DNA of 64,000 bases, from assembly GCF_040546585.1 (NCBI RefSeq), contig NZ_JBEPOC010000001.1, forward strand, positions 1,798,001 to 1,862,000, written 5' to 3'. The position numbers and the translations under genes are program-made. Each line of letters starts with the position of its first letter. Position 1 is the stretch's first letter. Below, piece by piece: positions 1 through 64,000 of this stretch. A model generated the notes under the pieces. That model did no database searches. It was not told the origin of the DNA and worked only from the letters and a program-made list of their open reading frames with translations. The stretch is from Marmoricola sp. OAE513. Its GTDB lineage: Bacteria > Actinomycetota > Actinomycetes > Propionibacteriales > Nocardioidaceae.

Positions 1-1622
1 GCGCGCTCCATCGCAGCGTGGTCGAGCCCGCGGCCCAGGCTGAAGTCGATCCCGGCGGCCAGGGCGAGCGCCTTGGAGAGCAGCGACGGGTCGGGGTCGT
101 CGGTCGCCTCGAGCAGCTCCTGGGCGGTGCGGGCGTCGGCGCGGGCACGGTGCGGCGCGAACTGGTGCGCCTGCGCGAGGTAGATGTACGCCTCCGCGAG
201 CAGGGCGTCGTCGCCCAGCGCGGTGGCGGTCTCCACCGCGTCGAGGCCGTAGCGCTCGGCCACCTCGTGCGAGATGGTCGAGCAGGCGAGCTCGCACATC
301 GTCACCTGGGCCGGCCCGCGCACCGCGGCCGGCACCTGCGGCTCGCACAAGCTCTCCAGCAGCGGTCGGGCCTCGGGGTCACCGGCGACGAAGAGCAGGC
401 GAGCCAGGCGGTACTCCCGGGCCGCGAGCCCCGCGGATCCCTCCGGGGTCGCACGCAGCGCGAGCCTGGCTGCGTCGGTCCCGGCGTGCACGTCGGCCCG
501 GGCCAGTGCCCGCGCGACAGCATCGTCGAGCTCAGCGGCGACCTCCTCGTCCGGTCCCTCGGCGCCGAGTGCACGGTGGCGGGCCCGGTTCTCCGGACCG
601 GAGACGACCGTCGCCAGCCGCCGGTGCAGGGCGGAGCGCTCGCTGCCGGTCAGGGCGTCGTACGCCGCCGCGGCGATCAGCGGGTGCGCGAACCGGACCT
701 GCCCGCGGTCCACGACCAGGACGTCGGCCCGCTCGGCGGCGACCACGTCGGCGTCGGCGAAGCCGAGCTCGGCCAGCACGGCCCGGGTCGGAGCGATGAG
801 GGCCGAGGCCGCCGTCACCGCGGACAGGCTCTCCGGGGTCAGCTCGGCCAGACGGGCGTCGACGAGCGCGCGCAGCGACGGCGGCACCGGCAGCGTGTCG
901 AGAGAGTCCGACGTCGCGCCGGCCCACATCCGGGCGAGCTCGACGGCGAAGAACGGGTTGCCGCCGCTGGCCTCGACGGCGCGGGTCAGCACGCTGCGCG
1001 GCAGGTCGTGTCCGCTACGCGCGCGGATCAGCGCGCCGACCTCGTCGTCGTCCAGGGCCTCGACCCGGTGCCGGGCCAGCGCGTCGAGGGCTGCCAGGTC
1101 CCGGGCGGGGGCCGGCAGCTCGGGGGCGAGCGGCGTACGAGCTGTGAGGAGGAACAGGACCCCCTCGGTACGCCGACGCGCGGCCCACCCGAGCGCGTCC
1201 GCGGTGTTGGGGTCGAGCCACTGCAGGTCGTCCACGGCTACGAGCACGGGCGACTCGGCGGCGAGCAGGTCGAGCACCGACGCCAGGGCGACCGCGACGA
1301 TGCCGGGATCCGGGGCGGCGCCGTCCGGCTCGCGCCGGATCAGCGCGGTGAGCAGCGCCTTGGCCTGCGGGCCGGGGATCTTCTCGATGACCTCGTCGGA
1401 CACGTCGGCTAGGAGCTCGATCAGGCCCCCGGGGGTGAGCCGGGAGCCGGCTTCGACCGGGCAGGAGGTGAGCACGCGGAAGCCGGAGGACCTGGCCTCG
1501 GCGACCAGATCGGTCCAGATCCGGGTCTTGCCGATCCCGGGATCGCCCTCGATCAGCAGGCCACCCCCGGCGGCCTGCAAGTCTGCGAGGTGTCCGCTCT
1601 TGTCGCCCGAAATCGCACCCAC
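1..1622 (-). CDS. Large ATP-binding LuxR-family regulator, N-terminal part (C-terminus outside window)
   Basis: Partial gene running off the left edge. The reading frame is open on the minus strand from position 1622 to 1. It shows a Walker A motif (GDPGIGKT, residues 26-33) and a Walker B segment (LVAVDDLQWLD, about residues 125-135). This pair is typical of the STAND/AAA ATPase module of MalT-like 'LAL' transcription regulators, which normally end in a LuxR helix-turn-helix. That end is not in the window, so the regulator call is inferred. I chose the GTG at 1622, which has a purine-rich GAAGGGG about 6-8 bases upstream. The frame stays open further upstream, so a slightly longer start is possible. 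The gene is divergent from the 1752 cassette and shares a 129-bp promoter region with it. Confidence 0.8.
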   Translation of the reverse strand, partial: MGAISGDKSGHLADLQAAGGGLLIEGDPGIGKTRIWTDLVAEARSSGFRVLTSCPVEAGSRLTPGGLIELLADVSDEVIEKIPGPQAKALLTALIRREPDGAAPDPGIVAVALASVLDLLAAESPVLVAVDDLQWLDPNTADALGWAARRRTEGVLFLLTARTPLAPELPAPARDLAALDALARHRVEALDDDEVGALIRARSGHDLPRSVLTRAVEASGGNPFFAVELARMWAGATSDSLDTLPVPPSLRALVDARLAELTPESLSAVTAASALIAPTRAVLAELGFADADVVAAERADVLVVDRGQVRFAHPLIAAAAYDALTGSERSALHRRLATVVSGPENRARHRALGAEGPDEEVAAELDDAVARALARADVHAGTDAARLALRATPEGSAGLAAREYRLARLLFVAGDPEARPLLESLCEPQVPAAVRGPAQVTMCELACSTISHEVAERYGLDAVETATALGDDALLAEAYIYLAQAHQFAPHRARADARTAQELLEATDDPDPSLLSKALALAAGIDFSLGRGLDHAAMER

Positions 1623-1751
1623 AAGGGACCCCTTCTGGTCCGCCCGATCCCCGATGGGGGTGAGTTTAGGGGTTTCCCTGATTGCGGGGACGTGAATCAG
1701 CGACAGGCTTCAACCCGTCGCACTACCGCGGCCAGAGACAAGGAGAACGTG

Positions 1752-2156
1752 ATGGGTCTGTTCAAGCAGATGAAGGACATGAAGAACATGGTCGAGCAGG
1801 CGCCGGGCATGATCGCCCAGGGCCAGCAGCTGGCCGCGCAGGCGCAGGAGATGGCCGTCGCCCAGCAGGCTGCTGCCCAGCAGGCGGCCGCCCAGGCGCA
1901 GGCGGCGAACACCGCCGCGGCCGCGACCGGCGCCGGTGACTTCACGCCGATCAACGGCGTGACCATCGAGCAGTACGCCACCCTGTGCAAGCAGCTCGGT
2001 GCGGGCGCCGGCGACGCCGCCCAGGCCCACGCCGCCGCGGCGGCGTACGGGATCAGCCCGGCCGACTGGGACGCCGCGTCTGCCGGCTGGGGCGCCCGGA
2101 TGCAGTCCGACCGCGTGGTCGGCACCAAGTTCCGCGACCTGTACCTGCAGGGCTGA
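1752..2156 (+). CDS. Ala/Gln-rich hypothetical protein, first gene of a three-gene cassette
   Basis: Predicted 134 aa. The ATG at 1752 is preceded by AAGGAGA (1740-1746). Residues 1-60 look like one amphipathic helix with many Met, Gln and Ala (MGLFKQMKDMKNMVEQ start, then repeated AQ/QQAA). The C-terminal half resembles a small helical domain (INGVTIEQYATLCKQLG...). No signal peptide or membrane segment is seen. The start resembles that of the next gene (MGFFKSMSDLNKQ), so the two may be paralogues that share an N-terminal targeting helix. I do not recognise a named family. The next gene begins 11 bp downstream, so the two are probably co-transcribed. Confidence 0.75.
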   Translation: MGLFKQMKDMKNMVEQAPGMIAQGQQLAAQAQEMAVAQQAAAQQAAAQAQAANTAAAATGAGDFTPINGVTIEQYATLCKQLGAGAGDAAQAHAAAAAYGISPADWDAASAGWGARMQSDRVVGTKFRDLYLQG

Positions 2157-2166
2157 GGTCGGAACC

Positions 2167-2565
2167 ATGGGCTTCTTCAAGAGCATGAGCGACCTGAACA
2201 AGCAGGCCAAGGAGATCAACAAGACCTGGGACCCGGGTCAGCAGATGAAGGACGGCATGGCCCGGATGCAGGAGGCCAACGCGATGATGGCCCAGGCGAC
2301 CCAGGCCGCCAACCTCGCACTGACCGGTACGTCGGCGACCGCCTCGATCGTGTCCGCGCAGCAGACCGGCGCGCTGGTCAACTTCCAGCCGTCGGTGGAG
2401 CTCGAGCTGACCGTCTTCCCGACCGGTGGGGTGCCCTACCCGGTGACCGTGGAGCAGATCGTCGAGCAGATCTTCCTCGGCAAGGCCGTCCCCGGCGCGA
2501 ACGTCGCGGTGAAGGTCGACTCCGCTGACCCGCAGGTCGTCTGGATCGACTGGGCGAACTCGTGA
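2167..2565 (+). CDS. Hypothetical protein, second gene of the cassette
   Basis: Predicted 132 aa. The ATG at 2167 lies 11 bp after the upstream stop, with GGTCGGAAC in front of it. The N-terminus (MGFFKSMSDLNKQAKEINK) is a charged amphipathic helix like that of the preceding protein. The middle is Met/Ala-rich. The C-terminal half (about 60-132) is predicted beta-rich (VELELTVFPTGGVPYPVTVEQIV...VKVDSADPQVVWIDW) and looks like a small ligand- or partner-binding domain. Its last codons overlap the GTG of the following membrane protein by 4 bp, indicating translational coupling. Function is unknown. Confidence 0.75.
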   Translation: MGFFKSMSDLNKQAKEINKTWDPGQQMKDGMARMQEANAMMAQATQAANLALTGTSATASIVSAQQTGALVNFQPSVELELTVFPTGGVPYPVTVEQIVEQIFLGKAVPGANVAVKVDSADPQVVWIDWANS

Positions 2566-3266
2566 GGCGGCCGCTGTCGCTCGCGGGGGTCGCCCTCGGC
2601 GCCGCCGGGGTGGCGGCGGCCCTGACCGCGCTCTACCTGGGCATGCGCAGTGTCATGGTCGAGCACGGTGGTTCGTGCTCCAGCGGCGGCCCGTACGAGG
2701 TCGCGGCGGGGCACACCTGCAGCTCGCAGGAGATGTGGGTGATGTTCGTGGCCCCCTTCGTCGGGCTCGCGCTGACCTGGCTGCTCATCGCGGCGTCCGA
2801 CGCGTGGAGCGACGAACGGATCAGCGGGGTCGGTCCGCTGCTGTGGGCCGCGATGTTCGGGGCGCTCGGCTGGAACTTCATCGATCTGGGGATCGACCCC
2901 GTCCAAGAGGGTGACGCGCAGGCAGTGGTCTCGGGGGCCGGCGCGTGGATCCTCTGCGGGGTCCTGTTCTGGGCGATGGCGCTCGGCGGTCTCGTGTACG
3001 CCGGGTACGCGATGAAGGACTACTTCTTCCCCGGTACCGGGGAAGCCGGCCTCGCCGGAGCGGGCCTGGCACCGCCACCGCTGGTGCGCGCCGCGGTGAA
3101 CGTCGCCGCGACCCAGGCGGCCGGCGTACCGGAACCGGTCTCGAGCACGCAGCTGCTCTTCGGCAACGGCGAGACCCGCACGGTCGGCAGCCCCTGGGGG
3201 TGGTTGCTCACCGTCGTGGTGTTCGCGGGAGCCGGAGCAGCGGCGGTCGCCGTCATCGCCGGTTGA
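2562..3266 (+). CDS. Polytopic membrane protein, third gene of the cassette
   Basis: Predicted 234 aa, with a GTG start overlapping the upstream stop by 4 bp (GTGA). About five hydrophobic segments are visible: near residues 5-28, 65-85, 92-115, 127-149 and a C-terminal one at 212-233. The loop between segments one and two contains two Cys (SCSSGG...HTCSS) that could form an extracytoplasmic disulphide. A soluble stretch (about 155-205) precedes the last segment. No family is recognised. Coupling to the two small soluble proteins suggests one complex at the membrane, which is inference. Confidence 0.7.
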   Translation: MRRPLSLAGVALGAAGVAAALTALYLGMRSVMVEHGGSCSSGGPYEVAAGHTCSSQEMWVMFVAPFVGLALTWLLIAASDAWSDERISGVGPLLWAAMFGALGWNFIDLGIDPVQEGDAQAVVSGAGAWILCGVLFWAMALGGLVYAGYAMKDYFFPGTGEAGLAGAGLAPPPLVRAAVNVAATQAAGVPEPVSSTQLLFGNGETRTVGSPWGWLLTVVVFAGAGAAAVAVIAG

Positions 3267-3298
3267 GCTCGCCGAAACCACCCGCAGGAACAGCAAAC

Positions 3299-3327
3299 GG
3301 CCACGACCTCTCGGGGAGGTCGTGGCC
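3299..3327 (-). terminator. Hairpin terminator of the HU gene
   Basis: Perfect 12-bp stem (GGCCACGACCTC at 3299-3310 pairing with 3316-3327) and a 5-base loop, 26 bp beyond the HU stop on the minus strand. It lies between convergent genes, so it may act in both directions. The T-tract is weak. Confidence 0.7.
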
Positions 3328-3352
3328 GCAGTGCTGGTGGCAGAAGCTGGCG

Positions 3353-3625
3353 TCAGACGCGCTTCTTCAGGGCCGCAGCGGCCTTGAACGCCGGGGCGTT
3401 GCTCGCGGCGATGTCGATCTCGGCACCGGTCTGCGGGTTGCGACCCTTGCGGGCCGCGCGGTGGCGGACCTCGAAGGTGCCGAAACCGGCGATGGCGACG
3501 GAGTCGCCGGCGCCCAGGGCGGCACCGATCTCGTCCAGCAGACCGTCGACGACGCGCTCGACGTCAGCCTTGGTGAGGTCTCCGCGGGCGGCGACCTTCT
3601 CGATCAGTTCCTTCTTGTTCGTCAT
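3353..3625 (-). CDS. hup: HU family DNA-binding protein
   Basis: Predicted 90 aa, the standard length for a bacterial HU. It binds DNA without strong sequence preference, bends it and compacts the nucleoid as a dimer. Visible hallmarks are the N-terminal helices ([12 protein letters not shown]...), the [21 protein letters not shown] core that leads into the DNA-binding arm, and the [13 protein letters not shown] end. I chose ATG 3625 (MTNKKEL) rather than the longer frame because it matches the family start and has GAAAGAGAG just upstream. There is no long Lys/Ala-rich C-terminal tail of the kind seen in mycobacterial HupB. Single gene with its own terminator. Confidence 0.95.
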
Positions 3626-3830
3626 GATGACTCTCTTTCGACTGTCAGCTCGGTGAGGCTTCTCCACGCTGGCTGCGCGGAACGGTGCCCGTCAAGTCGG
3701 CAAACCTACAGATGTGGTCTGACACGTCCTCGACCCGGCCCACACTAGAACCAGTAACGGCGCGGATTTTGGCAACACGGCGGGGTTTTTCGTCCTGATT
3801 TTCTGGGTGTCTCCGTGCCCAAAACCCCAG

Positions 3831-4235
3831 TCAGCCGGCGAGGAACGAGAACCGCACCTCACGCACCTCGTTGTCGACGTTGAGGTCCACCAGGCACACG
3901 GACTGCCACGTGCCCAGCTGCAGCTCACCCCCGAGCACCGGGACGCTCGCGTACGGCGGGATCAGCGCCGGCATCACGTGGGAACGTCCGTGCCCCGGAC
4001 TGCCGTGCCGGTGCCGCCAGCGGTCGTCCGCCGGGAGCAGGTCCGCGAGCGCTGCGAGCAGGTCGTCGTCGCTCCCCGCTCCGGTCTCGAGGATCGCGAT
4101 GCCGGCGGTAGCGTGCGGGACGAAGAGGTGCAGCAGCCCGTCCCCGCGATCGGCGGCGAAGGCCGCGGCGTCACGGGTGATGTCCAAGACGACCTCGCGG
4201 TCGCCGGTGCGGTAGCTGCGCGTCTCCGAGTCCAT
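3831..4235 (-). CDS. YjbQ/UPF0047 family protein
   Basis: Predicted 134 aa. Family proteins are small trimeric beta-sandwich enzymes, sometimes annotated as secondary thiamine-phosphate synthases; the physiological role is uncertain. Visible signature pieces are the HATAGIAI segment, the DDDLLAAL...RWRHRHGSPGHGRSHV stretch with its clustered His (putative metal site), and the C-terminal LGTWQSVCLVDL. Start ATG 4235 (MDSETRSYR) is chosen because the longer frame would run into the tRNA-Leu gene. It lies 64 bp downstream of that tRNA on the same strand, with a hairpin terminator between them. Confidence 0.85.
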   Translation of the reverse strand: MDSETRSYRTGDREVVLDITRDAAAFAADRGDGLLHLFVPHATAGIAILETGAGSDDDLLAALADLLPADDRWRHRHGSPGHGRSHVMPALIPPYASVPVLGGELQLGTWQSVCLVDLNVDNEVREVRFSFLAG

Positions 4236-4264
4236 GACTTCCAGGGTGCCACCCGGGAACGCAG

Positions 4265-4290
4265 AAGGCCCCGGACGGGTCCGGGGCCTT
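4265..4290 (-). terminator. Hairpin terminator after tRNA-Leu
   Basis: Perfect inverted repeat AAGGCCCCGGAC (4265-4276) against GTCCGGGGCCTT (4279-4290), directly downstream of the tRNA-Leu 3' end on the minus strand. Confidence 0.7.
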
Positions 4291-4298
4291 GCAAGGTG

Positions 4299-4381
4299 TG
4301 CGCGAGGGGGGATTTGAACCCCCACGCCCTTTCGGACACTGGCACCTGAAGCCAGCGCGTCTGCCGTTCCGCCACTCGCGC
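4299..4381 (-). tRNA. tRNA-Leu (anticodon CAG)
   Basis: An 83-nt class II tRNA. The acceptor stem GCGCGAG (4381-4375) pairs with CTCGCGC (4306-4300), with discriminator A at 4299. The anticodon stem-loop CTGGC-TTCAGGT-GCCAG gives CAG. A long variable arm and a GGGGGTTCAAATCCCCC T-arm are present. No CCA is encoded. Confidence 0.95.
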
Positions 4382-4522
4382 AAAGAAGCGGGGACAGGTT
4401 ATCCCAGACCGACTCGCGCGCCCAAACCGGGGAGTACGACGGTCTGCGCAAGGCCCGATACGATCAAACTGACCCGCGGGACTAGACCGCGCGCTGACGC
4501 ACGTGCGAAGGAGGTGGAGACC

Positions 4523-5233
4523 GTGAGCGGACTGCAGCGTTTCGAGCAACGCCTCGAGCAGATGATCTCGGGTGTCTTCGCGCGGACCTTCCGCAGTGCC
4601 GTGCAGCCGGTGGAGATCTCCTCGGCCCTGGCGCGCGAGGTCGACAACGCCGCCCAGGTGCTCAGCCGGGACCGCCGGCTCGCGCCGAACGACTTCACCG
4701 TCGAGCTCTCCGAGCCCGACCACGAGCGCCTGAGCGCGCTGGGCTCCGCGCTGCCCAACGAGCTGGTCGAGCTGCTCCAGCAGCACGCGACCGCGCAGTC
4801 CTACGTCTTCACCGGGCCGGTCGGCATCTCCTTCGAGATCGCGCCCGACCTGACCACCGGGCGCTTCCGGGTGAGCAGCAAGACGATGGCCAAGGTCAGT
4901 CAGACCGGGCCGGAGATCAGCCACACCCAGGTACGCCGCGCGACCGCCGTTCTCGAGGTCAACGGCGACATGATGCCGCTGGCACCGCCGGGCATCGTGG
5001 TCGGTCGCGGCAGCGACGCCGACCTGCGGGTCAACGACCCGAGCATCTCGCGCCGCCACCTCGAGCTCCGCGTGACCGAGGGTGAGGGGGGTGCCCGCGT
5101 CGGCGTCCACGACCTCGGCTCGACCAACGGCGTGCTGGTCAACGGCAAGCGCGTGCAGAACGCAGCGCTGTCGGACGGCGCGATCATCCGCATCGGCAAC
5201 ACCACCATGACCCTGCACCTGCGGGAGGGCTGA
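4523..5233 (+). CDS. fhaA: FhaA: DUF3662 plus FHA domain protein
   Basis: Predicted 236 aa. GTG 4523 has AAGGAGG 8 bases upstream. Residues 1-115 are the DUF3662 domain (GLQRFEQRLEQMISGVFARTF start). Residues about 150-236 form an FHA phosphothreonine-binding domain (IVVGRGSDADL, SISRRHLEL, DLGSTNGVLVNG). In mycobacteria FhaA binds phosphorylated MurJ/MviN pseudokinase and tunes peptidoglycan precursor flow; a similar partner exists in this window at 58.9-62.7 kb. The protein is much shorter than mycobacterial FhaA (about 527 aa) because the long Pro-rich linker is absent. It opens the fhaA-fhaB-pstP-rodA-pbpA-pknB operon; fhaB starts 2 bp after its stop. Confidence 0.93.
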   Translation: MSGLQRFEQRLEQMISGVFARTFRSAVQPVEISSALAREVDNAAQVLSRDRRLAPNDFTVELSEPDHERLSALGSALPNELVELLQQHATAQSYVFTGPVGISFEIAPDLTTGRFRVSSKTMAKVSQTGPEISHTQVRRATAVLEVNGDMMPLAPPGIVVGRGSDADLRVNDPSISRRHLELRVTEGEGGARVGVHDLGSTNGVLVNGKRVQNAALSDGAIIRIGNTTMTLHLREG

Positions 5234-5235
5234 GC

Positions 5236-5724
5236 GTGTCCGAGCTGACCTTGGGCCTGATCCGCTTCGGCTACCTGGCCGTGCTGTGGTTGTTCGTGCT
5301 CGCGGCGATCTCGGTGATCCGCACCGACATGTTCGGGGCACGCGCCGCCCGCGAGGCCAGTCGCGCCCAGGAGCGCCGCGCGGCGAAGCAGGCCGGCAAG
5401 TCCAAGCCGAAGCCGCAGAAGGCACGCCGCGGCGACCCGACCCAGGTCGCGATCCTCGAGGGCAGCAGCAAGGGCCTGGTCGTCGACCTCGCCGGCGCCC
5501 CGCTGCTCATCGGCCGCGGCAGCGACGCGGCGATCCGTCTCGACGACGACTACGTCTCCACCCGGCACGCACGGATCGCCCGCTCGGGTGACCAGTGGTA
5601 CGTCGAGGACCTCGGCTCCACCAACGGCACCTACATCGGCACCAGCCGGATCACGCAGGCCACCGCCATCTCGCTCGGCACCCAGATCCGGATCGGAAAG
5701 ACGATCATGGAGCTGCGCAAGTGA
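5236..5724 (+). CDS. fhaB: FhaB/FipA: membrane-anchored FHA protein
   Basis: Predicted 162 aa. A single N-terminal membrane helix (residues 7-29) is followed by a basic Lys/Arg/Ala linker (30-70) and a C-terminal FHA domain (LIGRGSDAAI, YVSTRHARI, DLGSTNGTYIG). Family members read phosphothreonines made by PknB-type kinases and link them to septation and elongation. The GTG at 5236 is 2 bp after fhaA, and the stop overlaps the pstP start by 4 bp. Confidence 0.93.
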   Translation: MSELTLGLIRFGYLAVLWLFVLAAISVIRTDMFGARAAREASRAQERRAAKQAGKSKPKPQKARRGDPTQVAILEGSSKGLVVDLAGAPLLIGRGSDAAIRLDDDYVSTRHARIARSGDQWYVEDLGSTNGTYIGTSRITQATAISLGTQIRIGKTIMELRK

Positions 5725-7106
5725 GCCTTTCCTTGAGGTTCGCCGCGACCTCCGACGTCGGTCGGGTGCGTCGTGACAACCAGGACTCCGGGTACGCCGG
5801 ACCCCACCTGGTCGTCGTGGCCGACGGTGTCGGCGGGGCGGCTCGCGGCGACATCGCCAGCAGCGCCTGCGTCGAGGTGCTGCGCAAGCTCGACGTACCG
5901 GATGCGCAGGACGGGCTCAGCGCGCTGGCGGCGACCATCCACCTCGCCCACGACCGGCTCGCGGAGATCGTCGACGCCCACCCCGAGATGGACGGCACCA
6001 GCACCACCGTGAGCGCTGCGCTCTTCGACGGCGCGGCCCTGCAGGTCGGCCACGTCGGCGACAGCCGCGGCTACCTGCTCCGCGAGGGCGCCCTGCGGCA
6101 GATCACCTCCGACCACTCCCTGGTGCAGAGCCTCGTCGACGAGGGCCGGATCACCGAGGCGGAGGCCCGGGTGCACCCGCACCGGAACCTGATCCTCAAG
6201 GCGGTCGACAGCGTCCACGAGCCCGAGCCCGACCTGTTCGAGGTCCCGCTGCAGGCGGGCGACCGGATCCTCTTCTGCTCCGACGGCTGCTCCGGCGTCC
6301 TCGACAACGGGCAGCTCACCGCGCTGTTGGCCGGCGACGACCTGGACGCCGTCGCGACCGGGCTGGTGCGCTCCGCGCTCGACGCCGGCAGCTCGGACAA
6401 CGTCACCGTGGTCGTCGCCGAGGTTTTCGACGGCGACGCCCCGAGCACGCAGGCACCGCTGGTCGTCGGTGCCGCCGCATCGTCGCCGCACCTGCAGATC
6501 ACCGACGACCGCACCGGCAACCTGACCGACGCCGACGCCCGCGTCCTCACCGTCACCGAGGCGGCCGTGGACCCCGAGGCGATCCGCTACGCACCGCAGC
6601 CACCGCCGCGCCGGGTCTGGCTGCGCCGCCTGGTGACCCTCGTCGTCGTCCTCGGCATCCTCGCCGGCGCCGGCTACGGCGGGTACGAGTACACCCGGAC
6701 CCGCTACTACGTGAAGGCCGACGGCCAGGACGTGCGCATCTACCGCGGCGTCGACCTCGACCTCCCGCTGGTGACGCTGAGCGAGGAGGTGCGCTCGACC
6801 GGGTTCACCCTCGACGACCTCGGCAGCGAGTACACCGCTAAGATCACCGACGGCGTCGACAAGAGCAGCCTGGCGCAGATCGACGCCTACGTGCACGACG
6901 CGCGCTGCGCGAAGATCCGCCCGAGCTCCACCGCCTCCACCCCGGCCGACACCAGCCCGCTGCACCTGCTCGGCTTCCACCGCAAGGAGTGGCCGGCGGT
7001 CAGCGACAAGCTCGCCTCGATCAACACGGTCAAGGGTGGCCCGGTCCAGGTCCTGGAGTGGGACACCAAGTACGTCGAGAACCTCGGCTGCGAACGGTCC
7101 GGTTGA
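5721..7106 (+). CDS. pstP: PP2C-type Ser/Thr protein phosphatase PstP
   Basis: Predicted 461 aa. Cytoplasmic PP2C domain in residues 1-240 with the metal-binding motifs RRDNQD (17-22), ADGVGG (34-39), GHVGDSRGYL and the late SSDNVTVVV motif. A single membrane helix at about 305-325 leads into an extracytoplasmic C-terminal domain of about 130 aa. It removes phosphate from PknB and its substrates. The GTG start overlaps the fhaB stop (GTGA), so translation is probably coupled. The length and topology match mycobacterial PstP. Confidence 0.95.
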   Translation: MSLSLRFAATSDVGRVRRDNQDSGYAGPHLVVVADGVGGAARGDIASSACVEVLRKLDVPDAQDGLSALAATIHLAHDRLAEIVDAHPEMDGTSTTVSAALFDGAALQVGHVGDSRGYLLREGALRQITSDHSLVQSLVDEGRITEAEARVHPHRNLILKAVDSVHEPEPDLFEVPLQAGDRILFCSDGCSGVLDNGQLTALLAGDDLDAVATGLVRSALDAGSSDNVTVVVAEVFDGDAPSTQAPLVVGAAASSPHLQITDDRTGNLTDADARVLTVTEAAVDPEAIRYAPQPPPRRVWLRRLVTLVVVLGILAGAGYGGYEYTRTRYYVKADGQDVRIYRGVDLDLPLVTLSEEVRSTGFTLDDLGSEYTAKITDGVDKSSLAQIDAYVHDARCAKIRPSSTASTPADTSPLHLLGFHRKEWPAVSDKLASINTVKGGPVQVLEWDTKYVENLGCERSG

Positions 7107-7108
7107 CG

Positions 7109-8533
7109 ATGGCCGGCCGCAACGCACCGCCCACCCAGACGCGGGACCCCCGACAGGGCCCGCTGATGGAGTTCGTCCACCGCCAGCGCCGCGGGGCCGA
7201 GCTGTTCCTGCTCGTCCTCAGCCTGGCCGTCGGCATCGGCGCCTACGCGTGCGTCGGGCTCGGCGCCCAGGGGCACGTGCCCGCTGACATCTACACCTAC
7301 GGCGGCTGGCTGACCGCGCTGATCGTCGCCGCGCACCTGACCATCCGGTGGAAGGCGGCGTACGCCGATCCGATCCTGCTCCCGGTCGTCGCGGCACTGA
7401 ACGGCCTCGGCCTGGCGATGATCCACCGCATCGACATCGCCCGGAAGGCGGCGAACTCCGACGCCCGCGAGTTCGCCCCCGGCCAGCTGATCTGGATGAC
7501 GCTCGGCGTGATGCTGTTCATCGCCGTCCTCGTGGTGCTGCGCGACCACCGCCGGCTGCAGGCCTTCACCTACACCGCGGGCCTCTCCGCGGTCGTGCTG
7601 CTCCTGCTGCCGCTGGTGCCCGGTCTCGGTACGAACATCCGCGGCGCGCGGATCTGGATCCATCTCGGACCACTGAGCTTCCAGCCCGGTGAGATCGCCA
7701 AGGTGCTGCTCGTCATCGCCTTCGCCGGCTACCTGGTGCTCTACCGCGACGCGCTCGCGCTGGCCGGTCGCCGGTTCCTGTTCATCGACCTTCCGCGCGG
7801 TCGCGACCTGGGTCCGATCCTCGCGATGTGGGGGATCAGCCTGGCGATCCTGGTCTTCCAGAACGACCTCGGCTCCTCGCTGCTGTTCTTCGGGATGTTC
7901 CTGGTGATGCTGTACGTCGCCACCGAGCGTCCCGGCTGGCTGTTCGTCGGAGGCGGACTGTTCGCGGCCGGCGCGACGCTGGCCTACCCGTTCCTCGGCC
8001 ACGTCCAGCAGCGGGTGGAGTACTGGCTGGACCCGTTCGCCCACCCGGACGACGCGACCCAGATCATCAACGGGATGTTCGGCATGGCCTGGGGCGGGCT
8101 GACCGGCCGCGGCCTCGGTCTCGGCTCCCCGCAGAAGACGCCGTTCTCCTACTCCGACTACATCCTGCCGTCCTTCGGTGAGGAGCTCGGGCTGACGGGC
8201 GTCGTCGCGATCATCCTGCTCTACGGCCTGCTGGTGGAGCGCTCCCTGCGCACGGCGCTGATCTGCCGCGACAACTTCGGCAAGCTCATCGCGGCCGGTC
8301 TCGGTGTGGTGCTCGCACTCCAGGTCTTCGTCGTCATCGGTGGCGTCACCAAGCTGATCCCGCTGACCGGGCTCACCACGCCGTTCCTGTCCCAGGGCGG
8401 TTCGAGCCTGGTCGCCAACTGGGTGATCATCGCGCTGCTGCTGCGCATCTCCGACCAGGCCCGGCGACCTCCGCCGGAGTTCGGCGAGTCCGACGACGAC
8501 ATGGACTCCACCCAGGTGGTGACCATGCGATGA
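7109..8533 (+). CDS. rodA: RodA/FtsW-type SEDS peptidoglycan glycosyltransferase
   Basis: Predicted 474 aa polytopic membrane protein of the SEDS family, which polymerises lipid II. About ten to twelve hydrophobic helices are seen. Diagnostic segments include WIHLGPLSFQPGEIAKV, LFFGMFLVMLYVATERPGWL, the GLGLGSPQKTPFSYSDYI loop and the final GLTTPFLSQGGSSLVANW motif. The ATG at 7109 is 2 bp after pstP. The last codon overlaps the start of the adjacent transpeptidase, its expected SEDS-bPBP partner. RodA is favoured over FtsW because of the pstP-rodA-pbpA-pknB order. Confidence 0.93.
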   Translation: MAGRNAPPTQTRDPRQGPLMEFVHRQRRGAELFLLVLSLAVGIGAYACVGLGAQGHVPADIYTYGGWLTALIVAAHLTIRWKAAYADPILLPVVAALNGLGLAMIHRIDIARKAANSDAREFAPGQLIWMTLGVMLFIAVLVVLRDHRRLQAFTYTAGLSAVVLLLLPLVPGLGTNIRGARIWIHLGPLSFQPGEIAKVLLVIAFAGYLVLYRDALALAGRRFLFIDLPRGRDLGPILAMWGISLAILVFQNDLGSSLLFFGMFLVMLYVATERPGWLFVGGGLFAAGATLAYPFLGHVQQRVEYWLDPFAHPDDATQIINGMFGMAWGGLTGRGLGLGSPQKTPFSYSDYILPSFGEELGLTGVVAIILLYGLLVERSLRTALICRDNFGKLIAAGLGVVLALQVFVVIGGVTKLIPLTGLTTPFLSQGGSSLVANWVIIALLLRISDQARRPPPEFGESDDDMDSTQVVTMR

Positions 8534-10026
8534 ACCGACCGATCCGCAACCTGGCCACCGGCTGCCTGGTGCTGTTCCTCGCGCTGATCGCCAACGCGAC
8601 GTACCTGCAGTTCTTCAAGGCCGACGACCTCACCTCGCTGACCAAGCACCCGAACAACGCCCGGGTCTCCAACGCTGCCTTCTCCGCCCCGCGCGGCGAC
8701 ATCCTGGTCAACGGCCGGGCAGTCGCGCACAGCAAGAAGAGCGACGACGAGTTCAAGTACCTTCGCACCTACCGGTTCGGTGCCGAGTACGCCCACGTGG
8801 CGGGCTTTTTCGCGCGCGGCCGGATCGGTGCGGTCGAGGCCAGCGAGAACAGCGTGCTGACCGGGGAGTCGCCCGAGCTCTTCGTGAACCGGGTCGGCGA
8901 CATCCTGTCCAACAAGCCGCCGGCCGGCGGCAACGTCAGCCTGACCATCAACGCGGCTGCGCAGCGGGCGGCGTACGAGGGCCTGAAGAAGCTCGGCAAC
9001 AACGTCCGCGGCGCCGTCGTCGCGATCGAGCCGTCGACCGGCAAGATCCTCGCGATGGTCTCCAGCCCGACCTTCAACCCGAACCGGCTCGCGACGCACG
9101 ACTTCCCGAAGGCGAACGCCACCTACCTGCGCCTGCTCAAGAACGACTTGGTGCCGCTGAACAACCGGGCGATCGAGGAGCGGCTGCCCCCGGGCTCCAC
9201 CTTCAAGCTCGTCACCGCCGCGGCGGCCCTGTCCAGCGGCAAGTTCACGCCCGACAGCCTCGTGCCCGGTGGCGCGTCCCTCGACCTCCCGCTGACCTCG
9301 AAGAACCTGCCCAACGAGAACGGTGGCTCCTGCGGTGCCAGCAAGATCACGCTGACCCGCGCGCTCGACGTCTCCTGCAACGTCGCCTTCGGCTCGGTCG
9401 GCCTCAAGCTCGGGGCGGACGCGCTGCGCGAGCAGGCCGAGAAGTTCGGGTTCAACAAGAAGTCCTACTTCACCGACCTCGACGACCCGCTGACCTCCCA
9501 GGTCACCAGCATCTTCCCGACCAAGGTCGACGCACCGCAGACGGCGTACTCGGCGATCGGCCAGTTCGAGGTCTCCGCGACGCCGCTGCAGATGGCGATG
9601 GTCTCGGCGGCGATCGCGAACAACGGACGCGTGATGAAGCCGTACCTGGTCAACGAGATCCTGTCCTCGGACCTCGACGTCATCAAGGGCTTCAACCCCG
9701 AGCCGCTCAACCCGGACTCACCGCAGGCGATCTCCGCCGGTGTGGCGAGCAAGCTGACCGAGATGATGGTCTCCGTCGTCGACAACGGCACCGGCCGCCC
9801 CGCCCGCATCCCGGGCATCGCGGTCGCCGGCAAGACCGGTACGGCGCAGAGTGCGCCGAAGCGTCCGCCGTACGCCTGGTTCACCTCGTTCGCGCCGGCC
9901 GACAACGCACGCGTCGCGGTGGCCGTCCTGATCCAGGACGCCGGCGTCGAGCGCGACCAGATCTCCGGTGGCGGCCTCGCCGCGCCGATCGCCAAGGCCG
10001 TCATGGAAGCGGTGCTCGATCGATGA
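8530..10026 (+). CDS. pbpA: Class B penicillin-binding protein (PbpA type)
   Basis: Predicted 498 aa. One N-terminal membrane anchor (residues 7-27), a non-catalytic dimerisation region, then the DD-transpeptidase domain with SxxK (STFK, 223-226), SxN (SCN, 282-284) and KTG (435-437) motifs. It crosslinks peptidoglycan stems outside the membrane, most likely with the overlapping RodA. The ATG overlaps the rodA stop by 4 bp. An 87-bp gap separates it from pknB, so pknB may have an extra promoter. Confidence 0.95.
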   Translation: MNRPIRNLATGCLVLFLALIANATYLQFFKADDLTSLTKHPNNARVSNAAFSAPRGDILVNGRAVAHSKKSDDEFKYLRTYRFGAEYAHVAGFFARGRIGAVEASENSVLTGESPELFVNRVGDILSNKPPAGGNVSLTINAAAQRAAYEGLKKLGNNVRGAVVAIEPSTGKILAMVSSPTFNPNRLATHDFPKANATYLRLLKNDLVPLNNRAIEERLPPGSTFKLVTAAAALSSGKFTPDSLVPGGASLDLPLTSKNLPNENGGSCGASKITLTRALDVSCNVAFGSVGLKLGADALREQAEKFGFNKKSYFTDLDDPLTSQVTSIFPTKVDAPQTAYSAIGQFEVSATPLQMAMVSAAIANNGRVMKPYLVNEILSSDLDVIKGFNPEPLNPDSPQAISAGVASKLTEMMVSVVDNGTGRPARIPGIAVAGKTGTAQSAPKRPPYAWFTSFAPADNARVAVAVLIQDAGVERDQISGGGLAAPIAKAVMEAVLDR

Positions 10027-10113
10027 CCCAGCCGCACACCGACCAGCAGGGGCAGAGCCGACCACGGCTCCGTCATGATGTGAACGCACAGGAACGAATG
10101 AGGGGACACCTCG

Positions 10114-11871
10114 ATGGTTGAGCCACACCGCATCGGCGGGCGCTACGAGATCGGCGAACTGCTCGGCAGGGGCGGCATGGCGGAGGTCCGCAAGGGCACC
10201 GACATCCGGCTCGGTCGTACCGTCGCCGTGAAGAGGCTGCGCACCGACCTCGCCAGTGACGCCACCTTCCAGGCCCGTTTCCGCCGCGAGGCCCAGTCGG
10301 CCGCGTCCCTGAACCACCCCGCCATCGTGTCGGTCTACGACACCGGCGAGGAGATGGCCGACGACGCCGCCACCGGTCAGCCGGTCGCGCAGCCCTACAT
10401 CGTCATGGAGTACGTCGCTGGTCGCACGCTGCGCGAGATCCTGCGCGAGGGGCGCAAGATCCTGCCCGAGCGCGCCCTGGAGATCACCTCCGGGACGCTG
10501 GGCGCTCTCGATTACAGCCACCGCGCCGGAATCATCCACCGCGACATCAAGCCCGGCAACGTCATGCTGACGCCGGCCGGCGACGTGAAGGTGATGGACT
10601 TCGGCATCGCCCGCGCCGTCGCCGACGCGCAGAGCACGATGACGCAGACCGCCGCGGTAGTCGGCACCGCCCAGTACCTGTCGCCGGAGCAGGCCCGCGG
10701 CGAGACCGTCGACTCCCGCTCGGACGTGTACTCGACCGGCTGCCTTCTCTTCGAGCTGCTCACCGGCCGACCGCCGTTCGTCGGGGACTCTCCCGTCGCC
10801 GTGGCCTACCAGCACGTGCGCGAGCAGGCTCCTGCCCCGTCGTCCTTCGACGCGGACCTGCCGCCCGAGGTCGACCAGATCGTCGCCAAGGCGCTCGCCA
10901 AGCGCGTCGAGGACCGCTACCAGAGCGCCGCCGCGATGAAGGAGGACGTCGACCGCTTCCTGGCCGGGCGTCCCGTGCAGGCTCCGCCCGTCCCGGTGAC
11001 GCCCCCGGTCCCGGTCGTCGCGACGCTGCCGACCGACACCGCGGCCACCTCGGTGGTGCCCGGTGCCCAGGAGTGGACCGAGGAGCCCGAGCGCCGCAAG
11101 GTCGCGCCGTACGTGATCATCGGTCTCATCGTGCTGGCGCTGCTGATCGGTGGCGGCCTGATGCTCCGCGACGTGCTCGGCAACGACAGCCCCGAGGAGG
11201 TCTCGCTGCCGCGGGTCACCAACATGACCCAGGTCGAGGCCGAGAAGGCGATCACCGACGCCGGGCTCGAGGTCGGCGAGATCACCCAGGAGTTCAACGA
11301 CGAGGAGCCCGCGGGCAACGTCCTCTCGCAGGACCCCGACCCGGCCAGCGACGGCTTCGTCGCCCCGGGGACCTCGGTCGATCTCGTCGTCTCCAAGGGC
11401 AAGGCCCCGCCGGAGACCGCCACCATCCCGCCCGTCGTCGGCCAGACGAAGAGTGCTGCCGAGGCGGCGCTCCGCGAGGCCGGCTTCGTGGTCAAGATCA
11501 AGACCGTCAAGCAGACCAGCGACGAGCGCCTCGACGAGGTCGTCGGGGTCAGCCCGGAGGTCGGCAAGACCCTCGAGCTCGGCAAGACCGTCACGCTCAA
11601 GGTCTCCGAGGGCCCGCCGGTCGTCCCCGACGTGGTCGGACTGTCGGAGGAGGACGCGAAGAAGATCCTGCGGGAAGCCGGCTTCAAGGTCACCGTGCAG
11701 CCGGCTGCCGGCGACGCCGAGCACCCCGCCGGCGAGGTCCTCTTCCAGACCCTGCCGGCCGGGACGAAGCAGGACGTGAAGACGCCGATCTTCATCCAGG
11801 TCTCGACGTACGTCGAACCGCCGCCGCCCACGAACACGCCGACGGAGGACCCGACCCTGCCGGTGCCCTAG
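10114..11871 (+). CDS. pknB: PknB: Ser/Thr protein kinase with PASTA repeats
   Basis: Predicted 585 aa. Kinase domain in residues 8-275 with the glycine loop GRGGMAEV, Lys40 (VAVK), HRDIKPGN (Asp144), DFG (162-164) and activation-loop Thr near T175/T177 ahead of GTAQYLSPEQ. A Pro/Val juxtamembrane linker is followed by one membrane helix (331-351) and three extracellular PASTA repeats (about 363-431, 434-498, 499-565), then a Pro/Thr-rich tail. Mycobacterial PknB has four PASTA repeats. PASTA domains bind muropeptides or lipid II, and the kinase then phosphorylates MurJ pseudokinase, CwlM and GarA-like targets. No pknA lies beside it, unlike the mycobacterial operon. Confidence 0.97.
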   Translation: MVEPHRIGGRYEIGELLGRGGMAEVRKGTDIRLGRTVAVKRLRTDLASDATFQARFRREAQSAASLNHPAIVSVYDTGEEMADDAATGQPVAQPYIVMEYVAGRTLREILREGRKILPERALEITSGTLGALDYSHRAGIIHRDIKPGNVMLTPAGDVKVMDFGIARAVADAQSTMTQTAAVVGTAQYLSPEQARGETVDSRSDVYSTGCLLFELLTGRPPFVGDSPVAVAYQHVREQAPAPSSFDADLPPEVDQIVAKALAKRVEDRYQSAAAMKEDVDRFLAGRPVQAPPVPVTPPVPVVATLPTDTAATSVVPGAQEWTEEPERRKVAPYVIIGLIVLALLIGGGLMLRDVLGNDSPEEVSLPRVTNMTQVEAEKAITDAGLEVGEITQEFNDEEPAGNVLSQDPDPASDGFVAPGTSVDLVVSKGKAPPETATIPPVVGQTKSAAEAALREAGFVVKIKTVKQTSDERLDEVVGVSPEVGKTLELGKTVTLKVSEGPPVVPDVVGLSEEDAKKILREAGFKVTVQPAAGDAEHPAGEVLFQTLPAGTKQDVKTPIFIQVSTYVEPPPPTNTPTEDPTLPVP

Positions 11872-11877
11872 ACGGTC

Positions 11878-11956
11878 GGCTGGTCGAGCAGCGAACGGAG
11901 TGAGCGGACAGTCGAGACCATGTGACGCACGGGGTCGCGACTACGCTCGACCACCC
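11878..11956. repeat. Palindromic GGTCGAG...CTCGACC repeat at the pknB/yibE convergent junction
   Basis: Two related units. The first runs GGTCGAGCAGCGAACGGAG ... GTCGAGACC (11883-11920); the second is GTCGCGACTACGCTCGACCACC (about 11933-11955). The second unit contains the stop codon and last codons (Gly-Gly-Arg-Ala-stop) of the minus-strand YibE/F gene. Related units occur near 21.9 kb and 25.1 kb. Confidence 0.6.
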
Positions 11957-13188
11957 TGCGCTGCGGGTCCCGCGACGGTCGCGACGGCGATCGCGGTCGT
12001 GATCGGGACCGCGAGCACCAGACCGATGCCGCTCGCGAGCGTGCGGACGACCTCCTCGGCCAGCGTCTCGGTCGAGAGCAGGTCGAAGACCGGGCGGTCG
12101 TAGAGCGAGAGCAGCATCAGCACGGCGAGCGCGCTGCCGGCGTACGCGAACACGATCGTGTAGATCGTCGAGGCGATGTGGTCGCGCCCGATCCGCATGG
12201 CGCTGGTGAACAGCTGGCGGCGGCTGAGCTCGGGGCCGGCCTCGCGCAGCTCCCAGACCGCGGAGGCCTGGGTGATCGTCACGTCGTTGAGGACGCCCAG
12301 ACCGGCGACGACGAGCGCGCAGGTGAAGATGCCCTGGAACGAGAGCGTGCTCGCGAAGGCCGAGAGCAGCGCGGCTCCCTCGTCGCCGAACCCGGACAGG
12401 TTGGCGCCTCCGATCGCGATCTCCCCGACCGCGGCGGTGACCCCGACGCCGAGCAGCGTCCCGGCCAGGGCTGCACTCGTGCGCGCCGACGGTCCGTGCG
12501 CGAGGTAGAGGACGACGAACATGATCGCCGCGGACCCCACCAGCGACACCGCCATCCCCGAGGAACCCGAGAGCAGCGCGGGCAGCATGAATTTGAGGAG
12601 CACGAACCCGGCGAAGCCGAGGCTGACCAGAGCCAGGATCCCGCGCAGTCGCGCCACCAGACCCACCACGACGATGAAGGCGATCCACAGGACCCAGAGC
12701 GGCTTGAGCCGGAGCACGTCGTCGAAGGAGTACGACGCCGGCGCACCGGCGTCCCCGGGCACCCGCACCAGCCGGACCCGGTCGCCCCCGGCCAGGCCTG
12801 ACTCGGCCACCGCCGTCGGTACGCCGACCGTCTGGGAGGCACCCTTCTCCGGTCCCTCGTCGAGAGTCGCGGTGACGGTTCCGCACGAGGGCGCGTCCCC
12901 GGGACCCCCGCCCGGGTCAGCACCCTCGCCCGTACCGGTGCCCTGGTCAGGACAGGTCGTGGACACCGACTCGACGGTCGCGTCCACGAAGGTCACGCCG
13001 GGCGCGGTGAACTGGGCCTTGTCGCGCAGTGCGTCGACCTTGCCGGTGTCCGGCCAGAGCGCCACCACCCCGATCACGGTCGCGACGGCGGCGAGCGCCA
13101 GGAAGACCAGCAGGACCCGGACGGGTCCGCGTGCGAGCGGGACGTCGCCCGGACCGTCCCGGTGGGCGTGCGCGTGCGAGTGACCCAC
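11941..13188 (-). CDS. YibE/F family membrane protein
   Basis: Predicted 415 aa. A His-rich N-terminus (MGHSHAHAHRDGPGD) precedes the first membrane helix (about 24-44). An extracytoplasmic segment (45-155) has a Cys pair and a Gly/Pro/Asp-rich insert. Seven or so further helices include the conserved core GLGVLNDVTITQASAVWELR and MRIGRDHIASTIYTIVFAYAG. YibE/F proteins are membrane proteins of unknown function, sometimes proposed as transporters. The C-terminal five codons lie inside a dispersed repeat, which probably moved the stop codon. The DUF881 gene ends 12 bp upstream on the same strand, so they may form an operon. Confidence 0.85.
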   Translation of the reverse strand: MGHSHAHAHRDGPGDVPLARGPVRVLLVFLALAAVATVIGVVALWPDTGKVDALRDKAQFTAPGVTFVDATVESVSTTCPDQGTGTGEGADPGGGPGDAPSCGTVTATLDEGPEKGASQTVGVPTAVAESGLAGGDRVRLVRVPGDAGAPASYSFDDVLRLKPLWVLWIAFIVVVGLVARLRGILALVSLGFAGFVLLKFMLPALLSGSSGMAVSLVGSAAIMFVVLYLAHGPSARTSAALAGTLLGVGVTAAVGEIAIGGANLSGFGDEGAALLSAFASTLSFQGIFTCALVVAGLGVLNDVTITQASAVWELREAGPELSRRQLFTSAMRIGRDHIASTIYTIVFAYAGSALAVLMLLSLYDRPVFDLLSTETLAEEVVRTLASGIGLVLAVPITTAIAVATVAGPAAQGGRA

Positions 13189-13200
13189 GAAGCTCCTCGG

Positions 13201-14019
13201 CTAGTCCCGGACCTGCTGCGGGGCGTCGCCCGCCTTCGCGAACTTCAACGTCGCGACACCCTCGTACGCCGGGAACTCCAGTCGCGAGCTCGCCTCCGTC
13301 TGGTAGCCCAGCGAGTACACGTCGACGAACTGGAGGTAGGCGTTCACGTAGTCGCTGTCGTCCAGGCTGGTCTGCAGCGCGTCCACGTCGCCGATCGCGG
13401 AGATCCGGTACGGCGGCGAGTACGGGACGCCGTGCAGCACGACGGTGTTGCCGACGCACTTCACCCCGGTCGTCGAGATCACGCGCTGCCCCTGGATGGT
13501 CATCGCCTCGGCGCCCCCGGCCCAGAGCGCATTCACCACCGCCTGGATGTCCTGCTGGTGCACCACCAGGTCGTCGGGCGTCAGCTCGTCGTTCGGGTCC
13601 GCGTTGGCGGCGTCGATCTCCTTCTTCGGAGCATCCGTCAACGTCACCGTCAGCCCCGGTCCGTTCACGGCCGAGAAGCCTGCGGGATCGCGGAGCTCGT
13701 CGACCTCCGCCTGCAGCTGCTCGACGCGGGTGTTGCTGACCTGGCGGCTCAACGAGCCCACCTCGCGGTTCAGCGAGGCGACCCGGTCCTGGAGGTCCTT
13801 GGCATGGTCCCGCTCGGAGCGCACGACGTGGTCGAGGTCGGTGATGCTCGACTCCCGCAGGTCCAGGCCCTTGGAGTTGATGGAGGTGGTCACGAAGAGC
13901 GCGCCGGCGAACACGAACATGGCGATGGCGGCCGGGCGCCACCGCCCGCGCAGACGGATCCGGAACAGGTCCCGCCAGCGCTCCAGCGACGCGAGCCTGG
14001 TCGCACGATCCGCTCGCAC
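13201..14019 (-). CDS. DUF881 family protein
   Basis: Predicted 272 aa from GTG 14019 (GGGAG 9 bases upstream). A GTG at 14049 would add 10 residues and cannot be excluded. An N-terminal membrane helix (about 28-48) is followed by a coiled-coil stretch rich in Asp/Glu/Arg/Gln (55-110), then the DUF881 domain (FSAVNGPGLTVTLTDAP, VHQQDIQAVVNALWAGGAEAMTIQGQRV, GVPYSPPYRISAIGD). DUF881 proteins sit near crgA and cell division genes in many actinomycetes; the function is unknown. It is divergent from crgA. Confidence 0.85.
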   Translation of the reverse strand: MRADRATRLASLERWRDLFRIRLRGRWRPAAIAMFVFAGALFVTTSINSKGLDLRESSITDLDHVVRSERDHAKDLQDRVASLNREVGSLSRQVSNTRVEQLQAEVDELRDPAGFSAVNGPGLTVTLTDAPKKEIDAANADPNDELTPDDLVVHQQDIQAVVNALWAGGAEAMTIQGQRVISTTGVKCVGNTVVLHGVPYSPPYRISAIGDVDALQTSLDDSDYVNAYLQFVDVYSLGYQTEASSRLEFPAYEGVATLKFAKAGDAPQQVRD

Positions 14020-14141
14020 TGGACCACACTCCCACCGGCTCCGAAACACGTGATTACCTGGCCGCTCCCCACAAGTGAGCCGGCGGTGACTACGCTAACC
14101 GACGTACTCGAATCTTCTCGTCCTGACCTGGGAGCCTTGCT

Positions 14142-14621
14142 GTGTCCAAGCCCGCCGCCCGTAACCCCACTGTCACGCTCAGCGGTTACGAGACTTCCAT
14201 CGTGCGCTGCGTCGTCGCAGTCCTCCTGGTCATCGCCGGAATCGCGTGGATCACCTTCTACACCCACGAGGCCATGGACGCCGCGGAGTGGAGCAAGAGC
14301 CTGGGCACCAAGAAGCCGGACACCCCGTTCGAGTGGATGTCCGACATCAAGCGGTGGAACTACGCCATCGGCTTCGGTCTCGCTTTCCTCGGCCTGATCG
14401 TCGGTGCGAACCCCAAGACTCCGCTGGGCCGCGGCCGCGGCGTCGTCATCGGCATGCTCGGCTGCTTCCTCATCGGCCTCGCCTGGATCGTCACGTACTA
14501 CTTCGTCGCCCAGAGCGCGACCGCGCACGTCCCGGTCATGGACAAGCTCGACCAGCTCAACCTCGTGGTCGGTGTGGCCTTCATGGCGGTGGGGTTCACG
14601 TTCGCCACCAAGTGGGAATGA
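14142..14621 (+). CDS. crgA: CrgA-type cell division membrane protein with internal duplication
   Basis: Predicted 159 aa. GTG 14142 has GGGAG 7 bases upstream. The C-terminal half (residues about 100-159) is a complete CrgA module: helix (VIGMLGCFLIGLAWIVTYY), short loop, then a second helix ending in FATKWE. The N-terminal half (18-90) repeats the same layout (VVAVLLVIAGIAWITFY ... WNYAIGFGLAFLGLIVGANP). This gives four helices where ordinary CrgA (about 85-95 aa) has two. CrgA bridges FtsZ, FtsQ and PBPs at the septum and delays Z-ring assembly in Streptomyces. A hairpin terminator follows directly. Confidence 0.85.
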   Translation: MSKPAARNPTVTLSGYETSIVRCVVAVLLVIAGIAWITFYTHEAMDAAEWSKSLGTKKPDTPFEWMSDIKRWNYAIGFGLAFLGLIVGANPKTPLGRGRGVVIGMLGCFLIGLAWIVTYYFVAQSATAHVPVMDKLDQLNLVVGVAFMAVGFTFATKWE

Positions 14622-14640
14622 CACCGTTGTAGTTCTCCAC

Positions 14641-14669
14641 AAGGTTGTCCCCAGGTTGGGGACAACCTT
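14641..14669 (+). terminator. Hairpin terminator of crgA
   Basis: Perfect 13-bp stem AAGGTTGTCCCCA (14641-14653) against 14657-14669 with a 3-base loop, followed by TTCGTGGTTTTC, 19 bp after the crgA stop. Confidence 0.8.
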
Positions 14670-14882
14670 TCGTGGTTTTCAGGGGGATTTGCCCTGCGGG
14701 CGGCTTTGGCGGCTGGGGGTGCGGCGGCGCCTGACAGTGCTCCTCGCGCCAGCTGCCGGCCCGAGTCGCCGCTACAGGCGGTGGCGCGCACGGCACTGCG
14801 TGCGGCGCCACGCGTCGGCTTGATGCTGGCCGCTCCGGGCCCTGGCCGTCGTCGCCGCCTCGCGGCGCACCAGGATGGGGGT

Positions 14883-15764
14883 TTACGCGAGTGCTGCGGC
14901 CCTGAAGATGACCAGGGCGACGACCACTGCGGTGATTCCTAGCAGGCCGGCCGTCTGGATGACTGTTCTGTTGGCCTTAGGGGCGTAGACGAGGGCGGCG
15001 GTGACGGCTGCTCCGACGACGAAACCGCCGAGGTGGCCCTGCCAGGAGATGAAGCCGTGGCCGACGACGGTGATGACGACGTTGATGCCGATGACGTTGA
15101 TGATCGGGCCGGCGTTGATCTTCGCCTTGAGGACGATGACGAGGAGGGCGCCCATCAGGCCGAAGAGGGCGCCGGAGGCTCCGACCGTGAGGCTGTTCGG
15201 GTCGGAGAGCAGCATGACGGCCGCGGAGGAACCGACCAGGCTGATGCCGTAGACCGCGAGGAAGCGGGTGCGGCCCAGGATCGCCTCGATCTGGGGGCCG
15301 ACGACGTAGAGGCTGATCATGTTGACCGCGATGTGCCAGACCTCTACCTGGGTGAAGCCGGCAGTGACGATCTGCCACCACGCGCCGTCCGCCACGCCCT
15401 GCACGCTGACGATCTCTCCGTCATTGCCCTGGAACAGCGCGCCCTGGGGCAGGAGCGCGAGCTTCTGGACGACGGAGGATCCGGATCCGCCGGTGCTGGC
15501 GATCGAGATCCAGACGGCGAGGTTGATCGCCATCAGGACGAAGGTGGTCAACGCCGGGTTGGCGCTGACCCCTCCGCCGTACGGCAGCCGGCCGGTCCGC
15601 GTCTGCTTGGCACCCTCCTTGACGCAGGAGGGGCACTGGAACCCGACCGCAGCCGAGTTCATGCAGTCAGGACAGATGGGTCGGTCGCAACGCTGGCACC
15701 GGATCCAGGTCTCCCTGTCCGGGTGCCGGTAGCAGACCGGCGCGGCTGTCGTGGGGTCGCTCAT
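14883..15764 (-). CDS. Rhomboid family intramembrane serine protease with N-terminal zinc ribbons
   Basis: Predicted 293 aa from ATG 15764. Residues 1-55 carry Cys/His pairs (CYRH, CQRC, CPDC, CPSC) that form B-box-like zinc fingers, common in actinobacterial rhomboids. Residues 70-293 hold six or seven helices with the catalytic Ser198 in GASGALFGL, His244 in GHLGGF, and the HxxxN of helix 2 (His144, Asn148). It cleaves membrane proteins within the bilayer; the substrates are unknown. The cyclophilin gene ends 10 bp upstream on the same strand, so the two are likely co-transcribed. The 261-bp gap between crgA and this gene's end shows only the crgA terminator. Confidence 0.92.
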   Translation of the reverse strand: MSDPTTAAPVCYRHPDRETWIRCQRCDRPICPDCMNSAAVGFQCPSCVKEGAKQTRTGRLPYGGGVSANPALTTFVLMAINLAVWISIASTGGSGSSVVQKLALLPQGALFQGNDGEIVSVQGVADGAWWQIVTAGFTQVEVWHIAVNMISLYVVGPQIEAILGRTRFLAVYGISLVGSSAAVMLLSDPNSLTVGASGALFGLMGALLVIVLKAKINAGPIINVIGINVVITVVGHGFISWQGHLGGFVVGAAVTAALVYAPKANRTVIQTAGLLGITAVVVALVIFRAAALA

Positions 15765-15774
15765 GTCGGGACAA

Positions 15775-16287
15775 TCAGCCCCGGGTGATCTCGACGGACT
15801 CGATGATGACCGGGTCGATCGGGCGGTCACCGGCGCCGACCGGCGTGGTGCCGATCGCGTCGACCACGGAGCGGCTGTCCTCGTCGGCAACCTCGCCGAA
15901 GATGGTGTGCTTGTTGTTCAGCCAGGTGGTCGGCGCCGTGGTGATGAAGAACTGCGAGCCGTTGGTGCCCGGGCCGGCGTTCGCCATGGCCAGCAGGTAG
16001 GGCTTGGTGAAGGCCAGCTCGGGGTGGAACTCGTCGGCGAACTGGTAGCCGGGGCCACCGGTGCCGGTGCCGAGCGGGCAGCCACCCTGGATCATGAAGT
16101 TGTCGATGACGCGGTGGAAACCCAGCCCGTCGTAGAACTTGCCGGTCTTGCCACCGTCGGCGTTGTACTCCTTGGTTCCCTCCGCGAGGCCGACGAAGTT
16201 CTCCACGGTCTTCGGAGCGTGGTTCGGGAGCAGGTTGATCACGATGTCGCCGCGGTTGGTGTGCAGCGTGGCCTTCAGGTCCGACAT
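15775..16287 (-). CDS. ppiA: Cyclophilin-type peptidyl-prolyl cis-trans isomerase
   Basis: Predicted 170 aa cytoplasmic cyclophilin (no signal peptide). Visible core motifs are the FHRVIDNFMIQGG active-site strand (catalytic Arg), GPGTNGSQFFITTAPTTWLN with the QFF hydrophobic pocket, and KHTIFGEV. It accelerates proline isomerisation during folding. First gene of a probable ppiA-rhomboid operon; divergent from the 16421 gene. Confidence 0.95.
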   Translation of the reverse strand: MSDLKATLHTNRGDIVINLLPNHAPKTVENFVGLAEGTKEYNADGGKTGKFYDGLGFHRVIDNFMIQGGCPLGTGTGGPGYQFADEFHPELAFTKPYLLAMANAGPGTNGSQFFITTAPTTWLNNKHTIFGEVADEDSRSVVDAIGTTPVGAGDRPIDPVIIESVEITRG

Positions 16288-16420
16288 GGGTCGCCTTCCA
16301 AGATGTGGGGTACTAACTGGCTGAATCTCGTCCAGATCCTCCCACGGACCCCAAGGTTTTCATCTCCGCGGGGGGCAGGCATGATCGAGGCGAGGAAGCC
16401 ACGAACACCGGAGGGGAACC

Positions 16421-17065
16421 ATGGGGCGGTCATCGAAGAAGGCAGAGGCTCTGGCAGCTCAGGCCAGCGAGCTGATCAGTGGCAAGCCGCGCAAGCGCCG
16501 CCGCGGTCGCAAGCTCGTCCTCGCCGCACTGCTGGGCCTCGGAGCGGCGGCGGTCAAGGCCGCGAAGTCCTCCTCGAGCTCCTCCGGGCCGACGGCATCG
16601 CCCGCCCCGCGCCCGGCCGCACCTGCTACCCCGGCTTCCGCCGACCCCGCCCCCGCTGCCGCCGCCGCTGCGCCGGTCGAGCCCGCTGCCGAGCCCGCCC
16701 CCGATCCCGTCGTCGAGCCCGAGGCCCTCGAGCGCCTCGAGACCGAGAGCCCCGCAGCGGCTGGGACGACGGTCCCTGAGCCCGTCGCCGAAGCCGAGCC
16801 TGCCCCCGAGCCCGCTCCCGTCGTACCCGAGTCGGAGCCGCTGCCCGAACCGGTCCTCGAAGCTGAGCCCGCAGCCGAGCCGACGCCCGACCCGGTGAGC
16901 GAGGCCGCGACCGCGACCCAGCCGCTCGAGGACATCGTCGAGGAGCCGTGGGCCGGCGACAACGAGGTCACCCCGATCCCCGAGCCGCCGACCGATTCGC
17001 TGACGTCGTTCTTCGACGAGGTCATGACCGACACGGCCGATCGCAAGCTGCGCAAGGGTCGCTGA
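16421..17065 (+). CDS. Ala/Pro/Glu-rich low-complexity protein
   Basis: Predicted 214 aa. ATG 16421 has GGAGGGG upstream. A basic N-terminus (residues 1-30, KPRKRRRGRK) is followed by a short hydrophobic stretch (31-46). Residues 50-180 are almost entirely Ala, Pro, Glu, Val and Ser in an EPAPEP-like pattern. The end is more normal (TDSLTSFFDEVMTDTADRKLRKGR). This could be a single-pass anchor with a long acidic, disordered tail. No family is recognised. The low-complexity middle is open in several frames, but this frame has the clear ribosome site and ordered ends. Confidence 0.7.
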   Translation: MGRSSKKAEALAAQASELISGKPRKRRRGRKLVLAALLGLGAAAVKAAKSSSSSSGPTASPAPRPAAPATPASADPAPAAAAAAPVEPAAEPAPDPVVEPEALERLETESPAAAGTTVPEPVAEAEPAPEPAPVVPESEPLPEPVLEAEPAAEPTPDPVSEAATATQPLEDIVEEPWAGDNEVTPIPEPPTDSLTSFFDEVMTDTADRKLRKGR

Positions 17066-17116
17066 GCCGCTCACCTGCACGATCCTGACTCGACTGCACG
17101 GTGCAACGGGCTGATC

Positions 17117-17150
17117 TGTCGGTTTCACACCAGCTGGTGTGAAACCGACA
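17117..17150. promoter_or_regulatory. Perfect 34-bp palindrome
   Basis: Exact inverted repeat with 17-base arms. The left arm is TGTCGGTTTCACACCAG (17117-17133) and the axis lies at 17133/17134. It is 41 bp before the ATG of the 17191 gene and 52 bp after the previous stop. Either a repressor operator for 17191 or a hairpin terminator for 16421 would fit. No T-tract follows, which favours an operator slightly. Confidence 0.6.
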
Positions 17151-17190
17151 ACACCTTCCGCAGCGTCGGTCATCGCCCTACGATCCATCG

Positions 17191-17568
17191 ATGACCGTCG
17201 ACTACGCCGCCCTCACCGCCGGCACCATCCGATTCGCCTCCGGGGTCTCGTTCCTCGTCGCACCCGAGCCGGCGAACAAGTTCTGGGGCGACCCCGAACC
17301 CCCTCCCAAGCCGACGGCGTACCTGCTGCTGCACTCGATGGGGTACCGGGACGCCCTCATCGGCGGGCTGCTGATCCACGCAGCCCTGCGCGGGCGCGAC
17401 ACCCGTGGCTGGTTCCTGGCCTCGGGAGGTGCGGACGCCGCGGACCTGCTCGGAGGGGTCCGGGTGCACGACCAGATGTCGCGGTCGGGGCAGCTGATCG
17501 GCCTCGGCGGCGCGGTCGTCGGGATCGGGGTCGGCCTGTGGGGAGGCACCCGGCGTCGCAAGGGCTGA
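17191..17568 (+). CDS. Small membrane protein (DUF4267-like)
   Basis: Predicted 125 aa. Hydrophobic segments lie near residues 8-22, 45-65, 70-88 and 100-118. The pattern FASGVSFLVAPEPANKFWGDP and LLLHSMGYRDALIGGLLI resembles the DUF4267 membrane family, recalled from pattern only. Function unknown. It lies directly downstream of the 34-bp perfect palindrome, which may control it. Confidence 0.7.
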   Translation: MTVDYAALTAGTIRFASGVSFLVAPEPANKFWGDPEPPPKPTAYLLLHSMGYRDALIGGLLIHAALRGRDTRGWFLASGGADAADLLGGVRVHDQMSRSGQLIGLGGAVVGIGVGLWGGTRRRKG

Positions 17569-17602
17569 GCCGGGCCTGAGCGGGGACTGAGCTGGGCCAG
17601 CC

Positions 17603-17965
17603 TCAGGCAGCGAGCTCCTCGGCGAACTCCTCCTCGATCCGTCGCGCCGCGCGGCGCTCGGACCAGAACGACAGGATCGGGATGGTCCCGCAGAGCAGCG
17701 TCGTCACGGTGAAGCCGACGGGCCACTTCGCCCGACGCGCCAGGGCGAACGCGGCGAAGAGGAACAGCATGTACAGCCAGCCGTGCGCCACACCGAGCGT
17801 CCTGGAGATCCAGTCCCCGGCCTGCTGGGCGTCGGTCCCCTCGGTGAACCACGCCGGGTTGACCCGGTGCAGCTCGTTCAGCGGCAGCCCGACGAGGACG
17901 AGCACGATGAGCAGGACGCCGACCACGTTCGCCAGGACGCGGTAGACCAGCAGGTTGTTCTTCAC
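17603..17965 (-). CDS. DUF3817 family membrane protein
   Basis: Predicted 120 aa with three hydrophobic helices (about 8-28, 60-78, 82-100). The family pattern is visible in YRVLANVVGVLLIVLVL, VAHGWLYMLFLFAAF and VGFTVTTLLCGTIPILSFWSER. An acidic C-terminal tail follows. DUF3817 proteins are small integral membrane proteins of unknown role. Convergent with 17191, 34 bp apart. Confidence 0.85.
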   Translation of the reverse strand: MKNNLLVYRVLANVVGVLLIVLVLVGLPLNELHRVNPAWFTEGTDAQQAGDWISRTLGVAHGWLYMLFLFAAFALARRAKWPVGFTVTTLLCGTIPILSFWSERRAARRIEEEFAEELAA

Positions 17966-17989
17966 GCCCCGAAGGTACTCGGGCGGTCC

Positions 17990-18580
17990 TCAGCCCCGGG
18001 GCTGCGGGTCCTGGCGAGACCGCCACTCCTCGGCCAGGAGCGCGTAGAGGTACCCGTCCATCCACTCGCCGCTGCGGTGCAGGGCATCGCGCACGTTGTG
18101 CGCCTCGCGCCGCATCCCGAGCCGTTCCATCAGCCGCCAGGACGGCTCGTTCGCGCTGAAGCACAGCGCGGTCACCCGGCGCAGGCCGACGTCCTCGAAG
18201 GCGATCCGGATCAGCTCGGCGACCCCCTCGGTGGCGTAGCCGTGACCCTGGAAAGACGGGTCGAGGCACCAACCGATCTCGGCCTGCACGCCGACGGCCT
18301 GCTCGGCGACCTCGCCCTGGCTCCACGGGTTCTCGATGCGCAGCATCAGGTCCCCGATGACCGTGCCGTCGCGCTCGAGCACCAACGTCGCCGGGAACCA
18401 GCTCGGCTCCTGGGCGCGACGGTGGAAGTCCTCCCAGCGGTCGGAGAGGTGCGTCATCCAGGTCGCCACGACGGGCTGCCGACGGATCTTCCACAGTGCG
18501 TCCAGATCGTCGGCGGTCGCGGGGCGCAGCTCCAGACGAGCCGTCGACCTCGGCCAGGAGAGGTCTGCGAGTGCCTGCAT
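17990..18580 (-). CDS. GNAT family N-acetyltransferase (RimJ/RimL type)
   Basis: Predicted 196 aa from ATG 18580 (GAGGA about 8 bases upstream). The protein begins with the RimJ-like pattern STARLELRPATADDLDALWKI. The acetyl-CoA loop appears as DPSFQGHGYATEGVAEL and a C-terminal NEPSWRLMERLGMRREAH follows. Members acetylate protein N-termini or small amines; the substrate cannot be told. It lies 24 bp upstream of the DUF3817 gene on the same strand. Confidence 0.88.
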   Translation of the reverse strand: MQALADLSWPRSTARLELRPATADDLDALWKIRRQPVVATWMTHLSDRWEDFHRRAQEPSWFPATLVLERDGTVIGDLMLRIENPWSQGEVAEQAVGVQAEIGWCLDPSFQGHGYATEGVAELIRIAFEDVGLRRVTALCFSANEPSWRLMERLGMRREAHNVRDALHRSGEWMDGYLYALLAEEWRSRQDPQPRG

Positions 18581-18738
18581 GCACCCGATCCTCAGCGGTG
18601 CAACCCACACAGAACAAGTTGATTACTTGCGTCACGAAAGGGCGAAAGTTCCAGAATTCGACGCAAGACACGGGAAGATCACTGTGTCTGGCCGCAACTC
18701 GGGGCTCCGGACGACCACCGAAACGAAAAAGGGATCCG

Positions 18739-21105
18739 ATGAAGCGAGCGCTCACGGGCGTCTTCCTGGCCGCGCTGGTCGTGCTCGGCCTGCCCGCCGC
18801 CTCCACCGCCGCCGGCGACAGCCCGGTCGTCTCGGTGAAGTCGGCCAGCTACTCCAGCCAGCCCCGCCCGTACACGGTCACCGTCTTCAACCGTCTCGAC
18901 AACAGCAAGCTCACCGCCAAGATCACCAACTCCGGTATCGGCACCCGCTCGATGTCCTGCAGGCCCGCGGGCGCGATCAACGGCCTCGGCACCTGGCGCT
19001 GCACGCTCGGCAGCGGCCGCCTCGGCCTGGGGTCGATCCGCGTGACCGCCACGGCGAAGAGCGGCTCGACCACCCGGACCGGCTCGGGCAGCGGCAGCAT
19101 CTCCAGCCGGTTCCGCATCACCGGGACCTCCGGATCGGTCAACGAGGGCGGCAGCTTCACCGTCCGCGGCAACTTCGACGGCGGCGCCTTCGGCGTCCGG
19201 GCCCGGGTCACCTCCAACGGCGGGGTCGTGGCCGGCCAGAGCGGCAGCAGCTGCTCGACCTCGGGAACCTCCTTCACCTGCAGCCTGCGCGCCGCGGCCG
19301 ACATCGGCGGCACCTCCGGCACCCACCGGATCACCGTGACCGAGAGCGGTGGCGGCGGGTCCCGGTCGGCCAGCACCAGCATCAACGTCGTCGGCAAGGG
19401 CACCCCCGGTACGCCGAGCTTCTCCAGCCCCAAGAAGGTCAGCACCAAGAAGCAGCCGCTGACCATCAAGGGCCGCACCAGCGCCGGCGGCCTCACCGTC
19501 CAGCTGCTGGTCGACCCGTCCGGATCGCGGAACTGGTCCAACCCGGCGGCCACCTGCACCTCGTCGGGATCCGGTGCCTGGTCGTGCCGCCTGACCGACG
19601 TGCTGGCGACCGGCAAGCACACGATCGTGGCCCGGGTCGTCGACCCGAGCGATCCCGGCAGTGTCTCTCCCGAGGCGTCGTTCGCCTTCTCCGTCACCGC
19701 AGCTCCCACGCCGAGCGCCACCCCGACCCCGACGCCCAGCGCGACGCCGACACCCGAGGTCGAGCAGCCGCCGGTCACCCCCGAGGAGCCGGAGGAGCCC
19801 GAGGTCGAGAAGCCGATCTCCGGTGGCCTCAACAACCTGCTCGAGCTGCTCGTGCTCGCGCTCGCGGTCCTCTCGCTCTCCCGACCGGGTGCCCTCTCGC
19901 GCGTACGGCCGGCATCCTCGGCGTCCTTCACCGGTCGCAACCCGGGTGAGGAGTCCGAGCTCGAGACGGTCGGCTGGGGTGACCAGTCTCCCACCTGGGC
20001 GGCCTTCGGCACCGACGCCACCGACTTCTGGAGCCGTACGGCGCCGCCGGTCGTGGCCCGCTTCAGCCCGTTCCTCGGCCGGCTCTCCGTCGACGGTGTC
20101 GGCATCCGCGCCATGCTCGGCAGTTTGTGGTGGCTGTTCCCGATCGGTGGCGTCGCGCTCGGCATCGCCGGCGCTCAGGACACCGGCGGCCAGGCCGTCC
20201 CGCCCGCTCTGGGCATCCTCGTCGGCATCATCGTGCTCGGCGCCCTGGACGCCTCCGCCGGTTTCCTGGCCAGCCTCGCCTTCACCGTCGGGGTCGCCGG
20301 CAACCTCGACAAGCACGGCATCGGCGTGGTGATCGTGCTCGGCTTCCTGTGGACCGGACTGCCGCTGATCGCCTCGTTGCTGCGACCGATCCGGCGCGCC
20401 GGCCAGGGCTGGCGCTTCCGCTGGGACCGCCTGGCTGACGTCGTCATCGCAGCCCTGGTCTGCGGCTGGCTCGCGCAGCGGATCGCCGCCGGCATGGACG
20501 TCATCGCCGGGACGGGGACCGGTCTCCCGGCGGACGCCTCGAGCGTCGCCGTCATCACCGGCCTCGCCGTCGCCGGCCGGGTGCTGCTCGGGTGGCTGGT
20601 CGACGTCGCCTACCCGGAGCGTCTGCGCGCGACCGAGGTCTTCGAGGACATGCCCGAGCCGCGTACCTCCGCGCTCGTGCTCGGTTTCCTGGTGCGCACC
20701 GCTCTCTTCGCCCTCGTCGGCATCGCGGTGATCGGTTCCTGCTGGCAGCTGTGGGTCGGTGTGCTGCTGTTCGCGGTCCCGGACCTGCTCGCGGCGGTCC
20801 GCTCCCGCAGCGCCCTCGCACCCACCTTGCGTTCCGGACTGCCGGCCGGGCTCACCCAGGTCCTGGTGCTCGTGGTCTGGTGCAGCCTGGTAGTCGCCTT
20901 CGCGATCAGCAAGGCGGACGGCGACCTGAACAAGCTCAAGGCGGCGTTCGTCGCGGCGGCCGTGCTGCCTGCGATCTTCGCGTCGGTCCAGGTGTTCGCC
21001 GACGACGACCAGCCCAGGCCGGCGACGACCTGGCGCCTGCAGCTGGTCGGCGTCGCGATCGTGGTCGCGACGGCGGCGCTCGCGCTGCACGGGTGGAACT
21101 ACTGA
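18739..21105 (+). CDS. Secreted-domain plus polytopic membrane protein of unknown function
   Basis: Predicted 788 aa; ATG 18739 has an AAAAAGGGA ribosome site. Residues 1-26 are a signal peptide (ending STAAG). Residues 28-320 look like three or four Ser/Gly/Thr-rich beta-sandwich repeats, each with a Cys pair. Residues 322-362 are a Thr/Pro then Pro/Glu spacer (TPSATPTPTPSATPTP). Residues from about 364 on contain around eight to ten membrane helices with short loops. So an extracytoplasmic adhesin-like or sensor-like half is tied to an integral membrane half. No family is recognised. It is a single gene with an iron-box-controlled gene behind it. Confidence 0.75.
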   Translation: MKRALTGVFLAALVVLGLPAASTAAGDSPVVSVKSASYSSQPRPYTVTVFNRLDNSKLTAKITNSGIGTRSMSCRPAGAINGLGTWRCTLGSGRLGLGSIRVTATAKSGSTTRTGSGSGSISSRFRITGTSGSVNEGGSFTVRGNFDGGAFGVRARVTSNGGVVAGQSGSSCSTSGTSFTCSLRAAADIGGTSGTHRITVTESGGGGSRSASTSINVVGKGTPGTPSFSSPKKVSTKKQPLTIKGRTSAGGLTVQLLVDPSGSRNWSNPAATCTSSGSGAWSCRLTDVLATGKHTIVARVVDPSDPGSVSPEASFAFSVTAAPTPSATPTPTPSATPTPEVEQPPVTPEEPEEPEVEKPISGGLNNLLELLVLALAVLSLSRPGALSRVRPASSASFTGRNPGEESELETVGWGDQSPTWAAFGTDATDFWSRTAPPVVARFSPFLGRLSVDGVGIRAMLGSLWWLFPIGGVALGIAGAQDTGGQAVPPALGILVGIIVLGALDASAGFLASLAFTVGVAGNLDKHGIGVVIVLGFLWTGLPLIASLLRPIRRAGQGWRFRWDRLADVVIAALVCGWLAQRIAAGMDVIAGTGTGLPADASSVAVITGLAVAGRVLLGWLVDVAYPERLRATEVFEDMPEPRTSALVLGFLVRTALFALVGIAVIGSCWQLWVGVLLFAVPDLLAAVRSRSALAPTLRSGLPAGLTQVLVLVVWCSLVVAFAISKADGDLNKLKAAFVAAAVLPAIFASVQVFADDDQPRPATTWRLQLVGVAIVVATAALALHGWNY

Positions 21106-21125
21106 CCCTGGCCTCGCTTGTGAGG

Positions 21126-21144
21126 TTAGGTTAGCCTTACCTCA
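21126..21144 (+). promoter_or_regulatory. DtxR/IdeR iron box
   Basis: TTAGGTTAGCCTTACCTCA matches the 19-bp DtxR/IdeR consensus TTAGGTTAGSCTAACCTWA at 16 of 19 positions. Its last base is the A of the ATG start at 21144. A regulator bound here would cover the transcription and translation start. Confidence 0.75.
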
Positions 21145-21917
21145 TGCGTCGATTCCAGGAACGCCGAGGGGCCCTGTCCACGAACCTGCCCGCGCTCTCC
21201 CCAGCAGAGCGGGCACGCACGGTCGTGGCGACCGCGACCACGTTGCGGGTCGCCTCCCCCGAGCTGACCCTCGACGTGCACCGCCACGGCGTCGTCCCGG
21301 ACGGGTCGGTCCTGTTCCAGGCGCCCGCCGACTTCGCCGAGAAGCTCGACGACCACCAGATCACCGCCACCGTGGTCGACGTGGCAACCGTGCCGCAGGC
21401 AGATCGGATCCGCGGCGAGGTCACCCTGTCGGGTCGCGTGTTCGACGTCGCCGAGCCGTTGCCGGCCGGGATGCGGTTGCACCTGACCGGCTCCGAGGAG
21501 CCCGACGGGGCGACCCGGCTCGTCCAGCTGGTCCCCGAGAGGGTCGCACTCGCGTGGCGTTGCGAGACCGACGACTCCCAGCCGGCAGCGCGCCAGATCG
21601 GGATCGACGAGTACCGGTGCGCCTTCCCCGACCCCCTGCTGGGCTACGAGGCCGAGTGGCTCCCGCACCTGCAGGCCGACCACGGCGAGCTCCTCGTCGG
21701 GCTGGCTCGTTTCGACCTCGGGTGGAGTGAGGACCCCGAGGACGTGCGAGCGCTGGGCATCGACCGCTACGGCCTGGTCCTGCGGATCCGGCACTGCGGG
21801 ATCCAGAACGACCTCCGGATCGGTTTCGCCAGGACCGTCACCTGCGGGTGCGACGTGCGGGAGGCCTTCTCAGACCTGATCAGCCGGGCGATGCCCGACG
21901 CCGGTCCGGTCTGCTGA
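21144..21917 (+). CDS. DUF2470-domain protein, predicted iron-regulated
   Basis: Predicted 257 aa, no signal peptide. The N-terminal part (residues 12-150) resembles the split-barrel fold of HugZ/pyridoxamine oxidase-like proteins (LSPAERARTVVATATTLRVAS). The C-terminal 75 residues match the DUF2470 pattern (LQADHGELL, IDRYGLVLRIR, FARTVTCGCDVREAF). Such proteins are linked to heme binding or iron release from heme. The IdeR-type box at its start codon supports a role in iron starvation. The enzymatic role is inferred from family and context. ATG 21144 has no Shine-Dalgarno, so the mRNA may be leaderless. Confidence 0.75.
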   Translation: MRRFQERRGALSTNLPALSPAERARTVVATATTLRVASPELTLDVHRHGVVPDGSVLFQAPADFAEKLDDHQITATVVDVATVPQADRIRGEVTLSGRVFDVAEPLPAGMRLHLTGSEEPDGATRLVQLVPERVALAWRCETDDSQPAARQIGIDEYRCAFPDPLLGYEAEWLPHLQADHGELLVGLARFDLGWSEDPEDVRALGIDRYGLVLRIRHCGIQNDLRIGFARTVTCGCDVREAFSDLISRAMPDAGPVC

Positions 21918-21933
21918 ACCGGGCCGAGCCAAG

Positions 21934-21960
21934 CCCGGTCGGCGAGCCTGCCGAGACGCC
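21934..21960. repeat. Dispersed repeat unit CCGGTCGGCGAGCCTGCCGAGACG
   Basis: A short GC-rich unit lying between the convergent DUF2470 gene and cobQ. It is related to the units at 25098 (opposite orientation), inside the cupin gene (about 26938) and inside dciA (about 40979). Confidence 0.5.
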
Positions 21961-21965
21961 CAGCC

Positions 21966-23462
21966 TCAGCGCTGGCTCCCTGGCGGCAGCAGCGGCAGGT
22001 CGGCCGGGACGCCGCTCGTCACCAGGTCCAGCAGCGCGTCGACGTCGAGGTGCTCGGAGACCAGGTCGCCGAGCAGGTCGAGCCGCTCCTCGCGCCGCTC
22101 GGCGAACACGACCTCTGAGGGCGACCGGACCCGACCGGACGCCGCGGCGACCTCGGCGAGCAGGGCCTGGCGGAACCCGTCGCTCTCCAGGCTTCCGTGC
22201 CACATCGTCGCGAACACGGCACCCACGCGCGCCCCGCCCGGGAAGGCGTCCCCCGAGGCGACGTTGAACCGCCCGTGGTGGATCTCGTAGCCGGAGACCG
22301 GCTGCCCCAGTCCGGTCCCCTCGGGCAGCCGGAGCACCTTGTCCGCGCCGAACGTCGTGGTGGCGGAGACCAGGCCGAGCCCGTCGACCGACGCGCCGGC
22401 CTTGCCCTCGACCCCGTCCGGGTCCTCGATGCGGGTCCCCAGCATCTGGGCGCCGCCGCAGATCCCGAGGACCGCGCGACCAGCGGCCTGGTGGGTCGAG
22501 ATCGCCTGGTCCAAACCGCGGGAGCGAAGCCACGCGAGGTCCGACAACGTGGCGCGTGTCCCCGGCAGCACGACCACGTCAGCACCGAGCAGGTCGCGCG
22601 GCGAGGTCGCGAAGAAGACGTCCAGGTCGGACTCGAGGCCCAGCGCGTCGACGTCGGTGAAGTTGCTGATCCGCGGCAGCCGGACCACGGCGACCCGCAG
22701 CGCCTCGCCGGTGCGGGCCCGACGGCCGTCCAGGTCCAGGGCATCCTCGGAGTCGAGCCAGAGGCCGGGGTGCCAGGGCAGCACGCCGTACGTCGGGCGG
22801 CCGGTCAGCCGGGTCAGCTCGTCGATGCCCGGCGCGAGCAGGGACAGCTCGCCGCGGAACTTGTTCGCCACGAAGCCGGCGATCAGTCGTTGGTCCGCCG
22901 GCTCGAGGAGGGCGACGGTGCCGAACAGCGCCGCGAAGAGCCCGCCCCGGTCGATGTCACCGACGACCACGGTCGGCAGCCCGGCGTGCCGCGCCAGGCC
23001 CATGTTGACGTAGTCGCCGGCGCGCAGGTTGATCTCGGTCGGGCTGCCGGCGCCCTCGGCGACGACGACGTCGAAGCGCGAGGCCAGGTCGTCGTACGCC
23101 GCGTGCGCGGCCCGGGCGAGCTCGACCCGACCGTCCTCCCAGTTCGTGGAGGAAAGGGTCCCGGCAGGTTGACCCATCACCACGACGTGGCTGCGGGTGT
23201 CACCACCGGGCTTGAGCAGGACCGGGTTCATCGCCGCCTCGGGCTCGACGCCGGCAGCGCGCGCCTGGATCCACTGCGCCCGCCCGATCTCACTGAACCG
23301 GTCGAGGGTGGTATCGGCGCAGACCATCGAGTTGTTCGACATGTTCTGCGCCTTGTACGGCGCCACGTCGATCCCGCGGCGGCGCAGGGCCCGGCAGAGG
23401 CCCGTGGTGACGATGCTCTTGCCGGCGTCCGACGTGGTGCCGGCGACCAGGAGGCCGCTCAC
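21966..23462 (-). CDS. cobQ: Cobyric acid synthase CobQ
   Basis: Predicted 498 aa. GTG 23462 overlaps the SURF1 stop by 4 bp. The N-terminal synthetase domain has the P-loop-like GTTSDAGKS (residues 8-16) and YKAQNMSNNSMV. A C-terminal class I glutamine amidotransferase domain has the nucleophile Cys335 in GICGGAQML and a late MWHGSLESDGFR segment with the catalytic His. It amidates the b, d, e and g carboxylates of adenosyl-cobyrinic acid a,c-diamide using glutamine and ATP. No other cobalamin genes or cobalamin riboswitch are visible nearby. Confidence 0.95.
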   Translation of the reverse strand: MSGLLVAGTTSDAGKSIVTTGLCRALRRRGIDVAPYKAQNMSNNSMVCADTTLDRFSEIGRAQWIQARAAGVEPEAAMNPVLLKPGGDTRSHVVVMGQPAGTLSSTNWEDGRVELARAAHAAYDDLASRFDVVVAEGAGSPTEINLRAGDYVNMGLARHAGLPTVVVGDIDRGGLFAALFGTVALLEPADQRLIAGFVANKFRGELSLLAPGIDELTRLTGRPTYGVLPWHPGLWLDSEDALDLDGRRARTGEALRVAVVRLPRISNFTDVDALGLESDLDVFFATSPRDLLGADVVVLPGTRATLSDLAWLRSRGLDQAISTHQAAGRAVLGICGGAQMLGTRIEDPDGVEGKAGASVDGLGLVSATTTFGADKVLRLPEGTGLGQPVSGYEIHHGRFNVASGDAFPGGARVGAVFATMWHGSLESDGFRQALLAEVAAASGRVRSPSEVVFAERREERLDLLGDLVSEHLDVDALLDLVTSGVPADLPLLPPGSQR

Positions 23463-24232
23463 GCGGGCTCCACCTCCGCCGCTGCAGCGGGGTCGACCTC
23501 GGACTCGCCCTCGTCCTTCCACGAGTCCGCGCACCAGCGGGCCCAGACGAAGAACGCGAATGCCCCGAAGACCCACCACTCGATCGCGTAGAGCAGGTTG
23601 CGCAGCGCGGTGAAGCCGGAGACGTCGGGGACCGCGGCGGCCGAGACCGAACGCAGACCACCGGCCTCCGGGCCGCCCTGCCCGGTGACGTCGCGTGCGA
23701 CGACGTAGGCGCTGTAGAGGTCGGCGTCGACGTGCTCGACCAGGCTCGCCAGCCGCATCATGGGGATGACGTCGTCGTGCGGGTCGTCGTCGACCGGACC
23801 GCTGCCCTCGCTGGCCTGCAGCCACCCGGTGACCTCGACCGGTCCGGTCGGGGCGACGGACTCGGCTTTCGCGGACCAGCCGCGCACGACCGGCATCACC
23901 GACTGCGACCCGTCGACCCGGACCGGCGTGACCACCCAGTAGCCGCGCTTCTTCCCGACGTACCGGTCGGCGATGTAGAGCGTGGAGTCGGCGAGCCAGG
24001 TCCCGGCGAAGCTGACCGGGCGGCCGACCGAGCGACCCGGGAACGAGCTGTCGCCGTCCATGACCGTGCCGAGCCCGACGGGCTTGAGGTTCGAGATGTC
24101 GCGGGCGGCGTCCGCGCGGCGGGTGTGCCAGGCGTCGAGCTGCCAGATCCCCAGACCCACGGCGGCGGAGACGCAGACGATCATCGCCAGGTGCCCCGCC
24201 CAGAACTTCGGACGAAGCAGGGTCGTGAACAC
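23459..24232 (-). CDS. SURF1 family protein (cytochrome c oxidase assembly)
   Basis: Predicted 257 aa. The two-helix SURF1 layout is clear: one helix near the N-terminus (residues 10-30, followed by GIWQLDAWHTRR) and one near the C-terminus (LLYAIEWWVFGAFAFFVWARW). An extracytoplasmic domain between them contains YIADRYVGKKRGYWVVTPV and PVVRGWSAK. SURF1 helps haem a insertion into cytochrome aa3. It is coupled to cobQ by a 4-bp overlap although the pathways differ. Divergent from the MBL gene. Confidence 0.92.
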   Translation of the reverse strand: MFTTLLRPKFWAGHLAMIVCVSAAVGLGIWQLDAWHTRRADAARDISNLKPVGLGTVMDGDSSFPGRSVGRPVSFAGTWLADSTLYIADRYVGKKRGYWVVTPVRVDGSQSVMPVVRGWSAKAESVAPTGPVEVTGWLQASEGSGPVDDDPHDDVIPMMRLASLVEHVDADLYSAYVVARDVTGQGGPEAGGLRSVSAAAVPDVSGFTALRNLLYAIEWWVFGAFAFFVWARWCADSWKDEGESEVDPAAAAEVEPA

Positions 24233-24268
24233 CTGGTCAGCCTACGGGTGGGGTGCGAGGATCTCCGC

Positions 24269-25078
24269 GTGACCTCCCTGATCCGGCACCTCAACTGTGC
24301 GTCCATGGCCCCGCGGGCACCGTTCGGACTGACCCCGGACCGGATGGTCTGCCACTGCCTGCTGATCGAAGGGCCGGACGGGCTGACGCTGGTCGACAGC
24401 GGCTTCGGCACCGAGGACCTCGCCCAGAAGCGGATGGGCAAGGCGTTCATCGCCCTCATGGGGGCATCGCTCGACCCGGGCGAGACCGCGGTCGCCCAGG
24501 TGCGCGCGCTGGGGTACGCGCCGGAGGACGTGAAGGACGTCGTCCTCACCCACCTCGACCTCGACCATGCCGGGGGCATCGGTGACTTCCCGACAGCGCG
24601 GGTGCACGTCTTCGCCGACGAGCTCGACGCCGCCCGCAAGCGGGCCTCGGCCAAGGAGAAGAACCGCTACATCGAGGCGCAGTGGGCGCACGGCCCGAGC
24701 TGGGTCGTGCACGACGTGGACGCCGGGGGCGAGAGCTGGTTCGGGTTCGAGTCGGTGACCCGGGTCAGCGAGGACCTGCTGCTGGTACCGACGCGTGGTC
24801 ACACCCGCGGGCACGTCGCGGTCGCCGTACGCCGTCCGTCAGGCGGGTGGTTCCTGCATGCCGGCGACTCCTACTTCAACCACGGGGAGAAGCAGACCCC
24901 ACCGACCTGCCCCAGCGGCCTCTCGATCTTCCAGAGCGCGGTCCAGATGGACAAGAAGGCGCGGCTCGCGAACCAGGACCGGATCCGGTCTCTGCACGCC
25001 GACCACGGCAACGAGGTCACCATCTTCTGCGCCCACGACGCGCTCGAGTTCGACGCCCTCGAGGGCGTGACCGACTAG
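24269..25078 (+). CDS. MBL-fold metallohydrolase, N-acyl homoserine lactonase-like
   Basis: Predicted 269 aa; GTG 24269 has GAGGA 9 bases upstream. The metal-binding signature HLDLDH (95-100) follows VVLT. Further metal-binding histidines are expected in GHTRGHVAVAV and the C-terminal CAHD, with the bridging Asp in HAGDSYF. The overall pattern (DSGFGTEDL, HLDLDHAGG) is that of lactonase-type MBL proteins. Quorum-quenching lactonase activity is possible but not shown by sequence alone. The stop codon is followed by a compound palindromic repeat. Confidence 0.88.
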   Translation: MTSLIRHLNCASMAPRAPFGLTPDRMVCHCLLIEGPDGLTLVDSGFGTEDLAQKRMGKAFIALMGASLDPGETAVAQVRALGYAPEDVKDVVLTHLDLDHAGGIGDFPTARVHVFADELDAARKRASAKEKNRYIEAQWAHGPSWVVHDVDAGGESWFGFESVTRVSEDLLLVPTRGHTRGHVAVAVRRPSGGWFLHAGDSYFNHGEKQTPPTCPSGLSIFQSAVQMDKKARLANQDRIRSLHADHGNEVTIFCAHDALEFDALEGVTD

Positions 25079-25097
25079 TCAGGCAGACACGTCAGGG

Positions 25098-25180
25098 CGT
25101 CTCGGCAAGCTCGACGACCGGGGCCGCCCGGGTGGTCGAGCGTAGTCGAGACCTCGATGATCTCGACTACGCTCGATCAA
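25098..25180. repeat. Compound palindromic repeat at MBL/SDR convergent junction
   Basis: Unit one, CGTCTCGGCAAGCTCGACGACC (25098-25119), is the inverted form of the units at 21934, 26938 and 40979. Unit two is a perfect inverted repeat: TCGAGCGTAGTCGAGA (25136-25151) against 25161-25176, with a 9-base loop. It fills most of the 109-bp gap between two convergent genes and could act as a two-way terminator. Confidence 0.7.
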
Positions 25181-25187
25181 CCGGGAC

Positions 25188-25910
25188 TCAGCTCATCCCG
25201 CCGTCGTGGGCCAGCACGCAGCCGGTGATCATGCGCGCGGCCGGCGACGCGAGGTAGACGATCGACGCACCCAGCTCGGCCGGCGCGATCGCGCGACCGG
25301 GCAGCATCATCATCAGCCGGTCAGCCACCCGCGGGTCCAGGTCGTCCGGGTACTTCTCGGCGACCTCGGAGACGATCGGGGTGTCGACGGTGCCGGGGCA
25401 GATCGCGTTCACGCGGATCCGCTCGGGAGCGAGCTCGAGCGCCAGCGACCGGGTCATCTGGGTCAGTCCGCCCTTGGCGGCGGAGTAGCCGACTGTGTAG
25501 CCCTGCGGCACCCGGCCGGCGACCGACGAGACGTTGACGATGTTCGCGCCACGGGTCTTGCGCAGGTAGGGGAGTGCCTCCTGCATGACCATGAACGGAC
25601 CCTTGAGGTCGACGGCGTGGATGCGGTCCCACTCGTCGTCGGTGATCGTGTCGAAGCGACCGAACTGCACGATGCCGGCGACGTTGGCCAGCACGTCGAT
25701 CTTGCCCTCGGCGTCACCGATCCCGGTAATCGCGGCCTTCACCGACGCGCGGTCACCGACGTTGCACTCGACGAACGTCGTGCCCTCGGGCCCGGTGCCC
25801 TTGATGTCGAGGCTGTAGACCTTGTCGCCGAGGTCGCGGAACAGCTCGGCAGTCGCGTACCCGATGCCGGAACCGGCTCCGGTGATGACGACGACGCGGG
25901 GGTCGGACAT
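25188..25910 (-). CDS. Short-chain dehydrogenase/reductase
   Basis: Predicted 240 aa classical SDR. NAD(P)-binding GAGSGIG (11-17), Asp35 after the second strand (favours NAD), NVAG, Ser129, Tyr142 and Lys146 (YSAAK), and the PGTVDTP segment are all visible. The start ATG 25910 (MSDPRVVVITG) is chosen on family grounds, with GGAGAAC in front; the frame is open further upstream. A KstR-like operator lies 52-65 bp upstream, which suggests a role in steroid or related lipid catabolism (inference). Confidence 0.9.
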   Translation of the reverse strand: MSDPRVVVITGAGSGIGYATAELFRDLGDKVYSLDIKGTGPEGTTFVECNVGDRASVKAAITGIGDAEGKIDVLANVAGIVQFGRFDTITDDEWDRIHAVDLKGPFMVMQEALPYLRKTRGANIVNVSSVAGRVPQGYTVGYSAAKGGLTQMTRSLALELAPERIRVNAICPGTVDTPIVSEVAEKYPDDLDPRVADRLMMMLPGRAIAPAELGASIVYLASPAARMITGCVLAHDGGMS

Positions 25911-25912
25911 GA

Positions 25913-26676
<764 letters not shown>

Positions 26677-26683
26677 GAGCACC

Positions 26684-27124
26684 GTGACCGACCTTCCCGA
26701 CTGGGCCGCCGACCTCGATCTCCAGCCGCACCCCGAGGGTGGCTGGTACGCCGAGACCTACCGGCACGACGCGACCACCGAGACGGCGGCCGGCACCCGG
26801 TCGCTGGGCACGGCCATCTACTTCCTGCTCCTACCCGGGGACTCCTCGGCCTGGCACCGGGTCGCCAGCGACGAGCTCTGGTTCCACCACCGCGGCGGGC
26901 CGCTGCGCCTGTGGATCAGCGACGACCCGGTGGACCCGGTCGTCGAGCCTGCCGAGACGATCCTCGGCTCCGACCTCGCAGCCGGACAGAGACCCCAGCT
27001 GCTCGTGCCGGCCGGTGCCTGGCAGGCGGCTCGCCCCGTCGACGAAGCCGTGCTGGTCAGCTGCGTCGTCGTACCGGGCTTCGACTTCGCCGACTTCGAG
27101 CTCGGCGGTCCGGCGCCGGCCTGA
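26684..27124 (+). CDS. DUF985 cupin protein
   Basis: Predicted 146 aa. GTG 26684 has TAGGAGC just upstream. The DUF985 cupin pattern is present: LQPHPEGGWYAETYR, IYFLLLPGDSSAWHRVASDELWFHH and VVPGFDFADFEL. The His residues of the cupin barrel could bind metal; the substrate is unknown. The segment PVVEPAETI (about residues 85-93) is encoded by a copy of the dispersed repeat GTCGTCGAGCCTGCCGAGACG, which appears to have been tolerated in frame. The start is 7 bp after the toxin stop. Confidence 0.85.
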   Translation: MTDLPDWAADLDLQPHPEGGWYAETYRHDATTETAAGTRSLGTAIYFLLLPGDSSAWHRVASDELWFHHRGGPLRLWISDDPVDPVVEPAETILGSDLAAGQRPQLLVPAGAWQAARPVDEAVLVSCVVVPGFDFADFELGGPAPA

Positions 27125-27144
27125 GCAGCACGGACGCGAACCAC

Positions 27145-27187
27145 GAAGGGCCCCCGGGAGATCACGACAGTTCCCCGGGGGCCCTTC
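27145..27187. terminator. Two-way hairpin terminator
   Basis: A 14-bp perfect stem GAAGGGCCCCCGGG (27145-27158) against 27174-27187, loop 15 bases, between the convergent cupin gene and the large secreted protein. Confidence 0.8.
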
Positions 27188-27207
27188 TGGTCATGCCGTC
27201 AGCGGCA

Positions 27208-30200
27208 TCACTTCTTCTTCCTCACCAAGGTGAACGTCGTGCTCACCACCTTGGTCCCGCCCTCGGCCTTGAAGGTGACGGTCACGGAGACCGTGATCTT
27301 TCCCTTCCGCTTCAGCGGTGCCTTGTACGCCGACTTCGCGGTGATCGGGATCTGGATGATCCCGGCACCCGCCGCCTTCTTCGTGACGGTGACGACCTTG
27401 CCGCCGGTCAGCGTGATGGTGCCCGCTGTGTTCACCTTGACGCTGAGGACGGCCGTCCCCTTCTTCTTGTTCTTCACCACGCCGGCGCCGTTCAGCGTCG
27501 GCTTGATCGGCGGAGCCTTGGCGACCTTCACCGTCAGCGTGCCCGACGTGGTCTCCTGACCGGAGGAGTCGGTGACGACCCCTGCGAAGGTGACCGTCTT
27601 GCCGGCGTCGGCTGTGGTCGGCGTCCAGGTGAACGCGTACGGCGCCTGCGACTCCGTGGCCACCGTCTTGCCGTCGACCAGCAGGGCAGCCGACTTCACC
27701 GCGAAGTCGTCACGACCGAGCACCAGCGGGTACACCGTCTGGCCGGGCTTGACCGTCAGCCCCGTACCCGGGTCGATCAGCTCTGCGGTCGGGTCGTCGT
27801 CACCGACGCCGCCCTCCTTCGTCGGCACCGCGGCCGGTGCCGAGGTCAGCCGACCGGGCACGGTGACCGTGGCCGCGGGTGTGGTGTCCGGACCGGAGAT
27901 CGCCTCCAGGCCGGTGTCCGGGTTGGCCGGTCCACCGGCGACCGGGGCACCCTGACCCACGTAGCTGTTGCTCAGCGCGAACGGAGCACCCTGGCGCACA
28001 GCCGACTTGTCCGCGTTGGCGTTGTACGCCGCGAACCCGTTCCCGGTGACAATGTTGCCGGTCGCGGTCAGCGAACCAGGAGCATCGGTACCGGCGTCGG
28101 TGAGCAGGATGCCGTAGGACTTCGACGGGTCGGGCTTGAAGTAGTTGCCGGTGATCCGGCTGTTCTTCACGAACCCGTCCGCGCCGCCGGCGTACTTGAT
28201 GCCCGTCTGCGGGACGACCGTGCCCGGCTTGCCCTTCACGACCGTGTTGGTCACGTAGCCGTGCTGCTTGACGTTGGTCCGGACCAGGTTGTCCGCACTT
28301 CCGTCAGCACCGCGAGCGCCGTCGAACAGGATGCCGCCGGACTGGTACCCGGTGACCAGGCTGTTGGTGACGGTGACCTCGTTCTCGACCGTGCCGGCGC
28401 CGGACCCCTGGATGAGGCCCGTCTTGACGATGCCCCACCCGTGCGGGTTCTCCGCGAGGTCGTCGGCGTTCGTGGCGACCTTCATCGGCCCGACCACGCT
28501 CTCCGACACCCGGCCCGCCGCACCGAAGAAGGCGATGCCGGCCTCGGCGTAGGTGTCACCGGCCACCACCGTGACCCCCGAGATGTCCACGAACATCTCG
28601 TTGGTGTCGGTCGAACCGAGCGACTGCCGCGACACCGTGATGACGTTGCCGCCGCCGTCGCGCAGGTAGGGCTTGACCCCGGCGAGGGTGTCGAGCGACT
28701 GGTCCGGCTCGATGGTGACCTTGTCAGCTCCGGCGCCCTTGATCTTCAGGGGCTTGGTGATGGTCAGACCGTTGGTCGAGCCTGTCGCCACCGGGTTGCT
28801 GGCGTGGTAGACCGGCGTCGAGGACTCCTCGTAGGTGCCGGCGCAGACCACGATCGTGTCCCACGGGGCGGCGAAGTCGATCGCGGACTGGATCGAGGTG
28901 AAGTTCGCGTTCGGGCACTGCTCCTTGTCGTCGTCGACCACCCACGAGGTGTTCGAGTACGGGTCGGCCACGGTGTCGACGAGCTTCAGGTTGCCCGCGC
29001 TGACGTCGTAGTCCTCGAGCAGGTCGGCCGGGTCCGGTCCGGTGCCGGCCGGACCGCTGCCGGCGCCGTTCGCGGCGTTGCCGTCGGAGAGGATCAGCGG
29101 GTTCGCCGCGGTGGCCTCCTGGAAGCGCACGTCCGCGAGCTGGATGGACCCCGACTGCGGCGTCCCGTCAGCACCGAACTCGAAGGAGATCTTGTCCAAC
29201 GAGCTGATGTCCACGCCCGCGTCCGCGAACTCGCTGAGCGGGACCCGGATCTGGTCCAGCACGATGTGCGTGTTCGGGGTGTTGGTGCCGGTGGACATGT
29301 GCAGGGCATTGCCCCAGCGCTCGTCGCCGGCGTGCACCGACGCCGTCTTCCCCTTCGTGTCGGTGAGCGTGATCAGGAAGTCCTGCGTGGAGTTCTCCGG
29401 GTCGTAGGACTGCGGCTTCTCGTTGGCCCAGATCGGCGCCTCGGTGGTGCCGGTCTTGGTGTTGTCGCCACGCTCGTCGGCGCCCGGGTTGCGGGTGTCG
29501 AAGAAGTTGACGTCTGCGCCCATCGCCAGTGCCTTCAGCCCCGACATGTCCTTGGACGCGTCCGGGATGTCGGCGGTGAGCTCGGCGTCCTGGCCGGCCT
29601 CCCAGGCGAGCGCCAGCTGGCGCCCGTAGGAGTGGTTGACCGGAGCGTTCTCACGGATGCCGTTCTGACCGCCCAGTGCCGCCTTGCCCGGCAGTGGGCA
29701 GGCCTTGGCGCCGGTGGGCTGGGTGCTCTTGCCCAGCTGCGCGGGGGCGAAGTCGTCGGGCTCGGGGTTGCACCAGTCGTAGCCGCCCGCCGTCTTCTCG
29801 GGCAGCGAGACCGCGCCGTTGTCGAGGTAGGGGTAGGCGAAGCCGTCACCGGACAGCTTCCCGCCCAGCGCGTTCAGCCCGAGCGGGTTCTCGACCTCGG
29901 GACGGATCACGTCGACGCGCTCACCCTTGGCTGGGAAGTAGCTCGTCGAGACGTACTCCTTGCAGGGCACCCGGGTGCCGGACTCGCTGGTCGGGCAGGC
30001 CGAGGCAGGGATCTGCAGGTGCGACGCGGTGTCGGAGAGCTCGCCGGTCATGTACGGCTCGAAGGCACCCTCACCACCGACGTAGCGCCGGAAGAACGCG
30101 GCCATCGTGGCGAGACCGATCTTCTCCTGGTCGCCCATCCGAGCCGGGTCGCCGGAGATCTTGGTGTTGACCAGCGGGTTGTAGGTGTCGTCGTTGTCGA

Positions 30201-31347
30201 TGACGTAGTTGTTGGTTTTCTCCTGGTCCTGGCTGCCGTTGGTGCTGCCTGGCCGCGCGGTGATGGCCTTGGGGTTGGCCGAACCGGACAGGCGCAGGTT
30301 GTTCGGGTGCACGTTCGTCGAGGCGAACGGGGCCGAGTTGCCGCAGGCGGCGTCGTTGTTGGCCTGGCCGTCGGCACCGCCGTCGGCGTACCAGACGGTG
30401 TTGTACCAGTTGTGGATCGCTCCGAGCTGCGAGGACTGGATCCGCGGGAACGGGTCCTTCGGATTGATGTACTGGCTGCGCTCGTAGAAGCGCGCGCCCT
30501 GCAGGTTGGAGACGTCGCCGTCGCAGAACGGCAGGATCGTCATGTACGGCGTGCCGTACGGCGCCTTCCGCTCGTAGTCCACCGGCGCCAGCGAGATCAC
30601 ACCGCGCAACGGGTAGCGCGGGCCGTCGGTCCGCTCCCGGTTGTAGTCGATGAAGCTGGTCACCGCGTCACCGCCGCGGGAGTGGCCCATCAGTCCGATG
30701 CGGGTCATGTCGAGCTTGCCCGACAGCGTCGTCCCGATCGTCGCGTTGGCCGTGACCGGAACACCACCCGGGGTGTTCGCCAGGGTCAGCGCGTCCAGGG
30801 CGGCCGCGATCAGCTTGCGGCGCTGGTGCATGCCCTTGCCCTTGTTGTTGTCCTGCCGCATCATCAGCTGGTCCTGGGAGAGCGAGAAGACCGTGTAGCC
30901 CCAGGTCGCCAGGTTCTCACCGAGGTAGGCGTAACCGGCCTCGTTCCGCTTGAACGCGGTGCAGGTCGCGGTGGTGCTGTCCTGGCCGGCGTCGCAGGAG
31001 CCGTGGTTGCCGTGCACGAGCACGATCACCGGCGACGGCTCCGAGCGGTCGGAGGGGTAGAACAGCTGGCCCCGGATCTCGAAGTACTCGGGCGCCCGAG
31101 CGGTACCCGCGGTCGGCGCGGCGCCGGAGGAGTCCGGCTCCTGCAGCGCAGCGGTGCCGAGCTTCGCCTCCTGGACGACGGCGGCGGTGTAGGTGCCGCG
31201 AGCCGTCGGGTCGGGCAGGGCCGACGGGTCTGCCGCCGGCGCGAGGGACGGCGTCGCGGTGGCCGTCGGTGCGAGTGGCACCAGCAGAGCGCCTGCCAGG
31301 GCCGTCACGGCGAGAGCGCTCCAGCGCTTCGTGGTGAGCAACTTCAA
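27208..31347 (-). CDS. Giant secreted alpha/beta-hydrolase plus parallel beta-helix protein
   Basis: Predicted 1379 aa. The start must be the TTG at 31347 (AGGA about 8 bases upstream) because an in-frame TAG lies 9 bases before it. A signal peptide (residues 1-32) is followed by an alpha/beta-hydrolase domain (about 90-440) with the oxyanion-strand motif VIVLVHGNHGSCD and nucleophile elbow GHSRGG (near 222). The middle (480-790) is a beta-rich region, probably sugar-binding-like. Residues about 810-1130 form a right-handed beta-helix (FTSIQSAIDFA...TIVVCAGTYEES, then NSLVTGYQSGGILF-type coils). An Ig-like domain (about 1185-1270) and a Lys-rich beta C-terminus ending LVRKKK follow. There is no sortase motif. 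It could act on surface esters or polysaccharides; the substrate is unknown. Confidence 0.85.
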   Translation of the reverse strand: MKLLTTKRWSALAVTALAGALLVPLAPTATATPSLAPAADPSALPDPTARGTYTAAVVQEAKLGTAALQEPDSSGAAPTAGTARAPEYFEIRGQLFYPSDRSEPSPVIVLVHGNHGSCDAGQDSTTATCTAFKRNEAGYAYLGENLATWGYTVFSLSQDQLMMRQDNNKGKGMHQRRKLIAAALDALTLANTPGGVPVTANATIGTTLSGKLDMTRIGLMGHSRGGDAVTSFIDYNRERTDGPRYPLRGVISLAPVDYERKAPYGTPYMTILPFCDGDVSNLQGARFYERSQYINPKDPFPRIQSSQLGAIHNWYNTVWYADGGADGQANNDAACGNSAPFASTNVHPNNLRLSGSANPKAITARPGSTNGSQDQEKTNNYVIDNDDTYNPLVNTKISGDPARMGDQEKIGLATMAAFFRRYVGGEGAFEPYMTGELSDTASHLQIPASACPTSESGTRVPCKEYVSTSYFPAKGERVDVIRPEVENPLGLNALGGKLSGDGFAYPYLDNGAVSLPEKTAGGYDWCNPEPDDFAPAQLGKSTQPTGAKACPLPGKAALGGQNGIRENAPVNHSYGRQLALAWEAGQDAELTADIPDASKDMSGLKALAMGADVNFFDTRNPGADERGDNTKTGTTEAPIWANEKPQSYDPENSTQDFLITLTDTKGKTASVHAGDERWGNALHMSTGTNTPNTHIVLDQIRVPLSEFADAGVDISSLDKISFEFGADGTPQSGSIQLADVRFQEATAANPLILSDGNAANGAGSGPAGTGPDPADLLEDYDVSAGNLKLVDTVADPYSNTSWVVDDDKEQCPNANFTSIQSAIDFAAPWDTIVVCAGTYEESSTPVYHASNPVATGSTNGLTITKPLKIKGAGADKVTIEPDQSLDTLAGVKPYLRDGGGNVITVSRQSLGSTDTNEMFVDISGVTVVAGDTYAEAGIAFFGAAGRVSESVVGPMKVATNADDLAENPHGWGIVKTGLIQGSGAGTVENEVTVTNSLVTGYQSGGILFDGARGADGSADNLVRTNVKQHGYVTNTVVKGKPGTVVPQTGIKYAGGADGFVKNSRITGNYFKPDPSKSYGILLTDAGTDAPGSLTATGNIVTGNGFAAYNANADKSAVRQGAPFALSNSYVGQGAPVAGGPANPDTGLEAISGPDTTPAATVTVPGRLTSAPAAVPTKEGGVGDDDPTAELIDPGTGLTVKPGQTVYPLVLGRDDFAVKSAALLVDGKTVATESQAPYAFTWTPTTADAGKTVTFAGVVTDSSGQETTSGTLTVKVAKAPPIKPTLNGAGVVKNKKKGTAVLSVKVNTAGTITLTGGKVVTVTKKAAGAGIIQIPITAKSAYKAPLKRKGKITVSVTVTFKAEGGTKVVSTTFTLVRKKK

Positions 31348-31480
31348 GGGGAGTTCCTAACGTCGTGGGGTCATCGCCCGAGAGGCCCCAAACGGACATT
31401 ACGAACCCACGATTTCTCGGCAGTTGCTGTAGTGATGCTTTCAACTACCGAGCGAATGAGACACCCGGTCGCGCCCCGGA

Positions 31481-32617
31481 TCAGCCCTTGCGCACGCCGC
31501 CGTAGATGCCGCGACGCACGATCCACGGCTGCAGCACCGTGTTGATCGTCCACGCCGGGAAGCGGTAGCCCTTGCCGGTCGGCGCGAAGACCTCGAGACC
31601 GTTCGGCTGGACGCCGACGACAGATCCCCACCGGCGCTTGGCCGGCTGGAAGGTCTTGAGCGCGCCACCACGGAGCGCCGCGATCACGTTGTCGGCGAGC
31701 AGGCCGTCGGCGCGGCTGCGCGCCGAGTTGCGCAGCGGGTCCGTGGCCGCGACGTCGCCGATCGCGAAGACGTCGTTCCGACCGGTGACCCGCAGGTGCT
31801 CGTCAACCGCGACGAAGCCGTGTTCGTCGAGCACGTCCGCGGGGAGCCACCCGGTGTTCGGCCGGACCCGGCCGATCGTCCAGAGCACGGCGTCCGCGTC
31901 GACCGGGTCCTGGCCCGTGCTCCAGGCAACCGGGCCCGCCGTGATCTCGTCACAGGCGAAGCCGTCGGGGATCACCGCGCGGTGGCCCGGGTGCACCTCG
32001 ACGCCGAGGTCGTCCAACCGACCGGCCAGCGTGGTCCACACCCGGTGGTGGTGCTGGGGGAGTGCGCGCTCACCCGGGAAGTAGAGGTGGACCTTCTTGT
32101 CCGGCCAGGTGCGCGCGACGTTGAGGGCGGAGCTGACGGCAGCCGCACCGCCACCGAGGACGACGACGGTGCTGCTCGATGCGAGCCGGTCGTGGGCGGA
32201 GGTGAGAGCTCCCTCGACCTCCGCCTCGGACTGCAGCTCGGGCTTTCGCCAGAACCCGTTGGTCACCCCGGTCGCGATCACGAGGGCGTCGTAGGACTCG
32301 GTGGTCTCGCCTCCGTCGGGTCCCGCCACCGTGACGGTGCGGCCGTCCAGGTCCGCGCCGAGGATCGAACCGTGCACGGTGCGGACGCCGTCGAGCTTGC
32401 GGTACCGGTCGAACGAGATCCAGTAGTCCCGGGCCCAGTCGCTCGGCCGGGTCAGCCGGACGCCGAGCTCCTGGCCGCTGACGAGTCCCGGCTTGGAGGA
32501 GATGCCGACGACGTCGGCGCGCTTCGCCAGGTGGATCGCGGTCAGCAGGCCCGTGTCGCCGAGACCGGCGACGACGACCTTCGGCCTGGTCCTGTCACGA
32601 GGGCCGCCCTGGGTCAC
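31481..32617 (-). CDS. FAD-dependent pyridine nucleotide-disulphide-type oxidoreductase (AIF/NDH-2-like)
   Basis: Predicted 378 aa. GTG 32617 overlaps the DUF1295 stop (GTGA). There are two Rossmann motifs: VVVAGLGDTG near the N-terminus for FAD and VVVLGGGAAAVSSA mid-protein for NAD(P)H. The ALVIATG and late VFAIGDVA motifs are those of this flavoprotein class. No redox CxxxxC disulphide is seen, so it resembles AIF/FSP1-like or NDH-2-like quinone reductases rather than thioredoxin reductase types. It is co-transcribed with the DUF1295 gene behind a KstR-type operator, so a role in steroid catabolism is inferred. Confidence 0.85.
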   Translation of the reverse strand: MTQGGPRDRTRPKVVVAGLGDTGLLTAIHLAKRADVVGISSKPGLVSGQELGVRLTRPSDWARDYWISFDRYRKLDGVRTVHGSILGADLDGRTVTVAGPDGGETTESYDALVIATGVTNGFWRKPELQSEAEVEGALTSAHDRLASSSTVVVLGGGAAAVSSALNVARTWPDKKVHLYFPGERALPQHHHRVWTTLAGRLDDLGVEVHPGHRAVIPDGFACDEITAGPVAWSTGQDPVDADAVLWTIGRVRPNTGWLPADVLDEHGFVAVDEHLRVTGRNDVFAIGDVAATDPLRNSARSRADGLLADNVIAALRGGALKTFQPAKRRWGSVVGVQPNGLEVFAPTGKGYRFPAWTINTVLQPWIVRRGIYGGVRKG

Positions 32618-33516
32618 GCGGCGGCCTTCTTCCTCGGCGGCCGCGGGAAGAAGCGCGGGACCCGCGCGATGACGTCGGCGTACGACGGACGGCGCTCGAG
32701 GCTGCGCTGCTCCATCATCGGGATGCTGGCTCCCTGGAACATGGCGTACATCCCGAGCGCGCCGACGAAGACCCACCACCAGTCGTCCGGGTTCGCCGCC
32801 AGCCCGAAGAGCCCCAGGGAGAACCAGAAGCTGAACTCGCCGAAGTAGTTCGGGTGCCGTGACCACGACCAGAGGCCGGAGTCCATCGCCTGGCCGGGCT
32901 GGCGGGTGTCGGCGAACCGGTACATCTGGACGTCAGCGGCGTACTCGAGCACGACCGCGCCCAGGCCCACGACCAGCGCGACGTAGTCCAACCAGCCGAC
33001 GTCCTCCGACGCCCGGGTCAGCACGACGTAGACGGGCAGCATGCCGGCGAAGACCTGCAACGTCGGGAACACGTGGATGGCCATCAGGTCCACGGCCGCC
33101 TCGGCCTTACCGGCCTTGTCGCGCAGCAGCGGGTAGCGCCAGTCCTCGTGGTGCAGGCCGGGGAAGGCGTAGATCCAGTTGCCGGTCAACCGGACCGCCC
33201 AGACGAGCACCACCACGGCGACCAGCCAGGTGCGGGTGTCGTCGGCCGGCGTCCCGGACTCGATCCACCAGGCCAGCATCAGCAGGGGAGGCAGCACGCT
33301 CCAGTACGCGTCGTAGAAGCTCGAGTTGCGGTGCATCCGGCTCGCGGCGAAGACAACCGCGGTCGCGATCAGGTCCGCGATCAGGCCGTCCAACCACAGG
33401 TGGTCGGTCTCAGGTCCCCACGCCATCCAGGCACCGCCGGCGCCGAAAGCGACCACGTAGGCGATACCGACGCGTGCCAACGACTCGGCCTTGCTCATCC
33501 GCTGCTCAGCACTCAT
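32614..33516 (-). CDS. DUF1295 membrane protein (steroid 5-alpha-reductase-like)
   Basis: Predicted 300 aa from ATG 33516; GTG 33522 and ATG 33498 are alternatives. About seven membrane helices are seen. The C-terminal signature SWSRHPNYFGEFSFW and the following GLFGLAA are shared by DUF1295 and isoprenylcysteine methyltransferase/steroid reductase relatives, where the His and Asn bind NADPH or cofactor. The perfect KstR-type box ends 17 bp before the start, within a normal promoter position. First gene of a two-gene operon with the FAD oxidoreductase. Reduction of a sterol ring double bond is plausible but unproven. Confidence 0.87.
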   Translation of the reverse strand: MSAEQRMSKAESLARVGIAYVVAFGAGGAWMAWGPETDHLWLDGLIADLIATAVVFAASRMHRNSSFYDAYWSVLPPLLMLAWWIESGTPADDTRTWLVAVVVLVWAVRLTGNWIYAFPGLHHEDWRYPLLRDKAGKAEAAVDLMAIHVFPTLQVFAGMLPVYVVLTRASEDVGWLDYVALVVGLGAVVLEYAADVQMYRFADTRQPGQAMDSGLWSWSRHPNYFGEFSFWFSLGLFGLAANPDDWWWVFVGALGMYAMFQGASIPMMEQRSLERRPSYADVIARVPRFFPRPPRKKAAA

Positions 33517-33532
33517 AAGCACTGACGGTACC

Positions 33533-33546
33533 TAGAACGTGTTCTA
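33533..33546 (-). promoter_or_regulatory. KstR operator (perfect palindrome)
   Basis: TAGAACGTGTTCTA is an exact match to the KstR box known from mycobacterial and rhodococcal cholesterol genes (TnnAACnnGTTnnA, favoured TAGAACnnGTTCTA). It lies 17 bp upstream of the DUF1295 start and 38 bp beyond the FkbM stop. Confidence 0.75.
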
Positions 33547-33583
33547 CTCCGCTAGCGAACGAGTCACCTCGCACCTGGCCCAG

Positions 33584-34486
33584 CTACCTGCTGGTGCGCA
33601 GGTCTGCCAGGAACGCCTCGGCCGCCTCCAGGAACTCGCGCTCCCGTGCCGGGGCCACGAACCAGAAGTTGTTGAGGTACTTCACGAAGGCACGGTTGAC
33701 GAGGTCCTCGACGTGCTGGTGCTTCTCGACCGCGAAGTCGTCGATCGACATCACGGTCAGCGAACTCGTGTCGAAGACGTAGCCTCGCAGTCCGAGTGCG
33801 GTGATCAGCCCGAAGACCTCGGTGATCGGGAAGTCGTGGTGCCGCGCCTCGATCTCCATCAGCAGCAGGACGTCGGGCGCGGACAGCGTCCGCCGCGCGC
33901 CCCGGACGACCTCGGGCTCGTGGCCCTCGACGTCGACCTTGACCAGGTCGATCCTGCCGAGTCCGAGCCGCTCGACCACCGAGTCCAGCGGCTCGGTGAC
34001 GATGGCGACCTCGCGGCTGCCGCCCTGACCCGGCTCGGTGTGGTCGTTGAGCGTCGCCCGGGTGTTGTACTCCCTGCCCTCGATGCTCGGGATCCGGATC
34101 GTGGCAGCGCCGGCGACGTCCGAGGCCGCGAGGTTCTCGACCCGTACGCCGGGGAAGCGCTGGCGCAGCGTCGCCGCGAGATCGGGGAGCGGCTCCAGCA
34201 GCGTGAGGCTCTCGCGGCCGACCGCGTCCTCGATGACCGCGGCGTACTGACCGGCGTTCGCGCCGACGTCGATGACGACGTCACCCGGGCTCAGGTACCC
34301 GTGCAGGAAGCGGGCCTCGAGGTCGTGCCCGAACGCAGGGCCGAACGGTTCGTGGACCGCCTTGGCGATCTGGTTCTTCTTGAACGCCTTGTGCGGGTTC
34401 GGCTTCCTGACCTTCGCTGCCGGTGCCGCGGGCTCCCGGCGGAGCCGGCCCGGCAGTCGTCGCAGCAGTCGTCGCAGGCGCGTCAT
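33584..34486 (-). CDS. FkbM family methyltransferase
   Basis: Predicted 300 aa. A basic N-terminus (residues 1-40) precedes a SAM-binding Rossmann domain with DVVIDVGANAGQYA (motif I) and IDLVKVDVEGHEPEVVRGA, the typical FkbM motif. FkbM enzymes O-methylate sugars or polyketides; with no biosynthetic cluster here the substrate is unknown. It starts 11 bp downstream of the tRNA-Ala 3' end on the same strand and may be transcribed with it. Confidence 0.92.
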   Translation of the reverse strand: MTRLRRLLRRLPGRLRREPAAPAAKVRKPNPHKAFKKNQIAKAVHEPFGPAFGHDLEARFLHGYLSPGDVVIDVGANAGQYAAVIEDAVGRESLTLLEPLPDLAATLRQRFPGVRVENLAASDVAGAATIRIPSIEGREYNTRATLNDHTEPGQGGSREVAIVTEPLDSVVERLGLGRIDLVKVDVEGHEPEVVRGARRTLSAPDVLLLMEIEARHHDFPITEVFGLITALGLRGYVFDTSSLTVMSIDDFAVEKHQHVEDLVNRAFVKYLNNFWFVAPAREREFLEAAEAFLADLRTSR

Positions 34487-34496
34487 GTCGAGATGG

Positions 34497-34569
34497 TGGA
34501 GCCTAGGGGACTCGAACCCCTAACCCCCTGCTTGCAAAGCAGGTGCGCTACCAATTGCGCCAAGGCCCC
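34497..34569 (-). tRNA. tRNA-Ala (anticodon TGC)
   Basis: A 73-nt cloverleaf. The acceptor GGGGCCT (34569-34563) pairs with AGGCTCC with one G-U, discriminator A at 34497. The anticodon arm CCTGC-TTTGCAA-GCAGG gives TGC. The T-arm is GGGGTTCGAGTCCCC. No CCA is encoded. Confidence 0.96.
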
Positions 34570-34579
34570 GTGGTGGAGA

Positions 34580-34705
34580 TCAGGCCTTCTCGACCGGGTC
34601 CGTGGCCTGCTGCCAGAGTGCCTGCTCGTTGCGACCCTCGTCGATCTTCTTCTTGACGAAGACACCGGCGACAGCAGCGACGACCACGAACAGGAACTTC
34701 TTCAT
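34580..34705 (-). CDS. DLW-39 family small protein
   Basis: A 41-aa protein too short for usual gene finders. ATG 34705 has a perfect GGAGGT 5 bases upstream. The N-terminal membrane helix (MKKFLFVVVAAVAGVFV) is followed by KKKIDEGRNEQALWQQATDPVEKA. The length and the W in the C-terminal part fit the DLW-39 family, which is found between tRNA-Ile and tRNA-Ala beside gyrA in many actinomycetes. Function unknown. Confidence 0.88.
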   Translation of the reverse strand: MKKFLFVVVAAVAGVFVKKKIDEGRNEQALWQQATDPVEKA

Positions 34706-34729
34706 TCCGACCTCCAGGTGGATGCGGGG

Positions 34730-34804
34730 TGGGCCTAGGAGGACTTGAACCTCCGACCTCTTCCTTATCAGGGAAGCGCTCTAACCAAGCTGAGCTATAG
34801 GCCC
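34730..34804 (-). tRNA. tRNA-Ile (anticodon GAT)
   Basis: A 75-nt cloverleaf. The acceptor GGGCCTA (34804-34798) pairs with TAGGCCC, discriminator A at 34730. The anticodon arm CTTCC-CTGATAA-GGAAG gives GAT. The T-arm is GGAGGTTCAAGTCCTCC. Confidence 0.96.
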
Positions 34805-34898
34805 GGGTGATCCGCAGCGGACTGCGTGACCGACAGCGAAGATTACCCCATGGTCTCCGACCCCTACAAAACGAGGTCGGCCTCCGCTGACCGGCCGC

Positions 34899-35360
34899 TC
34901 ACTTGTCTTCTGCGAAGGTGACTTCCACGCCGCCGACCAGGGTGGCGGCGAGGTTGTAGAGGAACGCTCCCAGCGTCGAGATCGCCGTGATGAGGACGAC
35001 GTCGGCGACCGCCACGATCATCGTGAAGCCGAGCACCCGCGAGGTGCCGAGGTACTTCTCGATGTCGAACGGCGTTCCCTTGTTGTCACCGATCGAGTCC
35101 TGGATGATCGAGTTGATCGAGTCCCACAGACCCGCCGCGCCGAGCACGCCCCAGATGATCGCCACGGCGACGACGGTGACGATCGCGATGGCCACCGAGA
35201 GCAGGAACGCGGCCTTCATCACCGACCAGGGCTCGATCTGGACCAGCCGGAGCCTGGCCTGCCGCACCTGCTTGGGCGCGGGTGCGGGCTGCTTCGGGGC
35301 AGGTGCGTCCTTGCGGAAGCGTGACGCCAGCGACTCCTTGGAGTCGGTGTTGCCGGCCAT
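34899..35360 (-). CDS. DUF3566 membrane protein
   Basis: Predicted 153 aa. A charged Ala/Pro/Lys N-terminus (residues 1-38) is followed by the DUF3566 domain with two long hydrophobic helices (about 46-75 and 112-142); the RLVQIEPWSVMKAAFLLSVA signature is clear. Proteins of this family are encoded directly behind gyrA across actinomycetes; function unknown. Its ATG overlaps the gyrA stop by one base, so it belongs to the gyrB-gyrA operon. Confidence 0.92.
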   Translation of the reverse strand: MAGNTDSKESLASRFRKDAPAPKQPAPAPKQVRQARLRLVQIEPWSVMKAAFLLSVAIAIVTVVAVAIIWGVLGAAGLWDSINSIIQDSIGDNKGTPFDIEKYLGTSRVLGFTMIVAVADVVLITAISTLGAFLYNLAATLVGGVEVTFAEDK

Positions 35361-38053
35361 CAGCTCTCCTCGGTGTCGGTGTCGTCAGCAGCGTCGGGGA
35401 CGACCTCGGAGCCGTCGGTGGGCTCGGCGACCGGTGCTGCCGGGTCGATTGTTGCATCCGCACCCTCGACGACCTCGCCCTCGACCTCGCCCTCGACCTC
35501 GTCGTCCTCCTCGCCGGCACGCTCGACGCTGCGGGCGACCACGGCGACCTCGTCACCCTTCTTCGGCGTCACGAACTTCACGCCCTGGGTGGAGCGGCCG
35601 GTCGCCCGGAAGTCCGCGTTGATCGGGCTGCGCACGACCTGACCACCGGAGGTGATGGACAGGACTTCGTCGCCGTCGACGACGATGAACGCGCCGACGA
35701 GTCCGCCGCGGTCCTCGTTGGTCAGCGCCATCGCCTTGATCCCGAGTCCACCGCGGGACTGCGTCCGGTAGTCCGAGATCCGGGTCCGCTTGGCGTAGCC
35801 GCCGTCGGTGATGGTGAAGACGTACTGGACCTGGACCTCGGCACCCTCGGCACCCTCGTCGAGCTCCTCGTTCGCGACCTGGTCGGCGCGGATCACCGAC
35901 ATGGACAGCACCGAGTCGCCTTCGCGGAACTTCATGCCCGTGACGCCCGATGTCGCACGGCCCATCGGGCGCAGCTGGTCGTTGGCGGCCGGGAACCGGA
36001 TCGCCTGGCCCTTGCGGGAGACGAGCAGGATGTGGTCCTCGTCGTGGACGAGCTCGGCGCCGATCAGCTCGTCGTCGTCCTCGCGGAAGTTGATCGCGAT
36101 GACGCCGGCCTGCCGCGGGCTGTTGTAGTCACCCAGCCGGGTCTTCTTGACCAGCCCGTTGCGGGTGGCGAGCACCAGGTACGGCGCCTGCTCGTAGTCA
36201 CGGATCGCCAGCACCTGGGCGATGTTCTCGTCGGGCTGGAAGCTGAGCAGTCCGGCAACGTGACCGCCCTTCGCGTCGCGCGAGGCCTCGGGCAGGTTGT
36301 ACGCCTTGGTCCGGTACACCCGACCGGCCGTGGTGAAGAACAGCAGCCAGTGGTGGTTGGTCGTCGAGATGAAGTGCTCGACCACGTCGTCACCGCGCAG
36401 CGACGCCCCGCGCACGCCCTTGCCGCCACGCTTCTGCGTCCGGTACTGGTCCGCGCGGGTGCGCTTGGCGTAACCGCCGCGCGTGATGGAGACGACCAGG
36501 TCCTCGTCGGGGATGAGGTCCTCCATCGACAGGTCGCCGTCGGCCGCGATGATCTGCGTCCGCCGGTCGTCGCCGTACTTGTCGACGATGGCGGCGAGCT
36601 CCTCGCCCACGATCGTGCGCTGGCGGGAGACGTTGGCGAGGATGTCGTTGAGGTCGGCGATCTCGAGCTCGATCTCGGCGAGGTCGTCGATGATCCGCTG
36701 GCGCTGCAGGGCGGCCAACGATCGCAGCTGCATGTCGAGGATCGCGTTGGCCTGGAGCTCGTCGATGTCCAGCAGCGCGATCAGGCCCACGCGTGCGTCG
36801 TTGGCGTCGGGCGAGCTCCGGATGAGGGCGATGACCTCGTCGAGCATGTCGAGCGCCTTGACCAGACCGCGCAGGATGTGGGCGCGCTCCTCGGCCTTCC
36901 GCAACCGGTACGCGGTCCGGCGCTGGATGACCTCGATCTGGTGGGCGACCCAGCTGCTGATGAACTGGTCGATGGTCAGGGTGCGCGGGACACCGTCGAC
37001 CAGCGCGAGCATGTTCGCCGAGAAGTTGGTCTGCAGCTCGGTGTGCTTGAGCAGGTTGTTGAGCACCACCCGGGCGACCGCGTCGCGCTTGAGCACGACG
37101 ACCAGCCGCTGACCCGTGCGACCAGAGGAGTCGTCACGCACGTCGGAGATGCCCTGCACCTTGCCGGAGTCGGCGAGCTCGGCGATCTTCAGCGCGAGGT
37201 TGTCCGGGTTCACCATGTAGGGCAGCTCGGTGATGGACAGGCAGGTCCGGCCCTTGTTGTCCTCGTCGATCTCGATGACCGCGCGCTGGGTGACCGAGCC
37301 GCGACCGGTGCGGTAGGCCTGCTCGATGCCCTGACGGCCCACGATCAGCGCGCCGTTGGGGAAGTCGGGTCCCTTGATCCGCTCGATGAGCGCGTCCTGC
37401 AGCTCTTCGCGGGTCGCGTCCGGGTGCTCGAGCGCCCACTGCGCACCCTCGGCGACCTCGCGCAGGTTGTGCGGCGGGATGTTCGTGGCCATGCCGACCG
37501 CGATGCCGGCCGACCCGTTGACGAGCAGGTTCGGGTAGCGCGACGGCAGGACGGTCGGCTCCTCGGAACGACCGTCGTAGTTCGGCTGGAAGTCGACGGT
37601 CTCCTCGGTGATGTCCCGGACCATCTCCAAGGCCAGCGGCGCCATGCGGCACTCGGTGTACCGCATGGCCGCGGCCGAGTCGTTGCCCGGCGAGCCGAAG
37701 TTGCCCTGCCCGTGGATCAGCGGCGCGCGCATCACCCACGGCTGCGCGAGCCGGACCAGGGTGTCGTAGATGGCGGTGTCGCCGTGCGGGTGGTACTGAC
37801 CCATCACGTCACCGACGACGCGCGAGCACTTCGAGAAGCCGCGGTCCGGCCGGTAGCCGCCGTCGTACATCGCGTAGAGCACGCGACGGTGGACAGGCTT
37901 CAGCCCGTCGCGCACGTCGGGCAGCGCGCGGCCGACGATGACCGCCATCGCGTAGTCGATGTACGCGCGCTGCATCGAGGTCTGCAGCTCGATCGGCTGG
38001 ATCCGGCCGCTGGGGCCGTTCGAGGCGGCGTCTTCGGTGGGGGTCTCGGTCAT
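35360..38053 (-). CDS. gyrA: DNA gyrase subunit A
   Basis: Predicted 897 aa. Breakage-reunion domain with the catalytic Tyr132 ([11 protein letters not shown]); six C-terminal beta-pinwheel blades, with the GyrA box-like QRRGGKG segment in the linker to blade one; and a long acidic Glu/Asp/Ala tail. The quinolone region reads [10 protein letters not shown], so the site equivalent to E. coli Ser83 is Thr93 and the Asp87 equivalent is Asp97, a wild-type-looking pattern. Introduces negative supercoils with GyrB. It lies 13 bp behind gyrB and is coupled to the DUF3566 gene. Confidence 0.98.
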
Positions 38054-38066
38054 GGAGGTTTCCTAC

Positions 38067-40175
38067 TCAGATGTCGAGGAAGCGAACGTCTTTGGCATTG
38101 CGCTGGATGAACGACCTGCGTTGCTCGACGTCCTCACCCATCAGGGTCGAGAAGATCTCGTCGGCCTGGGCGGCGTCGTCCAGGGTGACCTGGAGCATCA
38201 GCCGCGCGTCCGGGTTCATGGTGGTCTCCCACAGCTCCTCGGCGTTCATCTCGCCGAGACCCTTGTAGCGCTGCACCGGGTTCTCCTTGGGCAGCTTCTT
38301 CCCCTGGGAGATGCCGTCGGCCATCATCGCGTCCCGCTCGGCGTCGGAGTAGACGAACTCGTGCTCGGCGGGCTTGTTCCACCGGATGCGGTAGAGCGGC
38401 GGCTGCGCCATGTAGACGTAGCCCTGCTCGATGAGCGGCTTCATGAAGCGGAAGAGCAGCGTCAGCAGCAGGGTGTTGATGTGGTGGCCGTCGACATCGG
38501 CGTCAGCCATCAGCACCACCTTGTGGTACCGCAGCTTCTCGATGTTGAACTCTTCGTGGATGCCGGTGCCGAGGGCCGAGATGATCGCCTGGACCTCGGT
38601 GTTCGCGAGCACCTTGTCGATGCGCGCCTTCTCGACGTTGAGGATCTTTCCGCGGATCGGCAGGATCGCCTGGACCCGCGGGTCGCGGCCCTGACGGGCG
38701 GAACCGCCGGCCGAGTCGCCCTCGACAATGAAGACCTCGCACTCCTCGGGGTTGGTCGACTGGCAGTCCGAGAGCTTGCCGGGGAGTCCGCCACCGCCGA
38801 GGAGCCCCTTGCGGTTGCGCGCCAGGTCGCGCGCCTTGCGCGCCGCGATCCGGGCCGAGGCAGCGGCCTGCGCCTTGCGGATGATCTCCTTGCCCTCGGC
38901 CGGGTTCTGCTCGAGCCAGGCACCGAGCTGGTCGTTGACCACGGACTGCACGAAGCCCTTGGCCTCGGTGTTGCCGAGCTTCGCCTTGGTCTGGCCCTCG
39001 AACTGCGGGTTGGAGATCTTGAGGCTGATGATCGCGGTGAGACCCTCGCGGATGTCGTCACCGGTCAGCCGGTCCTCCTTCTTCTTGATCAGGCCCCACT
39101 CCTCGCCCCACCGGTTGACCAGCGAGGTGAGGGCTGCACGGAAGCCTTCCTCGTGCGTCCCGCCCTCAGGAGTGTTGATCGTGTTGGCGAAGGTGTGCAC
39201 CGACTCGTTGTACGACGACGCCTGCCACTGCATCGCGAGCTCGAGGCTCATCGGGTTCGGCGCGTCGTCACCGGTCTCCGCCTCGGTGGAGATGATCGCG
39301 CTGATGGGTGCCTTGCGGCGGTTCAGGAACTCGACGTAGTCGACCAGGCCGCGCTCGTACTCGAAGACCTGCTCCAGCGCCTTGTGCCCGTCGACGTCGG
39401 TGGAGTGGATCTCCGACGCGGCCTCGGCCACGCCGGTGACGCCGTCCGTGTCGTCGACCGTGCCGTCCTCGACGGCCTCGGCGATCTCCTCGGCCTTGGG
39501 GCGGGCGTCCCGCAGCTCGATCCGCAGGCCCTTGTTGAGGAAGGCCATCTCGCGGAACCGTGTCGAGATCGTCTCGAGGGTGTAGTCGGTGGTCTCGAAG
39601 ATGTCGGGGGAGGCCCACCAGGTGACGGTGGTGCCGGTGCGCTCGCCGTCCTCGAGCGGACGGACCTGGCGCAGGGCGTAGTCCGGGCTGCCGAGCGAGA
39701 ACTCCTGCTCCCACAGGAAGCCGCGGTTCTTCACCTGCAGGTGCAGCTTGTCCGAGAGCGCGTTGACCACCGAGGAGCCGACACCGTGCAGACCGCCGGA
39801 GACCTTGTAGCCGCCACCACCGAACTTGCCGCCCGCGTGCAGGACGGTCAGGGCGAGCGTTGCTGCGGGCAGCTCCTGGCCGGGCGCGGTGTCGGTCGGG
39901 ATGCCGCGACCGTTGTCGGTGACGCTGACCGAGCCGTCGGCGTTGAGCGTCACGTTGACCGTGTCGCAGTAGCCGGCCAGGGCCTCGTCGACCGCGTTGT
40001 CCACGATCTCCCAGATCAGGTGGTGCAGACCCCGTTCACCGGTGGAACCGATGTACATGCCCGGACGCTTGCGAACCGCTTCGAGACCCTCGAGGACCTG
40101 AATCGCACTGGCGTCGTAGCTGCCCTCTTCGACCGCGGATCCGATGCTGCCTTCGGTCTGGACTTCGTCGGCCAC
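38067..40175 (-). CDS. gyrB: DNA gyrase subunit B
   Basis: Predicted 702 aa. GHKL ATPase domain ([15 protein letters not shown] with the catalytic-site acidic residues, then DNGRGIP and [14 protein letters not shown]), transducer domain, and TOPRIM domain with EGDSAGGSA and the metal-binding DADVDGHHI. The C-terminal RYKGLGEMN contacts GyrA. A Glu/Asp-rich insert (about 230-260) is seen in the transducer. The gene starts after a 282-bp spacer from dciA, long enough for its own promoter. No other feature is seen in that spacer. Confidence 0.98.
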
Positions 40176-40457
40176 TGTTCCCTCTTCACTGGTTGCCCGG
40201 ACTGTGCGCTGATGACACAGAAATGGCCGTCCGCGTAGCGCCTCTCAGCTCGGACGACCATGGCTCAGTCTACCCGTCAGGGGCCTCAAATCACGGGTGC
40301 CGTACGCCGAATGGGGGGAACAACGCCAAAAAGATGCCCTGTGAGGGCCCAGAGTGGCCCTTTGGCCCGATTTCAGGCCGGGAGGTGAGGTCCTGTACGT
40401 CCGTGAGGCCCGCAGATCGGCACTGAGGCCCTCCCGCTGCTCGCCGGAGCACACCGA

Positions 40458-41057
40458 TCACCCATAGGTGTCACGCGGCCCGCGGCCCTTGACCCGGAAC
40501 CGCCCGCTGGTCCATTTCGGGACGTGCGGGCCGAGGACGTCGATGACCTCGATGGTGCCGTCCCCGAGCTCCTCGTTCAGTCGTCGTACGACGGTTCCGG
40601 CGAGCATCTTCATCTGCGTCGCCCAGGCCGTCGAGTCGGTGCGGACGACGAGCCGTCCCTCGGCGTACGACTCGGGGGTGACGTGGTTGGCGACCTCCTG
40701 GCCGACGATCGCCCCCCACCGGGTGAACACGCCGTGGACCCGGAGCTCGGTCTGCCAGCCCTGCTCGGAGACGAACCGCCCGAGCGAGGCGTCCAGGGTC
40801 TGGGGGTCCCGGTCGTCGGGGTGCGAGGAGCTGGACCTCGGCTGCACCCGCTGGGGTGCCTTGCCCGTACGCCGGCGCAGCGGTCCGGTCTTGCCGGCGA
40901 GCCCGCGCGCGATGCTGCGGGCGAGGTCGAGCCCGCTCTCGTCGTGCTCGTCCGCCGCGCCGCCCACGGTCCCCGAGCTGCCCCCGGTCGTCGAGCTTGC
41001 CGAGACGTCCCCCGGGTTCGCGCCGGTCTCGTCCCCCGGACGTTCGTCCTCACCCAT
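40458..41057 (-). CDS. dciA: DciA/DUF721 family protein (helicase loader type)
   Basis: Predicted 199 aa. A disordered Gly/Ser/Asp-rich N-terminus (1-90) is followed by the DUF721 domain ([28 protein letters not shown], then [18 protein letters not shown]). DciA-type proteins load the DnaB helicase in bacteria without DnaC or DnaI. The ATG overlaps the recF stop by 8 bp. The N-terminal SASSTTGGS segment is encoded by a copy of the dispersed repeat (about 40979-41006), so it was probably inserted in frame. Confidence 0.9.
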
Positions 41058-42180
41058 CGAGGGTCACCTCGCCCCCGGCGACGGTGAAACGGCGACCCCG
41101 CAGCTGCTCGGGGATGTCCTCCCCGACGGCTGCGGTGATCAGCACCTGCTCGGCGTCGGCGACCAGGTCGGCCAGCTGCGCACGGCGTCCGGCGTCGAGC
41201 TCGGCGAACACGTCGTCCAGGATCAGCACCGGGTCGTCGCCGCTGGACCGGAGCAGGTCGTACGACGCGAGCCGCAGCGCGAGCGCGAAGGACCAGGACT
41301 CGCCGTGGCTCGCGTACCCCTTCACCGGCAGGTCCCCGAGCGAGACCATCAGCTCGTCGCGGTGCGGGCCGACCAGGGTGAGCGCCCGGTCGAGCTCGTC
41401 GGGCCGCCGCCGCTGGAGCTCGGCGTGCAGCTGGTCCTCCAGCGGGGTGCCGTCGCCGCTGAGCTCGAAGCTCGGCCGGTAGACGAGCACGGCGTCGTCG
41501 CGGTTCGCTCCCCGAGCCACAGCCTCGTACGCCTTGCCGGCCAGGGGCTGGAGGTCCTCGACCAGCTGCGTCCGGCGCCGCATCATCTCGGCGCCGAGCT
41601 CGGAGAGTCGGGCGTCCCAGACGGCGAGGGTGGAGATCAGCGTCTCGTCGGACTGCCGGCCGCGCCGGTTGGCCCGGGCGGTCTTCAGGAGCGAGTTGCG
41701 CTGCTTGAGAACTCGCTCGTAGTCGGCGCGGATCCCCGCGTAGCGGGGCGAGATCTGGACCAGGAGGTCGTCCATGAAGCGGCGTCGGTCCGACGGATCA
41801 CCCTTGACCAGCGACAGGTCTTCCGGGGAGAAGACGACGGTTTTGACCAGGCCGAGGAGCTCCTTGGCCTTGGGCAGCGGCGACCTGTTGATGCGTGCGC
41901 GGTTCGACTTCCCGGGGTTGATCTCGATCTCCAGCACCGCGCGCCGCTCGTCACGCACCACCGCGGCGCGGACGATCGCCTGGCTCGCGCCCTGTCGGAC
42001 CAGCGGCGCATCAGCAGCCACCCGGTGCGAGGACAGGCTGGAGAGGTAGTCGATGGCCTCGACCAGGTTGGTCTTCCCCTGGCCGTTGCGTCCGACGAAC
42101 GCGGTGACGCCCGGGCCGATCTCGACCTCGACGCCTGCGTAGGACCGGAAGTCGTGCAGGCTCAGGTGGGCGACGTACAC
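41050..42180 (-). CDS. recF: DNA repair and recombination protein RecF
   Basis: Predicted 376 aa SMC-like ATPase. Walker A GRNGQGKT (30-37), signature [14 protein letters not shown], Walker [13 protein letters not shown]. It loads RecA onto gapped DNA with RecO and RecR. The start GTG 42180 ([14 protein letters not shown]) is chosen to match family N-termini; a longer start at 42243 would overlap gnd. gnd ends 7 bp upstream. Confidence 0.96.
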
Positions 42181-42187
42181 GGTGGTG

Positions 42188-43093
42188 CTACTCGGGGGAG
42201 GCGTCCCCGCCCGGGGGCGGCTCGGTGTGCAGCGCGTGACCACCGAACTGGTTGCGCATGGCGGCGATCGCCTTCATCGCCGGACTGTCGTCCTGCCGCG
42301 AGACGAACCGCGCGTACAGGGCGGCCGTGATCGCCGGGGTCGCGACGGCGTTGTCGATGCCGGCCTCGACGGTCCACCGTCCCTCGCCGGAGTCGTCCGC
42401 GTAGCCTCGGATCCCTTCCAGGGAAGGCTTCTCGTCGAGCGCAGCAACCAGCAGGTCGAGCAGCCAGGACCGGATGACAGTCCCTTCCTTCCAGGAGCGG
42501 AAGACCTCGGTGACGTTGTCGACGATGTCGACCGTCTCAAGCAGCTCCCAGCCCTCGGCGTAGGACTGCATGATCGCGTACTCGATGCCGTTGTGGACCA
42601 TCTTGGAGAAGTGCCCGGCGCCGACCTTGCCGGCGTGGACCCAGCCGAAGTCGCCCTCGGGCTTGAGGGTGTCGAAGACCGGCTGCACCTTCTCGATGTC
42701 CTCGGCCGTGCCGCCCGCCATCAGCGCGTAGCCGTTCTCCAGACCCCAGACTCCGCCGGAGACACCGCAGTCGACGAAGCCGATGCCCTTCGCAGCGAGC
42801 GCCTCGGCGTGCCGGATGTCCTCGGTCCACCGCGAGTTCCCACCGTCGACGATGAGGTCGCCCTCGGTGAGCAGTTCACCGAGCTCCGTGATCACGCTGT
42901 CGGTGATCGCGCCGGCCGGCACCATCACCCAGACCACCTTCGGGCCCGGCAGCTCGGCGACCATCGCCTCCAGGGACGCCGCGTCCGAGATGCTCTGGTC
43001 GCGGTCGTAGCCGACGACGGTGTGACCGCCGTTGCGCAACCGGGTGCGCATGTTGCCACCCATCTTGCCGAGGCCGACGAGTCCTAGGTGCAT
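42188..43093 (-). CDS. gnd: 6-phosphogluconate dehydrogenase, decarboxylating (short, GntZ type)
   Basis: Predicted 301 aa, the short form typical of actinomycetes. The N-terminal NAD(P)-binding Rossmann ([15 protein letters not shown]) is followed by [24 protein letters not shown] and the catalytic KMVHNGIEY. It converts 6-phosphogluconate to ribulose-5-phosphate and CO2 in the pentose phosphate pathway. The position between dnaN and recF is common in this group and has no obvious replication role. The start is 34 bp after dnaN. Confidence 0.96.
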
Positions 43094-43127
43094 GCGCGGG
43101 ACGTCCTTCCCTGAGCTGAGTCCAGGA

Positions 43128-44294
43128 TCAGGAGGAGAGCAGACGGCGCGGCATCAGCAGGTACTTGAAGCTCGAGCCCGTGTCTGCACTGCTCGCTTCG
43201 AGTGAATCCACTCCCGAGAGTACGACAGGCTTCGCAGAAGTCGTGAACGCCAGCTCGACGTGCGACGTCTCCAGCGCGGTCAGTCCGTCGAGGAGGAACT
43301 GCGGGTTGAAGCCCGTGGTCAGGTCGTCACCGGTGATGTTGGCCTCGATGGACTCGCTCGCCATCGCCTCCTCGCCCGAACCGGCGTCGAGGACGAGGAC
43401 ACCGTCACCGAAGGCGAGCTGCACCGCGGTGTTGCGCTCGGCGACCAGGGCGACCCGCTTGACCGCGTTGATGAGGTCCTCACGGCTGACGACGGCGAGG
43501 GTCAGGTGCTCGCTGGGGAACAGCGAACGGACCTTCGGGAACTCGCCGTCGAGCAGGCGTGTCGTCGTACGGCGGATGCCACCACCGGCGGAACCCTCGA
43601 AGCCGATGATCCCCTCTCCCGCGCCGGAGCTGGACAGAGCGATCGAGATCTCAGCGCCGCCGGTCAGGGACTTGGCGGTGTCCGCAAGGACCTTGGCCGG
43701 GACCAGGGCGGCGGTGGAGATGTCGGGAGTGCCCGGGTTCCACTCGAGCTCACGCTGGGAGAGGCGGAAGCGGTCCGTGGCGAGCATCGAGATCGAGCTG
43801 CCGTCGAGCTCGAGCCGCACCCCGGTCAGGACCGGCAGCATGTCGTCGCGACCGGCAGCGGTGACGGCCTGGCCGACCGCGTGGGCGAACTCGGTGCTGC
43901 TCACCTTGCCGCGGGACTCGGGCATGGGCGGCAGCGACGGGTAGTCCTCGACCGGCATGGTCTGCAGGCTGAAGCGGGCCGAGCCACAAGTCAGGCTGAC
44001 CTTCGGGCCGTCGATCTGCATCTCGACGGGTTTGTTGGGCAGGCTCCGGCAGATGTCAGCGAGCAGACGACCGGAGACGAGCGCGCGTCCTTCGATGGAG
44101 ACGTCAGCGTTGAGCGTGGCCCTCGCGGAGGTCTCGTAGTCGAAGGTGGAGAGCTGCAGGCCGTCGGTGCCGTCGACGGTGCCGGCTTCGATGAGGAGGC
44201 CGGCGAGCACCGGAGCGCTCGGGCGCAGGGGGAGGGCGCGGGCCGTCCAGGCGACGGCGTCAGCGAGAACATCGCGCTCGACACGGAACTTCAC
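43128..44294 (-). CDS. dnaN: DNA polymerase III beta sliding clamp
   Basis: Predicted 388 aa, three clamp domains (VKFRVERDVLADAVAWTARALPLRPSAPVLAGLL start; the C-terminal YLLMPRRL motif forms part of the peptide-binding cleft). The ring-shaped dimer holds polymerase III on DNA. The GTG start at 44294 has GGAGG 8 bases upstream; the longer upstream frame lacks this. It lies directly downstream of oriC on the leftward leading strand. Confidence 0.98.
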   Translation of the reverse strand: MKFRVERDVLADAVAWTARALPLRPSAPVLAGLLIEAGTVDGTDGLQLSTFDYETSARATLNADVSIEGRALVSGRLLADICRSLPNKPVEMQIDGPKVSLTCGSARFSLQTMPVEDYPSLPPMPESRGKVSSTEFAHAVGQAVTAAGRDDMLPVLTGVRLELDGSSISMLATDRFRLSQRELEWNPGTPDISTAALVPAKVLADTAKSLTGGAEISIALSSSGAGEGIIGFEGSAGGGIRRTTTRLLDGEFPKVRSLFPSEHLTLAVVSREDLINAVKRVALVAERNTAVQLAFGDGVLVLDAGSGEEAMASESIEANITGDDLTTGFNPQFLLDGLTALETSHVELAFTTSAKPVVLSGVDSLEASSADTGSSFKYLLMPRRLLSS

Positions 44295-44661
44295 GGGTGT
44301 TGCCTCCTGCAGGTCTGCCGCGAGGTGAGGTCTCACGTCTCGGGATGGGCATCCTGCCACGCGGACCGGTTCGAGGGGAGGTTGTCCCCAAGGAGGGGAC
44401 GTTCCGGTTGTTGCGCGGCGAGGGATGAATGAATAGATCTAGTCGTAGTAGTAGGGCCGGTGGATTCTGTGGACAAGACATGTAACTGCAGGTCATCGAC
44501 AGTTTTCTTGTCCTCAGCGCCTGTGGATCCAGCGCCGGCCAACTACAAGTTCCTGTGGTCTGTACTTCGGGTTGTGCACGGTTGTGCTTGCTTCTCCACA
44601 CGTCGTCCCCAGGTGCTCCACGACGTGAGCCGCGGTTAACCACAGGTTCGGCGGGTGTGCC
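44295..44661. other. oriC: oriC: dnaA-dnaN intergenic region with DnaA boxes
   Basis: A 367-bp gap between dnaN and dnaA. DnaA boxes (consensus TTGTCCACA/TTATCCACA): a perfect one on the minus strand at 44468-44476; one-mismatch boxes at 44382-44390 (TTGTCCCCA), 44508-44516 (TTGTCCTCA) and 44636-44644 (TTAACCACA). Weaker sites (TTGTGCACG near 44572, GGATCCACA reverse near 44522) are also seen. An AT-richer tract lies at 44425-44453. Gene direction on both sides also places the origin here or in the dnaA-rpmH gap. The dnaN promoter must also lie in this stretch. Confidence 0.85.
44425..44476 (-). other. Putative basal unwinding element (DnaA box plus DnaA-trios)
   Basis: Read on the minus strand from 44476: TTGTCCACA, then a degenerate box GAATCCACC (44467-44459), a GGCC step, then CTACTACTACGACTAGATC (44454-44436) and CTATTCATTCAT (44436-44425). 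This is the order of the Bacillus subtilis unwinding element, where DnaA boxes and a GC step precede CTA-type trinucleotides (3'-GAT-5' trios) and the AT-rich unwinding site. Confidence 0.7.
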
Positions 44662-46173
44662 TCAGACCTGCTTGGCCTGCTGCTTGATCCTCATGGTGAG
44701 CTCGTTGACCGTCTTGTAGGTGGTCTGCCGCTCGGCCAGGTCCTTGCGGATCCGGCGCTCGGCATTCATGACGGTGGTGTGGTCGCGGCCGCCGAACTGC
44801 TGGCCGATCTTCGGCAGCGACATGTCGGTCAGCTCGCGGCAGAGGTACATCGCGATCTGGCGTGCCGTGACCAGGGCCCGGGTCCGGCTCGGCCCGCACA
44901 GGTCCTCGATGCTGAACGAGTGGTACGACGCGGTCTGCGCGATGATCAGCCCGGCCGTCACCTGGGGCTCGCCGCCTTCCGGGATCAGGTCCTTCAGCAC
45001 GATCTCCGCCAGGGTCATGTCGACCTCCTGGTGGTTGATGCTCGCGAACGCGGTCACGCGGATCAGGGCGCCCTCGAGCTCTCGGATGTTGGTCTGGATC
45101 CGGGAGGCGATGAACTCGAGCACGTCGGCCGGCGCGTGCAGGCGGTCGGCGGCGGCCTTCTTGCGGAGGATCGCGATCCTGGTCTCGAGGTCGGGCGGCT
45201 GGACGTCGGTGAGCAGTCCCCACTCGAAGCGGTTGCGCAACCGGTCCTCGAGCTGGGTGAGGCGCTTGGGCGGTCGGTCCGAGCTGATCACGATCTGCTT
45301 GTTGGCGTTGTGCAGCGTGTTGAAGGTGTGGAAGAACTCCTCCTGCGTCTGCTGCTTTCCTTCGAGGAACTGGATGTCGTCGATCAGCAGGACGTCGACG
45401 TCGCGGTACCGGCGCTGCAACGCAGCGGTGTTCGCGTCCTTGATCGCGTTGATGACGTCGTTGGTGAAGGCCTCGGAGGACACGTACCGGATCTTCGCGC
45501 CGGTGTAGAGGCTTCGCACGTAGTGACCGATCGCGTGCAGCAGGTGGGTCTTGCCCAGACCGGAGTCGCCGTAGACGAGCAGAGGGTTGTAGGCCTTGCC
45601 CGGTGCCTCGGCCACGGCGACGGCAGCTGCGTGGGCGAACCTGTTCGAGGACCCGATCACGAAGGTCTCGAAGGTGTACCGCGGGTTGAGCGGGCTGTCC
45701 GGGATCCCGGTGGTGAGCGATGCACCCCCCAGGATATTTGTAGACAAAGATCCTTGTTGATTAAGTGACGAGTCTCTTTGTGGCTCCTGATTGAGCGCGG
45801 TGGCGGGCCCGATCTCGGGGGCGACGGTGTTGTCCGCCTCCGCGGTGTCGGGGTTGGCGACGGCCTCGGTGTGCGGCAGGTTGGCCAGGTCGTCGGGAGT
45901 CGAGAGCGACTCGTCGACGCTGACCGCGATCCGGATCGGCCGGTTGAGCGAGTCGCTGAGAGCGTCCTCGAGCCGGGTGCGCAGTCGACCCTCGAGCTGG
46001 CTGCGGGTGAACTCGTTCGGCACCGCGATCACTGCGGTGTTCTCGGCGAGCATGACCGGTTGGCTGGAGGAGAGCCAAGCGCGCTGGTTGGGGGCAAGAC
46101 TGTCGAGGATCGCCGGCCACAGTGCGTCGAGCTCTCGCCCGGTCCCGCTGTTCCCGCCTGTTGCTGACTCCAC
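44662..46173 (-). CDS. dnaA: Chromosomal replication initiator DnaA
   Basis: Predicted 503 aa from GTG 46173 (GGGAG 12 bases upstream); GTGs at 46212 and 46224 are alternatives. Domain I (residues 1-85) is followed by the variable linker domain II (about 86-160), the AAA+ domain with GDSGLGKT (about 200-207), LLIDDIQFL and the arginine finger region NRFEWGLL, and domain IV with the DnaA-box-binding GGRDHTTVMNAERRI. Within domain II a run of rare AT-rich codons (45736-45778) stands out in this GC-rich gene. Transcribed towards oriC. Confidence 0.97.
   Translation of the reverse strand: MESATGGNSGTGRELDALWPAILDSLAPNQRAWLSSSQPVMLAENTAVIAVPNEFTRSQLEGRLRTRLEDALSDSLNRPIRIAVSVDESLSTPDDLANLPHTEAVANPDTAEADNTVAPEIGPATALNQEPQRDSSLNQQGSLSTNILGGASLTTGIPDSPLNPRYTFETFVIGSSNRFAHAAAVAVAEAPGKAYNPLLVYGDSGLGKTHLLHAIGHYVRSLYTGAKIRYVSSEAFTNDVINAIKDANTAALQRRYRDVDVLLIDDIQFLEGKQQTQEEFFHTFNTLHNANKQIVISSDRPPKRLTQLEDRLRNRFEWGLLTDVQPPDLETRIAILRKKAAADRLHAPADVLEFIASRIQTNIRELEGALIRVTAFASINHQEVDMTLAEIVLKDLIPEGGEPQVTAGLIIAQTASYHSFSIEDLCGPSRTRALVTARQIAMYLCRELTDMSLPKIGQQFGGRDHTTVMNAERRIRKDLAERQTTYKTVNELTMRIKQQAKQV
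45733..45785. other. Low-GC patch inside dnaA domain II
   Basis: About 50 bp encoding RDSSLNQQGSLSTNILGG on the minus strand. It uses codons such as AGA, CTT, AAT, CAA, TCT, ACA and AAT that are rare in the surrounding genes. It contains ATTTGTAGACAAAGAT (45736-45751), which differs by one base from 51881-51896 behind parB. Confidence 0.6.
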
Positions 46174-46647
46174 GTGCGTTTCTCGCTCCCTCGTCCTTGT
46201 TGTCCGATCCACACCTTTGTCCACAGGTTGTGCAGGGTGCGCCAGCGGGAAATCGAGCGGTCGAATCGCGTTTCACAGGCGGGCCGGAGAGGTGGACTCT
46301 AGGCTCTAGTCCACGGCTGGATCAACCGTTGTCCACAGGTTTCGAGGATTCAACGGCGTGTCGCTGTGAATATCGCCGGGCCAAGGTGCAGCATCGTCTC
46401 TTTTGAGATGCTGGCGAACGACAAGTCCCCCGCGAATTGACCGTGTGCGGGGCCCCCACGTACCGTTGGAAGGTCGAAACCGGTTCGACCGGTGCCGCAT
46501 GTCCACGACCGGGCCTCGCTGAGGTCCTTTGCGTTGGCAGGCGGTGCCAGTTGTTCGAGATGTGTGACTGGCGACGTTCTGTCGTGCGACCCGGTGATGG
46601 ACCCGTCCCTGCAGAGGGATTCCCTACAAATCGCGTGGAGAGAACTC
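46174..46647. other. dnaA-rpmH intergenic region with DnaA boxes and divergent promoters
   Basis: A 474-bp gap. Two perfect DnaA boxes TTGTCCACA lie at 46217-46225 and 46329-46337, likely for autoregulation of dnaA. The first one covers an alternative dnaA start codon. The rpmH promoter and a 46472-46490 hairpin (GGTCGAA/TTCGACC) are in the right half. No open frame with coding character is seen. Confidence 0.8.
46437..46466 (+). promoter_or_regulatory. Putative rpmH promoter
   Basis: TTGACC (46437-46442), 18-bp spacer, TACCGT (46461-46466). This gives a leader of about 175 nt before rpmH. Confidence 0.5.
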
Positions 46648-46785
46648 GTGAGCAAGCGTACGTACCAGCCGAACAACCGTCGTCGTCACAAGGTGCACGG
46701 CTTCCGCCTGCGGATGCGGACCCGCGCCGGCCGCGCCATCCTGTCCTCCCGTCGCCGCAAGGGCCGCAACAGCCTCGCTGTCTGA
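46648..46785 (+). CDS. rpmH: Ribosomal protein L34
   Basis: A 45-aa basic protein, complete L34 ([18 protein letters not shown] ... [15 protein letters not shown]). GTG 46648 has GGAGAG upstream. It opens the rpmH-rnpA-yidD-yidC-jag-rsmG series and is divergent from dnaA, as in nearly all bacteria. Confidence 0.98.
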
Positions 46786-46800
46786 GGCCCGTGGCCTGAT

Positions 46801-47163
46801 GTGCTTCCCTCGCGCAACCGTCTGACCGACGGAGCTGACTTCCGGCTGGTGGTCCGGCGGGGTCGCCGTTCCGGTGGCTCGTTGATGGTCGTACATCTCC
46901 TGGTGCCGAATGTTGACAAAGCGACAGAATCGCCTCCCCAGGTGGGATTCGTCGTGGCGAAGGCAGTCGGCCCGGCCGTGACCCGGAATCGTGTGAAGCG
47001 CCGACTACGCCATCTGATGCGGGAGCGAGTCACCTCGCTACCCAGCGGCAGCATGCTCGTCGTGCGCGCACTGCCCGCAGCAGCCGGTGCGACCTTCGGG
47101 GATCTAGCGGCCGAGCTCGATCGTTGTCTCCAGCGTGAGGCAGCCAGGGTGACGTCGCGATGA
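46801..47163 (+). CDS. rnpA: Ribonuclease P protein component
   Basis: Predicted 120 aa from GTG 46801. The RNR motif region NRVKRRLRHLMRE, the N-terminal LPSRNRLTDGADF and the VGFVVAKAVGPAVTRN core are typical. It binds the M1 RNA and helps cut the 5' leader from pre-tRNA. It starts 15 bp after rpmH and overlaps yidD by 4 bp. Confidence 0.95.
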   Translation: MLPSRNRLTDGADFRLVVRRGRRSGGSLMVVHLLVPNVDKATESPPQVGFVVAKAVGPAVTRNRVKRRLRHLMRERVTSLPSGSMLVVRALPAAAGATFGDLAAELDRCLQREAARVTSR

Positions 47164-47462
47164 GGTCCCCACTGCGTGCTGTGCTGATCGGTCTGCTGAA
47201 GGTGTACCGGTTCGCGATCAGCCCGTTGTACGGCCAGGTCTGCCGGTACCACCCGACCTGTTCGGCGTACGCACTCGAAGCGGTCACCGAGCACGGTGGC
47301 ATCAAGGGCAGTTGGCTGGCAGTACGGCGAGTCGGCCGCTGCCACCCGTGGGCGGCAGGCGGGTACGACCCCGTGCCGGCCAAGAAGGTCTCGGCCGCGG
47401 AAGCGGTGCATGAAGGTGTCCAGCACGAGCTGGGCGCGATGACTACGACTCAAGGAGTCTGA
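47160..47462 (+). CDS. yidD: Membrane protein insertion efficiency factor YidD
   Basis: Predicted 100 aa. The full family core is present: LLKVYRFAISPLYG, CRYHPTCSAYALEA, HGGIKGSWLAVRRVGRCHPW. An amphipathic N-terminal helix binds the membrane near YidC. It overlaps rnpA by 4 bp and directly abuts yidC. Confidence 0.95.
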   Translation: MRSPLRAVLIGLLKVYRFAISPLYGQVCRYHPTCSAYALEAVTEHGGIKGSWLAVRRVGRCHPWAAGGYDPVPAKKVSAAEAVHEGVQHELGAMTTTQGV

Positions 47463-48467
47463 GTGGGTTTCCTCGGCGATATCGGCAGCTTCATCATGAC
47501 GCCGCTGTACTACGTGGTCTCGGTCGTCCTCGTCGGCTGGCACGAGCTCTTCGGTGCGCTGTTCGGCGAGGAGTCCGGTGCGTCCTGGGCGCTCTCCATC
47601 GTCGGCCTGACCCTCGTCATCCGGGCGGCGTTGATCCCGCTGTTCGTGAAGCAGATCAAGTCCAGCCGGAACATGCAGCTGCTGCAGCCGAAGGTGAAGG
47701 AGCTGCAGAAGAAGTACGGCCACGACCGCGAGCGCCTCACCCAGGAGACGATGGCGCTCTACAAGGACACCGGGACGAACCCGTTCTCCTCGTGCCTGCC
47801 CCTGATCGTGCAGATGCCGATCTTCCTGGCGCTGTTCCGACTCCTCGACCAGGCCGCGAAGAAGGGCAAGGGCCACGGCATCCTGAGCGATGACCGTGCA
47901 CAGCTGCTTGCGAACGCGAAGCTCTTCGGCGGCGAGATCTCCTCGACCTTCCTCAATGCCGACGTGACGGTCGTGAAGGTCATCGCCATCGTGCTGGTGA
48001 TCGCCATGACGGCAACGACCTTCCTCACCCAGCGCCAGCTGATGAGCAAGAACATGCCGGACGACGCCCTCACCGGACCGTACGCCCAGCAGCAGAAGCT
48101 GCTGCTGTACATCTTGCCGCTGGTGTTCGCGGTGGGCGGTATCGCGTTCCCGATCGGTGTCCTCCTGTACTGGACCACCTCGAACCTGTGGACGATGGGC
48201 CAGCAGTTCTACGTCATCCGCAACAACCCGGCTCCCAACACCGAGGCGTTCCGCGCGAAGCAGAAGCGCGATGCGGCCAAGGGCAAGGTCGACGCTGCGG
48301 CCGGGACGGTCACAGCGACCGTGGTCGAGGAGGAGCGTCGGCCGGCGACGCGCCAGCAGCCCAAGAAGCAGTCGCGGCAGCAGCGCCGCGGTAGCCAGTC
48401 CGGTCAGTCCGGACCCAAGAACCCGTCACCGAAGAGTGGCAGTACTGATCAGGGAGACACCAAGTGA
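47463..48467 (+). CDS. yidC: Membrane protein insertase YidC
   Basis: Predicted 334 aa with five membrane helices and no large extracytoplasmic domain, the Gram-positive type layout. Helix two carries the conserved groove arginine (Arg54 in LTLVIRAALIPLF); the loop QIKSSRNMQLLQPKVKELQKKYG is typical. A Gln/Arg/Lys-rich C-terminal tail (290-334) may touch ribosomes. The GTG starts directly after the yidD stop. Confidence 0.96.
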   Translation: MGFLGDIGSFIMTPLYYVVSVVLVGWHELFGALFGEESGASWALSIVGLTLVIRAALIPLFVKQIKSSRNMQLLQPKVKELQKKYGHDRERLTQETMALYKDTGTNPFSSCLPLIVQMPIFLALFRLLDQAAKKGKGHGILSDDRAQLLANAKLFGGEISSTFLNADVTVVKVIAIVLVIAMTATTFLTQRQLMSKNMPDDALTGPYAQQQKLLLYILPLVFAVGGIAFPIGVLLYWTTSNLWTMGQQFYVIRNNPAPNTEAFRAKQKRDAAKGKVDAAAGTVTATVVEEERRPATRQQPKKQSRQQRRGSQSGQSGPKNPSPKSGSTDQGDTK

Positions 48468-49048
48468 GCGAGACCACCGAGACCGAGGCAGTCGTCGACG
48501 AAGCGCCCGAGTCCGTGCAGGAGACCGACACCAACGCTGCGGACGTGGCGGTCGAGTCTGACGAGTCCGGCGACGACGCTCGCCTTCCGCGCACCAAGCG
48601 CCTGGAGCAGGAGGGGGAGATCGCGGCGGACTACCTCGAGGAGCTTCTCGAGATCGCGGACCTGGACGGTGACCTGGACATGGACGTCGAGGGTGACCGT
48701 GCCACCGTCTCGATCGTCGGCGCGAACCTTCCGCAGCTGGTCGGCGACAAGGGTGAGGTGCTGGAGGCTCTCCAGGAGCTGACCCGGCTGGCCGTCTACC
48801 GCGAGACCGGCGAACGGTCGCGCCTCATGCTGGACGTCTCGGGGCACCGAGCAGCTCGTCGTACGGCGCTCGAGGCGCAGGCTGCGTCTGTGGTGGCGCA
48901 GGTGAAGGAGTCCGGTGAGTCGGTGTCCTTGGACCCGATGTCCCCGTTCGAGCGCAAGGTCGTGCACGACGCTGTTGCCGCTGCTGGCCTCAACTCCGAG
49001 TCCGAGGGTGTCGAGCCCCGTCGTTACGTGGTGGTCCTCCCCGCGTGA
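48464..49048 (+). CDS. jag: Jag/KhpB-type R3H and KH RNA-binding protein
   Basis: Predicted 194 aa. An acidic N-terminus (1-50) is followed by a KH-like domain (EIADLDGDLDMDVEGDRATVSIVGANLPQLVGDKG) and an R3H domain (SPFERKVVHDAVAAAGLNSESEG ... RYVVVLP). The Jag_N domain is absent, as in other actinomycetes. It binds RNA and is linked to cell elongation. It overlaps yidC by 4 bp and rsmG by 4 bp. Confidence 0.92.
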   Translation: MSETTETEAVVDEAPESVQETDTNAADVAVESDESGDDARLPRTKRLEQEGEIAADYLEELLEIADLDGDLDMDVEGDRATVSIVGANLPQLVGDKGEVLEALQELTRLAVYRETGERSRLMLDVSGHRAARRTALEAQAASVVAQVKESGESVSLDPMSPFERKVVHDAVAAAGLNSESEGVEPRRYVVVLPA

Positions 49049-49737
49049 ACGCCCACTCCGTTTCACGTGAAACGTCGCGCAACGACGTTTCACGTGAAAC
49101 CACGGATCATGCAGAGGCACCCTCTACGCCGGTCGTGGCGCAGAGGGTGTTTCTGGATCGACTCTCGATCGCCGAGGCGTACACAAACCTGCTGGCGACC
49201 GACGGGATCGTGCGCGGCCTGATCGGTCCGCGTGAGGTCCCGCGCCTCTGGGACCGCCACCTCCTCAACTGTGCTGTTGTGACCGACGCTGTTGCCCCAG
49301 GCGCCAGCGTCGCTGACATCGGTTCAGGTGCGGGATTGCCGGGACTGGTCATGGCCATCCGGCGACCGGATCTTCAGATCACCCTCATCGAGCCGCTCCT
49401 GCGACGGACGACATTTCTCGACGAAGCCTGCGAGAAGCTGGCGCTCGACAACGTGACCGTACGTCGTGGCCGCGCGGAAGAGGTCCACGGTTCTGCGCAG
49501 TTCGACGTGGTCACCTCGCGGGCGGTCGCCCCGATGGATCGTCTGGCCCGGTGGTCATTGCCCCTGGTCAGGTCTGGCGGGTCGTTCCTGGCCATGAAAG
49601 GCTCTTCGGCGGAAACCGAGATTGCCACCGCCGGCAAGATCATCGAACGCGAACGCGGGCGCTTCGTCCGGGTCCAGGAGTTGGGCGCGGACTTCTTGGA
49701 GCAGCCCGTTCGCGTCGTGGAGATCGTCAAGAAGTAG
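49045..49737 (+). CDS. rsmG: 16S rRNA (guanine527-N7)-methyltransferase RsmG
   Basis: Predicted 230 aa from GTG 49045, overlapping the jag stop. SAM-binding motif VADIGSGAGLPGLVMAI and the family ending PVRVVEIVKK are clear. Residues 1-32 are an extension (SVSRETSRNDVSRETT) encoded by two parS sites, so it is likely kept for DNA reasons rather than protein function. The core fold begins near residue 33. Loss of RsmG causes low-level streptomycin resistance in other bacteria. Confidence 0.95.
   Translation: MNAHSVSRETSRNDVSRETTDHAEAPSTPVVAQRVFLDRLSIAEAYTNLLATDGIVRGLIGPREVPRLWDRHLLNCAVVTDAVAPGASVADIGSGAGLPGLVMAIRRPDLQITLIEPLLRRTTFLDEACEKLALDNVTVRRGRAEEVHGSAQFDVVTSRAVAPMDRLARWSLPLVRSGGSFLAMKGSSAETEIATAGKIIERERGRFVRVQELGADFLEQPVRVVEIVKK
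49060..49073. other. parS site 1
   Basis: GTTTCACGTGAAAC, the exact core of the conserved actinobacterial ParB-binding site, located within the rsmG coding start. Confidence 0.92.
49087..49100. other. parS site 2
   Basis: A second exact GTTTCACGTGAAAC, 13 bp after site 1 and also inside rsmG. Confidence 0.92.
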
Positions 49738-49738
49738 T

Positions 49739-49766
49739 CCGGCGTGGGCGACTTCGCCCACACCGG
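49739..49766 (+). terminator. Hairpin after rsmG
   Basis: CCGG-C-GTGGGCG (49739-49750), loop ACTT, CGCCCAC-A-CCGG (49755-49766). It starts 2 bp beyond the rsmG stop. No T-tract; it could terminate or attenuate. Confidence 0.55.
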
Positions 49767-49786
49767 TCTAGAACACGTTCACAAAG

Positions 49787-49850
49787 TTATCCACCGGTCA
49801 AAGAGGCACTCCAAGCGGGGCTGTCCACAGATCATGTCCAGTTATCCACA
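49787..49850 (+). other. DnaA-box cluster upstream of parA
   Basis: TTATCCACC (49787-49795), CTGTCCACA (49821-49829) and a perfect TTATCCACA (49842-49850), all in the same direction, between rsmG and parA. Confidence 0.65.
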
Positions 49851-49862
49851 GACCTTTCGTCT

Positions 49863-49876
49863 GTTTCACGTGAAAC
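49863..49876. other. parS site 3 in the parA leader
   Basis: GTTTCACGTGAAAC within a full TGTTTCACGTGAAACA (49862-49877), 19 bp before the parA start codon. Confidence 0.92.
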
Positions 49877-49895
49877 ATCGGTACAGGAGCACACC

Positions 49896-50894
49896 GTGAC
49901 CGAGTCACCCAGTACGCCCGAGGCAGCCCCCCAGAAGGATCTGGGAGAGGGTGGCGCGCCGGCGTTCAAGACGGCCGCCGACCTCGACGCCAACCCGCCG
50001 TCGTACAGCGACACCTCGACGCCTCTCGCCCGAGCGATTGAGGCGGAGCTGCGTGCACGGGAGCGAGCGAGCTTCAACGACCCGCTGCCGCGCCCGGCCC
50101 GTACGCGGGTGATGGTGGTCGCGAACCAGAAGGGTGGTGTCGGCAAGACGACCTCCACGGTGAACATGGCGGTGGCTCTCGCCCAGGGCGGCCTCCGTGT
50201 GCTGGTGGTCGACCTGGACCCGCAGGGCAACGCCTCGACCGCCCTGGCGGCGGAGCACCGTCGCGGCACCCCGTCGTCGTACGACGTGCTCGTGGACGGG
50301 CTGCCGATCAGCGAGGCCGTCCAGCACCACCCTGACATCGCGGGACTGTCCACGGTCCCCGCGACGATCGACCTGGCCGGCGCGGAGATCGAACTGGTCA
50401 GCGTCGTCGCCCGGGAGAGCCGCCTGAAGAAAGCACTGGCCGCCTACGACAAGATCGGTACCGAGGCGGAGGACCGTCTCGACTACGTCCTGATCGACTG
50501 CCCCCCGTCGCTCGGCCTGCTCACCCTGAACGCCCTCGTCGCGGGAGTCGAGATGCTCATCCCGATCCAGGCCGAGTACTACGCCCTGGAGGGCCTGGGT
50601 CAGCTCGTCGAGACCGTGGAGATGGTCAAGGCTCACCTCAACAGCGACCTGTCGATCTCGACGATCCTCATCACCATGTACGACGGACGCACCAACCTGT
50701 CCTCCGGCGTGGCAGAGGAGGTCCGGGAGCACTTCAAGGACCAGGTCCTGCGCACGTCGATCCCGCGTTCGGTCCGCGTCTCGGAGGCCCCGAGCTACGG
50801 CCAGAGCGTCATCACCTACGATCCAGGCTCTCCGGGTGCACTCAGCTACCTGGAAGCAGCGCGTGAGATGGCAGTCAAGGGAGCAGGGGCATGA
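49896..50894 (+). CDS. parA: Chromosome partitioning ATPase ParA (Soj)
   Basis: Predicted 332 aa. GTG 49896 has CAGGAGC upstream. A disordered N-terminal 65 residues precede the deviant Walker A (KGGVGKTT, about 79-86) and [17 protein letters not shown]. It binds DNA non-specifically with ATP and moves ParB-parS complexes. The parS 3 site and DnaA boxes in its leader suggest control by ParB and DnaA. The stop overlaps the parB ATG by 4 bp. Confidence 0.96.
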
Positions 50895-51847
50895 GCGACA
50901 AGCGACGTGGACTCGGACGAGGTCTGGGGTCCCTGATCCCGACGCAGCCTCAGGTCGAGGAGGGGGCTGCGGCCGCTGCCGCCGTCGGGGGAGACCCGGT
51001 CCCTCGGCCGGCCACCACCTCGACCGAGCCGGCCCTGGTCGCCGGCGCGTACTTCGCCGAGCTGCCGATCGCCGCGATCGTCCCGAACGCGGTCCAGCCG
51101 CGCACCGTCTTCGACGAGGAGGCGATGGCCGAGCTGGTGCACTCGATCAAGGAGGTGGGCCTCCTCCAGCCGATCGTCGTCCGCAAGGTTGACGAGGAGC
51201 GCTACGAGCTGATCATGGGGGAGCGCCGCTGGCGCGCCACGACGGCGGCCGGCTTGGACACGATCCCGGCCATCGTCCGTCAGACCCAGGACGTCGACAT
51301 GCTCCGGGACGCGCTCCTGGAGAACCTGCACCGGTCGCAGCTCAACCCGCTCGAGGAGGCTGCCGCCTACCAGCAGCTCCTCGACGACTTCGGATGCACC
51401 CACGAGGAGCTCTCCACCCGAATCGGGCGGAGTCGTCCCCAGATCAGCAACACCCTGCGGCTGCTCAAGCTGTCGCCGGCGGTCCAGCGTCGCGTCGCCG
51501 CGGGCGTGCTCTCGGCCGGCCACGCCCGGGCCCTGCTCGGCGTCCCCGATGCGGGCGCCCAGGACCGGCTCGCTGCCCGCGTCGTCGCCGAGGGTATCTC
51601 GGTCCGCGGTCTCGAGGAGATCGTCGCGGTCGGCGACATCTCCGAGGACGACGGTGAGACCGTCCGGTTCAAGGCGAACCGTCCCACGGCGCCTGGCCTG
51701 AGCGAGCTGAACGATCGTCTCTCCGACCGCCTCGACACCCGGGTCAAGGTCACGATGGGGAAGGCCAAGGGAAAGATCTCGATCGAGTTCGCGTCGCTCG
51801 GGGACCTCGAGCGGATCGTCGGCGTGATCGACCCGCGCAACGGCTGA
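50891..51847 (+). CDS. parB: Chromosome partitioning protein ParB (Spo0J)
   Basis: Predicted 318 aa. The short N-terminal ParA-interacting segment ([15 protein letters not shown]), the CTP-binding/ParB motif GERRWRA, the helix-turn-helix ([20 protein letters not shown]) and a C-terminal dimerisation domain are all visible. It loads at parS and spreads as a CTP-dependent clamp. Three parS sites lie within 2 kb upstream. The low-GC stretch 51874-51912 follows its stop. Confidence 0.96.
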
Positions 51848-51873
51848 CTTCAGTCGACCCAACTCTTCAGCGA

Positions 51874-51912
51874 TCTAACTATTTGTCGACAAAGATATAA
51901 AAGGTCTTATCG
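51874..51912. other. AT-rich stretch behind parB with palindrome TTTGTCGACAAA
   Basis: A low-GC island in the gap between convergent parB and plsC. It contains ATTTGTCGACAAAGAT (51881-51896), whose centre TTTGTCGACAAA is a perfect 12-bp palindrome, followed by ATAAAAGGTCTTAT. The 16-mer differs in one base from 45736-45751 within dnaA. Confidence 0.6.
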
Positions 51913-51935
51913 GCACAAGCTTCTGACCAGCGGTT

Positions 51936-52706
51936 TCAGCCCGCCTGGTTCTTCTTCGCCTTGCGTTCCGCGCGGAGACGGCGCTCCTCGGCGTACATCG
52001 CGGCTGCCTCCTCGGGGGTCGGCGCGGAGCCGCCGTGGGACGCCGGGAGCCACCAGGAGCCGGGCGGCTGCTCGTCGGCAGGGTGAGCCGTGATGAGCCG
52101 GTCGAGCATCGCCTTCATGGTGGCCTCGAGCTCGGCGGTCAGCGCGACGGGGTCGTCTGCCGGTGTCGGCAGCATCGGCGTACCGACCTCGATCCCGACG
52201 GTCTTGTGCCGGCTGAAGTCGCGGGGCTTGCCCTTGGTCAGGAAGCGCTGGGTGCCCCAGAGCACGATCGGGATCAGCGGCACGCCAGCATCGGCGGCGA
52301 TGCGGACGGCACCGGTCTTCAGCGGCTGGAGCTCGAAGCTGCGCGAGATCGTGCCCTCGGGGAAGATGCCGACCAGCTCGCCGGCGTCGAGGTAGCGACG
52401 TGCTTCGTCCATCCCGCCCTGGCCGGACGCGCGGTCGATCGCGATGTGGTGGAACGAGCGCATGACCGGCCCGCCGATCGGGTGGTCGAAGACCTCCTTC
52501 TTCGCCATGAACCGGGTCAGGCGCTTGCGCTCAGCGCCCGGGTACCCGGCGAGCACGTAGTCGACGAAGGAGAGGTGGTTGACCGCCACCAGGGCGCCTC
52601 CGGTCAGCGGGATGTTCTCCGCGCCGGTCATGTTGATCTTGACGTCGCCGAGGCGGAACCAGGTCCGGGCAGTGGCGATGACGGCCGGGTAGACGATGTC
52701 GCGCAT
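51936..52706 (-). CDS. plsC: 1-acyl-sn-glycerol-3-phosphate acyltransferase family protein
   Basis: Predicted 256 aa. The acyltransferase motifs HxxxxD (NHLSFVD, residues 43-49) and FPEGT (115-119) are intact. It would acylate lysophosphatidic acid or a related lipid at the inner membrane face. A charged C-terminal tail (AEERRLRAERKAKKNQ) follows. The family has several paralogues in actinomycetes, so the exact acceptor is uncertain. Divergent from the aminotransferase gene. Confidence 0.9.
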   Translation of the reverse strand: MRDIVYPAVIATARTWFRLGDVKINMTGAENIPLTGGALVAVNHLSFVDYVLAGYPGAERKRLTRFMAKKEVFDHPIGGPVMRSFHHIAIDRASGQGGMDEARRYLDAGELVGIFPEGTISRSFELQPLKTGAVRIAADAGVPLIPIVLWGTQRFLTKGKPRDFSRHKTVGIEVGTPMLPTPADDPVALTAELEATMKAMLDRLITAHPADEQPPGSWWLPASHGGSAPTPEEAAAMYAEERRLRAERKAKKNQAG

Positions 52707-52782
52707 GGGGGAACCCTACGGCCCGGCTCGGAGCGTGATAACCCCAGGCGACGAGCGGTCCGGTTCTGCGAGACTGGGCCCC

Positions 52783-54000
52783 ATGCGCCGAATCGTCCAG
52801 AGCCGCAAGCTGCAGAACGTCCGCTACGACGTGCGGGGTCCCATCCTGGTCGAGGCACAGCGGCTGGAGGCCGAGGGTCACAAGATCCTCAAGCTCAACA
52901 TCGGCAACCCCGCCCCCTTCGGGTTCGAGGCTCCACAGGCGATCGTCGCCGACATGGTGCACAACCTCCCCGACGCGCAGGGCTACTCCGACTCGCGCGG
53001 CATCTACTCCGCACGCACCGCGGTCGCGCAGTACTACCAGGGTCGTGGTCTGACCGAGACCGACGTCGACGACGTGTTCATCGGCAACGGCGTCTCCGAG
53101 CTGATCAGCCTCGTGCTCCAGGCGTTCCTCGACGACGGCAACGAGATCCTCATCCCTGCTCCGGACTACCCGTTGTGGACCGGTGCCGTCACGCTCGGCG
53201 GTGGAGTTCCTGTGCACTACAAGTGCGACGAGGAGAACGGCTGGAACCCGGACCTCGCCGACATCGAGTCCAAGATCACCGAGAACACCCATGCCCTGGT
53301 GATCATCAACCCGAACAACCCCACCGGCGCCGTGTACAGCGAGGAGACGGTCAAGGGGCTCGTCGATATCGCGCGCCGGCACAACCTGGTCGTCTTCAGC
53401 GACGAGATCTACGAGAAGATCCTGTTCGACGACGCCGTGCACCACCACACCGCGACGTACGCCGGCGACGACGTCCTGTGCCTGACCTTCAGCGGCCTGT
53501 CGAAGGCCTACCGGGTCTGCGGGTACCGGGCGGGCTGGGTGATGATCTCCGGTCCCAAGCACCTCGCCGAGGACTTCCTCGAGGGCCTGACGCTGCTCTC
53601 CAACATGCGGATGTGTGCCAACGTGCCTGCCCAGCACGCGATCCAGACGGCGCTCGGGGGGTACCAGTCGATCAACGAGTACATCGGCCCCGGCGGACGC
53701 TTCTACGAGCAGAGCAAGCTCGCCTGGAAGCTGCTCAACGAGATCCCCGGCGTCAGCTGCGTCGAGCCGATGGGAGCGCTGTACTGCTTCCCGAAGATCG
53801 ACACCGCGATGTACGGGATCGACGACGACGAGCAGTTCGTCATCGAGCTCCTCCGGGCCAAGAAGATCCTGGTCACGCACGGCACCGGCTTCAACTGGTT
53901 CGAGCCCGACCACTTCCGGCTGGTGACGCTCCCCGACGTCGACATGCTGAGCGAGGCCATCGGGCGGATCGCCGACTTCTTGTCGACGTTGCGCACCTGA
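52783..54000 (+). CDS. PLP-dependent aminotransferase, AlaA/AspC type
   Basis: Predicted 405 aa class I aminotransferase. Substrate-side NIGNPAPFGF, the cofactor contacts INPNNPTGAVY and DEIYEKI, and the Schiff-base Lys241 in SGLSKAYRVCGYRAGW. The pattern (MRRIVQSRKLQNVRYDVRGP start) matches glutamate-pyruvate aminotransferase AlaA-like enzymes, which make alanine from pyruvate. ATG 52783 has no clear Shine-Dalgarno. Confidence 0.92.
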   Translation: MRRIVQSRKLQNVRYDVRGPILVEAQRLEAEGHKILKLNIGNPAPFGFEAPQAIVADMVHNLPDAQGYSDSRGIYSARTAVAQYYQGRGLTETDVDDVFIGNGVSELISLVLQAFLDDGNEILIPAPDYPLWTGAVTLGGGVPVHYKCDEENGWNPDLADIESKITENTHALVIINPNNPTGAVYSEETVKGLVDIARRHNLVVFSDEIYEKILFDDAVHHHTATYAGDDVLCLTFSGLSKAYRVCGYRAGWVMISGPKHLAEDFLEGLTLLSNMRMCANVPAQHAIQTALGGYQSINEYIGPGGRFYEQSKLAWKLLNEIPGVSCVEPMGALYCFPKIDTAMYGIDDDEQFVIELLRAKKILVTHGTGFNWFEPDHFRLVTLPDVDMLSEAIGRIADFLSTLRT

Positions 54001-54014
54001 GTCATCCTGGGAAG

Positions 54015-54665
54015 GTGTCCCGCAAGGTCGAACGCCTGACCCTCGACAACCTGGCGCAGCTGCCCGGAGGTTGCTCCGCGTGCGTGGCCTGGGAGTTCGC
54101 CCCGGTACGCCGACGCCAGATCCGGGGTCACGAGGTCGAGGAGAAGGCTGCGTGGGTCTCGACGATGCTGCGCGACTGGGGGTCGGTCGGCCGGGTGGTC
54201 GTGGTCGACGGGACGCCGGTCGGGCACCTGTCGTGGGCACCGGCCACGTTCCTACCGGGAGGGGACGCTTTCGCGACCGCCCCGGTGAGCTCGGACGCCG
54301 TCCTCCTGGGGTGCGGGTACGTCGATCCCGACTACCGCGGACGGGGCTACGGTCGCTTGCTGGTGCAGTCGATGGCCAAGGACGTGATCAAGCACGGCGG
54401 CATCGGGGCGGTGGAGACGTTCGGTGCGCTCCGTCCGAGCGCCGAGGTCTGCGTGCTGCCGGCGGAGTTCTTGCTGCGGGTCGGGTTCAGGACCCACCGC
54501 GCGCACCCGGAGTACCCGCGGATGCGGATGGACCTGCGGACCACGGTGACCTGGCGCGAGGAGTTCGAGACGGCCGCTGAGCGGCTCCTGGGCGTCGTAC
54601 GGCCGGCGCTCAACCCGGCACCGGAACCGAACCCGCGAGTCAGCCCCCGGGAGGTCAGCGAGTGA
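54015..54665 (+). CDS. GNAT family N-acetyltransferase
   Basis: Predicted 216 aa from GTG 54015, 14 bp after the aminotransferase. The acetyl-CoA loop DPDYRGRGYGRLLVQSM and the preceding VLLGCGYVDP strand define a GNAT fold. A Cys-containing N-terminal segment (GGCSACVAWEF) is unusual. The substrate is unknown. Its 3' end overlaps the end of the convergent cwlM gene by 11 bp. Confidence 0.85.
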   Translation: MSRKVERLTLDNLAQLPGGCSACVAWEFAPVRRRQIRGHEVEEKAAWVSTMLRDWGSVGRVVVVDGTPVGHLSWAPATFLPGGDAFATAPVSSDAVLLGCGYVDPDYRGRGYGRLLVQSMAKDVIKHGGIGAVETFGALRPSAEVCVLPAEFLLRVGFRTHRAHPEYPRMRMDLRTTVTWREEFETAAERLLGVVRPALNPAPEPNPRVSPREVSE

Positions 54666-55827
54666 CGTCGGGAGCGGCGCCGCTCAACGCGGACCGGAGC
54701 TCGCTGAGCCGCAGGATCCCGGTGTGCGCGTCGGCCTCCGGGCTCAGGTAGAACCGCTGCACCGCGACGACGACCGCCTCGGCGAGGACGTCGCGGAACC
54801 CCGGGTCCGCCAGACGCCGGGCGTCGCCCGGGTTGGAGATGTAGCCGGCGTCTAGCTGCACGGCGGGCATCCGGGTACGCCGCAGGAACTCCCACGCCTT
54901 GGCGTGGCAGCGCAGGTCGACCAGGTCGGTACGAGCGACGATCTCGCGCTGCACCAGGCTCGCGAACCGCTCGCCCGTCGAGGACCAGGTGTTGTGCTCC
55001 TCGGAGCCGAAGAAGTAGGTGGCCACACCGCAGGCCTCGGGGTTGGTCGAGGCGTCGACGGCGATGGAGATACTCAGGTGCGCGTTCGCCCGGTTGGCGA
55101 AGGTGGCCCGCTCGGTCTCCTCCGCGTGGGTCCCCTCGGCCGGCGCGCGGTGGCGTCCCGAGCGCGAGGCGGTGAGGAAGGCCTGCACGCCGGTCGCGAC
55201 CAGCCGTCCTTCGATCCGGGTCGCGAGGTCGTGCACGACCTCGGCCGCCCGCTCGGCGTACTCGGGGGGGAGGTGCTGCCCGGGGGAGGGGTCGATGACG
55301 ACGATCTTGCCGCCGAGCTGGGGACCGGCGTCGCGGATCCGCTCCTGGGCGCGCATCGCGTTCGGGGCGCCGCCGCTGACGATCGGAGCGAGCTGAGCGA
55401 GCATCTTCAAGGTGTTCGGGCCGCACGTCCCGTCGGCCGCGACCCCGACGTTGCGCTGGAAGTCGCGGAGCCCGGCCTCGGTCTCCGGACCGAAGTAGCC
55501 GTCCACCCGGCCGACCTTGAAGCCGAGCTCGAGGAGCCGCCGCTGCAGCGCGAAGACGTCGTCGCCGGCCATCAGGTTGCCGGGCAGGTGGGTCAGGATC
55601 CGGTCACCGAGCTTCCAGCGGGCCTCGTCGAGGCGGCGGAAGGTGGCGACCCCGACCATGCCGTCCACGTGCAGACCGCGCTGCTGCTGGAAGGTACGGA
55701 CGGCGATCTCGACCCGCTCGTCGTACGTCGAGGGCAGGTCCCCCTCGAGCAGGTCGAGGGCGGCCAGCAACCCGACGATCTGGGTCACGGCGGGACCGCT
55801 GTCGCCGTTGCGGAAGACCGTGCTCAC
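54655..55827 (-). CDS. cwlM: CwlM-like pseudo-amidase (peptidoglycan regulator)
   Basis: Predicted 390 aa, no signal peptide. Two peptidoglycan-binding domains (about 8-68 and 88-148) precede an amidase_3 fold (172-375). The usual zinc-site DPGHGG reads DPSPGQ (179-184), so the first metal His is missing. The late ExGFISN motif reads DAGYISN (Asp326). His250 (ANAHLSI) is kept. In mycobacteria CwlM is a cytoplasmic substrate of PknB that activates MurA; synteny with trxA, trxB and sigM supports the same role here. Confidence 0.88.
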   Translation of the reverse strand: MSTVFRNGDSGPAVTQIVGLLAALDLLEGDLPSTYDERVEIAVRTFQQQRGLHVDGMVGVATFRRLDEARWKLGDRILTHLPGNLMAGDDVFALQRRLLELGFKVGRVDGYFGPETEAGLRDFQRNVGVAADGTCGPNTLKMLAQLAPIVSGGAPNAMRAQERIRDAGPQLGGKIVVIDPSPGQHLPPEYAERAAEVVHDLATRIEGRLVATGVQAFLTASRSGRHRAPAEGTHAEETERATFANRANAHLSISIAVDASTNPEACGVATYFFGSEEHNTWSSTGERFASLVQREIVARTDLVDLRCHAKAWEFLRRTRMPAVQLDAGYISNPGDARRLADPGFRDVLAEAVVVAVQRFYLSPEADAHTGILRLSELRSALSGAAPDVTR

Positions 55828-55947
55828 TGCTGATCCCCCTCCTCGACGTCGCTGGGCGGTGAACTCTTACTCAAACAGCCGCGCGCCCGGAACACCAGCC
55901 TAGTGACAGGCCAAGGGGTCCGGGCGCGCGGGAGAGGTGCTGGGTGG

Positions 55948-56274
55948 TCAGCCGATGATGTCGGCCAGCTCGCGCAGGAGCGCGGCCTTCGGCTTCGCGC
56001 CGACGATCTGCTTCACGACCTCGCCGCCGACGTAGACGTTGAGGGTCGGGATGCCGGTGACGCGGTAGGTCGCCGGGGTGACCGGGTTCTCGTCGACGTT
56101 CATCTTCACCAGGGTCAGCTTGTCGCTGTGCTCCTTGGCGATCTCGTCGAGGATCGGGGCGACCTGGCGGCACGGGCCGCACCACTCCGCCCAGAAGTCG
56201 ACGAGAACGGGCTTCTCGGCCTTCAGGACCTCGGTCTCGAAGTCGGCGTCGGTGACGGCCTTCAGGTCGGCCAT
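55948..56274 (-). CDS. trxA: Thioredoxin
   Basis: Predicted 108 aa with the active site WCGPC (31-35), cis-Pro in GIPTLNVY and the classic DFWAEWCGPC strand. It reduces protein disulphides in the cytoplasm using TrxB. It lies 85 bp downstream of trxB on the same strand and 120 bp before cwlM. Confidence 0.97.
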   Translation of the reverse strand: MADLKAVTDADFETEVLKAEKPVLVDFWAEWCGPCRQVAPILDEIAKEHSDKLTLVKMNVDENPVTPATYRVTGIPTLNVYVGGEVVKQIVGAKPKAALLRELADIIG

Positions 56275-56359
56275 GGTTGCTCCTCAGTTGTCGGTTGGTC
56301 TGCTACTGATCAAACAGGGCGGCGGGGACATTTCTTCCCCGAGTCTGCCCCAGGGGTTC

Positions 56360-57322
56360 TCAGACGGTCGCGGCGACCTTCGCGGCGAGGTGCTCCAGGT
56401 CGGCCAGGAAGCGCTCGGCGTCCAGCGCCGCGGCGCACCCGCTGCCGGCCGCGGTGATCGCCTGGCGGTAGGTGTGGTCCACCAGGTCGCCGCAGGCGAA
56501 GACGCCCGGCAGGTTGGTGTTGGTGGAGCGGCCCTGGACCAGGACGTAGCCCTCGTCGTCGAGGTCGACCTGGCCACCCAGGAGCTCGGAGCGCGGGTCG
56601 TGGCCGATCGCGATGAACAGCCCGGTGGCGTCGAGCTCGCGGGTCTCACCGGTGACGGTGTCCTTCAGGGTCAGGCCGGTGAGCTTCTCGTCACCGTGGA
56701 TGGTCTCCACGGCCGAGTTCCAGGCGATGTCGATCTTCGGGTCGGCGAACGCCCGCTCGGCCATGATCTTGGAGGCACGGAGCTCGTCGCGGCGCACGAT
56801 CAGGGTGACCTTGGAGCCGAAGCGCGAGAGGAACGTCGCCTCCTCGACGGCGGAGTCACCGCCGCCGACCACGGCGATGTGCTGCTCGCGGAAGAAGAAG
56901 CCGTCGCAGGTCGCGCACCAGGAGACGCCGTGGCCCGAGAGCCGGTCCTCGTCGGGGTTGCCGAGCTTCTTGTAGCCCGACCCCATCGCGAGGATGACGG
57001 CCTTCGCGGTGAAGGTGCCCTCCTCGGTCTTCACGACCTTGACGTCGCCGGTGAGGTCGACCTCGATGACGTCGTCGGCGATCAGCTCGGCGCCGAAGCG
57101 CTCGGCCTGGGCCCGCATCTCGTCCATCAGTGCCGGACCCTGGATGCCGTCGCGGAACCCGGGGAAGTTCTCGACCTCGGTGGTGTTCATCAGGGCGCCG
57201 CCGGCGGTCACGGCACCCTCGAAGACCAGCGGCTCGAGGTTGGCGCGGGCGGCGTACACGGCCGCGGTGTAACCGGCCGGGCCGGAGCCGATGATGATGA
57301 CGTTGCGGGTGCTGTCGGACAT
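56360..57322 (-). CDS. trxB: Thioredoxin reductase
   Basis: Predicted 320 aa. FAD site [16 protein letters not shown] near the N-terminus, redox pair Cys136/Cys139 ([10 protein letters not shown]), NADPH site [12 protein letters not shown], and the C-terminal [14 protein letters not shown] motif. It passes electrons from NADPH to TrxA. The 110-bp gap to the anti-sigma gene may hold a promoter, as SigM controls trx genes in mycobacteria. Confidence 0.97.
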
Positions 57323-57432
57323 GGGTTGCCTGCTCCGTAGAAGGTCTGCTGGTGGGTCGCGAACCAGTCGCTCCCAGAACAGATCCTAAGCACCCGGCAT
57401 TCCCGATCCCAGGGCGCGCCACCGGATGGACC

Positions 57433-58260
57433 TCAGGGATCGACGGTCGTGCTCGCGAGCCTCGTGGCGCCGTCGCAGGACCAGGCCTCCACGACCTGCC
57501 CGCCCTTCGTCTGCGGCCTCAGCACCAGCGTCGCCGGGGACTTGTCGAAAAGGATCCGGACGACGACCGACTCGTCGTCGACCTCAGGGCCGGCGCACGA
57601 CGCGTTGGCGGCGACGTCGGCGAGCAGGCTCGTGATCCCGTCCTGGCGCTGCTTCTGCGTGGCGCGCGCGTCGTTCTTCGCGCCGTCCTTGCCCGCGCTG
57701 GTCGGCGGGGGGTCGGCATAGCCGTGGCTGAGGTCGTAGAGCCGGGTGGTCGTCCGGGCGTACGCCGCTGCCTGCTCGTCGAAGCCGGCGGCGGTGAACC
57801 GGGCAGGAGTGCTGGTGAATTGGTTCAGCTCCTGGGGCGCCGCGGGGTTGCCGCCCGATCCGGCGGCAGTCTCAGGTACGCCGTCGCTGGCGGCCCCCGG
57901 CGCCTCCTCCCTGCTCGCACCGGCGTCGGACGCGGTCGCTGACTTGGAGTCCGCGTCGCCGCCGTTGGTGGAGATCTGGCTCAGCCCGACCCCTATCCCG
58001 CCGACCAGCACGATCGCCGCGGCAGCGCCCAGCAGCCGAGGGGCGAGCGGCTTGCGCCGCAACGGTACGACGGTGTTGACCGCCTCCACCTCCTCGGCGA
58101 CGCGGGCTGCGACCAGCCCGGCCAGGGTCGCGTCGAGACGCGCGGCGACGTCGGGCGGGAGCGGCTCGTCGGCGCGGGCGTCGGCGAGGAGACCACGGAG
58201 GGCGTCGTGCGCGGCGTCGTCGAAGTCGGGTTCCTGCTCGCCCGGTCCGAGCTCGCTCAT
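57433..58260 (-). CDS. Putative anti-sigma-M factor, single-pass membrane protein
   Basis: Predicted 275 aa. A cytoplasmic N-terminal part (1-70) could bind the sigma factor. One membrane helix (about 74-94) and an extracytoplasmic Gly/Ala/Ser-rich linker follow, then a domain (150-275) with two Cys (NASCAGPE, WSCDG). No HxxxCxxC zinc motif is seen. The assignment rests on position: its ATG overlaps the sigM stop by 4 bp, as in the mycobacterial sigM-Rv3912 pair. Confidence 0.75.
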   Translation of the reverse strand: MSELGPGEQEPDFDDAAHDALRGLLADARADEPLPPDVAARLDATLAGLVAARVAEEVEAVNTVVPLRRKPLAPRLLGAAAAIVLVGGIGVGLSQISTNGGDADSKSATASDAGASREEAPGAASDGVPETAAGSGGNPAAPQELNQFTSTPARFTAAGFDEQAAAYARTTTRLYDLSHGYADPPPTSAGKDGAKNDARATQKQRQDGITSLLADVAANASCAGPEVDDESVVVRILFDKSPATLVLRPQTKGGQVVEAWSCDGATRLASTTVDP

Positions 58261-58913
58261 CGTGCCCCCCCTTCGATCGTGGTCGTTCCCTGGTCTGACG
58301 CGGTCGTGCCGGTCGCGGTTCCGGTGACGCCCATCTCCTCCAGGATGCCCGCCAGCCGGTGACGTCCCCGGGCGCAGCGGCTCTTCACCGTGCCGGTCGG
58401 GCAGTCGAGCATCCGACTGACCTCCTCGACCGGGTACCCCTCCATGTCGACGAGAACCAGCGCGGCCCGCTGCTCGTCGGGGAGCCGGGCGAGCGCGGCG
58501 AGCACGGCGGTCCGTTGCTCGCTGCGCACGCTGGACTCGGCCGGGTCGTCGGCGGGTTCGCTGGTGCCGAGCACTGCTCCCCGGATGGCGTGGTCCTCGA
58601 GGTCGTCGGGCAGCGGCTGGGCGGCGCGGACCTTGTTGCGGCGCAGCCGGTCGAGCGAGGCGTTCACCACGATCCGGTGCAGCCAGGTCGTGACCTGGGC
58701 GTCACCGCGGAAGTCACCGGCGCGCTTGAACGCCGAGATCAGGGCTTCCTGCAGGGCGTCCGCGGCGTCCTCCGGATTGCCGGTGGTGCGCAGCGCGACG
58801 GCCCAGAGCCGGTCGCGGTGACGGGTGAACAGGACGCCGAACGCGTCCGGGTCGCCTGCGCTGTGCGCGGCGAGCAGTCCGGGATCATCGAGCTCGGTGA
58901 GGTCCGCGCTCAC
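58257..58913 (-). CDS. sigM: ECF RNA polymerase sigma factor SigM
   Basis: Predicted 218 aa. Region 2 (DPDAFGVLFTRHRDRLWAVALRTTGNPEDAADALQEALI) and region 4 (LARLPDEQRAALVLVDMEGYPVEEVSRMLDCPTGTVKSRCARGRHRL) are complete, with a longer than usual linker. A GTG start overlaps the pseudokinase stop by 4 bp. SigM proteins in actinomycetes answer to envelope or redox stress. The adjacent anti-sigma, trxB and trxA genes fit that role. Confidence 0.93.
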   Translation of the reverse strand: MSADLTELDDPGLLAAHSAGDPDAFGVLFTRHRDRLWAVALRTTGNPEDAADALQEALISAFKRAGDFRGDAQVTTWLHRIVVNASLDRLRRNKVRAAQPLPDDLEDHAIRGAVLGTSEPADDPAESSVRSEQRTAVLAALARLPDEQRAALVLVDMEGYPVEEVSRMLDCPTGTVKSRCARGRHRLAGILEEMGVTGTATGTTASDQGTTTIEGGAR

Positions 58914-60961
58914 GACCGGACCAGGATCTCCGCGATCTGCCCCTTGAAGCCGCCGCCGACCGGGGGCAGCCGGGTCAGCCAGACCACCAGGTAGCGGGTG
59001 CGCACCGACTCCAACCGGACGGTGGCCGAGGACTCTGCTCCGGCGACGCGGCCGACGCGGGTCGTGTCGGCCAGCTCGGCGGGCGGGGCGTCAGCCCCTG
59101 CCGGGCTGGCGTAGAACTCGACGTCGGTCGGCTCCCCGACGAGGGTCACCTCGACCGAGGTCACCGCCCTGTCCGAGCCGAGGTCGACCACGATGCCGAC
59201 CCCGCTCTTCAGGCCGCCGAGGCCGGCGCTGTTGTAGGTGCCGGTAGTCCAGCCCGTGGCCGGGTCGCCGTCGTACGCGCGCCTGACCTGACCCGGGTTT
59301 TCCGACGGCGGGTCGCCCTCGGGGTCGAAGTCACCGGCGTCCTCGATCTTCACGGGAGTGCCGGTGACGACGGGGGTCGCTGAGGGCGGAGCCACGGTGG
59401 CGGTCGGCGTACCGGTGCTGGTGGCGGGGGCGTCGTCACCGTCGTCCTTGCCGGCCACGAAGGCGACGTACGCCGCAGCAGCGACGGCGAGCACGAGGAG
59501 AACAGCCAGGAAGACCTTGAGGCCACGGCGCCGCCGTCGCGGCGGCTCGGCGTACGCCGGTCGGCTCGGCTCGTCGTCGAACGGCCACCCGGTGCTGGTC
59601 GTCGGCGCGGCCACGGCCGCAGCGGTGGCGGGGACCCGCCGCTCCTCCTCGGCGAACAGCGGTCGCGCGACCGGCTTCTCGAACGGCGGCGGAGGCGTCG
59701 CGGGGACCCACTCCTCGGGCTCGAAGTGCTCCAGACCGGAAGGGGTGAACGGTGCCGGGGCCGCCATCGTGGCGTCGGGATCTTCGGCGGCAGCAGCGGG
59801 ACGGGCAGGCGGACGCGGGACGGCCGGGGCGGCCGGGGAGGAGGTCGGTGGGGCGACTGGCGCGGCGGCTGGCGGGGCGACTGGTGGGGCGACTGGTGGG
59901 GCCTCGGGCACGGGAGCAGCGAGCGGTGCTGCGGGGCGTGCGGCCGGCCGGGACGGCACGACGGCGGAAGGCTCAGGCCGCGGCTCGGTTCCCGTTTCGG
60001 TTTCCGGCTCGGTCTCCGCCTTGGTTTCCGGCTCGGCCTGCGGCGTTTCGGACACCGGCTCCACCGCGAGTGCGGCCTGCACGGGAGGAACGAGTGCCGT
60101 CTCCAGCGGGTCCAGCACCTCCGCCGACTCGGGGGACGTGGGCTCGTCGTGCATGCTCGGGACGTCGACCGGTGCCACCAGTGCGGGGTCGCCGACGAAG
60201 TCGCTCAGCGCGGCAGCGATCTCCAGGGCGGTCTCGATCGGCATAGCGTGGACCGACGCCTCCTTGTGCAGCACCCGGTCGCAGATCGCGTCGAGCGTGC
60301 GCGGCACGCCGGCGCGGACCTGCCGTGGTCGCAGCGGTCGCCTTCCCTCCCGGGGCGCGGCCGGCAACGCCGACGGTGCGACCCCGGGCCACTTCCCGGT
60401 GAGCGCGGCGTAGAGGATGCCGGCCAGGTCGACCACGTCGGCGTCGCGCGGGCTGAGCTCGCCGTACGGAGAGGTCGTCGCGGGAGCGCGTTCGAAGGCG
60501 GCGTTCACCACGAAACCGATCAGCTTGACCGAGCCGGACTCGGTGACCAGCACGGCCTCGGGGTTCAGGCGCCCGTGGCACAGGCCCTGTCGGTGGGCGG
60601 CGACGATCGCCTCGGCGACCTCGCGGGTGAGCCAGGCGGCGCGCAGGGCGGGCAGGGTCCCGCGGGCGAGCATCACGTCGAGCGAGACCCCGTCGCCCCA
60701 CTCGTTGATCACCCAGGTGAGGCCGTCGACGTCCGCGCAGTCCAGCACGCGCAGGAAGTGCGGGTCGCTGACCGCCGCCGACGCGCGGGCGGCGGTGAGC
60801 ACCCGAGGCGCGCGCGGGTCGTCGCTCGGGAGCACGTGCACCGCGACGCTGCGTGCCAGCACCGTGTCGGTCGCGCGCCAGAACCGGGCCCCGTCGTGCT
60901 CGGAGAGCAGCACCTCCATGCGGTAGCGGCCGTCGAGCATCGTGCCCGGGCTCATCGACAT
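58910..60961 (-). CDS. Membrane pseudokinase with extracellular discoidin-like domain (MurJ partner)
   Basis: Predicted 683 aa from ATG 60961 (AAGGAG 10 bases upstream). A kinase-like fold in 8-275 lacks all key residues: VAVK reads VAVH (His42), HRD reads HGR (129-131), DFG reads IGF (148-150). A long Pro/Ala/Glu linker (280-480) is followed by one membrane helix (about 482-505) and an extracytoplasmic beta-sandwich (530-683, AYDGDPATGWTT and VVDLGS) like F5/8 type C domains. In Mycobacterium these parts are fused to MurJ (MviN), whose pseudokinase is phosphorylated by PknB and bound by FhaA. Here it is a separate gene, 50 bp behind murJ. Confidence 0.88.
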   Translation of the reverse strand: MSMSPGTMLDGRYRMEVLLSEHDGARFWRATDTVLARSVAVHVLPSDDPRAPRVLTAARASAAVSDPHFLRVLDCADVDGLTWVINEWGDGVSLDVMLARGTLPALRAAWLTREVAEAIVAAHRQGLCHGRLNPEAVLVTESGSVKLIGFVVNAAFERAPATTSPYGELSPRDADVVDLAGILYAALTGKWPGVAPSALPAAPREGRRPLRPRQVRAGVPRTLDAICDRVLHKEASVHAMPIETALEIAAALSDFVGDPALVAPVDVPSMHDEPTSPESAEVLDPLETALVPPVQAALAVEPVSETPQAEPETKAETEPETETGTEPRPEPSAVVPSRPAARPAAPLAAPVPEAPPVAPPVAPPAAAPVAPPTSSPAAPAVPRPPARPAAAAEDPDATMAAPAPFTPSGLEHFEPEEWVPATPPPPFEKPVARPLFAEEERRVPATAAAVAAPTTSTGWPFDDEPSRPAYAEPPRRRRRGLKVFLAVLLVLAVAAAAYVAFVAGKDDGDDAPATSTGTPTATVAPPSATPVVTGTPVKIEDAGDFDPEGDPPSENPGQVRRAYDGDPATGWTTGTYNSAGLGGLKSGVGIVVDLGSDRAVTSVEVTLVGEPTDVEFYASPAGADAPPAELADTTRVGRVAGAESSATVRLESVRTRYLVVWLTRLPPVGGGFKGQIAEILVRS

Positions 60962-61011
60962 CGGCTGCTCGCTCCTTCTCGGCTTCGGTGCTCGGCCCCA
61001 TCGTAGGGTCG

Positions 61012-62685
61012 TCAGCGTCCCGAGCGGCCCAACCGCGACGTGAGGAGCCCGACGACTTCGGTGACCTCGGTCAGCCGGAACAGCCGGGCGAAGAAGAGGT
61101 AGGCCAGCCCGCCGACCGCGCCGACCCAGGCGAGCCGGAGGATCACCTCGACCTTGCCGGTGCCGTCGAGGAGCAGCTGGACGAGCTCGCGGGCGCCGAG
61201 CGCCGTCGCGGCGGCGAGGCCGACCACGATGATGATCCGGACGCTGAACCGGACCAGCTCGCCGCCGCCGAGACCGTGGGTCTGCACCGAGAGCTGCCGG
61301 AAGGAGAGCGCCGCGCCGACGGCGTACGCCAGGGTGTAGGCGATCACCAGCCGCGGCGCGGTCTCCTGCGGGTCGGCGCCGTGGGTGAGCAGGATGGCGG
61401 CGCCGATGTTGACGACCGCGATCACGCACTGGATGAAGAAGACCCGGCGGTTCTGCTCGAGGGCGTAGAAGCCGCGCAGCACCAGGTAGTGACTGGTGAA
61501 GAAGAAGGCACCGAGGACGAACAGCGAGAGCGTCGGCACCAGGTCGGTGTAGGACTTGTTCGCCGAGCCCCACTTGAAGACCAGGTTGGCGACGTCGGTG
61601 GCGACGATCGGCAGCATCGCGAGCACCGGGAGCACCAGCGCATACGTCGAGCGCATCGTCGAGCTGACCGCGAGCGCCAGACCGGTCATCCGCTGATTCG
61701 AGGCGTAACCCGCCAGCCGCGGCAGGACGGCGGTGGCGAGCGAGACGGTGATGATCGCGTGCGGGACCATCACGAGCAGGAACGCGTTCGAGTAGATCGT
61801 GTAGCCGGTGCCGCCGTCGGCCGAACCGCTCGAGGCGATCCGGACCACCACCGTGTACGCGACCTGGTTGACCACGACGAACAGCACGGTCCACGAGGCC
61901 AGCCGGAAGGTGTGACCGAGGCCGGAGTTGCGGAAGTCGAAGCGTGGCCGGAAGGTGAAGCCCGAGCGCTTGAGGTACGGCACCAGGATCAGGAACTGGG
62001 CTGCGATGCCGAGCGTCGACCCGATGCCGAGGAGCGCCTCGGCCCTGCCGGAGAACGCACCGTCGAGCTCCTCCCCGCGCGCCGGCCCGATCACGACCAG
62101 GTAGCTGACCAGCACGACCACCGAGATGATGTTGTTCGCGATGGGCGCCCACATCATCGGGCCGAAGCTGCGCCGCGCGTTGAGCACCTGTCCGACGAGG
62201 ACGAACATCCCGTAGAAGAACACCTGCGGCATGCAGTAGCGCGCGAAGGTCACCAGGGAGTCGAGCTCGGCGGAGCTGGACTCCTCGAAGAAGGACGGGT
62301 CCACCAGCACCCGCATCACCAGCGGCGCTGCGACCACGAGCAGGACCGAGACGGCACCGAGGAACAGCACCGCCAGGGTGATCACCCGGTTGGTGTACGC
62401 CGCGCCGCCGTCGGGGTCGTTCTTGATGGCTCGCACCAGCTGGGGCACCAGCACGGCGTTGAACACGCCGCCGGCCAGCAGGATGTAGAGCATGTTCGGG
62501 ATCGTGTTGGCGATGTTGAAGATGTCGGCGTGCAGCTGGGTCCCGATCGCCGCCGCCAGCAACGTCGCGCGGACGAAACCGCTCAGCCGGGACACGATGG
62601 TCCCGGCCGCCATCACCGCGCTCGATCCGAGGACCGTCGGCTCGGGTCTGTCCTCCGGATCCGGGCCGGGCGCGACGTGGCTCAT
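61012..62685 (-). CDS. murJ: Lipid II flippase MurJ
   Basis: Predicted 557 aa with about fourteen membrane helices. The MATE-like MurJ start SSAVMAAGTIVSRLSGFVRATLLAAAIG and the conserved AGGVFNAVLVPQLVRA are clear. It moves lipid II to the outer membrane face for RodA/PBP enzymes. The protein ends after the last helix without the pseudokinase extension seen in mycobacteria; that part is the next gene. Its ATG overlaps the DUF6049 stop by 4 bp. Confidence 0.95.
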   Translation of the reverse strand: MSHVAPGPDPEDRPEPTVLGSSAVMAAGTIVSRLSGFVRATLLAAAIGTQLHADIFNIANTIPNMLYILLAGGVFNAVLVPQLVRAIKNDPDGGAAYTNRVITLAVLFLGAVSVLLVVAAPLVMRVLVDPSFFEESSSAELDSLVTFARYCMPQVFFYGMFVLVGQVLNARRSFGPMMWAPIANNIISVVVLVSYLVVIGPARGEELDGAFSGRAEALLGIGSTLGIAAQFLILVPYLKRSGFTFRPRFDFRNSGLGHTFRLASWTVLFVVVNQVAYTVVVRIASSGSADGGTGYTIYSNAFLLVMVPHAIITVSLATAVLPRLAGYASNQRMTGLALAVSSTMRSTYALVLPVLAMLPIVATDVANLVFKWGSANKSYTDLVPTLSLFVLGAFFFTSHYLVLRGFYALEQNRRVFFIQCVIAVVNIGAAILLTHGADPQETAPRLVIAYTLAYAVGAALSFRQLSVQTHGLGGGELVRFSVRIIIVVGLAAATALGARELVQLLLDGTGKVEVILRLAWVGAVGGLAYLFFARLFRLTEVTEVVGLLTSRLGRSGR

Positions 62686-64000
62686 GCACGCCGCCAGCGG
62701 TGCTCGCGCAGACCCTTGCGGATCCGGCGGGCGATCATCACGACGAGCAGCAGACCCCCGGCGCCGAGGACTCCCCAGATCAACATGCCCACCTGGCTGG
62801 TGCGCAGCCGGAAGCTGAGCGGGGTACCGAGCTCGGTGCCGTCCTCGGTGACCGGACTGAGCACCACCTCGGTGACGCCGATGTTGGAGGACTTCGCGTC
62901 CAGGCGGAGCACGGTCCGCTCACCGGGGGCCATCCGGACCGGCTTGGTCGAGTCGATCCTGACGTCCGGGTCCGAGGTCTGGGGTTCGACGCCGACCTCG
63001 ATCGGCTGGTCGAGCCCGTTGACCAGGGTCACGGCCAGCGTTCCCGACCCGCCCGACAGGGTGACGAACTCGGTCCCGATCACCTCGACCTTCGCGAGCC
63101 GGTTGCGCATCCGCGTGTTGGTGGCGAGCACCTGCTGGCGGGCGAGCAGCTCCTCCTTGCGTGCGTGGTTCGAGACCGCGCTGAGGGCAGCGCCGGCGAG
63201 GTCGTGGGCGATCGTGTTCTCCGACTGCAGCAGGCTGGAGAGGACGGTCGTGGTCTGGGTCAGCGTGCGCGCGACCGTGATGTTGTCCAGCGGGACCTCG
63301 GCGCGGCGTACCGATCGCGGGTAGCCGAGGGTGGCGGTGAAGGTCGGCGTGGTCGAGTCGGTGGTCGGCGCGAGCGGCACCAGGTTCAGCCACGGCTGGT
63401 CGAAGGAGTTGAAGAAGTCGGCCAGCTCCCAGCCGGTGCCCGGGTCCCAGTCGTTCGGCAGCTGGACCACGAGCGGCGAGGTGGACCGCTCCGGGAGGCG
63501 CAGTGCGGCGTCAGCCAGGATCCGCTGCCGGTAGGCGAGGGCGTCCGTCGGCGAGGTCGGCCCCGGTCCGCCGTCGGCCACCTGGCTGTCGCTGAAGACC
63601 AGGTCCTGCTGCTCGGTGGTGCGCCACCGGGTCCGGGTGCGCGGCGCCGCGTGGTCCTCGACGAGGATCATCGACTCCTTCGGGACGGCCGCGAGCAGGT
63701 CGTCGTCGAACCAGCCGCCCGGCGGGGCGAGGGCCGGGACGGCCGGGATGTCGAGCGCGGTGAACGTCTGGGCGGCGAGCTTGTCGGCCAGCTTGAGGAG
63801 CGTCGGGCGACGGCGGGCCAGCGAGTTCGCGTCCGGGTCGGCGTACCCGAGGCCGAGGGTGGTGTGCGTCTGCGCGGCCGTGACGATGCGGCTGAGCCAG
63901 GTCTCGGCGTTGGCCCGGTCGATCGGCTCGAGCCGGTTCGAGGAGCGAGAGGTGGTCCCGCTGGGGGTTGAGGTGGGCTCGTCGTCGGGATCCTCGTCCT
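62682..64000 (-). CDS. DUF6049 family secreted or membrane protein, C-terminal part (N-terminus outside window)
   Basis: Partial; the frame is open from 64000 to the stop at 62682 (about 439 aa). The visible part is mostly extracytoplasmic: helical and beta segments, a coiled stretch (NHARKEELLARQQVLATNTRMRNRL), a beta-sandwich (FVTLSGGSGTLAVTLVNGLDQPIEV), then one C-terminal membrane helix (VGMLIWGVLGAGGLLLVVMI) and a basic tail. In actinomycetes this gene always precedes murJ (Rv3909 in M. tuberculosis). The role is unknown, likely envelope-related. Confidence 0.88.
   Translation of the reverse strand, partial: DEDPDDEPTSTPSGTTSRSSNRLEPIDRANAETWLSRIVTAAQTHTTLGLGYADPDANSLARRRPTLLKLADKLAAQTFTALDIPAVPALAPPGGWFDDDLLAAVPKESMILVEDHAAPRTRTRWRTTEQQDLVFSDSQVADGGPGPTSPTDALAYRQRILADAALRLPERSTSPLVVQLPNDWDPGTGWELADFFNSFDQPWLNLVPLAPTTDSTTPTFTATLGYPRSVRRAEVPLDNITVARTLTQTTTVLSSLLQSENTIAHDLAGAALSAVSNHARKEELLARQQVLATNTRMRNRLAKVEVIGTEFVTLSGGSGTLAVTLVNGLDQPIEVGVEPQTSDPDVRIDSTKPVRMAPGERTVLRLDAKSSNIGVTEVVLSPVTEDGTELGTPLSFRLRTSQVGMLIWGVLGAGGLLLVVMIARRIRKGLREHRWRRA

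What the first reader, a model, noticed from the sequence alone, without database searches (positions are those of the whole stretch)
44425..44476. Bacillus-like basal unwinding element (DnaA-trios) in an actinobacterial oriC
On the minus strand a perfect DnaA box TTGTCCACA is followed by a degenerate box, a GGCC step and CTACTACTACGACTAGATC, then an AT-richer run. Bacillus subtilis oriC has the same order, with DnaA boxes and a GGCCC step before CTA-type trios. I see the pattern directly; that DnaA opens the duplex here is inference. It would fix the unwinding site and direction in this genus.
Basis: partly seen in the sequence, partly recalled or inferred. Interest (0 to 1): 0.72.

Follow-up and report, generated by a model that had tools for sequence, protein, structure and literature searches.

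The report
DnaA unwinding site, actinobacterial replication origin
This is probably the spot where the initiator protein DnaA prises the chromosome open to start replication; it belongs to a known kind of module, but across related bacteria its repeated three-letter signal follows a wider spelling than the textbook one.

Summary
On the minus strand of the dnaA-dnaN gap stand TTGTCCACA, GAATCCACC, GGCC and CTA CTA CTA CGA CTA, then an AT-richer run. A 45-bp profile of the block scores 57.0 here; the next best place in 464 kb of this genome scores 13.7. The order is kept in 20 of 20 aligned Nocardioidaceae-type gaps and in 94 of 113 class-level gaps. [quoted passage not shown] function was not tested. 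Two findings go further. In 58 genera the middle trio base on the captured strand is A (115 of 290) or C (123), less often G (43) or T (9), and evolution toggles A and C specifically. This matches the amine rule measured in Bacillus subtilis. An element CTGACCTGCG starts exactly 20 bp before box 1 in 39 of 58 genera; its role is unknown. Against: one genus of the same family keeps only about two good trios, and DnaA opening of a mycobacterial origin was mapped in vitro to another part of the gap.

The parts
44468..44476 (-). DnaA box 1, TTGTCCACA (perfect actinobacterial box)
   Evidence: core columns change 3.2 times per site on a 118-taxon tree against 42.1 in the flank
44459..44467 (-). DnaA box 2 (degenerate), GAATCCACC
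   Evidence: TCCAC core changes 2.8 times per site
44455..44458 (-). GC step GGCC between box 2 and the trios
   Evidence: corresponds to the 'GC-rich region (4 bp on average)' in PMC8287927
44440..44454 (-). Five DnaA-trios, written 5'-CTA CTA CTA CGA CTA-3' on the box strand; captured strand 3'-GAT GAT GAT GCT GAT-5'
   Evidence: conservation and A/C centre rule
44425..44439 (-). AT-richer run GATCTATTCATTCAT, likely continuation of the opened stretch
   Evidence: least stable 20-mers and 30-mers of the gap start at 44424-44425
44487..44496 (-). Conserved upstream element, here ATGACCTGCA (consensus CTGACCTGCG), starting 20 bp before box 1; role unknown
   Evidence: 39 of 58 genus representatives have it at exactly 20 bp; GACCTGC in 17 of 20 Nocardioidaceae-type gaps
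44522..44530 (-). Distal weak DnaA box GGATCCACA, 54 bp upstream of box 1
   Evidence: columns -50 to -46 conserved in 58 genera, 0.61-1.07 bits
44592..44600 (+). DnaA box TTCTCCACA in opposite orientation
   Evidence: TGTGGA invariant in the alignment
44382..44390 (+). DnaA box with one mismatch, TTGTCCCCA, on the dnaN side
44662..46167 (-). dnaA
   Evidence: 8btg, B. subtilis DnaA, E 6.2e-134
43128..44294 (-). dnaN
   Evidence: start GTG at 44294 read by comparison with relatives
46217..46225 (+). Perfect DnaA box in the dnaA-rpmH gap (rival site, no trios)
46329..46337 (+). Second perfect DnaA box in the dnaA-rpmH gap

Best explanation
It is the basal unwinding system of this chromosome's oriC. 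ATP-DnaA binds box 1 and the weak box 2 as duplex DNA; the oligomer then runs across the GC step onto the strand opposite the CTA repeats, one subunit per trio, and pulls the strands apart towards dnaN, exposing the AT-richer run for helicase loading. The middle base of each trio is recognised by its amine, so A or C both serve. Shown here: the sequence, its conservation, the tract being the weakest duplex of the gap, the A/C restriction at the centres and the invariance of the DnaA residue that reads them. Inferred: binding, opening, direction, helicase loading (probably with DciA, since the DnaD family was not found).
For: Same order and strand as the experimentally defined B. subtilis module; spacer 13 bp, the commonest value (PMC8287927). 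Kept in 20 of 20 Nocardioidaceae-type gaps, in 94 of 113 class gaps from 58 of 68 genera, null maximum 4.3 in 705 shuffles against a cut-off of 15; a looser scan finds it in 33 of 57 genomes of other classes at the 99% level of shuffles. Weakest duplex of the gap. Trio centres on the captured strand: A 115, C 123, G 43, T 9 of 290 in 58 genera, with centres left out of the scoring; A-C toggles are 91 of 160 changes at centres against 83 of 842 in the flank and 162 of 1390 downstream. In B. subtilis C replaces the central A in vitro and partly in vivo, G and T do worse, through the amine and Asn187 (PMC10721633). The Asn187 equivalent is N in 110 of 111 class DnaAs (one gap) and Ile190 in 110 of 111; the arginine finger in 111 of 111. 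DciA found in 38 of 40, DnaD family in 0 of 40 class genomes, B. subtilis control positive for the latter.
Against: No functional test. Kumar 2009 mapped DnaA-dependent opening of the M. tuberculosis origin in vitro to -500 to -518 from dnaN, an A+T run near dnaA, not to this module (PMC2607554). By the primer positions they give, two of three primers read away from the dnaN side and so could not see the module; that is my inference. In genus g3 of the same family (5 genomes) trios after the second decay. 19 of 113 class gaps miss the profile; 11 of these show a trio-like run at other spacing, 8 do not, 5 of the 8 with no dnaN found. 24 of 57 other-class genomes do not pass the looser scan. 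Arg202, which contacts the first trio base in B. subtilis, is Q 50, R 47, K 14 of 111 in the class and Q here. GC skew is weak.
Confidence: 0.85

Rival explanations
1. The gap opens elsewhere, at an A+T run near the dnaA end as reported for a mycobacterial origin; boxes 1 and 2 with the CTA repeats are a duplex DnaA-assembly site only.
For: In vitro permanganate mapping at -500 to -518 from dnaN (PMC2607554).
Against: This window has no A+T run at the dnaA end; its weakest duplex is the trio tract. Trio-like repeats in register with a single-strand reading (A or C on one strand) are not explained by duplex boxes.
Confidence: 0.07
2. The dnaA-rpmH gap (46.2-46.34 kb), with two perfect boxes, is the unwinding site.
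For: Two TTGTCCACA at 46217 and 46329; at least one perfect box within 700 bp upstream of DnaA in 19 of 19 relatives, two or more in 16 of 19.
Against: No trio run follows these boxes in 19 of 19 relatives nor here by eye; duplex more stable than at the trios. Better read as a DnaA-binding region like oriC1 upstream of dnaA in B. subtilis (PMC13220808 passages) or dnaA autoregulation.
Confidence: 0.04
3. The repeat is conserved as a duplex site for another protein that reads C-T/G-A, and the resemblance to trios is incidental.
For: Sequence alone cannot tell a keto rule on the upper strand from an amine rule on the lower strand; an unexplained neighbour element shows that other factors may bind nearby.
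Against: Fixed register to box 2 and the GC step, decay with distance from the boxes, phylum-wide occurrence next to DnaA boxes, and the match to the measured A/C preference of DnaA.
Confidence: 0.04

Closest known systems
[quoted passage not shown] PMC6669920, PMC8287927, PMC10721633)
   Same: Box, weaker box, short GC-rich step, trios, all on the same strand and pointing to dnaN; consensus 3'-GAT-5' present; Asn187, Ile190, Ile193, Glu228 and the arginine finger conserved in the window's DnaA.
   Different: Trio centres toggle between A and C in the class; Arg202 is Gln here; DnaD family not found in 0 of 40 class genomes, so no evidence for a DnaD recognition element; an extra CTGACCTGCG element upstream; little AT-rich DNA downstream.
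Computed BUS predictions in 1755 of 2070 bacterial origins (Pelliciari 2021, PMC8287927)
   Same: Rule of box, spacer up to 16 bp and at least three 3'-NAN-5' trios is met by the window.
   Different: With A alone as centre, three in a row at the conserved site hold in 16 of 58 genera; with A or C in 48 of 58. The authors themselves suspected trios without the middle adenine.
Kocuria rhizophila Noodlococcus oriC annotation (PMC12500396)
   Same: DnaA-trios and an unwinding element annotated in an actinobacterial dnaA-dnaN gap.
   Different: Annotation only; no comparison across the class and no trio alphabet.
Streptomyces coelicolor oriC (PMC3411110)
   Same: dnaA-dnaN origin with many DnaA boxes.
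   Different: 19 boxes in two groups with an essential spacer (passages); trios not mentioned in the passages I saw.

Membership tests
Basal unwinding system (BUS) | DnaA box with at most 2 mismatches within 16 bp of the trios (spacer counted from the better box may be longer) | tested here: met
   TTGTCCACA, 1 mismatch to TTATCCACA, 13 bp before the first trio (rule)
Basal unwinding system (BUS) | Optional second box with at most 4 mismatches | tested here: met
   GAATCCACC, 3 mismatches
Basal unwinding system (BUS) | At least three trios with A in the middle on the captured strand | tested here: met
   CTA CTA CTA in a row, then CGA and CTA. Across the class at the conserved site only 16 of 58 genera meet it, 48 of 58 with A or C
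Basal unwinding system (BUS) | Conservation in relatives beyond the flanks | tested here: met
   20 of 20 Nocardioidaceae-type gaps, 94 of 113 class gaps; weaker trios in genus g3
Basal unwinding system (BUS) | DnaA carries the residues that hold single-stranded trios | tested here: met
   N187, I190, I193, E228, R264 equivalents kept in the window; R202 is Q
Basal unwinding system (BUS) | DnaA separates strands in a box- and trio-dependent way | not testable with these tools
   needs purified protein
Basal unwinding system (BUS) | Trios needed for origin activity in the cell | not testable with these tools
   needs origin mutants
Bacillus type with DnaD recognition element opposite the trios | DnaD present | tested here: not met
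   PF07261 found in 0 of 40 class genomes including this one; controls B. subtilis and L. lactis positive

The most novel reading that the evidence does not exclude
Actinobacterial origins carry an extended unwinding module that differs from the Bacillus one in two ways: trios are spelled 3'-G(A/C)T-5' and read by the amine of the middle base, a freedom gained with the absence of DnaD, and a third fixed part, CTGACCTGCG 20 bp before box 1, is the site of a so far unnamed origin factor or of an unknown DnaA mode.
Probability: 0.35. Interest if true: 0.75.

Novelty: new variant of a known kind. Interest (0 to 1): 0.55.

Why it matters
The DnaA-trio rule comes from one model species and a few in vitro tests. 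Pelliciari 2021 left 15% of origins without trios and suspected trios lacking the middle adenine; Pelliciari 2023 showed that cytosine can replace it through its amine. If the reading here is right, a whole phylum with GC-rich genomes has used that freedom all along: A and C swap at the centres about 91 times on a 118-taxon tree while other changes are rare by comparison. That gives natural-sequence support for the amine rule, a simple correction for origin-finding programs, and a precise expected opening site and direction for actinobacterial origins, where the published mapping points elsewhere. The upstream element gives a concrete, testable lead to an origin component not described in the sources I could search.

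Tried and rejected
Searches gave no sites because my own search pattern had the wrong spacing; their tables are void and one search replaces them. One search found DnaA in only 48 entries because the motif was too strict; one search replaces it (139). GC skew inside the window did not place the origin; the 20-stretch sample is only suggestive. Idea that GC pressure drives the A-to-C change at trio centres: no significant correlation with local GC in 58 genera (Spearman 0.16, p 0.24), so not claimed. Idea that CTGACCTGCG is a DnaA box or a promoter -35: rejected by eye, the sequence does not fit. Text search for 'tgacctgc' with 'oric' inside words matched 292 papers, 10 listed, none on bacterial origins: a weak negative. 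Other phyla scanned (22 loci) show CTA-like tracts in several, but the scan was not scored against shuffles, so no count is claimed. I did not run the published BUS program; applies only its 'three in a row' condition at the conserved site. Genus representatives are the best-scoring genome of each genus, which leans towards consensus.

Full report
Place. The window lies in a 3.89-Mb single-contig genome. Its DnaA is 86-91% identical to those of Marmoricola, Nocardioides and unnamed Propionibacteriales records (L009-L017), so Nocardioidaceae is right. dnaA (44662-46167) and dnaN (43128-44294) are on the minus strand with 367 bp between them.

The feature. The 17-base pattern TCCACNGGCCNTACTAC occurs once in the genome. 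The trio tract with the run behind it is the weakest duplex of the gap, among the least stable 0.01% of 20-mers and 30-mers in the window.

Conservation. In an alignment of the window and 19 named Nocardioidaceae-type loci the TCCAC cores and trio outer bases are near-invariant, and 20 of 20 fit box-box-GC-trio at the same spacing. For a wider test I took the gap from 113 of the 117 class genomes in which one search found DnaA. A 45-bp profile trained on the Nocardioidaceae set and re-estimated over the rest passes a score of 15 in 94 of 113 (58 of 68 genera, 29 of 34 families) and in 28 of 28 named loci plus window; 705 shuffled gaps reach at most 4.3. One of the 94 lies on the opposite strand (G087). 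Of the 19 misses, 11 show a trio-like run at another spacing and 8 do not; 5 of those 8 had no dnaN found, so the gap may be wrong. In other classes of the phylum a scan that ignores trio centres passes the 99% level of shuffles in 33 of 57 genomes. Within the window's own family 8 of 8 gaps pass, but genus g3 (5 genomes) keeps only about two good trios: a real limit to the claim that the trios are fixed.

Trio alphabet. Written on the box strand the centres of trios 1-5 in 58 genus representatives are T 115, G 123, C 43, A 9 of 290; on the captured strand this is A 115, C 123, G 43, T 9. Scoring without the centres chose the same site in 122 of 122. Background in these gaps is C 0.34, G 0.30, so G over C at the centres (123 to 43) is not composition (binomial p 1.4e-12; related genera are not independent). 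Trio 1 is A or C in 58 of 58. Three A-centred trios in a row hold in 16 of 58 genera, three A-or-C-centred in 48 of 58; controls A/G 23 and A/T 19 of 58. On a DnaA tree of 118 of the 122 sequences, parsimony gives 91 A-C toggles among 160 changes at the centres (56 of 79 in trios 1-3), against 83 of 842 in the upstream flank and 162 of 1390 downstream; first and third trio positions change mainly by transitions. The other-class set, not used for the profile, shows the same lean more weakly: T 111, G 34, A 11, C 9 of 165, p 1.7e-4 for G over C.

Why A or C. In B. subtilis the amine of the central base is held by Asn187; cytosine supports strand separation like adenine and better growth than guanine or thymine (PMC10721633 passages). 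The Asn187 equivalent is N in 110 of 111 class DnaAs with one gap, and in 24 of 25 named ones (one S); Ile190 in 110 of 111; Glu228 in 108; the arginine finger in 111. Arg202 varies: Q 50, R 47, K 14; the window has Q. So the part of DnaA that reads the centre is fixed and the observed bases are those it accepts. A reason for the freedom may be that DnaD, which reads TnnT on the opposite strand in B. subtilis (PMC10201434 passages), is missing: PF07261 in 0 of 40 class genomes, DciA in 38 of 40. That link is inference, and GC content does not correlate with C centres.

Second conserved element. CTGACCTGCG, matched at 8 or more of 10 in 39 of 58 genera against 1.7% of random stretches of the same gaps; among the 47 with at least 7 of 10 it starts exactly 20 bp before box 1 in 39. 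It changes 21 times per site against 42 in the flank and is seen in some other-class genomes by eye. It is not a DnaA box. A weak box 54 bp upstream is also conserved; B. subtilis needs a distal box in helical phase (PMC6669920 passages), a likely counterpart.

Rival places. The dnaA-rpmH gap has two perfect boxes here and at least one in 19 of 19 relatives, without trios; it resembles the DnaA-binding region upstream of dnaA in B. subtilis. The strongest contrary datum is Kumar 2009: in vitro opening of the M. tuberculosis origin at -500 to -518 from dnaN (PMC2607554). Their primer at -292 to -320 contains GCAGGTCGA, which looks like the upstream element, and reads away from dnaN, so the module would lie outside the read-out; the third primer gave only short products from the far side. 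I infer this from the text; it does not show opening at the module.

Verdict. The module is a BUS by every sequence feature I could test; the DnaD-linked Bacillus type is not met. The window's instance alone is a new member of a known kind, already predicted for most bacteria and annotated in Kocuria (PMC8287927, PMC12500396). The class-wide A/C spelling and the fixed upstream element make it a variant. My searches for trios with Actinobacteria, Streptomyces, mycobacteria and cytosine listed no paper that, from title and abstract or passages seen, describes either; subscription papers and supplements were not searched.

Noticed in passing
window 44488-44495 (-) and the same place in related gaps: Element TGACCTGC at fixed distance before box 1, conserved across much of the phylum, with no known reader.
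   Followed up: partly
dnaA-dnaN gaps of 20 Nocardioidaceae-type loci, close to dnaN: TG(A/G)CAGGAT is present in 20 of 20 gaps, 60-100 bp before dnaN; perhaps the dnaN promoter -10 region.
   Followed up: no
window 44434-44439: AGATCT, the E. coli ATP-DnaA box named in PMC10225481, follows the trios here and in 8 of 20 Nocardioidaceae-type gaps; others have GAATTC-like palindromes at the same place.
   Followed up: no
window 40458-41057 (-): DciA, the ancestral helicase operator family, next to recF and gyrB (PF05258 match at 40536-40796).
   Followed up: partly
window 51861-51910: The least stable duplex of the whole window, between parB and a likely acyltransferase gene.
   Followed up: no
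window 46217-46337: Pair of perfect DnaA boxes about 112 bp apart before dnaA; a pair with similar orientation in 16 of 19 relatives.
   Followed up: partly
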